A stretch of 34,679 bases of DNA. Origin: an uncultured Erysipelotrichaceae bacterium. GTDB taxonomy: Bacteria; Bacillota_I; Bacilli_A; RF39; UBA660. The DNA lies in the NCBI GenBank assembly GCA_902778125.1, contig CACYWH010000008.1:1-34679 (forward strand), given 5' to 3'. Positions 1 to 34,679 of this stretch are shown here, one piece after another. Each line of letters starts with the position of its first letter. Within the stretch, counting starts at the first letter, position 1. Under the pieces are notes generated by a model that was not told where the DNA came from, ran no database searches, and saw only the letters and a program-made list of their open reading frames with translations. Position numbers and translations under genes: made by a program.

Positions 1-99
1 GCACATCTAGTTTAAAAACATATCAATATGAAGTTGTTATATGCCCAATGGTAGATACTAGTGCAAAAACATCTTTTAGATATTTTGCTCAAAATTGTT
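1..99. repeat. 99-bp terminal direct repeat, left copy
   Basis: Bases 1-99 are identical to 34581-34679. A reading frame continues without interruption through the join, so the simplest reading is a circular or circularly permuted genome whose assembly ends overlap. The odd length of 99 fits an assembler k-mer overlap better than a biological terminal repeat. The unique length is then 34,580 bp. Confidence 0.95.
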
Positions 100-425
100 A
101 TAAATTATTACAAATACCATTATTAGATACTAGTAATGTTACTAATATGGCAAATGCTTTTAATGGTTGCTATTCTTTAACAACAATTCCTGCTTTAAAT
201 ACTAGTAAAGTAACAAATGTTTCAAGTATGTTTAATAATTGCTATTGTTTAAGTGATGAAAGCCTTAATAATATATTAGCAATGTGTATAAATGCAACTT
301 CTTATACTGGAACAAAAACACTTGCAAATATAGGCATAAGTTCAACATATTATTCAGTAGAAAAGATACAAGCACTATCAAATTATCAAGCATTTATAGA
401 CGCAGGTTGGACTATTGGTTATTAA
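1..425 (+). CDS. BspA-like/DUF285 repeat protein, 3' part (gene crosses the circle join)
   Basis: This is the C-terminal part of a gene that starts at 34430 and runs across the assembly join. The whole product is 191 aa. It carries about three repeats of roughly 24 residues built on D/N-T-S-x-V-T-N-x-x-x-x-F-x-x-C-Y-x-L, the signature of DUF285/BspA-type leucine-rich-like surface repeats, followed by a distinct C-terminal segment ending in GWTIGY. The N-terminus has a tag shared with the upstream LamG-like gene. It lies directly before the endolysin and after the tail and holin genes, so a virion surface or host-binding role is inferred. The internal ATG at 48 is in frame but has no ribosome site and is not the true start. 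Confidence 0.8.
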   Translation, partial: TSSLKTYQYEVVICPMVDTSAKTSFRYFAQNCYKLLQIPLLDTSNVTNMANAFNGCYSLTTIPALNTSKVTNVSSMFNNCYCLSDESLNNILAMCINATSYTGTKTLANIGISSTYYSVEKIQALSNYQAFIDAGWTIGY

Positions 426-439
426 GGAGGAAAATTAAT

Positions 440-1495
440 ATGTTAAAAGGAATAGATGTTTCAAGTCATAACGGTGATATTAATTGGGGTGCGGTTAAAT
501 CACAAATAGATTTTGCTATAATTAGACTTGGTTATGGAGATAATGTAGAAAGACAAGATGATAGTTATTTTATTAAAAATGTCAATGGGTGTATTGATAA
601 TGGAATACCTTTTGGAGTTTATATTTATAGCTATGCTTTAAATCTAGGTGGAAATGAAAGTATACAAAGTGAAATTGACCATACTAAAAGAATGTTATCT
701 AAAATATCACAAAAACCTTTTTGTGTTTATATAGACATGGAAGATGATGGCACAATTAAATTAGGTAAAACAATGCTAACTAATTTTGCTTTAGAATTTT
801 GTAAACAAATAGCACAAGCTGGATATAGAGCAGGTGTATATGCTAATGAAAATTGGTTTAGAAATTATTTGCAAGTATCTACAATAGCAAGTTATGGTTA
901 TTCAATTTGGTGTGCAAAATATAGTACTAATAAGCCAAATATAACTTCTAATTATGATATATGGCAATATACATCAGAAGGAAGATTAAATGGCATAAAT
1001 ACAGTGGTAGACATGAATAATATGATAAAAGATATTAGAAATGTTACACCACAACCAACACCTACTAATTTTCAAATAATTTATCAAACTTGGGATGATG
1101 TTAAAAACAAATGGCTTTCAAATGTAATAAATGACTCTGATTATGCTGGAATATATGGACATGATGTTTGTTGTGTATATGCAAATGCTAATATTGGCAA
1201 TGTTTATTATAAAGTAAGTTATGTTAGTTATAAACAGGATGAAAATGGTAATTGGGTTTATTCAAAAAGTAAATGGCTTCCAGAAGTTAAAAACAGAAAT
1301 GATTATGCTGGGCTATATAATAAGCCAATAGATGGCTTTATGATTAAATCAGATACTAAGCAATTGATGTATAGAGTACATTTAAGAAAACAAAAACGTT
1401 GGTTACCATGGGTAACTGGTTATAATACAAAAGATAGTAACAATGGCTATGCTGGTATAATAGGACAAGAAATAGACGCAATCCAAATTAAGTGA
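440..1495 (+). CDS. Endolysin: GH25 lysozyme with ChW-like wall-binding repeats
   Basis: Product of 351 aa predicted to hydrolyse peptidoglycan glycan strands at the end of the lytic cycle. Residues 1-200 are a GH25 domain: N-terminal GIDVSSHNG (Asp6), central YIDME (Asp99, Glu101) and VVDMN (Asp191) match the family's acidic active-site positions. A P-Q-P-T-P-T linker (about 204-209) leads to a C-terminal region with repeated W-L-P and Y-A-G-x-x-G segments ending MYRVHLRKQ..GIIGQEIDAIQIK, which resembles clostridial hydrophobic (ChW) repeats. The start at 440 is chosen because TAAGGAGG lies 8-9 bases upstream; a longer frame to 284 has no ribosome site. There is no signal peptide, so export would depend on the holin. 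Confidence 0.93.
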   Translation: MLKGIDVSSHNGDINWGAVKSQIDFAIIRLGYGDNVERQDDSYFIKNVNGCIDNGIPFGVYIYSYALNLGGNESIQSEIDHTKRMLSKISQKPFCVYIDMEDDGTIKLGKTMLTNFALEFCKQIAQAGYRAGVYANENWFRNYLQVSTIASYGYSIWCAKYSTNKPNITSNYDIWQYTSEGRLNGINTVVDMNNMIKDIRNVTPQPTPTNFQIIYQTWDDVKNKWLSNVINDSDYAGIYGHDVCCVYANANIGNVYYKVSYVSYKQDENGNWVYSKSKWLPEVKNRNDYAGLYNKPIDGFMIKSDTKQLMYRVHLRKQKRWLPWVTGYNTKDSNNGYAGIIGQEIDAIQIK

Positions 1496-1785
1496 ATAAA
1501 AACAGAAATAACTCTAAACAAATAAAGCAACAATTATTTTTACAATGTGGTAAGGTAGATATGTACAATATGAAAAAGTACAAAGGTTGTGTATTACAAT
1601 TACACCACGATCCACCTTATCGCTTAACTCACCATACAATATATGAAGAAAGCTATTTATTGTCTGCAGATACTCACCTAGAGTTACATTACATAGAACA
1701 ACACGATATAGAAGAATATAATAGACGCATGGATATTATAAGAGAAAACAAAAAGATATTAGAAAAGAAAAGGACTAGAGAATAA
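1492..1785 (+). CDS. Small HNH-like protein
   Basis: A 97-aa frame starting with GTG that overlaps the endolysin stop. It is rich in His: LHHDPPYRLTHHT, then SADTHLELHY about 20 residues later. The spacing resembles the His-His/Asn/His layout of small HNH nucleases that lie beside phage packaging or lysis genes. The Cys pairs of zinc-stabilised HNH proteins are absent. An alternative start is the ATG at 1561, behind AAGGT, which gives 74 aa and keeps the His-rich core. It ends within a bidirectional terminator, 2 bp from the convergent gene. The HNH assignment is by pattern only. Confidence 0.55.
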   Translation: MNKNRNNSKQIKQQLFLQCGKVDMYNMKKYKGCVLQLHHDPPYRLTHHTIYEESYLLSADTHLELHYIEQHDIEEYNRRMDIIRENKKILEKKRTRE

Positions 1786-1799
1786 TCTAATCCTTTTTT
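1769..1799. terminator. Bidirectional intrinsic terminator between convergent genes
   Basis: Stem AAAGGACTAGA (1769-1779) pairs with TCTAATCCTTT (1786-1796) with one mismatch and a six-base loop. T6 follows on the plus strand. On the minus strand the stem runs into CTTTTCTTTT. The stop codons of both convergent genes lie inside it. It should end late/lysis transcription and the leftward HNH transcript. Confidence 0.8.
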
Positions 1800-2245
1800 A
1801 AGTAGTCAATAATAAATTCTTTCATATATAATTCATAAGAATATTTGCTTATAAATATAGTTTCTGCTAATCTTTTATAATACAAGTCTAATTCCCTATC
1901 ATTATGCACCGAAAATTTGCCTTGTGTGTGGTGATTTAGGCACAGAGGTATAATCATACCATACTTAATAGAAACGTGCCTGTATGCTCCATAAAACACC
2001 TCGTGGAGGGCTTCTTTTTTTCGACCGCAGATTATACAATGCTCCAAGTCATTAGTAATAATACTAAACCTAGATGAATCAGCTTTTTTGTGTCTAGTAG
2101 TTTGCTTTTTTAATTTATATATTTTCCTCTCTTTGTATTGTGCGTTTTTACAACTGAAACATTCTGATAATCTTATCTCTGTATTTAATAATTTACAAAA
2201 TGGTTTTCCTTTTCTTTTTTTCAGATTTATACAGTAATTATTCAT
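1787..2245 (-). CDS. HNH endonuclease-like protein
   Basis: Product of 152 aa. The N-terminus has scattered Cys (C5, C17, C29, C32). The C-terminal half has CIICG, then LHEVFYG, then IPLCLNHHTQGKFSVHND, which is the C-x2-C / H / C-x2-H-H layout of phage HNH proteins. Such proteins are usually nicking or double-strand nucleases, and some act in packaging or recombination. The start is well defined by GAAGGAGG, 7 bases before ATG on the minus strand. It is the last gene of the leftward lysogeny block, beyond the integrase and candidate attP, so it may be expressed from the prophage. Its substrate is unknown. Confidence 0.65.
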   Translation of the reverse strand: MNNYCINLKKRKGKPFCKLLNTEIRLSECFSCKNAQYKERKIYKLKKQTTRHKKADSSRFSIITNDLEHCIICGRKKEALHEVFYGAYRHVSIKYGMIIPLCLNHHTQGKFSVHNDRELDLYYKRLAETIFISKYSYELYMKEFIIDYLKKD

Positions 2246-2332
2246 TGTAAATCCTCCTTCAAAAATTACTCCAAAATTACTCCGAACTACCTAAAATGAG
2301 TGTAAAAATTAGAGTAAAATTATAAAAAAGGG

Positions 2333-2361
2333 TTGCAAAATCATTAAAAATACTATAAAAT
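2333..2361 (+). promoter_or_regulatory. Possible rightward promoter inside the attP region
   Basis: TTGCAA (2333-2338), 17 bases, then TAAAAT (2356-2361). A transcript from here would be about 80 nt and end at the hairpin at 2412-2447. The promoter match is moderate, and AT-rich DNA gives such matches by chance. Confidence 0.35.
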
Positions 2362-2411
2362 GTATCTTGTGATGTGAGGAGTTAAGTCCGCACTGGTCAC
2401 CAATGAAGTTT

Positions 2412-2447
2412 AACAATCCTTTGTTTTACAAGGGTTGTTTTATTTTT
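2412..2447 (+). terminator. Rightward intrinsic terminator in the attP region
   Basis: AACAATCCTT (2412-2421) pairs with AAGGGTTGTT (2430-2439) over 10 bp with one G-T pair, loop of 8, followed by TTTATTTTT. No protein gene on the plus strand precedes it. It may be the terminator of a host gene whose 3' end was captured in attP, or of a short RNA. Confidence 0.65.
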
Positions 2448-2472
2448 ACTCTAAAAATTACTCCGACTTTAG

Positions 2473-3645
2473 TTAAAAATTAAGGTATTTGTCTGATACC
2501 TGAGCTATTTCACTTTTTATTTGTGTATCTAAATGACCATATTGATCTACTGTAGTAGAATATTTGCTATGTCCTAATCTTTTGCTAATATGATATAATT
2601 CTTTTCCCTCAGACATCATTAAAGCAACGTATGTGTGTCTTAAATCGTATGGTCTTATTTTAGGTACTCCAGCTTTATTTATAAACTCATAAAAGTATTT
2701 TCTTAATGCTGAATCTGAGTATGGTTTTTTCAATTCATAATTATACAATATGAAGTCATTTTCTCCAACCTCGTATATTGTGTTTTTTTCTATGAAATTA
2801 CGGTAGTTGTCTATTTCTTTGATAACTGTATCAGTTATCTCTAAATCTCTTTCAGATGGACTTGTTTTCATGTTTCCAAGGTAGTCTTTAGTATTAGGGT
2901 TATAATCTATAGAATGTCTTAATTGTATTGTCTTGTGGTTTCTGTTGATAGATGAGTATTTAATAGCTCTAGTTTCTCCTACACGATCACCTAAAGAAAT
3001 CTCTATAAATGTAAATATCTTAATTCTATAAGCCCATAATCTATATTCTCTATCTAGTGTTTCATTTTCAATTGTTTCTTGTAATGTAAATAAGAATTGA
3101 GATAGATTATCTGGAGACCAAAACTTCATAATATTTTTTTCTACTTTGTATCTTTTTAAATAAGTTGCTGGTGATTTGTAAATATATTTGTTTTCCACCA
3201 ACCAATTAAAAAAAGCTTTTAAATCTTTAATAAGAGTGTTTTTTTCTTTTAGTGTAGTATCTTCTTTTTCAATATATTGTCTTAAATCATCCTCGGTTAT
3301 TTTAGTTATTGGTTTCTTGAACTTATTTTTAAAATGTTTAGTATATTCTTTTTCTTTTCTAACTAGGGTGTTGTATGCTAATCTTTTTATGTTTTGACAA
3401 TCATTTACATATTTAAGCCACATTTCATCAAAAGTTTGTTTGTTACTAATCTCAACTTTCTTTTTCTCTTTAACATTAGGATTTATTGCTATTGATTTAG
3501 CAACTTCTATATCAAATATTTTATTGCCTAATCTATCTCTTGAAATAGTTGTCTTAGGTTGTTTTATCTGAATAAGATAGTTTTTATTTTTCTTGTGCCT
3601 ATAAATATTTTGATACCTAGTTTTTTCATATATGTTTAAATTCAT
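2473..3645 (-). CDS. int: Tyrosine site-specific integrase
   Basis: Product of 390 aa that should catalyse attP x attB recombination. The N-terminal arm-binding and SAM-like core-binding regions occupy about residues 1-175, and the catalytic domain follows. Visible active-site residues are Arg221 (LGDRVGETRA), Arg336 (PYDLRHTY), His359 (RLGHSKYS) and nucleophile Tyr369 (VDQYGHL). The first His of the usual H-x-x-R motif is Tyr333 here, as in some Gram-positive phage integrases. The start at 3645 is preceded by AAAGGAGG at good spacing; a longer frame to 3696 lacks a ribosome site. It lies between the candidate attP and the repressor, the classic arrangement. Confidence 0.95.
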   Translation of the reverse strand: MNLNIYEKTRYQNIYRHKKNKNYLIQIKQPKTTISRDRLGNKIFDIEVAKSIAINPNVKEKKKVEISNKQTFDEMWLKYVNDCQNIKRLAYNTLVRKEKEYTKHFKNKFKKPITKITEDDLRQYIEKEDTTLKEKNTLIKDLKAFFNWLVENKYIYKSPATYLKRYKVEKNIMKFWSPDNLSQFLFTLQETIENETLDREYRLWAYRIKIFTFIEISLGDRVGETRAIKYSSINRNHKTIQLRHSIDYNPNTKDYLGNMKTSPSERDLEITDTVIKEIDNYRNFIEKNTIYEVGENDFILYNYELKKPYSDSALRKYFYEFINKAGVPKIRPYDLRHTYVALMMSEGKELYHISKRLGHSKYSTTVDQYGHLDTQIKSEIAQVSDKYLNF

Positions 3646-3729
3646 ATTAACCTCCTTTACAAATATTTTTAATTGTAGTAAAATTAAAGTACACAAAAAC
3701 GATATTACTCAACTCATATTTTTGTGTAT

Positions 3730-3754
3730 GACTAGATTGCCGTCTAGTCTTTTT
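3730..3754 (+). terminator. Hairpin with plus-strand T tract between int and the 49-aa gene
   Basis: GACTAGA (3730-3736) and TCTAGTC (3743-3749) form a perfect 7-bp stem with loop TTGCCG, followed by TTTTTA on the plus strand. The flanking genes run on the minus strand, where no T tract follows the stem. It would therefore stop antisense transcription, or act as a processing hairpin in the leftward mRNA. Confidence 0.6.
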
Positions 3755-3902
3755 ATTTCAAACCTAAAGATTTAGCAATAATGCTATTTCTTTTTCTTTT
3801 TCTACCACTTTTAGTCATTGGTATACCAGTAGCTTTTGATATTTTAGTTTTAGCATTAGATATACCTAATACTCTTTTCATTGAAAAACCTGTTTTTAAC
3901 AT
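3753..3902 (-). CDS. Small basic protein of the lysogeny block
   Basis: A 49-aa product, very rich in Lys, Arg and Ser, containing KRVLGISNAKTKISKATGIP and TKSGRKRKR. A GAGGGG ribosome site precedes the ATG at 3902. Small proteins with a K-x-x-x-G-I-P-x-T-K-S-G-R segment recur in Firmicutes prophages, but I know of no function. The charge suggests nucleic-acid or ribosome binding. It lies between the glycine-zipper gene and int and is probably co-transcribed with the repressor, hence available in the lysogen. Confidence 0.7.
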   Translation of the reverse strand: MLKTGFSMKRVLGISNAKTKISKATGIPMTKSGRKRKRNSIIAKSLGLK

Positions 3903-3914
3903 AATTATTCCCCT

Positions 3915-4187
3915 CTATTTATTTAAAAATTGTATATAAGTATTATAGATTAAACTTCCTTTTTTTACTGTTTGTGTGTCTTGTGTACCATCATTATATT
4001 TTACTAAAAATGTTATCATTGATTTATTTTTGTTTTTACCGCTTAACCCCCCTGCTAATGCACCAACACCACCAAACAATGCACCGCCAACTGCTCCTCT
4101 AATAAATGAGCTGCTAGCACTTTTTCTACTATCTGTATAACTATCTAATATTTCAGTTGATACAATTTTTCTGTTAAAAATACTCAT
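3915..4187 (-). CDS. Glycine-zipper protein, possible superinfection exclusion factor
   Basis: Product of 90 aa. Residues 28-49 contain RGAVGGALFGGVGALAGGLSG, a glycine-zipper membrane or oligomerisation segment. It is flanked by a polar N-terminus and a C-terminal half of about 40 residues (MITFLVKYNDGTQDTQTV) that looks like a small beta domain. There is no cleavable signal peptide. It is encoded immediately after the repressor (10-bp gap) with its own AAAGGAGG, so it is probably made in lysogens. Membrane proteins in this position are often lysogenic conversion or superinfection exclusion proteins; that role is inferred from context only. Confidence 0.65.
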   Translation of the reverse strand: MSIFNRKIVSTEILDSYTDSRKSASSSFIRGAVGGALFGGVGALAGGLSGKNKNKSMITFLVKYNDGTQDTQTVKKGSLIYNTYIQFLNK

Positions 4188-4197
4188 ATATCCTCCT

Positions 4198-4848
4198 TTA
4201 TAATTTAGTTCTTTTTTCTCTTGCTATTCCTATTATTCTAATAGGTAAATTTGCTATATCATCATTACTATACATCATCATTTCATATCTTGCTGTATTG
4301 TATGGAACAAGTGTGATTCCACTATCACTCAATAAAACCTTTTTAAATGTTGCATCATCCCCATTTACCATAACCGCACAATCTTTTCCGTTATACGTTT
4401 CTTTATCTTCATTCTGCTCGAATATTACTATGTCTCCTTCTTGATATTTAGGAAACATACTATCTCCACTAATTTTCAAACCATAAAATTTTTTACCACC
4501 AGCAGTCCATTTTTTAGGTATTTCAACATATTCTAATATTTCTTGTTGAGCTTCTATTGGTATTCCTGCTTTAATTGTTCCTAATACTGGTATTTGGATC
4601 GTGTCATCTGATATATCTATTAATTCACCATTATCAAAGGTAGTGGGTGGAAAAAAGTCATTTATAGATACATTAAAATATTCAGCTAAATCGAACAAAA
4701 TATCATTTCCTGTTTTTCGCTGACCTAATTCATATCTTGAGATGGTCTGTGATGTTGTATTTAAAAATTCAGCTAGTTCTTCTTGGCCAATGTTTTTTCT
4801 GGTTCTAAATTCTTTTATTTTAGAACCAATATATTTATTTACATCCAT
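4198..4848 (-). CDS. CI-type repressor, XRE HTH plus S24/LexA-like peptidase
   Basis: Product of 216 aa that should maintain lysogeny by binding the operators in the adjacent divergent promoter region. Residues 1-66 are an XRE-type HTH (IGQEELAEFLNTTSQTISRYE). Residues 88-97 hold LGTIKAGIPI with the Ala94-Gly95 bond typical of self-cleavage. The catalytic pair is Ser130 (SGDSM) and a Lys at 169 (ATFKK). This layout predicts RecA-stimulated autocleavage and induction by DNA damage. The start is fixed by AAAGGAGG upstream. Expression should come from the minus-strand promoter at 4868-4898, which overlaps an operator half-site, so autoregulation is likely. Confidence 0.95.
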   Translation of the reverse strand: MDVNKYIGSKIKEFRTRKNIGQEELAEFLNTTSQTISRYELGQRKTGNDILFDLAEYFNVSINDFFPPTTFDNGELIDISDDTIQIPVLGTIKAGIPIEAQQEILEYVEIPKKWTAGGKKFYGLKISGDSMFPKYQEGDIVIFEQNEDKETYNGKDCAVMVNGDDATFKKVLLSDSGITLVPYNTARYEMMMYSNDDIANLPIRIIGIAREKRTKL

Positions 4849-4867
4849 ATTTCCTCCTTTCCCCTTA

Positions 4868-4898
4868 ATTATAACATATTTTCACCAAAACGGAACAA
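4868..4898 (-). promoter_or_regulatory. PRM-type promoter for the repressor
   Basis: On the minus strand TATAAT (4868-4873) is preceded by TGT, an extended -10. Candidate -35 elements are TTCCGT (4890-4895, 16-bp spacer) or TTGTTC (4893-4898, 19-bp spacer). The operator-like sequence at 4882-4896 lies in this promoter. Confidence 0.7.
4882..4896. promoter_or_regulatory. Operator half-site in the repressor promoter
   Basis: TCACCAAAACGGAAC keeps the left arm and centre of the palindrome TCACCA-AAA-TGGTGA found at 4934 and 5177, but the right arm has diverged. It is a likely weaker site for repressor autoregulation. A further half-site TTTTGGT lies at 4918-4924. Confidence 0.5.
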
Positions 4899-4925
4899 AA
4901 AAGTTAAAAAAATGAAATTTTGGTA

Positions 4926-4954
4926 TTGACTATTCACCAAAATGGTGATACAAT
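4926..4954 (+). promoter_or_regulatory. PR-type early promoter with operator in its spacer
   Basis: TTGACT (4926-4931), exactly 17 bases, then TACAAT (4949-4954). The perfect palindrome TCACCA-AAA-TGGTGA (4934-4948) fills the spacer up to the -10, so bound repressor would exclude RNA polymerase. It drives cro and the early operon. Confidence 0.88.
4934..4948. promoter_or_regulatory. Repressor/Cro operator, perfect palindrome
   Basis: TCACCA and TGGTGA arms around AAA. The identical 15-mer recurs at 5177-5191. It lies between the -35 and -10 of the early promoter, within the intergenic region of two divergent HTH genes. Confidence 0.85.
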
Positions 4955-4985
4955 GAATATGTCATTAGGAAAGAGGTGATAAAAA

Positions 4986-5213
4986 ATGCAAGAAAAATTA
5001 ATTATTTTGAGAAAGAAAAACAAGATTAATCAAGAGACATTAGCAAAATTAATTAATGTTACACCTAAGCAATATGGCTTAAAAGAAAGAGGTGATGCAA
5101 TTTTTAATGGTGATGAGATGTTTTTAATAGCAGAGTATTTCGGTATGAAAATTGATGATATTTTTTTACCTAGCAATCACCAAAATGGTGAGTTAAATAT
5201 TTCGCTTGGTTAG
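4986..5213 (+). CDS. Cro-like HTH regulator
   Basis: Product of 75 aa consisting almost entirely of one XRE-type HTH (INQETLAKLINVTPKQYGLKERG). It is the first gene rightward of the early promoter and diverges from the repressor, so a Cro-like role in committing to lytic growth is inferred. AAAGAGG precedes the ATG. Its C-terminal coding region contains a second perfect copy of the operator (5177-5191, encoding the HQNGE segment), so protein and operator sequences overlap. Confidence 0.85.
   Translation: MQEKLIILRKKNKINQETLAKLINVTPKQYGLKERGDAIFNGDEMFLIAEYFGMKIDDIFLPSNHQNGELNISLG
5177..5191. promoter_or_regulatory. Second operator copy inside cro
   Basis: An exact copy of the 15-bp palindrome at 4934-4948, located 243 bp downstream within the 3' end of the Cro-like gene. 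It is a candidate roadblock or looping partner for repressor bound at the early promoter. Confidence 0.7.
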
Positions 5214-5222
5214 GAGGTTTAA

Positions 5223-5420
5223 ATGGAAAAGTTTTATTACAATTACAAGGATGTTATTGATATAACAGGATGTAGTCAATCTCTAGCATATAGCATTATA
5301 CGAAAGCTAAGAGAAAGTTTTAAAGAAAAATACCCTGAAGCAATTACGATCCAGGGTAAGATACCAAAATGGTATTTTGAAGAAATAATGAAAGTCAAAA
5401 GAGTAGAAAGGAATGATTAA
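5223..5420 (+). CDS. Small HTH protein (excisionase/regulator type)
   Basis: Product of 65 aa with N-terminal YKDVIDITGCSQSLAYSIIRKLRE, a MerR/excisionase-like HTH, and KIPKWYFEEIMKV, a motif common in small phage DNA-binding proteins of the early operon. TTAGGAGG lies just upstream of the ATG, and the gene starts 9 bp after cro. It may act as recombination directionality factor for the integrase or as a transcriptional regulator; the sequence alone does not decide. Confidence 0.65.
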   Translation: MEKFYYNYKDVIDITGCSQSLAYSIIRKLRESFKEKYPEAITIQGKIPKWYFEEIMKVKRVERND

Positions 5421-5422
5421 AA

Positions 5423-5611
5423 ATGAAGATTAAATGGGGAAATGTGATATTACTAGCAATATTTATGTTAAATGTTTTGAACTTAGGATATGTATTTATA
5501 ACACTATGTACTAGCTTAGCAAGTCTAACTTGGTATGGAGTAGTTGAAACTATCTTATCACTCTTTGTAGCTAGTTTTATAGGTGAATACTTAAATGAAG
5601 AAATGCAATAA
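5423..5611 (+). CDS. Small two-helix membrane protein
   Basis: Product of 62 aa. Residues 8-31 (VILLAIFMLNVLNLGYVFITLC) and 38-54 (GVVETILSLFVASFIGE) are hydrophobic, giving two predicted membrane helices and an acidic tail. It follows the HTH gene by 2 bp, so it is co-transcribed early. I recognise no family. Confidence 0.6.
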   Translation: MKIKWGNVILLAIFMLNVLNLGYVFITLCTSLASLTWYGVVETILSLFVASFIGEYLNEEMQ

Positions 5612-5645
5612 AAAAGATTTATCAGTTTGTGCGAACCAATAAATC
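5611..5645 (-). terminator. Minus-strand intrinsic terminator
   Basis: GATTTAT (5616-5622) and ATAAATC (5639-5645) form a perfect 7-bp stem with further inner pairing. Read on the minus strand the stem is followed by TTTTTT. No minus-strand gene lies upstream, so it would cut antisense transcripts entering the early promoter region. Confidence 0.5.
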
Positions 5646-5664
5646 AAATGCAAATCAAAACAAT

Positions 5665-5692
5665 TTACTCTTAAAGTATAACATAAGAGTAA
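5665..5692. promoter_or_regulatory. Perfect inverted repeat upstream of the replication gene
   Basis: TTACTCTTA (5665-5673) and TAAGAGTAA (5684-5692) are perfect 9-bp arms around a 10-base AT loop, in the 120-bp gap before the replication organizer. There is no T tract, so a protein-binding site or mRNA structure is more likely than a terminator. Confidence 0.5.
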
Positions 5693-5731
5693 CTAAATTG
5701 CAAGGGTAATGGTTGAGTAGAAAGGCAAATG

Positions 5732-6409
5732 ATGAACGAAATAAAGAGTTTTACTTTTTACAAGAATTACTATGACTTATTAGATAATTTGCCTGTAGAA
5801 GATAAAAGATTAATGTTAGAGGTAATAGTTGATTACATTTTTCGAGATGTCGAACCCATAGGTTTAGTAAAAATGAATCTAGCTATTTGGAACAATATTA
5901 AAATGCCATTAGATACAAGTAAGAAAAACTCATTAAGAAGTTTAGGAAATGGTGCTCCAGTTGGTAATAAAAATGCTTCAAAAAAACAAACCAAAAACAA
6001 ACCAAAAACAAACCAAATGGATAACCAAAAACAAACAAATAATATTTCTAATTTCTATTTTCTAATTTCTAATAATAATTTTCTAAAAGATAGGGGATTA
6101 TTAAGGGGGAAGATAGAAGAATGGCTAAAATACAAATGGGAAAGAAAAGAATATTACAAGGAGACAGGATTTAAAACTCTACTTGCACGAATAGAAAGTG
6201 CCACGAGCCAATATGGGGTAGAAGAAATCGTAGGTCTTATTGATGAATGTATGGCAAATAATTACAAGGGAATTATCTTTGAAAAGCTAAAGGGGAAAAA
6301 GGTTGAAAAAGTGCCTGATTGGTTTAATCAAACCACAAGTGCAGAAATTGCAACAGTGGAAGAACAGAAAGAAATGGAAAATTTATTAAGTAAATATCGA
6401 GGAGAATAA
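5732..6409 (+). CDS. Replication organizer-like protein (DUF6291-type N-terminus)
   Basis: Product of 225 aa. The N-terminus (FYKNYYDLLDNLPVEDKRLM) matches the DUF6291-type start seen in Gram-positive phage replication proteins. Residues 75-110 are a Lys/Gln/Asn-rich linker (KKQTKNKPKTNQ). The C-terminal domain contains GFKTLLARIESATSQYGVEE and MANNYKGIIFEKL, typical of DnaD-like or replisome-organizer tails that load host helicase. The ATG at 5732 is preferred to the adjacent ATG at 5729 because it gives 6-base spacing from AAAGG. The linker DNA is a tandem repeat followed by an AT-rich tract, which suggests the gene contains its own origin. Confidence 0.7.
   Translation: MNEIKSFTFYKNYYDLLDNLPVEDKRLMLEVIVDYIFRDVEPIGLVKMNLAIWNNIKMPLDTSKKNSLRSLGNGAPVGNKNASKKQTKNKPKTNQMDNQKQTNNISNFYFLISNNNFLKDRGLLRGKIEEWLKYKWERKEYYKETGFKTLLARIESATSQYGVEEIVGLIDECMANNYKGIIFEKLKGKKVEKVPDWFNQTTSAEIATVEEQKEMENLLSKYRGE
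5982..6090. repeat. Iteron-like repeats and AT-rich tract, candidate replication origin
   Basis: AAAAACAAACC occurs in three exact tandem 11-bp copies (5982-6014), then a diverged unit and a fourth near-copy at 6027-6037. A run almost free of G and C follows (6038-6090) with five T-T-T-C-T-A/T units. Iterons beside an AT-rich unwinding region inside the initiator gene is the plan known from lambda O and several Gram-positive phages. Confidence 0.6.
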
Positions 6410-6411
6410 TT

Positions 6412-6555
6412 ATGGAATTTAGTTATGAAAATATACGATTAGGGGATTTGGATATTGAATTTAATTATATAAACTTTGAAATTGTGTGTGATGGAGATAG
6501 CCAAACTATTAAATGTGGGATGATAGAAGATGAAGAGATTAACACAGAAAGATAG
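6412..6555 (+). CDS. Small acidic protein, unknown
   Basis: A 47-aa frame with a strong GAGGAG ribosome site 8 bases before the ATG. It begins MEFSYENIRLGDLDIEF and contains two Cys (IVCDGDSQTIKCGM). Its 3' end overlaps the next gene by 26 bp. No family recognised. The spacing and ribosome site argue that it is real. Confidence 0.6.
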   Translation: MEFSYENIRLGDLDIEFNYINFEIVCDGDSQTIKCGMIEDEEINTER

Positions 6556-6748
6556 AATACTACTTTGGATTGCAGACAATGGAAGTATCACAAGTTGGGA
6601 CGCATACAAAGAATTGGGTATAACTCAACTTGCTACAAGGATATTTGAATTAAAAGACTTAGGCTATAAATTTTCAAAAGAAAGAATTATTAGCAAAAAT
6701 AGATATGGTTATCCAACACATTATGACATTTATAGATTGGAGGATTAA
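6530..6748 (+). CDS. Winged-helix-like phage protein
   Basis: Product of 72 aa. KDRILLWIADNGSITSWDAYKELG followed by LATRIFELKDLGY is the pattern of a small winged HTH domain often found in Firmicutes phage early regions, with a beta-hairpin (ISKNRYGYPTHYDIYRL) at the end. It is expected to bind DNA, with unknown targets. It lies between the replication organizer and the recombination genes. Confidence 0.65.
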   Translation: MKRLTQKDRILLWIADNGSITSWDAYKELGITQLATRIFELKDLGYKFSKERIISKNRYGYPTHYDIYRLED

Positions 6749-6751
6749 GAA

Positions 6752-7390
6752 ATGAATTTAAACGAAACGATAATAAAAATAAGAGTTGAATTACAAAACT
6801 CTAAAATAAAAAAGAGTGGTAAAAATAGATTTGCTGGATTTGAATATTATGAGCTAGCAGATTTCTTACCAAAATTAAACGAATTAATGTTAAAAGAAAA
6901 AGTCAATGATAGATTTACTATTAAAGACGGATTAGCAATGCTAGAACTAATCAAAGGTGAGGAAAGACAAGAATACACAATACCATTTCAAATCTTTCCA
7001 ACACCTTTAAATAAAAATGGTAGTCCTAGTATGCAAGATATACAATACTTAGGAGCATTAAACACGTACTACAAAAGATACTTATACTTAAATGCTTTTG
7101 GAATTACTGACGGTGAAGTAATAGATAGTATGGATAGTGCTAATTTACAAAAAGGTGTAACATTTAAGTCTAACACAAAAGACCAGGAGAAAGAAATACT
7201 TACTCTTATGTCTAAAATGAAAGAGTTAGTTATTGATACTAATTCAGACTTTGAAGAAATATATAAATACTACAAAGTAGAAGATGGCTCAAGCATGACA
7301 TTAAATCAACTAGAAGATTGTGTTAAAAATCTAGAACAAAAGAAAAAGAAAATAGAAATGTTAAGAGAAAGTGGGCAGGTGATTGAATAA
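6752..7390 (+). CDS. erf: ERF-family single-strand annealing recombinase
   Basis: Product of 212 aa. The first 130 residues carry ERF hallmarks: KSGKNRFAGFEYYELADFLPKLNELM, the LAMLELI strand, and MQDIQYLGALNTYYKRYLYLNAFGI (the conserved aromatic-rich helix). ERF proteins anneal complementary single strands during recombination or genome circularisation. The C-terminal 70 residues are a charged coiled-coil-like tail. It overlaps the next gene by one base and is grouped with SSB and a NinB-like gene, a typical recombination module. Confidence 0.9.
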   Translation: MNLNETIIKIRVELQNSKIKKSGKNRFAGFEYYELADFLPKLNELMLKEKVNDRFTIKDGLAMLELIKGEERQEYTIPFQIFPTPLNKNGSPSMQDIQYLGALNTYYKRYLYLNAFGITDGEVIDSMDSANLQKGVTFKSNTKDQEKEILTLMSKMKELVIDTNSDFEEIYKYYKVEDGSSMTLNQLEDCVKNLEQKKKKIEMLRESGQVIE

Positions 7391-7755
7391 TGAATCCGTT
7401 TGAAGTAGAAGTAAAACCTCAAGACAAATTAGAGTTAATAATCAACCAAGTAGAACAATTAGAACTTGAAATCAAAGAAAAGAAAAAGATAGAAGATAAG
7501 CTAAAAGAAATTAAACAGTCATTAGTTGATGAAATAGAAAAAAGAGAATTGCTTAATTTCAACTGGACTACACCTAACAGCACAAAATTTACTTATGTAC
7601 GTGCAACTGAACCTAAAGAAGAAACTAAAAAAGAATTTTGTGTAGGACTATTCCAACAAGATCATCCAGATTTATACGAAGAATATTGTAAAGAATTTAC
7701 GGATGTAAAAAGTGGTAGAAAGAGTTATGTAAGAGTAACACTACCAAAGGAGTAA
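7390..7755 (+). CDS. Coiled-coil protein of the recombination module
   Basis: Product of 121 aa. Residues 10-55 form a long charged coiled coil (LELIINQVEQLELEIKEKKK). The C-terminal half contains an N-F-N-W-T-T-P segment and FVGLFQQDHPDLY-like text (FCVGLFQQDHPDLYEEYCKE). It starts at the ERF stop, so the two are translationally coupled. Genes in this position often encode ERF/RecT partners or Gam-like helpers. I cannot assign a family. Confidence 0.55.
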   Translation: MNPFEVEVKPQDKLELIINQVEQLELEIKEKKKIEDKLKEIKQSLVDEIEKRELLNFNWTTPNSTKFTYVRATEPKEETKKEFCVGLFQQDHPDLYEEYCKEFTDVKSGRKSYVRVTLPKE

Positions 7756-7757
7756 TT

Positions 7758-7895
7758 ATGGATACTACAGAATATTATGGTGGAACTTATCCTGATGAAC
7801 CTTTATACAAAGAAGAATTAGATTATGAAACAAGATTTGATATGGAAATGGAATATGCAGATATAATGAACGAACAATATAGAATGGAGGATTAA
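7758..7895 (+). CDS. Small acidic Tyr/Glu-rich protein
   Basis: A 45-aa product (MDTTEYYGGTYPDEPLYKEE...), strongly acidic, starting 2 bp after the previous gene behind AAAGGAG. The tail MEMEYADIMNEQYRMED repeats Met-Glu. Unknown function. The good ribosome site and exact packing support it. Confidence 0.6.
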   Translation: MDTTEYYGGTYPDEPLYKEELDYETRFDMEMEYADIMNEQYRMED

Positions 7896-7897
7896 AA

Positions 7898-8020
7898 ATG
7901 AAAATTATTTTAGGAATACTAGCATGGCTTGGGTTATTAGCTATTGCTATGATAATACTGGTTGTCTTTTGTGCAGTAATAATAAGCTCAATTAGTGGTG
8001 GTGACGATAAAGATGTTTAA
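7898..8020 (+). CDS. Single-pass small membrane protein
   Basis: A 40-aa product with one hydrophobic helix covering about residues 3-31 (IILGILAWLGLLAIAMIILV) and an acidic GGDDKDV tail. GGAGG lies 7-8 bases before ATG. It overlaps the SSB start by 8 bp. Unknown function. Confidence 0.55.
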   Translation: MKIILGILAWLGLLAIAMIILVVFCAVIISSISGGDDKDV

Positions 8021-8441
8021 TAATGTAATGCTAATAGGAAGAATAACGAAAGATATAGAGTTAAGATACACTCAATCAAATAAGGCTTGTGCTAGTTTTA
8101 GTATAGCAGTAAATAGACCATATAAAAATGGTGAAGAAAGACAAGCTGACTTTATAAACATAGTAGCTTGGGGAAACCTAGCCGAAAACTTAAATAAATA
8201 CACTTCTAAGGGGAGCTTAGTAGGAGTTGAGGGAAGATTACAAACTAGAACTTATGAGGCTACAGACGGCAAAAAAAGAGCAATTACAGAGGTGTTAGCA
8301 AGTAAAATTCAATTCTTAGATAAGAAAGAAGAAAAAAGCGACAATTCTCAAATAATAGTATGTAAAGAAAATGATCCATTTAAAGATATGGGCGAAAAAA
8401 TAGAGAATGATTTACCAACAGAAGAGACTTTACCATGGTAG
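8013..8441 (+). CDS. ssb: Single-stranded DNA-binding protein
   Basis: Product of 142 aa. It has an OB-fold core: MLIGRITKDIELRYTQS, FSIAVNRPYKNG, ADFINIVAWGNLAENLNKY, VEGRLQTRTYE. It ends in an acidic tail DLPTEETLPW, a variant of the D-L-P-F tip that recruits host replication proteins. The ATG at 8013 is chosen because it gives the family-typical M-x-N-N-V-M-L-I-G-R start. It supports replication and ERF-mediated annealing. Confidence 0.95.
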   Translation: MFNNVMLIGRITKDIELRYTQSNKACASFSIAVNRPYKNGEERQADFINIVAWGNLAENLNKYTSKGSLVGVEGRLQTRTYEATDGKKRAITEVLASKIQFLDKKEEKSDNSQIIVCKENDPFKDMGEKIENDLPTEETLPW

Positions 8442-8950
8442 AGGCAACAGGAAAACCATTAGAGCTAATAAATTGGTTATATAGTCAAGACAAAGACAAA
8501 ACATATGAGATTAAAGAACATAAGGAAATTAGAGGATTACAAGCAAATAAGTATTTCCATTCACTAATCAACCAGTTAGCACGATTCAACAGAAGTAGTG
8601 GTCATGCTATTAGTGATGAAGAAATGAAAAGAGAAATAAATACAACATATGGAACACTTGCAAAAGGGGGAGATGGTCAAATATTAGGTGCTAAAGTACC
8701 TAAAGGAACAGATATGTATAGCTTTTATCCATATGCAAAATGGTATAAGAGTGAAGATAACTGTGATTGCTATTTGTTTTATAAAAGAACACATGAATTA
8801 GATAGTAAAGAGTTTTATCAACTTATCAAGGGGTTAGAGGCTGAATGTAGAAATGTAGGCATAAAAACTTTAGACGATATAGAGTTTGAAGAAATGATGA
8901 AAACCTATGATGAGGAGAAAAATGGAAAAAGAAAAGGAAAAAGAGTTTGA
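8435..8950 (+). CDS. NinB-like phage recombination-module protein
   Basis: Product of 171 aa. The segment YEIKEHKEIRGLQANKYFHSLINQLARF followed by MKREINTTYGTLA matches a family common beside ssb in Gram-positive phages, often annotated as NinB-like or unknown. NinB proteins bind single-stranded DNA and assist recombination. DMYSFYPYAKWYKSED and a CDCYLFYKRTHELD-like stretch follow, then a basic C-terminus. It overlaps the ssb stop by 7 bp. The family match is from memory of the L-x-A-N-x-Y-F-H pattern and should be treated as moderate. Confidence 0.6.
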   Translation: MVEATGKPLELINWLYSQDKDKTYEIKEHKEIRGLQANKYFHSLINQLARFNRSSGHAISDEEMKREINTTYGTLAKGGDGQILGAKVPKGTDMYSFYPYAKWYKSEDNCDCYLFYKRTHELDSKEFYQLIKGLEAECRNVGIKTLDDIEFEEMMKTYDEEKNGKRKGKRV

Positions 8951-9140
8951 ATTTTTAATGGCTTTTAAAAAGTATAGAAACTTAAAAAGAAGAGTTAAAG
9001 CAACGAATAAAGATAACAGAGATTTAAGAAAAGCTATTGAAGAACAATTTAAAGAAAACGAAAAATTAAAAAATAGATTAAAAAAAGCAAATGCAAAAAT
9101 AAGAGATTTAAAAAAAGAGGTGAGAAGTTATGAGCAATAG
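8922..9140 (+). CDS. Lys-rich coiled-coil protein
   Basis: Product of 72 aa, almost entirely charged heptads (NKDNRDLRKAIEEQFKENEK). The ATG at 8922 is chosen over 8907 because GAGGAG precedes it. It overlaps both neighbours. Such peptides are common in phage early regions; the function is unknown. Confidence 0.55.
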   Translation: MEKEKEKEFEFLMAFKKYRNLKRRVKATNKDNRDLRKAIEEQFKENEKLKNRLKKANAKIRDLKKEVRSYEQ

Positions 9141-9348
9141 ATTTATAATGGATTCTAAATTATTTAGAGAACAAATAGATAATAGTAAACATTGTGAATA
9201 TTGTGGTCATACTCTTACCTTTTATTTTTTTGAAAATGATAGAAAATGTTGCAAGTTTTGTGGAAGATACAACTATAGAAATGATTTCATAAAATTTAAG
9301 TACAAATTGAAAGAAAAGGGGTTGAAGATTGAAAAATGCGAAAGTTAA
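9130..9348 (+). CDS. Zinc-ribbon protein
   Basis: Product of 72 aa with CEYCG and CCKFCG knuckles about 17 residues apart, a four-Cys zinc ribbon, followed by a basic Lys-rich tail. The start overlaps the previous gene and lies 7 bases after GAGGTGAG. It may bind DNA or RNA; no specific family recognised. Confidence 0.65.
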   Translation: MSNRFIMDSKLFREQIDNSKHCEYCGHTLTFYFFENDRKCCKFCGRYNYRNDFIKFKYKLKEKGLKIEKCES

Positions 9349-9527
9349 TATGGATATTAGTTGGTATGATTGTAGGAAGTTATATATTTAGTGTTTATTT
9401 GATAATAGAAATAAAAGCGGTTAAGAAAGAAAACATACAACTTAGGGATGACAATAATTACCTAACATGGCAATTAAATGAAGTACCAACGATAATAGAA
9501 AGTTATAAAGAAGAGATATGCAGATGA
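9336..9527 (+). CDS. Membrane-anchored coiled-coil protein
   Basis: Product of 63 aa. Residues 3-27 form one membrane helix (LIWILVGMIVGSYIFSVYLI), and residues 28-60 an amphipathic coiled coil (VKKENIQLRDDNNYL). It overlaps the zinc-ribbon gene by 13 bp. The architecture resembles small anti-host or superinfection peptides, without a recognised match. Confidence 0.55.
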   Translation: MRKLIWILVGMIVGSYIFSVYLIIEIKAVKKENIQLRDDNNYLTWQLNEVPTIIESYKEEICR

Positions 9528-9622
9528 AAACAATATATGCAATGTATCGTGGGGATAATTTTATAGATTTAGGAACATTAGATGAATTAGCAACTAATGT
9601 ATATGAAATGCCAGAAGATTAG
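9524..9622 (+). CDS. 32-aa small protein
   Basis: Begins MKTIYAMYRGDNFIDLGTLDELA and ends EMPED. The Y-R-G-D-x-F-I-D-L-G-T-x-x-E-L-A text resembles a family of very short phage proteins. AAGAAGAG precedes the ATG by 8 bases, and it overlaps the previous gene by 4 bp. Confidence 0.5.
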   Translation: MKTIYAMYRGDNFIDLGTLDELATNVYEMPED

Positions 9623-9644
9623 ATTTATTTAAGGAGATGATAAG

Positions 9645-9878
9645 GTGAGTGCTAAAGAGATGTTTGAGAAGTTAGGATATGAATATAGTAAAGTGGGAGA
9701 AAAAATATATTATGAAGAACCTAATCCCTATGAATTAGGTGGACATAGCCCTTATATAGTTTTTTATACAGTTAATCAACATTGGGATACTAATATAGTA
9801 GGAATTGAAAAGAAAAAAGATTTATTACAAGCCATAAATAAACAAGTAGAAGAATTGGGGTGGAATAATGAAAAATAA
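9645..9878 (+). CDS. Phage protein of unknown function with GTG start
   Basis: Product of 77 aa: AKEMFEKLGYEYSKVGEKIYYEE... ending LLQAINKQVEELGW. The combination KEMFEKLGY at the start and AINKQVEELGW at the end is seen in a widespread Firmicutes phage family without known role. AAGGAG lies 9 bases before the GTG. Confidence 0.65.
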   Translation: MSAKEMFEKLGYEYSKVGEKIYYEEPNPYELGGHSPYIVFYTVNQHWDTNIVGIEKKKDLLQAINKQVEELGWNNEK

Positions 9879-10125
9879 AGAGATAGAAGAATTATTAAAA
9901 AATTGTAAAATTTGGGTTAAAACTGATGACATCGATTATACTAGATGGTTTGGATTATATGAATTAAGTTTATTATTATCATACATAGAACAACTACAAA
10001 ATAATAGAGATAAAGCAATTGAATATATAAATAAAAATATAGCAATATATCATAAACAATTACCACTAATTGCAATAGATTATGAAGAAGTTATAAATAT
10101 ATTAAAAGGTGGTAGTGATGAATAA
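9868..10125 (+). CDS. Hypothetical early-region protein
   Basis: Product of 85 aa, helical, with one central WFGLYELSLLLSYIEQLQNNRDKAIEYI segment. GGGGTGG precedes the ATG and it overlaps the previous gene by 11 bp. The segment LLSYIEQLQNNRDKAI is reminiscent of short phage coiled-coil proteins that share a linker with variable ends. Function unknown. Confidence 0.55.
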   Translation: MKNKEIEELLKNCKIWVKTDDIDYTRWFGLYELSLLLSYIEQLQNNRDKAIEYINKNIAIYHKQLPLIAIDYEEVINILKGGSDE

Positions 10126-10417
10126 AGGAATTGGAATAAGAACTGCTGATATATATTTAAGATTTCCTGAAATAATGGAAGAAGAAGCAGATGACTTAGC
10201 AGAATTTTTAGAAGATGAAAAAATATTATATGAAGGTGCAACAGATGTCTTTATAGATTTACAAAAAAAAGCAGAACTAGGAGAACACTACAAACATTTA
10301 TATAGTGAAGTAAAGAAACAAAAAGATGAAATATTTAAATATATAAAATCTTTTGAATATTATATTCCAGAAGATCATAAAAATGAGCTGTTAAGAATGT
10401 TAGGTGAAACAGAATGA
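10118..10417 (+). CDS. Hypothetical acidic helical protein
   Basis: Product of 99 aa, acidic N-terminal half (IMEEEADDLAEFLEDEK), then a charged helix ending NELLRMLGETE. The ATG at 10118 is preferred over an in-frame GTG at 10109 because the GGTGG site sits before the ATG. The C-terminal LLRMLGE motif recurs in the next gene, as does the DNA encoding it. Confidence 0.55.
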   Translation: MNKGIGIRTADIYLRFPEIMEEEADDLAEFLEDEKILYEGATDVFIDLQKKAELGEHYKHLYSEVKKQKDEIFKYIKSFEYYIPEDHKNELLRMLGETE

Positions 10418-10767
10418 ATAAAGAAATAAATTATTTAAAAGAACATTTATATGAAATATATAAATATAAAGCAAGTCAAAAAGATCTAACATACGATATG
10501 AATTTAGAATTATTATTAAGAACTTGTAAAGCATTAGAATTTATACAAAAAGAAAACCAACAATTAAAGAAACAAAAAGATGATGTTGTTGAGTGTTGTA
10601 AAAATAGTATCAAAAGCATAAATGAAAAATTAGAAAACAATAAAGAACCATTTGAAGTTGTTGATGGTAAGATAATATATCTTAATGATTATCAAGTTGT
10701 AAGATTAAAAGCAATTAGAATGAAATGTAAGGAAATATTAAGAATGTTAGGTGAAATAGATGAGTAG
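10414..10767 (+). CDS. Hypothetical coiled-coil protein
   Basis: Product of 117 aa with a mid-protein coiled coil (EFIQKENQQLKKQKDDVVEC) and a C-terminus EILRMLGEIDE nearly identical to that of the preceding protein. This suggests duplication or cassette joining at conserved ends. It starts 4 bp inside the previous stop behind AGGTGAAA. Confidence 0.55.
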   Translation: MNKEINYLKEHLYEIYKYKASQKDLTYDMNLELLLRTCKALEFIQKENQQLKKQKDDVVECCKNSIKSINEKLENNKEPFEVVDGKIIYLNDYQVVRLKAIRMKCKEILRMLGEIDE

Positions 10768-10996
10768 AGTACATTTAGGTATGAAAAGACCAATAAGGCA
10801 ATTTGAAAGAAACTATAATAAATTGTTAGATTTAATTTATGAAATAGAAGAAAGACCACCGACAAATGAAAAGGAAAAGCAAGATTATATTGATTATTTA
10901 AAATTAGAATTTAATTATACTTTAATTCAATTAAATAATATAAAAAATACACAAATTGAATTATTAAATAGAGGTGAAATAGATGTTGAAGATTAA
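10760..10996 (+). CDS. Hypothetical small helical protein
   Basis: Product of 78 aa. The N-terminus is basic (MSRVHLGMKRPIRQFERNY) and the remainder acidic and helical. The start follows the junction AGGTGAAATAGATG (10749-10762). No family recognised. Confidence 0.55.
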   Translation: MSRVHLGMKRPIRQFERNYNKLLDLIYEIEERPPTNEKEKQDYIDYLKLEFNYTLIQLNNIKNTQIELLNRGEIDVED

Positions 10997-11210
10997 AGAT
11001 GTTATTGACAAATTGCAAGAATTAAATGAAGAAGAATACACAATTGAAATGGAAGTAGAGCCAATAGTTAATTGTTATGAACAATTAAATGGTGATGGGT
11101 TAGAAACAATTAAGTATAGATATAATATTATTTTAGAAAGTAAAGAAAAATCAAGAAGATACAAAAATAAAAATGGAATTAAAGAGTATATGGATAGGCA
11201 GGTGAAATAG
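10983..11210 (+). CDS. Hypothetical small protein
   Basis: Product of 75 aa: acidic N-terminal helix (KIKDVIDKLQELNEEEYTIEM), a beta-like middle and a basic C-terminus. It starts at the second copy of AGGTGAAATAGATG (10972-10985). No family recognised. Confidence 0.55.
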   Translation: MLKIKDVIDKLQELNEEEYTIEMEVEPIVNCYEQLNGDGLETIKYRYNIILESKEKSRRYKNKNGIKEYMDRQVK

Positions 11211-11507
11211 ATGATGAATGATGAAGAGTTAATCGAAAGAATAATAAACTTAAATTATAGAGAATTTGGAGCAGAAGTAGGAAATGATTTAAAAAGAATA
11301 ATTATAAAAAAAGAGCAAGAAATAAATCAATTACAATCCAACTGGAATAGTTTAAGAGAGTGGTTAGAAAAAGAAATAGACTTTCAAAGCAAAATAGGAA
11401 GAACAATTATAAATGGAATGACTTTTATAGGACAAAATGAAAGCGTATATAAAGGTGTATTAAATAAAATGAACGAATTAGAAGGGAGAGATAAAGATGA
11501 ATTTTAA
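11211..11507 (+). CDS. Hypothetical coiled-coil protein
   Basis: Product of 98 aa with IIIKKEQEINQLQSNWNSLREWLEKEI, a coiled-coil and W-x-x-L-R-E-W-L-E segment common in small phage proteins of unknown role. It starts at the third copy of the AGGTGAAATAGATG junction (11200-11213). A second in-frame ATG lies directly after the first. Confidence 0.55.
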   Translation: MMNDEELIERIINLNYREFGAEVGNDLKRIIIKKEQEINQLQSNWNSLREWLEKEIDFQSKIGRTIINGMTFIGQNESVYKGVLNKMNELEGRDKDEF

Positions 11508-11676
11508 AATATTAAAAGATGGGCAAAAAATAGATTGGTTATATGGTGGGGAAGAATACAAAATAACTAAAAAAGAAATAGAAGCATTGTTAAAAGGAAA
11601 AAAACTATATGGAACTGTTAATGATGAATATGCTTTTACAATTAAATTAGAAGGAGTAGATAATGAAAATAATTGA
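11497..11676 (+). CDS. 59-aa hypothetical protein
   Basis: MNFKILKDGQKIDWLYGGEEYKI... contains a short beta-rich start and a KKEIEALLKGKKLYGTVNDEY segment, a pattern of small phage accessory proteins. GAAGGGAG lies 10 bases upstream. It overlaps both neighbours by 11-14 bp. Confidence 0.6.
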   Translation: MNFKILKDGQKIDWLYGGEEYKITKKEIEALLKGKKLYGTVNDEYAFTIKLEGVDNENN

Positions 11677-11992
11677 TTTATTAAATAAAATAGCAAATGG
11701 TGAAGAAGTACCTGAAATAATTAAATATAATAATTTTATTTATAAATACAATAAAGATATATGTGATTACGATGGTGATGATTTATATTTATTTGATAAC
11801 ACTGATAAATTAAATGAAGAAGTAGAAATAATAGAAGAAGATAAGAAAATAGAAAAAATAAAAGATATATTACATATTGATGATTTAATACCACCAGTAG
11901 ATGAAAATATGTATAAAATATGGCAACAAACAATTAAAAATCATAATAAAATCAATGAAATAATAGATTATTTAATGGAGAATAAACAATGA
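11663..11992 (+). CDS. Hypothetical acidic phage protein
   Basis: Product of 109 aa. The N-terminus KIIDLLNKIANGEEVPEIIKYNNFIYKY is a recurring start in phage accessory proteins, followed by an acidic centre and a helical end (INEIIDYLMENKQ). GAAGGAG precedes it. Function unknown. Confidence 0.6.
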   Translation: MKIIDLLNKIANGEEVPEIIKYNNFIYKYNKDICDYDGDDLYLFDNTDKLNEEVEIIEEDKKIEKIKDILHIDDLIPPVDENMYKIWQQTIKNHNKINEIIDYLMENKQ

Positions 11993-12210
11993 AATACCAA
12001 GTATTAGGACATAAACGAAGATTACAAAATACAGACAAGCCTTATGATGTAATATGTGAATTTGAAAGTTTAATTCAATTATATGCAATGATGGATAAAG
12101 TAGACAGAAGAAAATATGATGGCGTATTAGTTATTGATACTTACACTAATGAATTGGTAGCTAGTAGGGAATTAGAAAAACCACTAGCAAAAAAGAAAAG
12201 GAGGGGATAA
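11989..12210 (+). CDS. Hypothetical small basic protein
   Basis: Product of 73 aa: KYQVLGHKRRLQNTDKPYDV, then YAMMDKVDRRKYDGVLVIDTYTNELV, and a basic tail KPLAKKKRRG. It starts 4 bp inside the previous gene behind GGAG. The strand-helix-strand look suggests a small alpha/beta fold. No family recognised. Confidence 0.55.
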   Translation: MKYQVLGHKRRLQNTDKPYDVICEFESLIQLYAMMDKVDRRKYDGVLVIDTYTNELVASRELEKPLAKKKRRG

Positions 12211-12214
12211 GGCA

Positions 12215-12370
12215 ATGAAAAAAGACTGTTTTGCATTTGTATCTAAATATAAATGTAATGCTCTTATTTCTATAGATTGTAAAAATTGTCGATTCTACAA
12301 AACAAAAGAACAATTTAAAAAGGAGAAAGAGAATGAAAAAATACGAAATAGTGAAAAACGGATTAGATAA
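12215..12370 (+). CDS. Cys-rich 51-aa zinc-finger-like protein
   Basis: The N-terminal half holds C5, C14, C22 and C25 in C-x8-C-x7-C-x2-C (KKDCFAFVSKYKCNALISID, then CKNCRFYK), a recurring short phage protein type likely to bind zinc. The C-terminal half is charged. GGAGGGG lies 8 bases before the ATG. It overlaps the next gene by 38 bp. Confidence 0.6.
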   Translation: MKKDCFAFVSKYKCNALISIDCKNCRFYKTKEQFKKEKENEKIRNSEKRIR

Positions 12371-12746
12371 TTATACACTTAAATACAAAGACAAGTCATT
12401 TGATTTTAATACTGATATATCTTTAAAAGCGAAAATGCAAGGTGTATACAAAACAGCTAGATTAAAAATGTTAAAAGATTTATCTAGTGAGGGGATATCG
12501 TTAAAAAAATATACTATAGAAGAAAAAAAAGATGGAAAAACTTATTATGACAATACTAATAAAAAAGAGCTAGAACAGGCTTATATTGATGAAGAAACGG
12601 CTAATATGTTTAATGGAATATGTATGGATAATTTTGGAATGGACTTAACTGATTTGATTACAGACATAGGATTGGAAGATAATGAAATTGAAGTTTTTTC
12701 AAAAGAGTTAGCTCAGGCATTAAACGGAAACTTTCCCAGTAAGTGA
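12333..12746 (+). CDS. Probable tail assembly chaperone, G-like
   Basis: Product of 137 aa. It starts MKKYEIVKNGLDNYTLKYKDKSFDFNTD and contains GKTYYDNTNKKELEQAYIDEE and a C-terminal end LAQALNGNFPSK, a layout I associate with Firmicutes phage G-type tail assembly chaperones. The tail genes proper show no chaperone between tail tube and tape measure, so this displaced gene fills a missing role. The stop falls just after TTT-CCC-A, a possible +1 slippery site leading into the next frame. AAAAGGAG precedes the ATG. The chaperone call is inference and should be tested by profile search. Confidence 0.5.
   Translation: MKKYEIVKNGLDNYTLKYKDKSFDFNTDISLKAKMQGVYKTARLKMLKDLSSEGISLKKYTIEEKKDGKTYYDNTNKKELEQAYIDEETANMFNGICMDNFGMDLTDLITDIGLEDNEIEVFSKELAQALNGNFPSK
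12729..12746 (+). promoter_or_regulatory. Candidate +1 programmed frameshift site
   Basis: The G-like frame reads AAC-TTT-CCC-AGT-AAG-TGA. The downstream frame is open from 12724 to 13098 and is reached only by a +1 (or -2) shift, which must occur between 12724 and 12746. CCC-A lies in that short window and allows tRNA-Pro to move to CCA. The downstream frame lacks a ribosome site. Confidence 0.5.
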
Positions 12747-12810
12747 GACAAGCCATAGGGGAAGTAGTAAAACAATAGTATGTTTTGCTTATGATGAAGA
12801 TTTATACCAA

Positions 12811-13098
12811 ATGTATGACTTCTATTGTGCTAGATATGAAAATATTAGTTTTAATGAGTTTATGAAGTTAGGATATGAAGAGTTTAATATTAAGTTAAGA
12901 AGTATACCTGAGACAGAACCATTACACACGATCATAAAATCTAGAACGATAAATATAGGCAAAATAAAAGACAAAGAAGAAAGAAAGTATTGGAGAGAAT
13001 TAAAAAGAGCCAATGCTATTCCTGATATATATAAATCAAATGAAGAAATAGATAAAGAAATGAAGCAAACATTAAAAAGTATAGGAGGATTAAGTTGA
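12811..13098 (+). CDS. Probable tail chaperone extension, T/Gp15-like
   Basis: From the first ATG it is 95 aa. The frame is open back to 12724, and the upstream peptide (VSETSHRGSSKTIVCFAYDE) reads like protein. The body (YDFYCARYENISFNEFMKLG ... PETEPLHTIIKSR ... EERKYWRELKR) resembles phage Gp15/T-type tail proteins that are made as a C-terminal extension of G. The ATG at 12811 has no Shine-Dalgarno sequence, unlike nearly every neighbour, which favours frameshift expression over independent initiation. It ends 4 bp inside the next gene. Confidence 0.5.
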   Translation: MYDFYCARYENISFNEFMKLGYEEFNIKLRSIPETEPLHTIIKSRTINIGKIKDKEERKYWRELKRANAIPDIYKSNEEIDKEMKQTLKSIGGLS

Positions 13099-13304
13099 GA
13101 GAATTATTAAAAGAAAACTGTAAATACAAATTATATCTTTTAGAATTGCTTGAATTGTTTGAAAATCTAAAAATAGAAGATAAAAATTACAAAAAATTTT
13201 ATATACAATTGATAAAAGGAATTAAAGAACTTTTGAATATAAAAGATGAAAAAAACATTGAAAAACTAAAAGATTTGTTGGAAGGAGAAAGTAATGAAAA
13301 ATAA
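13095..13304 (+). CDS. Hypothetical Leu/Lys-rich helical protein, TTG start
   Basis: Product of 69 aa, strongly helical and leucine-rich (YLLELLELFENLKIEDK). TTG at 13095 sits 5 bases after GGAGGA, which decides the start; it overlaps the previous stop. No family recognised. Confidence 0.55.
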   Translation: MRELLKENCKYKLYLLELLELFENLKIEDKNYKKFYIQLIKGIKELLNIKDEKNIEKLKDLLEGESNEK

Positions 13305-13746
13305 TATTAGATATGAATTAGACTTAGAAAAGTTTATGAAAGATGTAACAATAGAGAATAAGAACTTTTCAAAATATGAAGATATAAAAGGGAATATGTT
13401 TTTACTTAATACAGTTCAATTACTAACTAGAGTGGATTACATAGAACTTTCTACTGAAAAAGTTGGAGAATATGGAGCTAGCGATTATGAAAAAGCATTA
13501 TTTAATGAATCAATAAACAAACTAGATTATAACACTAAAGAAATAAAGAAAGTAATTCCAAAGAGTGATATAACAGGTAAAGAAGAAGATAGATTTACTT
13601 TAACTGATAAAAAAGAAAAAGTAGCTCAGATATGGCAAGTATCTAATAACTATGGTTCATTTAAAAGTTTTATTTTTAAAACAGAAGCATTAAAATTTGC
13701 AAACAACATAAACGAAACAGTTAAAAGTTATTTAGATAAAGAATAA
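13294..13746 (+). CDS. Hypothetical protein
   Basis: Product of 150 aa of mixed alpha/beta character with NTVQLLTRVDYIELSTEKVGEYGASDYEKALF and a C-terminal FKTEALKFANNINETVKSYL helix. GAAGGAG precedes the ATG. I do not recognise the family. It precedes the glycosyltransferase pair, separated by an 80-bp leader. Confidence 0.5.
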   Translation: MKNNIRYELDLEKFMKDVTIENKNFSKYEDIKGNMFLLNTVQLLTRVDYIELSTEKVGEYGASDYEKALFNESINKLDYNTKEIKKVIPKSDITGKEEDRFTLTDKKEKVAQIWQVSNNYGSFKSFIFKTEALKFANNINETVKSYLDKE

Positions 13747-13759
13747 CAAAAGGGAGAAA

Positions 13760-13807
13760 ATGGGAACAGGGATAGACACATATGAAACTGTTGGATGGGT
13801 TGGTTAG
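13760..13807 (+). CDS. Possible 15-aa leader peptide upstream of the glycosyltransferases
   Basis: GGGAG followed by ATG opens a 15-codon frame (MGTGIDTYETVGWVG) ending at 13807. It lies within an inverted repeat that ends just before the ribosome site of the next gene. It is too short to judge by coding statistics; translation would melt the hairpin. Confidence 0.35.
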   Translation: MGTGIDTYETVGWVG

Positions 13808-13814
13808 TGTCTAT
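13772..13814 (+). promoter_or_regulatory. Inverted repeat next to the glycosyltransferase ribosome site
   Basis: ATAGACAC (13772-13779) and GTGTCTAT (13807-13814) are perfect 8-bp arms 27 bases apart. The right arm is followed directly by AAGGAGG, the ribosome site of the glycosyltransferase. This suggests translational control by mRNA structure. Confidence 0.5.
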
Positions 13815-13825
13815 AAGGAGGTTTT

Positions 13826-14620
13826 ATGTTTAGCATAATAATACCTAACTATAATAGTGAGAAATGGATAGCTAAATTATTAGAAAGCATATTAAATCAA
13901 ACATATAAAGATTATGAAATAATAATAGTTGATGATATATCTACAGATAATTCAATAGAGTTAGCTAAAAATATAATTGGAAATAAAAGACCATGTAAAA
14001 TAATTCAATTAAAAGAAAAAAGATACAATGGTGGAACTAGAAATGTAGGAGTATCAGAATCTATAGGAAAATATATATTATTTGTAGATTGTGATGATTG
14101 GTTTTGCAATAAAGATTGTTTAAAAAGAATAGCAGATATTATAAATCAAACTCATGCAGATATTATTAGATTACCATATAAAGCATACATACATAATACT
14201 TTAGCAACAGTAAGAATAAGAGAAAAAAACTTAGAGACTTTTGCTAAAAGTGTATTTGTTGCTCCATGGACTAAATGTGTTAAAAGAGAATTGTTTATAC
14301 CATTTCCTGAAAACACATTATTAGAGGATGTAGTACAACATATAGCTCAATTAGATGTATGTAAAACCTTTGAAAATTGTCCTGTACCTATAATGGTATG
14401 GAACAGAGATAATCAAGAAGCTATTTCAAGTGATACTGCTAAATATACAAAAGATAGTAAAAGATATTCTAGTGTATATAGAAACATGGCTGACTTAATA
14501 GATTTAAAATGTAATCATAGCTATTGTGAAGAAAGAAAACAAGAAAGAATAAAAGCCTATGAAGATATTATCCAAAGAGGAGAAATCTTAAACTTAATTA
14601 ATGGGGGTAGCTCACAATGA
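13826..14620 (+). CDS. Family 2 (GT-A) glycosyltransferase
   Basis: Product of 264 aa. It starts with the family hallmark FSIIIPNYNSEKWIAKLLESIL, then YEIIIVDDISTDNS (Asp36-Asp37) and the metal/nucleotide-sugar motif FVDCDDWF (Asp88, Asp90, Asp91). APWTKCVKRELFIPFPE and a later LLEDV fit the acceptor half. It should transfer a sugar from a nucleotide donor. There are no membrane helices, so the acceptor may be a virion protein, DNA or a cytosolic intermediate. It is followed by a second glycosyltransferase with a 4-bp overlap, so the two probably work on one glycan. Confidence 0.88.
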   Translation: MFSIIIPNYNSEKWIAKLLESILNQTYKDYEIIIVDDISTDNSIELAKNIIGNKRPCKIIQLKEKRYNGGTRNVGVSESIGKYILFVDCDDWFCNKDCLKRIADIINQTHADIIRLPYKAYIHNTLATVRIREKNLETFAKSVFVAPWTKCVKRELFIPFPENTLLEDVVQHIAQLDVCKTFENCPVPIMVWNRDNQEAISSDTAKYTKDSKRYSSVYRNMADLIDLKCNHSYCEERKQERIKAYEDIIQRGEILNLINGGSSQ

Positions 14621-15645
14621 AAAATGTATTCTATATGAAGAAAATAAGTAAAATTGGTGGAGTAGAATCATTTTTATATTACTTATCAAAGATATATAAA
14701 GACTTTGTAGTATATTACAAAGAAGCTGATGGTAAGCAAATAGAAAGACTAGCTAAAAATGTAGAAGTACACAAATACACTAAACCAATTAAATGTGATA
14801 GATTTTTTTGTAGCTATTCTTACGATATAGAAGTAGAAGCTAAAGAATATTATCACATAATACATTATGACGCTATGAATGTAGGCTTTATACCAATGAC
14901 AAATGCTGGTTTTAAATACATAGGAGTATCAAAAATAGCTTGTAAAAGTTTCCTAGAGAAAACAGGCAACAAATGTGAGTTAATATATAATCCTGTATCT
15001 ATACCTAATCCTAGAGTAAAGAAACTAACAGATAAAATACATCTTATTTCAACAACTAGATTATCAAAAGAAAAAGGTGGAGATAGAATAAACAAATTAG
15101 CTGAATTGTTAGATAAAGCTGGAGTAGACTATGATTGGACTATATACACAAACAAGATAAACTATGATTTCAAAAGCAAGAACATCACAACTAAGGAACA
15201 ACAACTAGATTTAACCAAAGAAATAAAAAAGTCGACATATTTGGTGCAATTAAGTTCATGTGAAAGTTTTGGCTTATCAGTATGTGAAAGTTTAATTTTA
15301 GGTACACCAGTAATAGTAACAGATTTAGAAGCATTTAAAGAAATAGGATGTAAGCATGGAGAAAATGCTATTATATGTGATTTAGATATGAAAAATGTAG
15401 ATATAGAGATGATTAAAAAAGGATTACTTAAATTTAAGTATAAAGCTCCTAGATCAAATTGGGATAAATACTTAACTACTGAATCGGATTATGACCCTAA
15501 AGATTTAGTAAAAGTAAGAACTAAAAAAAGAATATGGGATTTAGAGACTGATATGCACTATTTATCAAATCAAAAAATAGTATTATCAAAACAAAGAGCA
15601 AGTTATTTTGAGGCATTAGATTATGTAGAGGTATTAAATGAGTAA
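14617..15645 (+). CDS. GT-B (family 4-like) glycosyltransferase with C-terminal appended domain
   Basis: Product of 342 aa. GGVES near residue 14, HLISTTRLSKEKGGDRI (about 142-158) and the E-x7-E motif ESFGLSVCE (Glu216, Glu224) identify a retaining GT-B enzyme. Residues 297-342 (VKVRTKKRIWDLETDMHYLS... KQRASYFEALDYVEV) do not belong to the enzyme fold; they resemble a small domain I associate with phage structural or head-region proteins. This fusion hints that the enzyme acts on or binds a virion protein. It overlaps the GT2 gene by 4 bp and the next gene by 8 bp. Confidence 0.85.
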   Translation: MKNVFYMKKISKIGGVESFLYYLSKIYKDFVVYYKEADGKQIERLAKNVEVHKYTKPIKCDRFFCSYSYDIEVEAKEYYHIIHYDAMNVGFIPMTNAGFKYIGVSKIACKSFLEKTGNKCELIYNPVSIPNPRVKKLTDKIHLISTTRLSKEKGGDRINKLAELLDKAGVDYDWTIYTNKINYDFKSKNITTKEQQLDLTKEIKKSTYLVQLSSCESFGLSVCESLILGTPVIVTDLEAFKEIGCKHGENAIICDLDMKNVDIEMIKKGLLKFKYKAPRSNWDKYLTTESDYDPKDLVKVRTKKRIWDLETDMHYLSNQKIVLSKQRASYFEALDYVEVLNE

Positions 15646-15904
15646 GGAACTTGAAGAATTATTTGAAGCAATAACAAACAAAAGAAAAAAATTTTTTGAA
15701 AAATATTTAAAAATGCCAAATGCAATTGAAATAAATGCAGAAATGTTTACAATTTTATATAATTATTATCTACCGAATGATTATATTTTAGAAAAACTGC
15801 AAAAAGAAAGACCACAAATATATGAAATGGATGTATATTTAAGTTTATTAGTAGAAAATAACGAAGATATAAATTGTTATTATATAGAAGGAGTTGATAA
15901 ATAA
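15638..15904 (+). CDS. Hypothetical helical protein
   Basis: Product of 88 aa: a basic helical start (ELFEAITNKRKKFFEKYLKMP) and an acidic end (VENNEDINCYYIEGVDK). It overlaps the glycosyltransferase stop and the next start. The segment MPNAIEINAEMFTILYNYY resembles short phage proteins without known role. Confidence 0.5.
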   Translation: MSKELEELFEAITNKRKKFFEKYLKMPNAIEINAEMFTILYNYYLPNDYILEKLQKERPQIYEMDVYLSLLVENNEDINCYYIEGVDK

Positions 15905-16050
15905 TGCCATTTAAAAGTGAAGCACAAAGAAAATGGGCACATACAAAAGAAGGAACTAGAGCATTAGGCGGTAAAAAAGCGGTAGCAGAATGGGAAAAAG
16001 CAACAGGAGATAGAAAGTTACCTAAATATGCTAAAAAGAAAGGTAAATAA
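15904..16050 (+). CDS. Small basic phage protein (MPFKSEAQRKW family)
   Basis: A 48-aa product starting MPFKSEAQRKWAHTKEG and ending in a Lys-rich tail. The M-P-F-K-S-x-A-Q-x-x-W/Y start marks a widespread small phage family usually found near packaging genes. Function unknown; the charge suggests nucleic-acid binding. It is packed with one-base overlaps at both ends. Confidence 0.7.
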   Translation: MPFKSEAQRKWAHTKEGTRALGGKKAVAEWEKATGDRKLPKYAKKKGK

Positions 16051-16289
16051 TGAAAATAAGTGATATAAGAAATCTAAATGACAAAGACTTAAATACATTG
16101 CTAATAAATATATCAAATAATAATGGTAGAGTATGTTGTAAATGTGGAAACATAGTTTATAAGAATGATAGAATAACAATAATGAAAAATGAAGGTGTGA
16201 CAACTAAAAAACTATGTTGTATATGTAAAAACTGTTATAGTGAGTTACTTGATTATTTAGGAGTAAATGACTGTGAATCAAAAATATAG
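16050..16289 (+). CDS. Zinc-finger protein
   Basis: Product of 79 aa with VCCKCG and LCCICKNCY, two Cys clusters about 29 residues apart that could form a treble-clef or ribbon zinc site. The N-terminus is helical (ISDIRNLNDKDLNTLLINI). It starts on the previous stop. It may be a small regulator near the packaging genes. Confidence 0.6.
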   Translation: MKISDIRNLNDKDLNTLLINISNNNGRVCCKCGNIVYKNDRITIMKNEGVTTKKLCCICKNCYSELLDYLGVNDCESKI

Positions 16290-16923
16290 AACATTAACTA
16301 CCTATAATTTAGATAAGATTAAACTTAGTACAGACAAAGATTTTGATATGCCTGTTATACAGAATGATTATTTTGTTCCAATAGACTTAATAAGTTTTAA
16401 TTATGCAATAAAGAATAAATCTAAGTGTGTAGCTATCCATTTTTACATTGATGATTATCAATTTGAGAGATTGTGGAATCACCCTGAAAAGTATGTAGAT
16501 ATTTTTAAAAAATATGGTTGTATATTAAGTCCTGATTTTAGTCTTTATTTAGATATGCCCTTACCAATGAAAATATGGAATACATATCGAAGTAGATTTT
16601 TAGGACAATATTATCAAAAACAAGGGATAAAAGTAATACCAACTATATCATGGGCTGATAGTGATACATATAGTTTTTGCTTTAAGGGAATACCAAAAGG
16701 AAGTATAGTAAGTATATCTACAGTAGGAGTTAGAAAAAATAAAAAGGCAACAGAATTGTGGAAAAAGGGAGTTGATGAAATGATAAAACAAATTAATCCA
16801 TCTATAATATTAGTTTATGGTTCTAAAATAGATTATGATTTTAAAAGTATAAATGTTAGGTATTATAAAAATCATAATGTTGAGAAAATTAACAAAATAG
16901 AAAAAAAGGATAAAATATGTTAG
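16267..16923 (+). CDS. DUF4417-type protein
   Basis: Product of 218 aa. Features fitting the DUF4417 family are MPVIQNDYFVPIDLISFNYA near the start, FYIDDYQFERLWNHPEKYV, GCILSPDFSLYLDMPL, and KVIPTISWADSDTYSFCFKGIPKGS. The family occurs in phages and mobile elements and has no established function; conserved acidic and aromatic residues suggest an enzyme. The end is divergent and basic. ATG at 16267 is 3 bases from AGGAG, while GTG at 16273 has better spacing, so the true start may be two codons later. Confidence 0.8.
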   Translation: MTVNQKYRTLTTYNLDKIKLSTDKDFDMPVIQNDYFVPIDLISFNYAIKNKSKCVAIHFYIDDYQFERLWNHPEKYVDIFKKYGCILSPDFSLYLDMPLPMKIWNTYRSRFLGQYYQKQGIKVIPTISWADSDTYSFCFKGIPKGSIVSISTVGVRKNKKATELWKKGVDEMIKQINPSIILVYGSKIDYDFKSINVRYYKNHNVEKINKIEKKDKIC

Positions 16924-17249
16924 AATTGAATATACAATTATTTGGTGGAAGAGGAGCAAATTTTTCTATCAAAAGGAATGTTTCTGTAAAATATGGACGT
17001 AATTCTAATATAATTATTCCAAAAGGAACTCAAATGAGAAATGTAATAGTTATAGCTGGTGCTGGTTCTAAAAGAAAAATTGATGTAATCAATAGTTTAA
17101 CAAAGAAATATAATGGTTCTTCTAAAAATTGGAGTAAAAGAGTAGCAATTGCAAAAATAAATGGCAGAAAAGCAGAAGTTCATTATTATCAAAATAAAAA
17201 AGATAATATTGGGAGAGTAGAATATAAAATTAAGAGGTGGTTAGAATGA
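16917..17249 (+). CDS. Small toxin-domain-like protein with LFGGRGA N-terminus
   Basis: Product of 110 aa starting MLELNIQLFGGRGA, a leader recurring on small proteins of Firmicutes phages. It continues with IPKGTQMRNVIVIAGAGSKR and ends KAEVHYYQNKKDNIGRVEYKIKRW. The A-E-V-H-x-x-Q ... G-x-x-E-x-K-I-K text resembles small nuclease/toxin domains fused to MuF-type head proteins or found in polymorphic toxins. Activity cannot be claimed from sequence. It overlaps both neighbours by a few bases. Confidence 0.55.
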   Translation: MLELNIQLFGGRGANFSIKRNVSVKYGRNSNIIIPKGTQMRNVIVIAGAGSKRKIDVINSLTKKYNGSSKNWSKRVAIAKINGRKAEVHYYQNKKDNIGRVEYKIKRWLE

Positions 17250-17467
17250 AAATAAAGGTTTATCAAAGTAAAGAAGATAAATATGTTGAAATGGAAGTAA
17301 TAGCAAAATATAAGTATGTTGGTGAAACTGATGAATTAGCATTTATAAATGGTAAAATATATAATTGTGTTGCTTATGATGAATTAAATAATATGGCTAG
17401 GATAGTAGATGAAACAGGAGAAGATTACATATATCCTTTAGATAATTTTATATTAATAAAAGAATAG
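17246..17467 (+). CDS. Hypothetical small beta-rich protein
   Basis: Product of 73 aa: KIKVYQSKEDKYVEMEVIAKYKYVG then acidic strands ending YPLDNFILIKE. The ATG at 17246 is preferred to an in-frame GTG at 17237 because AGAGGTGG sits 5 bases before it. It overlaps the preceding stop, which suggests a pair. Given the toxin-like neighbour an immunity role is conceivable, but nothing in the sequence proves it. Confidence 0.5.
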   Translation: MKIKVYQSKEDKYVEMEVIAKYKYVGETDELAFINGKIYNCVAYDELNNMARIVDETGEDYIYPLDNFILIKE

Positions 17468-17478
17468 GGTGTGGTAAG

Positions 17479-18012
17479 GTGGCTAAGGGTAAAAAAACAG
17501 ACAATGAAACAGTATATAAAATTATGTGTTTATATGCCGTTCATAACAATTATAGTGAAGTTGGTAGAATACTTAATGTTCCTAGAAAGACGGTTGAAAA
17601 ATTGGTAAAGGAACATATTAACGATAAAGAATTTGCTGAAATATGCCAACAAAAAAAAGAAGAATTTGTTGAAGTAGCTGACAGAATAATTAGTAAAGGA
17701 ACTGAACTAATAGAAAGAAGATTAGATACTGCATTAAATAATCAAGATGAACTGGAGGATATAATATTTGAAATATGGAATACAGATAAAGAAGAATTAA
17801 ACGAGACACAAAAGAAGTCTCTAGTACAAAAGATATCTAAACTACAAATAAATGGATTAAGCGAGATAACAACATCTATTGGGATAATGTATGATAAGAA
17901 AAGAATTGCTGAAACAGGTATAGTAGATCCAGAAACACCTAATATTAACATAAACATAGTAGACAACTCTAATTTAGAAAAGGTAATGTATGAAGATAAC
18001 AAAACAGAATAA
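17479..18012 (+). CDS. terS: Terminase small subunit
   Basis: Product of 177 aa starting with GTG. The N-terminal HTH (YKIMCLYAVHNNYSEVGRILNVPRKTVEKLVKE) is the DNA-recognition domain that selects phage DNA for packaging. A long helical centre (ADRIISKGTELIERRLDTAL) suits oligomerisation, and the tail (TPNININIVDNSNLEKVMYED) is typical of the family's TerL-contact end. It precedes a nuclease gene and TerL. Confidence 0.9.
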   Translation: MAKGKKTDNETVYKIMCLYAVHNNYSEVGRILNVPRKTVEKLVKEHINDKEFAEICQQKKEEFVEVADRIISKGTELIERRLDTALNNQDELEDIIFEIWNTDKEELNETQKKSLVQKISKLQINGLSEITTSIGIMYDKKRIAETGIVDPETPNININIVDNSNLEKVMYEDNKTE

Positions 18013-18334
18013 ATACCATAATAAAAAAGCATTTGTGGGAAATATATTATTTGACTCTAAAAAAGAATGTGATTATTTCTATAGGTTAAAATTGATGGAA
18101 CAAGTAGGAATGATAAAAGATATAAAAAGGCAAGTACCATTTGAATTAGTACCTACATATAAAATAAATGGTAAAACCATAAGAAAAATGCAATATAGAG
18201 CAGACTTTACTTATATAACTACAGAAGATAATAAACTTCATGTAGTAGATGTAAAAGGATATAGAACGGAAGTATATAAGTTAAAAAAGAAATTGTTTGA
18301 ATATAAGTACAACATGGAGATAGAAGAAATATGA
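17990..18334 (+). CDS. DUF1064 nuclease (PD-(D/E)XK, resolvase-like)
   Basis: Product of 114 aa. The DUF1064 pattern is clear: NKYHNKKAFVGNILFDSKKECDYF, GMIKDIKRQVPFELVP, RKMQYRADFTYI, LHVVDVKGYRTEVYKLKKKLFEY. The Glu in SKKE, the Asp in ADF and the D-V-K-G motif form the PD-(D/E)XK active site. The family is linked to Holliday-junction or branched-DNA cleavage in phages. It lies between the terminase subunits, suggesting removal of branches ahead of packaging. Confidence 0.88.
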   Translation: MKITKQNKYHNKKAFVGNILFDSKKECDYFYRLKLMEQVGMIKDIKRQVPFELVPTYKINGKTIRKMQYRADFTYITTEDNKLHVVDVKGYRTEVYKLKKKLFEYKYNMEIEEI

Positions 18335-18621
18335 AACAAATTAACTTTGATAAATTAAATGAAAGAAATGAATATTCTTTAACAAACTTTATAGGAGGAT
18401 TAGAAATGGAATTTATAAAAAAGGGTAATAACTATTTGATTAAAAATAGTAATGGTAGAATAGTATCTGAAAAAGAAAAATTACAACTAGAAAAACATGA
18501 ACTAATACTTGATGACATAAAGTCTAATAATTGCCAAGGTAAGACAACTAAGAAGATTAGCAAGCTAGATAAGAAGATAAAAGAACTTGATACTGTCGAA
18601 GAAACAGATAAAACTGTTTAA
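18331..18621 (+). CDS. Hypothetical protein between nuclease and TerL
   Basis: Frame of 96 aa with an ATGA overlap at its start. A much stronger site, AGGAGGATTAGAA-ATG, lies inside it at 18406 and would give 71 aa beginning MEFIKKGNNYLIKNSNGRIV, which looks like the true conserved part. The rest is a charged helix (EKEKLQLEKHELILDDIK). The 3' end overlaps terL by 35 bp. Function unknown. Confidence 0.55.
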   Translation: MKQINFDKLNERNEYSLTNFIGGLEMEFIKKGNNYLIKNSNGRIVSEKEKLQLEKHELILDDIKSNNCQGKTTKKISKLDKKIKELDTVEETDKTV

Positions 18622-19969
18622 CGACATAATAAGTCCAAATGTAAATAACATAAGTGTACTTGGTTCTACACAAAGTGGCAAGACTTATGACATTTGTGGA
18701 GCATTGATACAATATGCTAATAGATTAAATCAATACGAAAAAGAACAAAGAAAAAAAGAGAGGTATATACCCAGGGAATATAATGGAGCTATTATAGGAT
18801 GGACTACTGATACGGTTAAGTCTAACATAGTAGACAATTTAGAGAATATATTAAAAAAAGAATATCATTTCACTAACGGAAAAGAATATGTACTAAAGTT
18901 TGGTCAACAAGACAAATACCTAGAGATATACAACATGAGATTTTACTTCTTTGGTTTTAATAACAAGTTATCATTCAATAGAATATTAGGTAAACCTTTA
19001 ATATTTGTATGGGTAGATGAAGCAGCAAGAATATACGAAGGTCAACTAATGGAATCATTTGACGAGATACCTGGTAGACAAATGAGTTATGCAGGACATC
19101 CTTATTACAAAAGAATAGATAGCTTTAATGTTGAGGGGAACGAAAATCATCCATACAAGCTAAGATATATAGACACAACTGATTGGGTTAAATATGTATT
19201 TTATCCTTTTGATAATCCTGTGCTAGATACAGAAGAAAAAATAAGAGAAGCAGTAAATGCTTTCCCACCAGGCTCATTAAGAGAGCAAAAAGTCTTTAAT
19301 AAATGGGTAATTGCAGAAGGTAGGGTATTTACTCAAATAAACAAATTAGATAGTCTAGACGGCTTTATAATTAGGGAAATAGGTATAGGTTGTGATTATG
19401 GTTCAGTAAATCCGACAACATTTGTACCTATAGCCTTGTGTTATCATCAAGAAAGTAGAAAATGGGTAATAGTAAGACTAGAAATATATTATCATGATCC
19501 TGCAGTAGAGGGGGATACACCGACAACTGAATACTACTCTTTTCAATTTAGAATGTTTCTAGCTTACTTAAAAGATAAATATCCTAATATACCTATAACA
19601 GAGTTTGTAATAGATAGTGAAGCTGCTCACTTTGATAATAGACTAACAGTAGACAAAATACCTCATAGCATATCCAAAAAAGGTGCTGGTTCAGTAGATA
19701 GAGACAATCAATATATGCAATCACTATTCTATAAAGGCTATTTATATGTACTAGAAAAGCCAAGTATAAGATATTTTACTAATGACGGACACTATCAGGA
19801 AAGTGTTAAGGATGAGGGTTTAATTGAATTAGAAGGCTATAGATATGATAAGTTAAGGAGTGAAAAAGAGGGAACTAACTGCTATGTTAAGGATAGAGAC
19901 CACTCAAGAGATGGACTAGCCTATATCCTAGCTTTATTTAAAGAAACAGGAAGAAGTCCAGTAGTATAA
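18587..19969 (+). CDS. terL: Terminase large subunit
   Basis: Product of 460 aa with TTG as most likely start. Walker A is GSTQSGKT (residues 26-33), Walker B IFVWVDEA with Asp144-Glu145. The C-terminal RNase H-like nuclease shows CDYG (Asp270), VIDSEAAHFD (Asp343) and RDHSRDGLAY (Asp438/Asp442). It drives ATP-dependent DNA translocation into the procapsid and cuts the concatemer. The weak upstream ribosome site and 35-bp overlap with the preceding gene suggest coupled translation. No ATG occurs near the N-terminus, and the frame upstream does not add conserved sequence. Confidence 0.95.
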   Translation: MILSKKQIKLFNDIISPNVNNISVLGSTQSGKTYDICGALIQYANRLNQYEKEQRKKERYIPREYNGAIIGWTTDTVKSNIVDNLENILKKEYHFTNGKEYVLKFGQQDKYLEIYNMRFYFFGFNNKLSFNRILGKPLIFVWVDEAARIYEGQLMESFDEIPGRQMSYAGHPYYKRIDSFNVEGNENHPYKLRYIDTTDWVKYVFYPFDNPVLDTEEKIREAVNAFPPGSLREQKVFNKWVIAEGRVFTQINKLDSLDGFIIREIGIGCDYGSVNPTTFVPIALCYHQESRKWVIVRLEIYYHDPAVEGDTPTTEYYSFQFRMFLAYLKDKYPNIPITEFVIDSEAAHFDNRLTVDKIPHSISKKGAGSVDRDNQYMQSLFYKGYLYVLEKPSIRYFTNDGHYQESVKDEGLIELEGYRYDKLRSEKEGTNCYVKDRDHSRDGLAYILALFKETGRSPVV

Positions 19970-20175
19970 TGAATAGAATAAAAATGATTTTAAATTTATT
20001 ATTAGGTAAAGAAATTGTTATATATAACACATGGACTAAAAAAATTGTAATGATAATCGGTGGCAATGAAGAAATAATTACTAAAAGATATGATTACGAT
20101 TTTATATACAATGATGACAAATGTATATATGGCAATGAAGATACTGGAGAAATATTCTTTAAAAATGAGAATTAA
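19969..20175 (+). CDS. Hypothetical protein after TerL
   Basis: Product of 68 aa: a hydrophobic basic start (RIKMILNLLLGKEIVIYNTW) and an acidic end (YNDDKCIYGNEDTGEIFF). ATG overlaps the terL stop (TAATG). A related pattern, short strand-rich protein next to a Com-like gene, is common here in Firmicutes phages. Function unknown. Confidence 0.55.
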   Translation: MNRIKMILNLLLGKEIVIYNTWTKKIVMIIGGNEEIITKRYDYDFIYNDDKCIYGNEDTGEIFFKNEN

Positions 20176-20368
20176 ATGTAAAAAGTCTAATAGGTTCTTA
20201 TGTGAAGTAAACATAGAACAATATTTAGCTAATTTAGAAGAGTTAGGAATAAGCCAACAGATACCTCTTGAAATTACAATTCCATGTAGAAGTTGTAGAG
20301 AAATTGAGACTTATGAAATCTATAGCACTCGCTATACCTTTAAAAATAAGGAAAAAAGCAAAAAATAA
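20165..20368 (+). CDS. Com-like small zinc-finger protein
   Basis: Product of 67 aa. Start RIKCKKSNRFLCEV and later IPCRSCREIETYEI resemble the Mu Com family (C-x2-C ... C-x2-C). The first pair is degenerate (CKKS), so metal binding may rely on the other Cys residues. Com in Mu is a translational activator that binds mRNA. The ATG at 20165 is chosen because the product begins with the family-like text; a longer frame to 20090 is mostly overlap with the previous gene. It is followed by the RNA element at 20408-20484. Confidence 0.55.
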   Translation: MRIKCKKSNRFLCEVNIEQYLANLEELGISQQIPLEITIPCRSCREIETYEIYSTRYTFKNKEKSKK

Positions 20369-20372
20369 ATGT

Positions 20373-20401
20373 TTGATTTGCACTTAATTTTATGTTATAA
20401 T
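20373..20401 (+). promoter_or_regulatory. Strong promoter downstream of the Com-like gene
   Basis: TTGATT (20373-20378), exactly 17 bases, TATAAT (20396-20401) with TGT directly before the -10 (extended -10). It lies in the 116-bp gap between two co-directional genes and would start RNA near 20408. Confidence 0.75.
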
Positions 20402-20407
20402 TAATAC

Positions 20408-20484
20408 GTAGAATTGAAGTGCAATTTTGGGCTTAAAACAGTCGCAATGCGAGGCACATACCGAGAAAGGTGTGTGTCTTTTTT
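20408..20484 (+). ncRNA. Structured short RNA or attenuated leader ending in a terminator
   Basis: Three hairpins follow the promoter: AGAATTG/CAATTTT (20410-20428), TCGC/GCGA (20442-20452) and a 10-bp stem (20453-20478). Between the first two is the unpaired stretch GGGCTTAAAACAG. Length is about 77 nt. It does not code for protein. It resembles no RNA family I can name with confidence. Confidence 0.6.
20453..20484 (+). terminator. Intrinsic terminator overlapping the next gene's ribosome site
   Basis: GGCACATACC (20453-20462), loop GAGAAA, GGTGTGTGTC (20469-20478): ten pairs with two G-U, then T6. The ATG of the next gene starts at the base after the T tract, and its only ribosome-like sequence (AAAGGTG) lies in the loop and right arm. 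Confidence 0.85.
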
Positions 20485-20727
20485 ATGTTTAACAAGAATA
20501 AAAAATGGACAATATATTTATTTTATAACGGTATTTGTATTAAGAAACTAAAGATAGACGGCAAAAGCAAAATAGAAACAATGTATATAAGAGTGTATGG
20601 ACATAAAAAATTATTTGGTAAATGGATTGTAGGGTTAATGGTTGAACCAAAGAAACTTTTAAAAACGGATGAAGATAAAAAAAAGACATACTGGGGAGTA
20701 GTCTTTGAGAAAGGGGTTGATTTGTAA
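20485..20727 (+). CDS. Hypothetical protein preceding the portal
   Basis: Product of 80 aa, basic and beta-rich (KKWTIYLFYNGICIKKLKIDGK; ends YWGVVFEKGVDL). The start at 20485 abuts the terminator T tract; an in-frame GTG at 20470 lies within the hairpin. It is joined to the portal gene by a one-base overlap. Its expression depends on read-through of the terminator. Function unknown. Confidence 0.55.
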   Translation: MFNKNKKWTIYLFYNGICIKKLKIDGKSKIETMYIRVYGHKKLFGKWIVGLMVEPKKLLKTDEDKKKTYWGVVFEKGVDL

Positions 20728-22070
20728 TGGAAGGAAGAATAAGAGATAGCTATATATTACAGTCTCCTTTTATCAAGATTAAAGCAAAAGTAACAATGCC
20801 AGGAACTACTAATGGAGTACCTAACATAAAAGAAGAAGAAAGATTTGTAGTAGCTCCATCTGCTAAGAAGATAGCCACATACATAAGGAATCAGTTATTT
20901 GGTAGTGATTTAGTAACACAAACAGAAGGATTAGATGTTAATTGGATTATGCCAACACTAGGTAGAGCATTAGAAGAATCTATCTATGACAAAGAAGCTT
21001 TTATATACATACATAAGTTTGATAATAAAGTATATCTTGAATGTTTAAGAAAATGCCAAATACATAACTTAGTACAAAAATATGACAAAGTAATTAGTTG
21101 TGATATTATCCAAGACTTTGATGGAGAAGAAGCAGATTATAGCTTAGAAAGACATATTGAATTAAAAGGTGATGGAACATCTACAATTCAATTTAGAGCA
21201 TTTGAAAAGAAGAAAAAAGATAATAAATGGTTGCCAATGCCATTATGGAAATTTAACCAAATAACTGGTAATGAGTACAAAGAAATATACAACTTACCAT
21301 ATGAACCAATTATCAATATAGATATTGGTCAAGACTTCTTTAAAGATAGTGAAAAACTACTTAACCAAGAAATGACTATTTTAAATGTATTTGCTGAAGA
21401 AATAGAAAAGACAAAAACAAGAATAGTAACAACTCAACACTATCAAACGGGAGATATAGCAGGTAATTGGAGACCATCTTCTAATATGTATGAAGTTTCA
21501 ACTATAGAAGTAAATCATATGCAAGACTACTTTACATTATTACCTGGAGATAGAGAACATCAGATGTTTGAGTTCTTACAAGGCGATATAAGGCAAAAAG
21601 ATTATGTAGATAGTTTTAAGTTTTGCGATTATCAAATAATACAAATGGCTAATTTAAGTCCTGCAACATTTGGTTATGAAAAAGACGCATATCAAAATGT
21701 AGCAAGTATAGACCTAAATGCAAATATAACTGAAATGACAGTAGAGGCTATTAAAAAACAATTAGAGCCTCAAATAAATCATTTAATAGAAAACATAGTA
21801 AAACTACAAACAAGTCAAGGAATGACGGAAAACCTAATCCCTGCTGAATTAGATTGGGATTATGGAGATAATGAAAGATTTGACGATATGAAAAAATTGG
21901 ATGTTTTAAAGAAGATACAAGGAACCACAGCAGTTCCTTACTCAGTAAGAGCTAAGATTATAACACCAATTTTAAATAAGTTAATAGATGAGCCAACTAA
22001 CGAAGATGACTTAGTAAAGGCATATAAAGAAGAAGAGAAAGATATAAACCTAGCATATGAAGAGTTCTAG
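20727..22070 (+). CDS. Portal protein
   Basis: Product of 447 aa, the expected size for a siphovirus portal and in the expected place after TerL. Visible features include an N-terminal wing (APSAKKIATYIRNQLFGSDL), acidic helical stem and crown segments, and LSPATFGYEKDAYQNVASIDLN, the conserved stretch seen in Gram-positive phage portals. It forms the dodecameric vertex ring through which DNA enters and leaves. The 3' end overlaps the MuF-like gene by 14 bp, a usual coupling. Confidence 0.9.
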   Translation: MEGRIRDSYILQSPFIKIKAKVTMPGTTNGVPNIKEEERFVVAPSAKKIATYIRNQLFGSDLVTQTEGLDVNWIMPTLGRALEESIYDKEAFIYIHKFDNKVYLECLRKCQIHNLVQKYDKVISCDIIQDFDGEEADYSLERHIELKGDGTSTIQFRAFEKKKKDNKWLPMPLWKFNQITGNEYKEIYNLPYEPIINIDIGQDFFKDSEKLLNQEMTILNVFAEEIEKTKTRIVTTQHYQTGDIAGNWRPSSNMYEVSTIEVNHMQDYFTLLPGDREHQMFEFLQGDIRQKDYVDSFKFCDYQIIQMANLSPATFGYEKDAYQNVASIDLNANITEMTVEAIKKQLEPQINHLIENIVKLQTSQGMTENLIPAELDWDYGDNERFDDMKKLDVLKKIQGTTAVPYSVRAKIITPILNKLIDEPTNEDDLVKAYKEEEKDINLAYEEF

Positions 22071-23082
22071 TGAGTTAATAGCTAAACAAGTATTTAGTGT
22101 AAATGCTTTCTATAACAAAAAACAAAATCAAACAAAAATACTTTTCTTTAAATGCCTTAAAGAAAAAAAGAGTGTTGAATACTTTGAAAAAGAACTAAGT
22201 AAGATTTGGGATGATGTAGACCATAAGTTCATGGATAAACAAATATACAAACTAAAAGAGCTAGTACATTCTAATAATGTAGAAGAAGCTCTTAACCTAG
22301 GAAGAATGGAAAAAGAGTATGAAAAAACCATGAATTGGGTAATAGATGATGAATACTTTAAACTTACACCAGAATCAGAATTTACTAAGTTTGAACAGAA
22401 GTTTAAAAACAACGTAGATAGGCAATTTAAAGCCTCACAAAAGGCAATAGATAACATGGATGAGGAAGAGTACCTAACGAAGAAAATAGACAGTTACAAC
22501 AAGAATATAAACCAAGTAATAACCTATTTCAATAGTGAAGGTAAGTCAGTAAGACAAGTTCAATTATCTAGTTATCTATCAATGATACATAATACAAATT
22601 TGACTCGAAGTGGATGGAACCAAACAATGGGTGATAGTGAGTTAATTGGAAAAGCCTCCTTTATTATTCCATATCATTCATTTAGCTGTCCTCATTGTTT
22701 GGAATACCAAAATAGAGTTTTAACAAAATTTCAAGTAGAAAATATTATCGGTGTAGAAGCAAGAGAACAAACAGGAGATATATTACATCCTAACTGTAAA
22801 TGTACATTATCAATATATTGGGATAGAAGCCAAATAGGGATACAAAGATACACCGAAGTAGAAGCAGAAGAGTTCTATAAATTAAGACAAAAGGTTAATA
22901 CTTTAACATTGGAAAAAGATAATTTAAGAACTGATATGAAGATAGCAGAAGATTTGGGCGATCAAGCAAAAGTAGACCAATGCAGACAAAGAATAAATGC
23001 TATCAATAAAACAATAAGAGATATTAAGGAACAATTACCAACAGAAGAAATGCAAAAACAAATAACTGCTATTAAGAGATGA
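22057..23082 (+). CDS. MuF-like minor head protein
   Basis: Product of 341 aa. The C-terminal third contains FSCPHCLEYQNRVLTKFQVE and GDILHPNCKCTLSIYWD, the Cys/His MuF-type head morphogenesis signature (C-x2-C-x2-Y-Q ... H-P-N-C-K-C). The N-terminal part is helical with a long coiled coil. These proteins sit inside or on the capsid near the portal and aid assembly or ejection. No appended toxin domain is visible; a toxin-like gene stands alone at 16917. Confidence 0.85.
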   Translation: MKSSSELIAKQVFSVNAFYNKKQNQTKILFFKCLKEKKSVEYFEKELSKIWDDVDHKFMDKQIYKLKELVHSNNVEEALNLGRMEKEYEKTMNWVIDDEYFKLTPESEFTKFEQKFKNNVDRQFKASQKAIDNMDEEEYLTKKIDSYNKNINQVITYFNSEGKSVRQVQLSSYLSMIHNTNLTRSGWNQTMGDSELIGKASFIIPYHSFSCPHCLEYQNRVLTKFQVENIIGVEAREQTGDILHPNCKCTLSIYWDRSQIGIQRYTEVEAEEFYKLRQKVNTLTLEKDNLRTDMKIAEDLGDQAKVDQCRQRINAINKTIRDIKEQLPTEEMQKQITAIKR

Positions 23083-23097
23083 CGTTTCCTTTCTTAT

Positions 23098-23183
23098 AGT
23101 GCTACCTTTCTAGGTAGTACAAGGGTAGTAGGCGACTGATAGGCTTATTACTCTTGTAGTGCTTATAAAGGCACTATTGCACT
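23098..23183 (+). ncRNA. Four-way-junction-like structured RNA between head genes
   Basis: Outer stem AGTGC (23098-23102) with GCACT (23179-23183) can enclose three hairpins: TACCT/AGGTA with loop TTCT; an 11-bp stem 23120-23130 with 23146-23156; and TAGTGCTT (23157-23164) with AGGCACTA (23169-23176) and loop ATAA. Several pairs are G-U, which favours an RNA-level function over a DNA palindrome. No T tract follows. It lies in the 131-bp gap, upstream of the scaffold gene's AGGAGG. Confidence 0.6.
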
Positions 23184-23213
23184 TCTAAATATGTCGACAA
23201 TAGGAGGAAGAGA

Positions 23214-23732
23214 ATGGATATATCAAAATATATCACAAATAAGGATATCCAACTATCCAACGAGGATATTAACCTTGAAAAGTTGGAAAAAGATATTAGG
23301 AAGGGATATGTACTTAGCGAAGAGTTAGAAAATGCTAAAAAAGAGGCAATTAAAGAAAGCACTTCAAAATATAGTGAATTAGAAACTAAATACAATACTC
23401 TTGATAAAAGCTATAATGACTTACAAGCTAAATACACAGAACAGACTAATTCAAATGGGGCATTAAAGTTACAGGTTGAAATGGTAAGTCAAGGTTTTGG
23501 TAAGGATAAGTTTGAAGAAATTTCGCAATTAAGAAATACCTTATACAAGGATGAAGTAGACGATAGTAAAGCTATTTCTATGATTAAAGAGAAATTTGGA
23601 GCAACATATTTTCCAAAAACTGAAACTAAGACCGAAGTTCCTAACGAAAGTAATTTTAATAGTCAACCAAAACAAAACCATGAAATTAAAATTACAAGAA
23701 AGACAAGCTTAAGAGACTTGTTAAAAAAGTAA
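23214..23732 (+). CDS. Scaffolding protein
   Basis: Product of 172 aa, acidic and largely coiled coil (NAKKEAIKESTSKYSELETKYN), with an N-terminal YVLSEELENAK segment and a basic C-terminal end (EIKITRKTSLRDLLKK) typical of capsid-binding scaffold tails. It precedes the major capsid gene by 21 bp. It directs procapsid assembly and then leaves. AGGAGG precedes the ATG. Confidence 0.9.
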   Translation: MDISKYITNKDIQLSNEDINLEKLEKDIRKGYVLSEELENAKKEAIKESTSKYSELETKYNTLDKSYNDLQAKYTEQTNSNGALKLQVEMVSQGFGKDKFEEISQLRNTLYKDEVDDSKAISMIKEKFGATYFPKTETKTEVPNESNFNSQPKQNHEIKITRKTSLRDLLKK

Positions 23733-23753
23733 AAGGAAAAGAGGTAAAGATTT

Positions 23754-24614
23754 ATGAATTACACACAAGAAGGTGTTTATAGTTTAGATTTACAAAGTGT
23801 TGCTAAACGTATTTATGACTCTTTGTTATATCGTTCAACATTTTATAAATTTCTAAACCCTAACTTCATTGGAGAATTAAGAAATGCTGGTACTCCAATG
23901 ATCGAAGTTTTAAAATCAGCAGAAGCAACAGTTAATGTAAGAGAGACTAAAGAAATAACAACTGCATTAACTCCAGGACTATTGGGTTATAACTCAGTAA
24001 AAGTAGATTTAACTGAATTACCAATGGATTATTCAATTCAGATTCCAGTTCTAGTAGCAGGAACTAACTTTATCAATACATTAGAAAATGCTATGGATAA
24101 AAAAGACCAAGCAGTAGCAAAAAGAATTGATACATATGGATTTGGTGTACTTGCTGAGGGTGTAACTAATGAAGCAGAATGGAACCCAGCAACTAAAGAA
24201 GATTACATTTCAACATTGACTTCATTAAAAGCAACATTATTCAACAATAATGTATATGAAGATTACAGATTAGGTTTAGCAGCAACCGAATATGGAAATC
24301 TAGTAGCAGCTTTAACATCAGTATTAAAATTTGAGACTGAAGCTGGTAGAGATGGCGTAACATTTGGTGAAATTGCAAATGCTTACGGAATTGATATGTT
24401 CCCAATCAATGACACAATGTTAAGTGATGTTAAAGGATATTTCTATAATCCATTAGCAGTAGTTGGAGACACATTCTTTGATAGTTTCGTAGAATACAAC
24501 GGAAATTATCCAGGATTCCCAGGTTACTATGTAATGGAAGGTAACATTATGTTTGGTGCTAAAGTAATTGAAGAAGGAGCAATCCTTAAACTAGTTGACG
24601 AAGTATCAGCATAA
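23754..24614 (+). CDS. Major capsid protein
   Basis: Product of 286 aa. The position after scaffold, a strong ribosome site and richer codon use (more GC-ending codons than neighbours) fit the most abundant virion protein. Text such as GELRNAGTPMIEVLKSAEATV, VKVDLTELPMDYSIQIPVLV and a C-terminal VMEGNIMFGAKVIEEGAILKLV fit an HK97-fold coat of the scaffold-containing Gram-positive phage type. No N-terminal delta domain or fused protease is present, so separate scaffold is expected. Confidence 0.9.
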   Translation: MNYTQEGVYSLDLQSVAKRIYDSLLYRSTFYKFLNPNFIGELRNAGTPMIEVLKSAEATVNVRETKEITTALTPGLLGYNSVKVDLTELPMDYSIQIPVLVAGTNFINTLENAMDKKDQAVAKRIDTYGFGVLAEGVTNEAEWNPATKEDYISTLTSLKATLFNNNVYEDYRLGLAATEYGNLVAALTSVLKFETEAGRDGVTFGEIANAYGIDMFPINDTMLSDVKGYFYNPLAVVGDTFFDSFVEYNGNYPGFPGYYVMEGNIMFGAKVIEEGAILKLVDEVSA

Positions 24615-24633
24615 TTAGAAAGGAGGTCTTATT

Positions 24634-25005
24634 ATGACTTTCTTTACTATAGAAGAATTTAATAATAAATATAATATAACAATGCCACAAAAAGATAATT
24701 GGAAAATAGAGGCAGCCTGTGAAATGATTTATTCACAAGTAGGACTTAGGTATAGAGGACAATGGGATGAAAATACCGTTCCTACACCTATTAAAAATGC
24801 CTCTATGGAACAATTAAGGTTTATGTATGAATACGATATTCCACTTATTGATTATAAGGGAGAGGTTAAAGCGGGGGAAATGAGAAACGAATTTAAAAGT
24901 GATTATTCCACTCTTGCTTTAAGAATATTAGCTAATAATGGTTATCTTTATAGAGGCGCTCCTCTAAATCAAAATAGAACTCTTAATATGACATGGAGTA
25001 GTTAA
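24634..25005 (+). CDS. Head-tail connector (adaptor)
   Basis: Product of 123 aa, helical, starting FFTIEEFNNKYNITMPQKDNW, in the position of SPP1 gp15/HK97 gp6-like adaptors, which form a ring under the portal. AGGAGG lies 9 bases before ATG. The tail ends in a Trp (TWSS), and the next gene starts at its last base. Confidence 0.75.
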   Translation: MTFFTIEEFNNKYNITMPQKDNWKIEAACEMIYSQVGLRYRGQWDENTVPTPIKNASMEQLRFMYEYDIPLIDYKGEVKAGEMRNEFKSDYSTLALRILANNGYLYRGAPLNQNRTLNMTWSS

Positions 25006-25307
25006 TGTTTAATGTAAATGGAATACCAGCAGTCTTGATACAAAATAATAGGAATACAAGTTCTGTTTATGACGATCAAGACAAAACTCAGGTTAATGTA
25101 GTTTGTTGCCCTTACAATGTAGATATGACTGATAGGTTTGGTATGTATACCGTACCAGAAGCAGAAGGATATTTTATATTGAAACATTGTGTAGATGTTA
25201 AAGAAGGTGACCAACTAATTATTGCTGGAAGAACATTCTCTATTTTGAAAGTAAAAGATAATTGGATTTGGAATAAAATTGTTAATTTTACGGTAGCAGT
25301 CAAATGA
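25005..25307 (+). CDS. Head-tail stopper-like protein
   Basis: Product of 100 aa, beta-rich (YDDQDKTQVNVVCCPYNVD; EGDQLIIAGRTFSILKVKDN). Length and position match SPP1 gp16-type stoppers, which plug the portal channel after packaging. One-base overlap with the adaptor and 4-bp overlap with the next gene. Confidence 0.7.
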   Translation: MFNVNGIPAVLIQNNRNTSSVYDDQDKTQVNVVCCPYNVDMTDRFGMYTVPEAEGYFILKHCVDVKEGDQLIIAGRTFSILKVKDNWIWNKIVNFTVAVK

Positions 25308-25675
25308 ATATTAGTGTTAATGTTGAAATACCAAGAGAATTGCCTATTAAAGAACTAGATAGATATACGGATTTAGTTGTTTATAATGTAGCAAGAATAA
25401 CACTAGACTATACTAATTCAAAACAAAGATTTCCTTATTTAACAGGAGAACTTAATAGAGCCTCTATGGCTGAGGGTGTAGTTAGTGAAGGTAATAAAAC
25501 TTATCATTTAGGAGCTAGCGGAGTAGATTATGCTCCTGATGTATGGGAATATCCACAAAAAACTAATTGGACTAATCCTAATACATATGCTCAATGGTAT
25601 TTAACAGAATATCAAAATGAAAAAGAAATTATTACAAATTTAGCAGTAAATAATGCTATGAAGTTGGTGAAATAA
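25304..25675 (+). CDS. Minor capsid/tail completion protein (gp10-like)
   Basis: Product of 123 aa. The text RFPYLTGELNRASMAEGVVSEGNK and GASGVDYAPDVWEYPQKTNWTNPNTYAQWY (split here for length) matches the HK97 gp10/minor-capsid-2 type, with the conserved P-x-x-T-G-x-L start and Y-A-x-x-x-W-E-Y motif. It helps join head and tail. Confidence 0.82.
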   Translation: MNISVNVEIPRELPIKELDRYTDLVVYNVARITLDYTNSKQRFPYLTGELNRASMAEGVVSEGNKTYHLGASGVDYAPDVWEYPQKTNWTNPNTYAQWYLTEYQNEKEIITNLAVNNAMKLVK

Positions 25676-26079
25676 TGACAGAACAAGATATTAAAAATAA
25701 AAACCTAGTGCTTATATCTTATTTAGACAGTATTATTGATGGATACAAATTTAAAGCCGAGTTTTCTACTAACGACATGGATACCAAAGTAGTAGTATGT
25801 CAAGAAACATCAGGACAAAAGGTAGTATTTTTTAACAATGATAATGCTTTATTTAATTATTTTACTATAAATGTGTACGGAGATAATATCAAAGAACAAT
25901 ATGAAGTAATTAATCAAATAGGTAGGTTAATAGGCAAAAGTGTTTTGATAGACTATAACAATCAAAAATGGCAATTGATATTCAAACAAATGGCTAATCC
26001 TAGAGCTATTCAATATATGGAAATAAGAAGGGTAGCATATACTACTACTCTACAATGTATTGTAAATAGAGTGGCATAG
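25675..26079 (+). CDS. Tail terminator protein
   Basis: Product of 134 aa with an alpha/beta pattern (EQYEVINQIGRLIGKSVLID; IRRVAYTTTLQCIVN) typical of tail terminator/minor-capsid-3 proteins that cap the tail tube before it joins the head. It directly precedes the tail tube gene, the conserved order. One-base overlap with the preceding gene. Confidence 0.78.
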   Translation: MTEQDIKNKNLVLISYLDSIIDGYKFKAEFSTNDMDTKVVVCQETSGQKVVFFNNDNALFNYFTINVYGDNIKEQYEVINQIGRLIGKSVLIDYNNQKWQLIFKQMANPRAIQYMEIRRVAYTTTLQCIVNRVA

Positions 26080-26090
26080 AAGGGAGAAAT

Positions 26091-26564
26091 ATGAACTATT
26101 TTATAAATAATAGAGATTTCATTAAGAATTTATCTGTTAATACTGGCACAACATCATCTCCTGTATTTACTCCAATGTGTACAGCTTCTGAATTGTCATT
26201 TAATACAGAATTTGAAGAAAAGACTTTCTATGTATATTGTGACGCAATTCAAAGAGCAATTAAAACAGGAGTAGCAATGTCAATTGAAGGTTCAGTAAAA
26301 ATAGATATGAATAATGCAGCTATTATATCTCTATTAGGTGATATACATACTTTAATAGCAGATGGTGAAATAGCACAATTTAATAATCAAGTAATGCAAT
26401 TTGATTTATTAACCGATATAAACAATTCAGTTTTAGAGTATACAACTTACCAAGTACCATGCTCATTCTCTTTGAGTGATTTAGGTGGTGCTGCAGAAGA
26501 TGAAGGAGATTTCTCAATTACAATCAATATCATTGGAAAAGGTACGGTTGTAACATCTGCATAA
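26091..26564 (+). CDS. Major tail tube protein
   Basis: Product of 157 aa, beta-rich, with TPMCTASELSFNTEFEEKTF and SIEGSVKIDMNNAAIISLLG, in the expected place. It forms the hexameric rings of a non-contractile tail; no sheath gene is present, which supports a siphovirus. GGGAG precedes the ATG. Confidence 0.85.
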   Translation: MNYFINNRDFIKNLSVNTGTTSSPVFTPMCTASELSFNTEFEEKTFYVYCDAIQRAIKTGVAMSIEGSVKIDMNNAAIISLLGDIHTLIADGEIAQFNNQVMQFDLLTDINNSVLEYTTYQVPCSFSLSDLGGAAEDEGDFSITINIIGKGTVVTSA

Positions 26565-26571
26565 CCTTTAA

Positions 26572-26600
26572 GGTGGGGTGGACAAAACCTCATCTTTTTT
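26572..26600 (+). terminator. Intrinsic terminator between tail tube and tape measure
   Basis: GGTGGGGT (26572-26579), loop of 7, ACCTCATC (26587-26594), 8 pairs including two G-U, then T6 (26595-26600). It would reduce tape measure expression relative to the abundant tube protein. Confidence 0.8.
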
Positions 26601-26620
26601 AATAGAAAGAAGGTGAATAT

Positions 26621-28540
26621 ATGCAAGGTGCAGAAGTCTTAACGAGATTTAAGGCTGACACAAAAGATTTTGATAGCAAAACAAAAACAGTAAACGCAAG
26701 TATAAGCTCAATTGCTAAAGGTGTCATAGCAGCAACAGGAGTAACAAAAGCCTTTAGTATGGCATGGGATATGGTTCGTAATAGCATTGACGGAGCAATT
26801 TCAAGATATGATACTATGAATAACTTTCCTAAAGTTATGTCAAACTTAGGTATATCAGCAGATGATGCGCAAAAAAGTATTGACTTAATGAGCGATAAAC
26901 TTATGGGGCTCCCTACAACACTAGATGAAGGTGCTCTAGCAGTTCAAAGATTTACATCAGCAAATAACGATATTAAAAAGTCTACTAATATGTTTTTGGC
27001 TTTAAATAATGCAATCCTAGCTGGTGGAGCAGGAACACAAATCCAATCATCAGCATTAGAGCAGTTATCACAAGCCTATGCTAAAGGTAAACCTGATATG
27101 ATGGAATGGAGAACTATAACAATGGCAATGCCAGCTCAATTAAAACAAATAGCAACTGCTATGGGCTATGTTAATGCTGATGAGTTAGGAGTTTCTTTAA
27201 GAGAAGGTACAGAGTCAATGGATGCCTTTATGGATACTATTATTCAACTAAATACCGAAGGACTAGATGGATTTCAAAATTTTGAAGAGCAGGCTCGCAA
27301 CGCGACAAATGGTATACAAACTGCTTTAAAAAATATGAAATCTAGAGTAGTACAAGGTACAACTGCAATGATAGACGGAATAGATAAAGGATTACAACAA
27401 GCAAAATTAGGAAATATAGCACATATATTAGAAGAAATAGGTAATTTCTTTAGAGATAATCTTAAAAAATTAGCTCCTTACATTACACAATTTATAGTAA
27501 AACTTGCAGAAATAGGGAAATGGATAATAAAAAATAAAGATTGGTTAGAAGCAATTATAGTTCCTTTAGTTACATTTGTAGGAACGTTTAGTTTAATTAC
27601 AAAAGCAATAGCAGTAGTTAAAGGTATTACAACTGCATTTGCAGCACTAAATGCTGTATTGTTGGCTAATCCTATTGGTTTGATTATTGCTGCAATAGTG
27701 GCTTTAATAGCTATTTTTGTACTTTTATGGAACAAATGTGAATGGTTTAGAAACTTTTGGATAGGTTTGTGGAATGGCATAAAATCAGCAGCATTAGCGG
27801 TTGTAGAATGGTTTAAATCTATTCCTGAAAATGTAAGTAAAATAGTAACTTCTGTAATAAATTTTTTATCAAATTTACCTTATTATATTGGGTACATGAT
27901 TGGTTATATAATTGGAACTTTATATAAGTTTTGGACTGAGGATGTTCCTAATTTTGTTAATGGTGTAATTCAATGGTTTAGTAAATTGCCTGGAAGATTG
28001 TGGAGTATTATAACCGACATTGTAGGAAAAGTAGGGCAATGGTTTAGCGATATGTGGAATAAAGCTAAAGAGGAAGTTCCAAAATTAATAAATAATATAG
28101 TTAATTGGTTTAAAGAATTGCCTGGAAAAATGATAGAAATAGGTTCTAGTATAGTTTCTGGAATATGGCAAGGAATAACAAATAGAGCTAATAAATTTAA
28201 AAATGATGTTCAAAACTTTTTTAGTGGAATAGTTGATGGAGTTAAAGACGTTCTAGGCATAAGGTCTCCGTCAAAAGAATTTGCAATAATAGGTAGATAT
28301 TCAATTTTAGGATATACAGAAGCATTAGATAATATGCAATCAGACGTTCAAAAACAAATAGCTGAAACATTTGCATTAAGTCCACAATTATCAGCTACAA
28401 GTGGTATGCACTATAGTCCTAATGTTAATGTAATCAACAATGTAGATATACAACAAGATCCATTAGGACAAATGGTAAATAATATTAAAACATTTAGTGG
28501 TGGTGCTAAAAACGACTATAATTATGGAGCTGGTTTATAA
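26621..28540 (+). CDS. Tail tape measure protein
   Basis: Product of 639 aa, short for the family, so a short tail is expected. The N-terminal half holds the tape-measure core (QRFTSANNDIKKSTNMFLAL, MEWRTITMAMPAQLKQIATA). Residues about 325-375 have hydrophobic membrane-like helices (NPIGLIIAAIVALIAIFVLL). A series of W-rich units (LWNGIKSAA, EWFKSIPENV, QWFSKLPGRLW, NWFKELPGKM) follows, ending in DVLGIRSPSKEF, a recurrent C-terminal motif of Gram-positive tape measures. It sets tail length and may aid ejection. Confidence 0.95.
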   Translation: MQGAEVLTRFKADTKDFDSKTKTVNASISSIAKGVIAATGVTKAFSMAWDMVRNSIDGAISRYDTMNNFPKVMSNLGISADDAQKSIDLMSDKLMGLPTTLDEGALAVQRFTSANNDIKKSTNMFLALNNAILAGGAGTQIQSSALEQLSQAYAKGKPDMMEWRTITMAMPAQLKQIATAMGYVNADELGVSLREGTESMDAFMDTIIQLNTEGLDGFQNFEEQARNATNGIQTALKNMKSRVVQGTTAMIDGIDKGLQQAKLGNIAHILEEIGNFFRDNLKKLAPYITQFIVKLAEIGKWIIKNKDWLEAIIVPLVTFVGTFSLITKAIAVVKGITTAFAALNAVLLANPIGLIIAAIVALIAIFVLLWNKCEWFRNFWIGLWNGIKSAALAVVEWFKSIPENVSKIVTSVINFLSNLPYYIGYMIGYIIGTLYKFWTEDVPNFVNGVIQWFSKLPGRLWSIITDIVGKVGQWFSDMWNKAKEEVPKLINNIVNWFKELPGKMIEIGSSIVSGIWQGITNRANKFKNDVQNFFSGIVDGVKDVLGIRSPSKEFAIIGRYSILGYTEALDNMQSDVQKQIAETFALSPQLSATSGMHYSPNVNVINNVDIQQDPLGQMVNNIKTFSGGAKNDYNYGAGL

Positions 28541-30633
28541 TGATAAAAATGTATATAGGTGGAGAAGAGGTAGTTTGTGATAAAGAGTTCACTATAAAAG
28601 AAGAAATGCTTTCTACTTCTTCTACCATATTAAATAATTGCTATCCTAAAAGTTGGGAACAAGACCATGACTATATAAGTAGATTTTATTATCCTAAAGA
28701 TTATTCAAAATGTGTAATATATGATGAAAAGCCTTTATTACCAAAAGAATATACGCAAGTAGATTATATAGAAAGTAGTGGGACACAATATATAGATACT
28801 GGTATTTTACCCAGTGAAAATATAGGATTTGAAATTGATTTTACACCACATAATGATATGAATAGAACAACTGCAAAAACTATTTTTGGTTCAAGGACAA
28901 CTTGGAAATCTAATGGGTATCAATTAACAACTTATACAGAAGGAAGTTTAAATGGAGGACACTTTTTGTTTGGAACTAATGATACAGCAAGCCTTATTAG
29001 ACATAGTGCATATATGCAAAAAGATGTAAGGTGTCAAATATCATTTTTAAATGGTATATTTAAGTCGGCTAATGGTAATGAAACAAATATACAAGGAACT
29101 TTTTCTAATGTTAATAAAAATATATATTTATTTGGTTGTATTGAAAGAACAAACCCATTTGAATTAAGTACAACTACTTTATATAGATTAAAATTTTATG
29201 ATATTGGGAATTTAATTAGAGACTTTATACCATGTTATAGAAATAGTGATAATGAAGTTGGTTTGTATGATTTGGTAAATGATGTATTTTATACTAATCA
29301 AGGAACTGGAAACTTTATAGCAGGAAGTAAAAATATACAAACAACGGAAAAATTATTATTTGCTGGTATGGTTAAAAACAGTGGAAATATATCCCTTAAT
29401 CCTAGATATCCAAAATATTGTGCGTTAGAAATTCTTGATTTTAAAGATTTTTTGTCAACAGGAGAAACACTTGATTTTGTAATAAACGAAAAAACCGTTC
29501 AAGAAGCAATTGAGATGGTAGTAAATGCAGTAAGTCAGTATGGGTTCGTATTAGGTAATGTTAATATATTAAATCCAAATGATGTAATAGGTGCTTATTC
29601 TACACAAAACAAATCAGCTTATGATGTATTGCAATATTTAGCAGATATAAGTCAGTCAAGATGGGCTACTAGAATGATAGATGAAAATACTGTTGCTATT
29701 GATTTCTACGATCCAACACTAATGCCTAGTGGAATTGATATAGATTACACAAAAGAGTGGTGGTGCCAAAATAAAGTTATTGATTTAACTTGGAATTATG
29801 GCACAAGAGATTATCGTAATAAGCAAGTTATGTTATCAGATAAAGTATTTGCAGGAACAGATTATAACGAAACAATTATTGCAGATGGATATAATACTAG
29901 TTTTATGACTACTAGTGAAATAGGATTACTGAAGTCAATATTAGTAAATGGCGAATCAGTATCATTTGCTACTAATGAAGACAAAGAGATAGGAATAGAT
30001 GCAGAATTTTACTATACACCAGGAGAAAATACAATTACTACAGATAATTCTTATTCATCAGGAACCCCAATAGTTGTTACTTATACTCCGTTAGTAAAAG
30101 GAAGAGAAGTTATTTACAATACGGATGAAGTAAACAGAATAAATCTTAATACTGATAGAAAAGGTGTAATAGCTAGATATGAACAACGTAATGATGTTTT
30201 ATCAAGCGATGAATTAGAAATGATAGGACAAACTTATCTTAAATATAAGGGTAGTGCAGAAGTGATACTTACATTAAAAACACAAGAAGATATATACAAT
30301 ATAGGACAAACAGTATATTTTAATGCACCAATTCAAGAGCTAGCAACTTCATATATGGTAAAAAAGAAATCTACTGAAATTATAGCAACAACAAATACTG
30401 TTTTCTATACATATGAATTGACAAGCTCATTTAATAGCGAAACTGCTATTAACTGGTTTGATAATCAACGTAATAAAACAACAGGAAATATATCAGCAGG
30501 AGAATATATTACAAGAAACTATGATATAGAAAATACTGCAAATATTATTTGGGATAACTTAACTATTACGGAAGTAAATGTAACAGGTGCAAATGTATTA
30601 AATGCACCGTTGAATAGTCCGTTTGTAGAGTAG
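28540..30633 (+). CDS. Tail hub/baseplate protein with inserted LamG-like domain
   Basis: Product of 697 aa placed directly after the tape measure, where distal tail or hub proteins lie. Residues 1-64 and about 266-697 read as one tail hub protein (FLSTGETLDFVINEKTVQEAIEMV, SAYDVLQYLADISQSRWATR). Residues 65-262 are a separate lectin/LamG-like module with LPKEYTQVDYIESSGTQYID and IPCYRNSDNEVGLYDLVNDV. The same module forms most of the protein at 33623. No separate Dit gene is visible. Hub identity is inferred from place and text. Confidence 0.75.
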   Translation: MIKMYIGGEEVVCDKEFTIKEEMLSTSSTILNNCYPKSWEQDHDYISRFYYPKDYSKCVIYDEKPLLPKEYTQVDYIESSGTQYIDTGILPSENIGFEIDFTPHNDMNRTTAKTIFGSRTTWKSNGYQLTTYTEGSLNGGHFLFGTNDTASLIRHSAYMQKDVRCQISFLNGIFKSANGNETNIQGTFSNVNKNIYLFGCIERTNPFELSTTTLYRLKFYDIGNLIRDFIPCYRNSDNEVGLYDLVNDVFYTNQGTGNFIAGSKNIQTTEKLLFAGMVKNSGNISLNPRYPKYCALEILDFKDFLSTGETLDFVINEKTVQEAIEMVVNAVSQYGFVLGNVNILNPNDVIGAYSTQNKSAYDVLQYLADISQSRWATRMIDENTVAIDFYDPTLMPSGIDIDYTKEWWCQNKVIDLTWNYGTRDYRNKQVMLSDKVFAGTDYNETIIADGYNTSFMTTSEIGLLKSILVNGESVSFATNEDKEIGIDAEFYYTPGENTITTDNSYSSGTPIVVTYTPLVKGREVIYNTDEVNRINLNTDRKGVIARYEQRNDVLSSDELEMIGQTYLKYKGSAEVILTLKTQEDIYNIGQTVYFNAPIQELATSYMVKKKSTEIIATTNTVFYTYELTSSFNSETAINWFDNQRNKTTGNISAGEYITRNYDIENTANIIWDNLTITEVNVTGANVLNAPLNSPFVE

Positions 30634-30642
30634 GAGGAAAAT

Positions 30643-32526
30643 ATGACAGAAGATTTTAAAAGTAAAATACTGAAATATTTAACTGGTAATCTAGAAGAAG
30701 AAACAGGAACTAATGAGCCTATATTTAATTTAGAAGAAAAAACAATATCAAAAAATTTAAAAAATAATATTACTGCATTATTAACTTCTCAAGAAAGTGC
30801 AACATTTGTATCAATATATGGAAAGGTATACAATGAAACAATAGAAAATTTTTTAGTATATGGTAGATATAATGCATCTTCTAATTTTTATGGATATATA
30901 GCCATAATAGATAAGAGTCTTAATATAGTATCTTTGCTGACAACATTTGATAGTGGAACAAAAATTTATCCATTTATTTCATTACAGCAAGATGAAAATG
31001 GTAATTTTTATGCTTTAACACATGGATATAGTAGTGTTAGCCAAGATTATAGAGTATGCCTATTTAATAATATTTTATCAAGTGGGATTTTAAATAATAT
31101 ATATAAAGTTAAACTTAGACAATCTTATTTTGTTCCTAATTCTACTAACTATAGATTTTCAACAGCACGTCAGAACAGAATAATAAAAATACCAAATGAG
31201 CCAGTTTATTATATAACATTTCATAATTTATCTAATGAAACATTAATAATAAAATTGGCTATAAATGTAGGCGCACCCAACGATTGGGAATTAAATACAA
31301 TAAATTATTTTGTTGACATGGTTCAATTTGGAATTGTACCTAGTAGCAAAAATGGTGAAACTACAATATATTTTTATGGGTTGGACATTTCAACTTCACA
31401 AACTGTTTGGTTTAGATATTTTACTATAACTAATAATACAGTAACTGAGGGTTACAATTCAAATTTAGGTTTTGTTGTTTCTTCTATATTTTCTCAAATA
31501 TATTCTATTGGGATAAATACTGCTTATCTATCTTTAGCGGATGCTGATAATTATAGAACAATTTTATATAAATTTGATGGTCAAAATTTACAAACAATAA
31601 TTATTTTTCCTTGGGATGTGCAGTCAAATGGTTCTTATCTATATTTAGAAACTATTGATAACACAATATTTTTAAAGTTAAGAATGATAACTTCAACAAA
31701 TTCTATAATAAGTGTTGGAATTTTGGAAAATGACACTCCATATTTTTACCAAGTAGTTTCATATAATCAAATTACAAGCGATATATATGATTATGCAGAC
31801 TTTTATATTACATCTAACTTTAATATGAAACATATATATGTTCCTGTTTATGGAGATAATATATCTACTATACGATTAACTATGCTTTATAACCAATTTA
31901 ACTATAACGGATTAGAGTATGAAAATACTAATTCAATGGTACCAAATAGTGCTATATTACTCGAAGATAGTGATGACCCTGATATTATATTTGCAAGAAA
32001 TCTATATAATCTAAATATAAATAATAATACAACCGTTTCTACAGTAGAAATACCTAATACATTTTTAAATGATACTACTATATTAGGCAAAGAATTATGG
32101 AGTCAAACCAACACAATTTTAATCTTTGATATTACACCAATAACCAAAAATATATATGAAGTATTACATATCAATTTCTTTAATACTTTACTAATGAAAA
32201 ATAGTAATAATCCTAATAATGAAATACTTAATAATCTAGGGGCAACAAGACTAAACCAATCAATTAGTAGCACTAATGATTATACTGATACAATAGCAAA
32301 TAAAATAAGAATCAACTATGAAGATGGAACCAATGTGATTCAAAAGATAGGGACACCTACAATAACAAACAATGTAGCAACCTATACAATAACAATTTAT
32401 GTACCTAAAGCAATAACAAACATAGAAATAATATCTAATGATGAGAATACATCTTATCAAACAATAACAGGTACTTTTGATATAAATAAATACTACACTC
32501 TAACACAAGATGTAAGAGTAGAATAG
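30643..32526 (+). CDS. Large beta-rich tail or baseplate protein
   Basis: Product of 627 aa. After a short helical N-terminus (MTEDFKSKILKYLTGNLEEE) it is a series of beta-strand segments with short repeats of aromatic and Asn-rich turns over residues 50-420, which looks like a beta-propeller. Then comes a more Asn/Thr-rich C-terminal part (IRINYEDGTNVIQKIGTPTI). Position after the hub suggests an upper baseplate or receptor-binding component. No catalytic motif is seen. TAGGAGG precedes the ATG. Confidence 0.6.
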   Translation: MTEDFKSKILKYLTGNLEEETGTNEPIFNLEEKTISKNLKNNITALLTSQESATFVSIYGKVYNETIENFLVYGRYNASSNFYGYIAIIDKSLNIVSLLTTFDSGTKIYPFISLQQDENGNFYALTHGYSSVSQDYRVCLFNNILSSGILNNIYKVKLRQSYFVPNSTNYRFSTARQNRIIKIPNEPVYYITFHNLSNETLIIKLAINVGAPNDWELNTINYFVDMVQFGIVPSSKNGETTIYFYGLDISTSQTVWFRYFTITNNTVTEGYNSNLGFVVSSIFSQIYSIGINTAYLSLADADNYRTILYKFDGQNLQTIIIFPWDVQSNGSYLYLETIDNTIFLKLRMITSTNSIISVGILENDTPYFYQVVSYNQITSDIYDYADFYITSNFNMKHIYVPVYGDNISTIRLTMLYNQFNYNGLEYENTNSMVPNSAILLEDSDDPDIIFARNLYNLNINNNTTVSTVEIPNTFLNDTTILGKELWSQTNTILIFDITPITKNIYEVLHINFFNTLLMKNSNNPNNEILNNLGATRLNQSISSTNDYTDTIANKIRINYEDGTNVIQKIGTPTITNNVATYTITIYVPKAITNIEIISNDENTSYQTITGTFDINKYYTLTQDVRVE

Positions 32527-32534
32527 GAGGAAAT

Positions 32535-33002
32535 ATGGCAGTACAAACAATAACTTATGATGATAAACAATATTTAAACCAAAATGCAGATATACCAGCA
32601 ACAAATAAAGTACAAGATACTGATATGAATGAAATTAAGTCAGTAGTAAATAATAATGCTCTAGAAGTAACAAATATAACAGGACAAATATTATGGACTA
32701 ATCCTAGCCCTACAAGTAATTTTGCTAGTCAAAATATAACTTTATCAAGTAGCGATTATGATATGTTACTTTGGATAATTTCTACTGGTACATCAAATAG
32801 TCAATACATAAGTTTCTATACTATAAAAGGTAAGGGGGTATATGCTAGTTGGGTATATAATAGCACTTTCCTAGCAAGAGAAATAAATTATTCAACTGAT
32901 ACACAATATGCAGTAGGAGATAATAAAACAAATGGAACTACTAATAATGCAAGTACAATTCCACAATATGTAATAGGTTATAAAACAGGATTATTTAATT
33001 AG
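32535..33002 (+). CDS. Tail fibre/receptor-binding-like protein
   Basis: Product of 155 aa. Its N-terminus (ADIPATNKVQDTDMNEIKSVVNNNA) is the usual start of small phage tail-appendage proteins, followed by ILWTNPSPTSNFASQNITLS, a beta-rich domain found at the tips of Firmicutes phage fibres. It likely contributes to host binding. TAGGAGG precedes the ATG. Confidence 0.65.
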   Translation: MAVQTITYDDKQYLNQNADIPATNKVQDTDMNEIKSVVNNNALEVTNITGQILWTNPSPTSNFASQNITLSSSDYDMLLWIISTGTSNSQYISFYTIKGKGVYASWVYNSTFLAREINYSTDTQYAVGDNKTNGTTNNASTIPQYVIGYKTGLFN

Positions 33003-33018
33003 AAAGGGGATAAAAAAG

Positions 33019-33228
33019 GTGGAAACAATAATTACAGCCTTGATAAGTGGATTATGTGTAGGAATACCTACAATAATTTCAACAATAGTAATAAATAATA
33101 AAAATAGTGCTTTAATTAAATATAGATTAGAGCAATTAGAATTAAGAGTAAAAGAACATAATAATTTTGGAGTAAGATTTCAAAAAATAGAAGATGATGT
33201 TAAATATTTAAAGGAGAGAGTAAAATGA
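33019..33228 (+). CDS. XhlA/holin-associated membrane protein
   Basis: Product of 69 aa starting with GTG behind AAAGGGG. One membrane helix (residues 3-25, ITALISGLCVGIPTIISTIV) is followed by a coiled coil (YRLEQLELRVKEHNN ... YLKERVK), the XhlA-like pattern. It overlaps the holin gene by 4 bp. Such pairs assist holin function or membrane release of endolysin. Confidence 0.7.
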   Translation: METIITALISGLCVGIPTIISTIVINNKNSALIKYRLEQLELRVKEHNNFGVRFQKIEDDVKYLKERVK

Positions 33229-33416
33229 AAGATATATTTATAAGAGCCATAAAAACCTTTATTCAAGGATTTTTAGGGGCATTAGTAGTAAGTCTGCCTA
33301 ATAGTGATTTAACATCTTCGGAAGTGTTAAAATCGCTTTTAATAGGAGCATTAGCAGGTGGAATATCTTGCTTGATGAATTTTATATTAAATTTAATGAA
33401 AAAGGAGAGTGAATAA
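33225..33416 (+). CDS. Holin
   Basis: Product of 63 aa with two membrane helices (residues 9-24, FIQGFLGALVVSL; 36-57, SLLIGALAGGISCLMNFIL) and a charged C-terminus, a usual phage holin plan. Position before lysis genes and coupling to the XhlA-like gene support it. It would permeabilise the membrane for the signal-less endolysin. Confidence 0.8.
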   Translation: MKDIFIRAIKTFIQGFLGALVVSLPNSDLTSSEVLKSLLIGALAGGISCLMNFILNLMKKESE

Positions 33417-33418
33417 AT

Positions 33419-33621
33419 ATGGTTTCAATTTTTAAAACTAATGTAATTAAAAACACAAAAGAAGGAAAAGTTCTATATGGAGAATTAAGAGGATTATCAA
33501 CAGACACAAAGCCAATAGAAATAAACGATACAAAGATAGGAAATGGTAGTGATTTATTGAAACAGACACACAGAAATTATTCTTTTATGATGAAACAAGC
33601 CAAGAATGGTTAGGTGAGTAA
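33419..33621 (+). pseudogene. Small virion-associated-type protein split by a frameshift
   Basis: In the first frame the product is 64 aa and ends at 33613 in unlikely text (LLKQTHRNYSFMMKQAKNG). At 33553 the -1 frame reads FIETDTQKLFFYDETSQEWLGE and stops at 33621, exactly before the next ATG. The start (LRGLSTDTKPIEINDTKIGNGSD) plus this ending gives a familiar 67-aa phage protein. Restoring one T in GATTTATTG would repair it. It is either an indel in the assembly, a real mutation, or an undocumented frameshift. Confidence 0.7.
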
Positions 33622-33622
33622 T

Positions 33623-34399
33623 ATGGATATAGTAAGCTATTTACTAGGTAAACAATCTTCTGGTGGAGGTGGAAGTCTTGATGGAGTATATAAAGTAAAT
33701 AGTATAGAAGAAATGGAAGCCATTTCAAATCCACAAACTAATGATTTATGTATTATATACAATGAAATTGAAAATAAAGTAGGTTTATATCAATATGAAA
33801 ATAATGAATGGACACCTATTGTAAGATTTCCAATATTACCAGATGAATATACAGAAGTTACTTGTATAAATACATCACAAGGACAATATATAAACACTAA
33901 TGTATTAACAAATGAAAATACAAATGTAGAATATAAAATAGCAATTGGTACATTTAAACAATACGGGCCTCATTTATTGTCAGGACAATCAACTGTATTT
34001 CCAATGATTAGAACACTTAGTGGTGGCCAATTTTATTGTCAAATCAGTTCAGAGGTGTTTTATATAGGAAATTTCCCACGCACTCCAAACAAAATTTATA
34101 AGTTTGAATGTAAAGGAACTAACGTATATTTAGACGATGAATTAAAGGGGACGATTGCAAGAACCGAATTTACAGATACAAAACCACTTTATATTGGTAC
34201 TTATGGGGGAGACCCTACTAACGCAACATATTCTTCATCTTTAAAAATTTATTATGTAAAAATATTTGATGGAGATACATTGATAAGAAAAATGATACCA
34301 TGTTATAGAAACAGCGATAAAAAAGTAGGAATGTATGACACCATAAATAATGTGTTTTATATAAATGATGGTGCTGGTAATTTTAGTTATGATGAATAA
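33623..34399 (+). CDS. LamG/concanavalin-like surface protein with tag-type N-terminus
   Basis: Product of 258 aa. Residues 1-17 (MDIVSYLLGKQSSGGGG) are a tag nearly shared with the next gene. Residues 19-68 are a short linker domain (VYKVNSIEEMEAISNPQTND). Residues 71-258 form a lectin-like domain (LPDEYTEVTCINTSQGQYIN ... MIPCYRNSDKKVGMYDTINN). ATG at 33623 is chosen because GGTGAG precedes it and because the neighbour's start matches; an in-frame GTG at 33614 would add three residues. A virion surface or glycan-binding role is inferred. Confidence 0.75.
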   Translation: MDIVSYLLGKQSSGGGGSLDGVYKVNSIEEMEAISNPQTNDLCIIYNEIENKVGLYQYENNEWTPIVRFPILPDEYTEVTCINTSQGQYINTNVLTNENTNVEYKIAIGTFKQYGPHLLSGQSTVFPMIRTLSGGQFYCQISSEVFYIGNFPRTPNKIYKFECKGTNVYLDDELKGTIARTEFTDTKPLYIGTYGGDPTNATYSSSLKIYYVKIFDGDTLIRKMIPCYRNSDKKVGMYDTINNVFYINDGAGNFSYDE

Positions 34400-34429
34400 T
34401 CTTTATTTCAAAATGAAAGGAGAAAAGAT

Positions 34430-34679
34430 ATGGATATAACAAGTTATTTATTAGGAAAGAACTCTGCTGGTGGAGGAGGTGGTTCAGACTTAGACTGGAC
34501 TGCCTTAGGTTATGAAGAAAGACCACAAGCAATTGATGACGCGTATAATGTTGCGTTGAAAATAAAAAATGAGTGGAATAGCACATCTAGTTTAAAAACA
34601 TATCAATATGAAGTTGTTATATGCCCAATGGTAGATACTAGTGCAAAAACATCTTTTAGATATTTTGCTCAAAATTGTT
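34430..34679 (+). CDS. BspA-like/DUF285 repeat protein, 5' part (continues at base 1)
   Basis: ATG at 34430 behind AAAGGAG opens a frame that stays in phase through 34580 and continues at base 1 to the stop at 425. The N-terminus MDITSYLLGKNSAGGGGGSD repeats the tag of the preceding gene. A short helical segment (EERPQAIDDAYNVALKIKNEW) leads into the DUF285 repeats. The last 99 bases here duplicate the start of the window. Confidence 0.85.
   Translation, partial: MDITSYLLGKNSAGGGGGSDLDWTALGYEERPQAIDDAYNVALKIKNEWNSTSSLKTYQYEVVICPMVDTSAKTSFRYFAQNC
34581..34679. repeat. 99-bp terminal direct repeat, right copy
   Basis: Identical to bases 1-99. See the left copy for interpretation. Confidence 0.95.

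Follow-up and report, generated by a model that had tools for sequence, protein, structure and literature searches.

A conserved RNA element in the late operon of uncultured gut and rumen phages, with a seed complementary to a putative head-gene leader

Results

The late operon of the window

The window, meaning the whole 34,679-nucleotide stretch analysed here, carries integrase, CI-like repressor, terL, portal, tape measure and lysin genes. It is read as a probably complete circular phage genome of ~34,580 bp because it has a 99-bp terminal direct repeat (1-99 and 34581-34679). The RNA element lies between the terL side and p85-portal, in the family gene order of terL, p92, element, p85 and portal (Table 1). 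The original prediction had put the portal directly after the terminator, but the small p85 comes first and the portal follows it. The putative scaffold and major capsid genes have no firm family match. The late genes hold a second terminator-like hairpin on the sense strand at 26570-26596, before the tape measure gene.

Table 1. Features of the RNA element, its predicted target and the neighbouring genes in the window
Feature	Position	Strand	Basis or remark
p92 gene, 67 aa, starting at M26 of the ORF as listed	20165-20368	+	zinc-ribbon-like
Late promoter: -35 TTGATT, 17 nt, extended -10 TATAAT (TG before -10)	20373-20401	+	sequence scan
5′ seed of the RNA, GAAGUGCAAU	20416-20425	+	complementary to 23176-23185
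Possible antiterminator helix P0: GUGC 20419-20422 with GCAC 20454-20457	20419-20457	+	inferred, folding
Hairpin P1, bulged G at 20444	20427-20447	+	covariation
Intrinsic terminator P2 (20451-20480) and T tract to 20484	20451-20484	+	scan and covariation
p85, small first gene after the terminator, stop overlaps portal start	20485-20727	+	
Portal	20727-22070	+	phrog_533, 2.6e-8
Structured leader of putative scaffold gene, holds target and SD	23083-23213	+	z -6.1 for 23083-23240
Target, AUUGCACUUC	23176-23185	+	exact 10-nt complement of 20416-20425
Shine-Dalgarno (SD) AGGAGG of putative scaffold gene	23202-23207	+	ATG 23214
Putative scaffold gene, 172 aa	23214-23732	+	position and composition only
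Putative major capsid gene	23754-24614	+	position and composition only

A conserved unit of promoter, hairpin and terminator

The RNA is predicted to start at ~20408-20411 and to be ~75 nt long. As originally described, an extended -10 promoter stands before it, its last hairpin is an intrinsic terminator, kept throughout the relatives, and the T tract ends at 20484, directly adjoining the ATG at 20485. By itself, a promoter match of this kind is no commoner than chance in the AT-rich window (42 matches vs 39.9 expected), yet promoter-like sequence is conserved at this place. Upstream of the RNA, 81% of the 68 relatives reach a promoter score of at least 10, against 10% of shuffles. The relatives' promoters often have the full consensus TTGACA-17-TGnTATAAT, and a clear -35 is missing in some clades.

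Repeats accompany some of the promoters. In the window and L009, and partly in L010-L012, TTGCACTT (20379-20386) and AAGTGCAA (20417-20424) form an inverted repeat around the promoter that could be an operator. Direct TGTC/TGTCC repeats occupy the expected -35 place upstream of the RNA in L037-L045, L083, L095-L098, L107 and L128, which suggests an activator-dependent version of the promoter.

Across relatives, both-side changes occur at 7/7 pairs of P1 and at 7/11 pairs of the terminator stem P2. The base of the terminator's 5′ arm, RGCAY, is conserved with the remaining stem variable, and its GCA is invariant in the 68-copy alignment. The covariation score of the element is 0.54 vs 0.21 when shuffled and at most 0.15 when slid, and is somewhat favoured by an alignment fitted to the structure. 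The folding energy of 20373-20484 is -39.4 vs -22.2 kcal/mol for shuffles (z -5.7).

Of the three hairpins first proposed, P1 and the terminator are borne out by these compensatory changes but the first one is not conserved. It (AAUUG-AAGUG-CAAUU) forms only in near relatives, and elsewhere that stretch is the mostly single-stranded seed. The seed is on average 0.71 unpaired by folding of the terminated RNA, and its core GUGCA is invariant among the 68 aligned copies. The segment GGGCTTAAAACAG, first proposed as a possible binding site, is not conserved and turns out to form the loop side of P1, which varies. The ribosome-binding bases noticed in the terminator hairpin do recur as an SD in the terminator loop of some relatives, whereas others have a free GGAGG 3′ of the T tract. 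Such placement is therefore not what is conserved, whereas the terminator occurs throughout. A leader peptide (GUG-CAA) was also considered and rejected, the ORF lengths varying from 2 codons up with no SD by eye in the 68 copies.

At the level of sequence, the promoter, hairpin and terminator are shown to be a conserved unit. The original prediction was to be given up if hairpins and promoter were not conserved in related phages. The unit is conserved and covarying, so that refutation fails.

Distribution among uncultured phages

The relatives come from TerL scans of viral contigs, giving 39 loci and then 80 loci that overlap the first set, and from a genome scan giving 5 more. Their TerL identity goes down to ~50%. 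We built a covariance model from 68 distinct element sequences, and its best match is the element in 29/29 whole phage records. In 27 of them the match is strong, with one copy each (E<=1.2e-6), and in the other two it is weak (G315, E 0.002; G318, E 0.003). The model finds no second copy below E 0.019 in any of the 29 records.

The window copy is the sole strong match in the host's own genome. Among 291 family and 395 class genomes, there are two strong matches beyond the window, G209 and G366, each with p85 and portal homologues as neighbours. Three weak matches in host genomes, all with differing gene order, were rejected as ordinary sequence. Those in L135 and L138 fall within cellular genes or at their ends, and that in L140 lies between cellular genes. 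L137 is a further weak alignment in host genomes.

No named RNA family had been recognised at the start, and the Rfam covariance models agree. Rfam 15 (4227 families) has nothing in the window at gathering score and, with the threshold relaxed to E<=5, no match that falls on the element in any of seven relatives. The element has no match by blastn in isolate phages, and its exact pattern has none in the viral contigs. The nearest isolate-phage TerLs have <26% identity, among the matches listed. By these comparisons, the element is carried across a family of uncultured gut and rumen phages.

In some phages, cargo genes separate p92 from the promoter of the element, so the element and the head genes form their own transcription unit. 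The cargo region of L013 holds, at 5344-5398, a sub-threshold match resembling the twister-P1 ribozyme (36.3 bits, gathering 67.2, E 2.7e-4).

Covarying seed and target

The putative scaffold gene has, in its leader, the complement of the seed. This complement measures mostly 8-14 nt in relatives, where it covaries with the seed, and it lies ~2.5-2.9 kb from the element on the same strand, 12-31 nt upstream of the scaffold start codon. Most of the 29 records have the motif TGCACTTY on the sense strand, ~2.7 kb downstream of the RNA, and further records do likewise. The scaffold leader is the best duplex site in 22/25 operon scans and across the whole 34.7-kb window. Against dinucleotide-shuffled leaders, the seed-target duplex has z<-3 in 42/50 phages with a median z of -4.5. 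In cofolding, at least 7 seed pairs form on the leader in 48/48 with a mean ddG of -9.2.

Position by position, the pairs are kept through changes. Seed offset -3 covaries from G-C to A-U or U-A, with 100% paired vs 81% permuted (0/1000), and offsets -7, -5, +5 and +6 covary also, in per-position permutations that ignore relatedness. Seed and site co-change as AAAGUGCA with TGCACTTT in L037, L043, L044, L107 and L128, GAUAAGUGCAU with ATGCACTTATC in L083, AGGUGC with GCACCT in L018, and AGAAAAAGUGC with GCACTTTTTCT in L133. The target site is absent in L132, where the RNA and p92 are not found and p85 is present. It is absent too in the L115 class, whose RNA is degenerate with its seed lost. 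Exceptions are L015 and L021, which have the RNA without a good target. Base pairing of the seed with the leader is well supported. The original prediction offered either a phage small RNA or a leader gating the portal operon, which the conserved, covarying unit fits, but it missed this complement in the scaffold leader.

The leader has other recurrent features. A 6-8 nt palindrome lies between the target and the SD (23191-23200 in the window and equivalents), and differs in sequence among phages with its symmetry kept, as in GTCGAC, TCTAGA, TCGCGA, GACGTC, GCTAGC and TCATGA. Upstream of the target, L022, L024, L026, L029, L078 and others have AGACCAG-n-CUUGAA-UGUCU-AUAAAC-UUUAAG, which could be an H-type pseudoknot resembling the preQ1-I architecture. 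The window's group has hairpins in its place.

An accessible conserved seed and a conserved covarying target are the marks of a trans-acting base-pairing sRNA, and cis pairing could give them too. In that case, the readthrough mRNA would pair its own 5′ end with the scaffold leader 2.7 kb away. The complementarity is the same, both sites are on one strand, and the full-length mRNA carries the same 5′ end as the short RNA. We consider this long-range pairing unlikely, because a terminator is conserved just behind the seed and would release a free short RNA, which should be more abundant than the long one.

A structural or packaging RNA such as phi29 pRNA would agree with the constant place between terL and portal. 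It is highly improbable, as several phages have cargo genes separating the RNA from the terL side and the covarying partner is a leader and no motor part.

Predicted effect on scaffold translation

The target of most phages shares bases with a segment, CUUCU or a variant of it, for which pairing with the SD region is predicted. The pairing is kept in variants, namely CUUUCUC:GAGAAAG in L096, UUAUCU:AGAUAA in L083 and CCUUUAA:UUAAAGG in L018. The SDs are purine-rich, as is the seed. The SD is only moderately more closed than it is behind shuffled upstream segments (0.30 vs 0.41, Wilcoxon p 1e-4). On full leaders, the SD unpaired probability is 0.31 free and 0.65 bound, going up in 41/48 and down in 0/48.

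From these models, activation of scaffold and capsid translation is the favoured, if putative, effect of binding. Repression could come from a duplex close upstream of the SD, which ends 12-18 nt from the start codon in some phages. This direction seems quite unlikely, since the predicted SD accessibility rises on binding in 41/48 leaders and falls in none.

In the window's full leader, the SD goes from 0.25 to 0.29 on binding and stays closed, because CUUUCUU just 3′ of the upstream stop codon pairs with it. Due to this longer SD-closing stem, the accessibility calculation does not predict activation there.

A possible antiterminator and p92

The possible helix P0 encloses P1 and overlaps the terminator's 5′ arm. 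In truncated transcripts with the terminator's 3′ arm omitted, its mean pairing probability is 0.91, and it exceeds 0.5 in 65/68. P0 has no covariation because both strands are nearly invariant. By folding, P0 (GUGC:GCAY) may be a RAT-like antiterminator that excludes the terminator and controls readthrough.

In p92, C5, C41 and C44 are invariant and a fourth Cys is missing in several members. Its predicted model is confident (pLDDT 92), and LysW is the best weak fold neighbour (Z 3.2). The window's p92 has no Pfam match, and neither p92 nor p85 has a firm relative in Pfam, PHROGs, PDB sequences or Foldseek. Searching viral contigs for p92 returned mostly the phage contigs already in the sample. 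We rejected p85 as the RNA's partner, for it persists in L132 without the RNA. Hence, p92 is the better candidate for an RNA-binding partner or regulator.

The element might then be a cis attenuator only, in which GUGC:GCAY and P1 make a RAT-like antiterminator that a phage protein, p92 being the obvious candidate, stabilises once the late genes are to be expressed, and the short RNA is waste. The P0 prediction in truncated transcripts fits this, and so do the conserved RGCAY in an otherwise variable stem and the co-occurrence of p92 with the RNA, both being absent in L132. However, attenuation alone leaves the complementarity and covariation of the seed and the scaffold leader unexplained, P0 is without covariation support, and p92 is retained in the L115 class although a normal RNA is lacking there. 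We find it rather doubtful.

Discussion

We consider it moderately probable that the element yields an RNA similar to StxS and lambda 6S by early termination of the late transcript, and that this RNA, by pairing with a head-gene leader, probably makes the ribosome-binding site there available. The late transcript would start from a strong promoter located between the terL side and the head genes. RNA polymerase would make ~75 nt and then mostly stop at the intrinsic terminator. The resulting short RNA would consist of the single-stranded 5′ seed, hairpin P1 and the terminator hairpin, and its seed would pair with the leader of the putative scaffold gene upstream of the start codon. The seed resembles the SD and would compete with it for the target segment, so binding should expose the SD and raise scaffold and capsid translation. 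Transcripts passing the terminator would be the late head mRNA. We infer that the RNA is made, acts in trans and activates, and that readthrough is regulated, possibly via P0 and p92.

A more elaborate reading is tentative. Attenuation before p85 and portal would give an abundant trans RNA that, like a tap, switches on scaffold and capsid translation from few full-length mRNAs. One element would thereby set a low portal to high capsid ratio, and p92 would balance the short RNA against readthrough.

StxS (reviewed in PMC7873438, PMC12197685) and lambda 6S are short RNAs from late-promoter transcription that ends at an early terminator (PR'-tR') before the late genes. The 74-nt StxS pairs with a site in the rpoS 5′ UTR, where activating sRNAs unfold a repressive structure. 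Its targets are stx1B and the rpoS of the host, it depends on Hfq, and RNase E processes it. The present element shares with them, in its sequence layout, a promoter directly followed by a terminator upstream of late genes. Unlike for StxS, a leader within the same operon is the predicted target, co-evolution of seed and target runs through the family, and the hosts are uncultured Bacilli/Clostridia-like bacteria. By the description of the system, StxS is the closest functional precedent, set apart by its target, chaperone and processing. The element itself has no Rfam match.

Other systems resemble parts of the element. The RAT-type antiterminators of BglG, SacY and LicT use a hairpin that overlaps and excludes the terminator's 5′ arm, as P0 may do, but no PRD antiterminator protein is identified here and P0 comes from folding only. 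In phage Mu, the Com protein is an mRNA binder that switches on translation of mom, a gene linked to it (PMC6483171). It is a small cysteine-containing phage protein as is p92, but p92 has only three invariant cysteines and one member matches gpCom weakly (E 0.067); homology would be putative. The conAn bipartite antitermination of Gram-positive conjugation operons also serves a large late-type operon with terminators needing bypass (PMC8955417), whereas the RNA here carries its own terminator.

A keyword search of a review of phage-derived sRNAs, in the parts available, gave none pairing with phage virion structural genes (PMC12197685). No phage attenuator or sRNA that acts on late structural genes came up in the literature search. 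As far as the literature searched goes, the kind is known and the novelty is a family-wide element with its seed co-evolving with a head-gene leader in its own operon.

In summary, the RNA element is probably a built-in RNA control of capsid production. If true, RNA pairing inside the late operon would couple the translation of head genes to late transcription in a whole phage family, one known chiefly through metagenomes. The old by-product of late promoters, the lambda 6S type of RNA, would become a regulator with a seed and a target that evolve together. The covarying seeds and targets are natural variants for direct testing.
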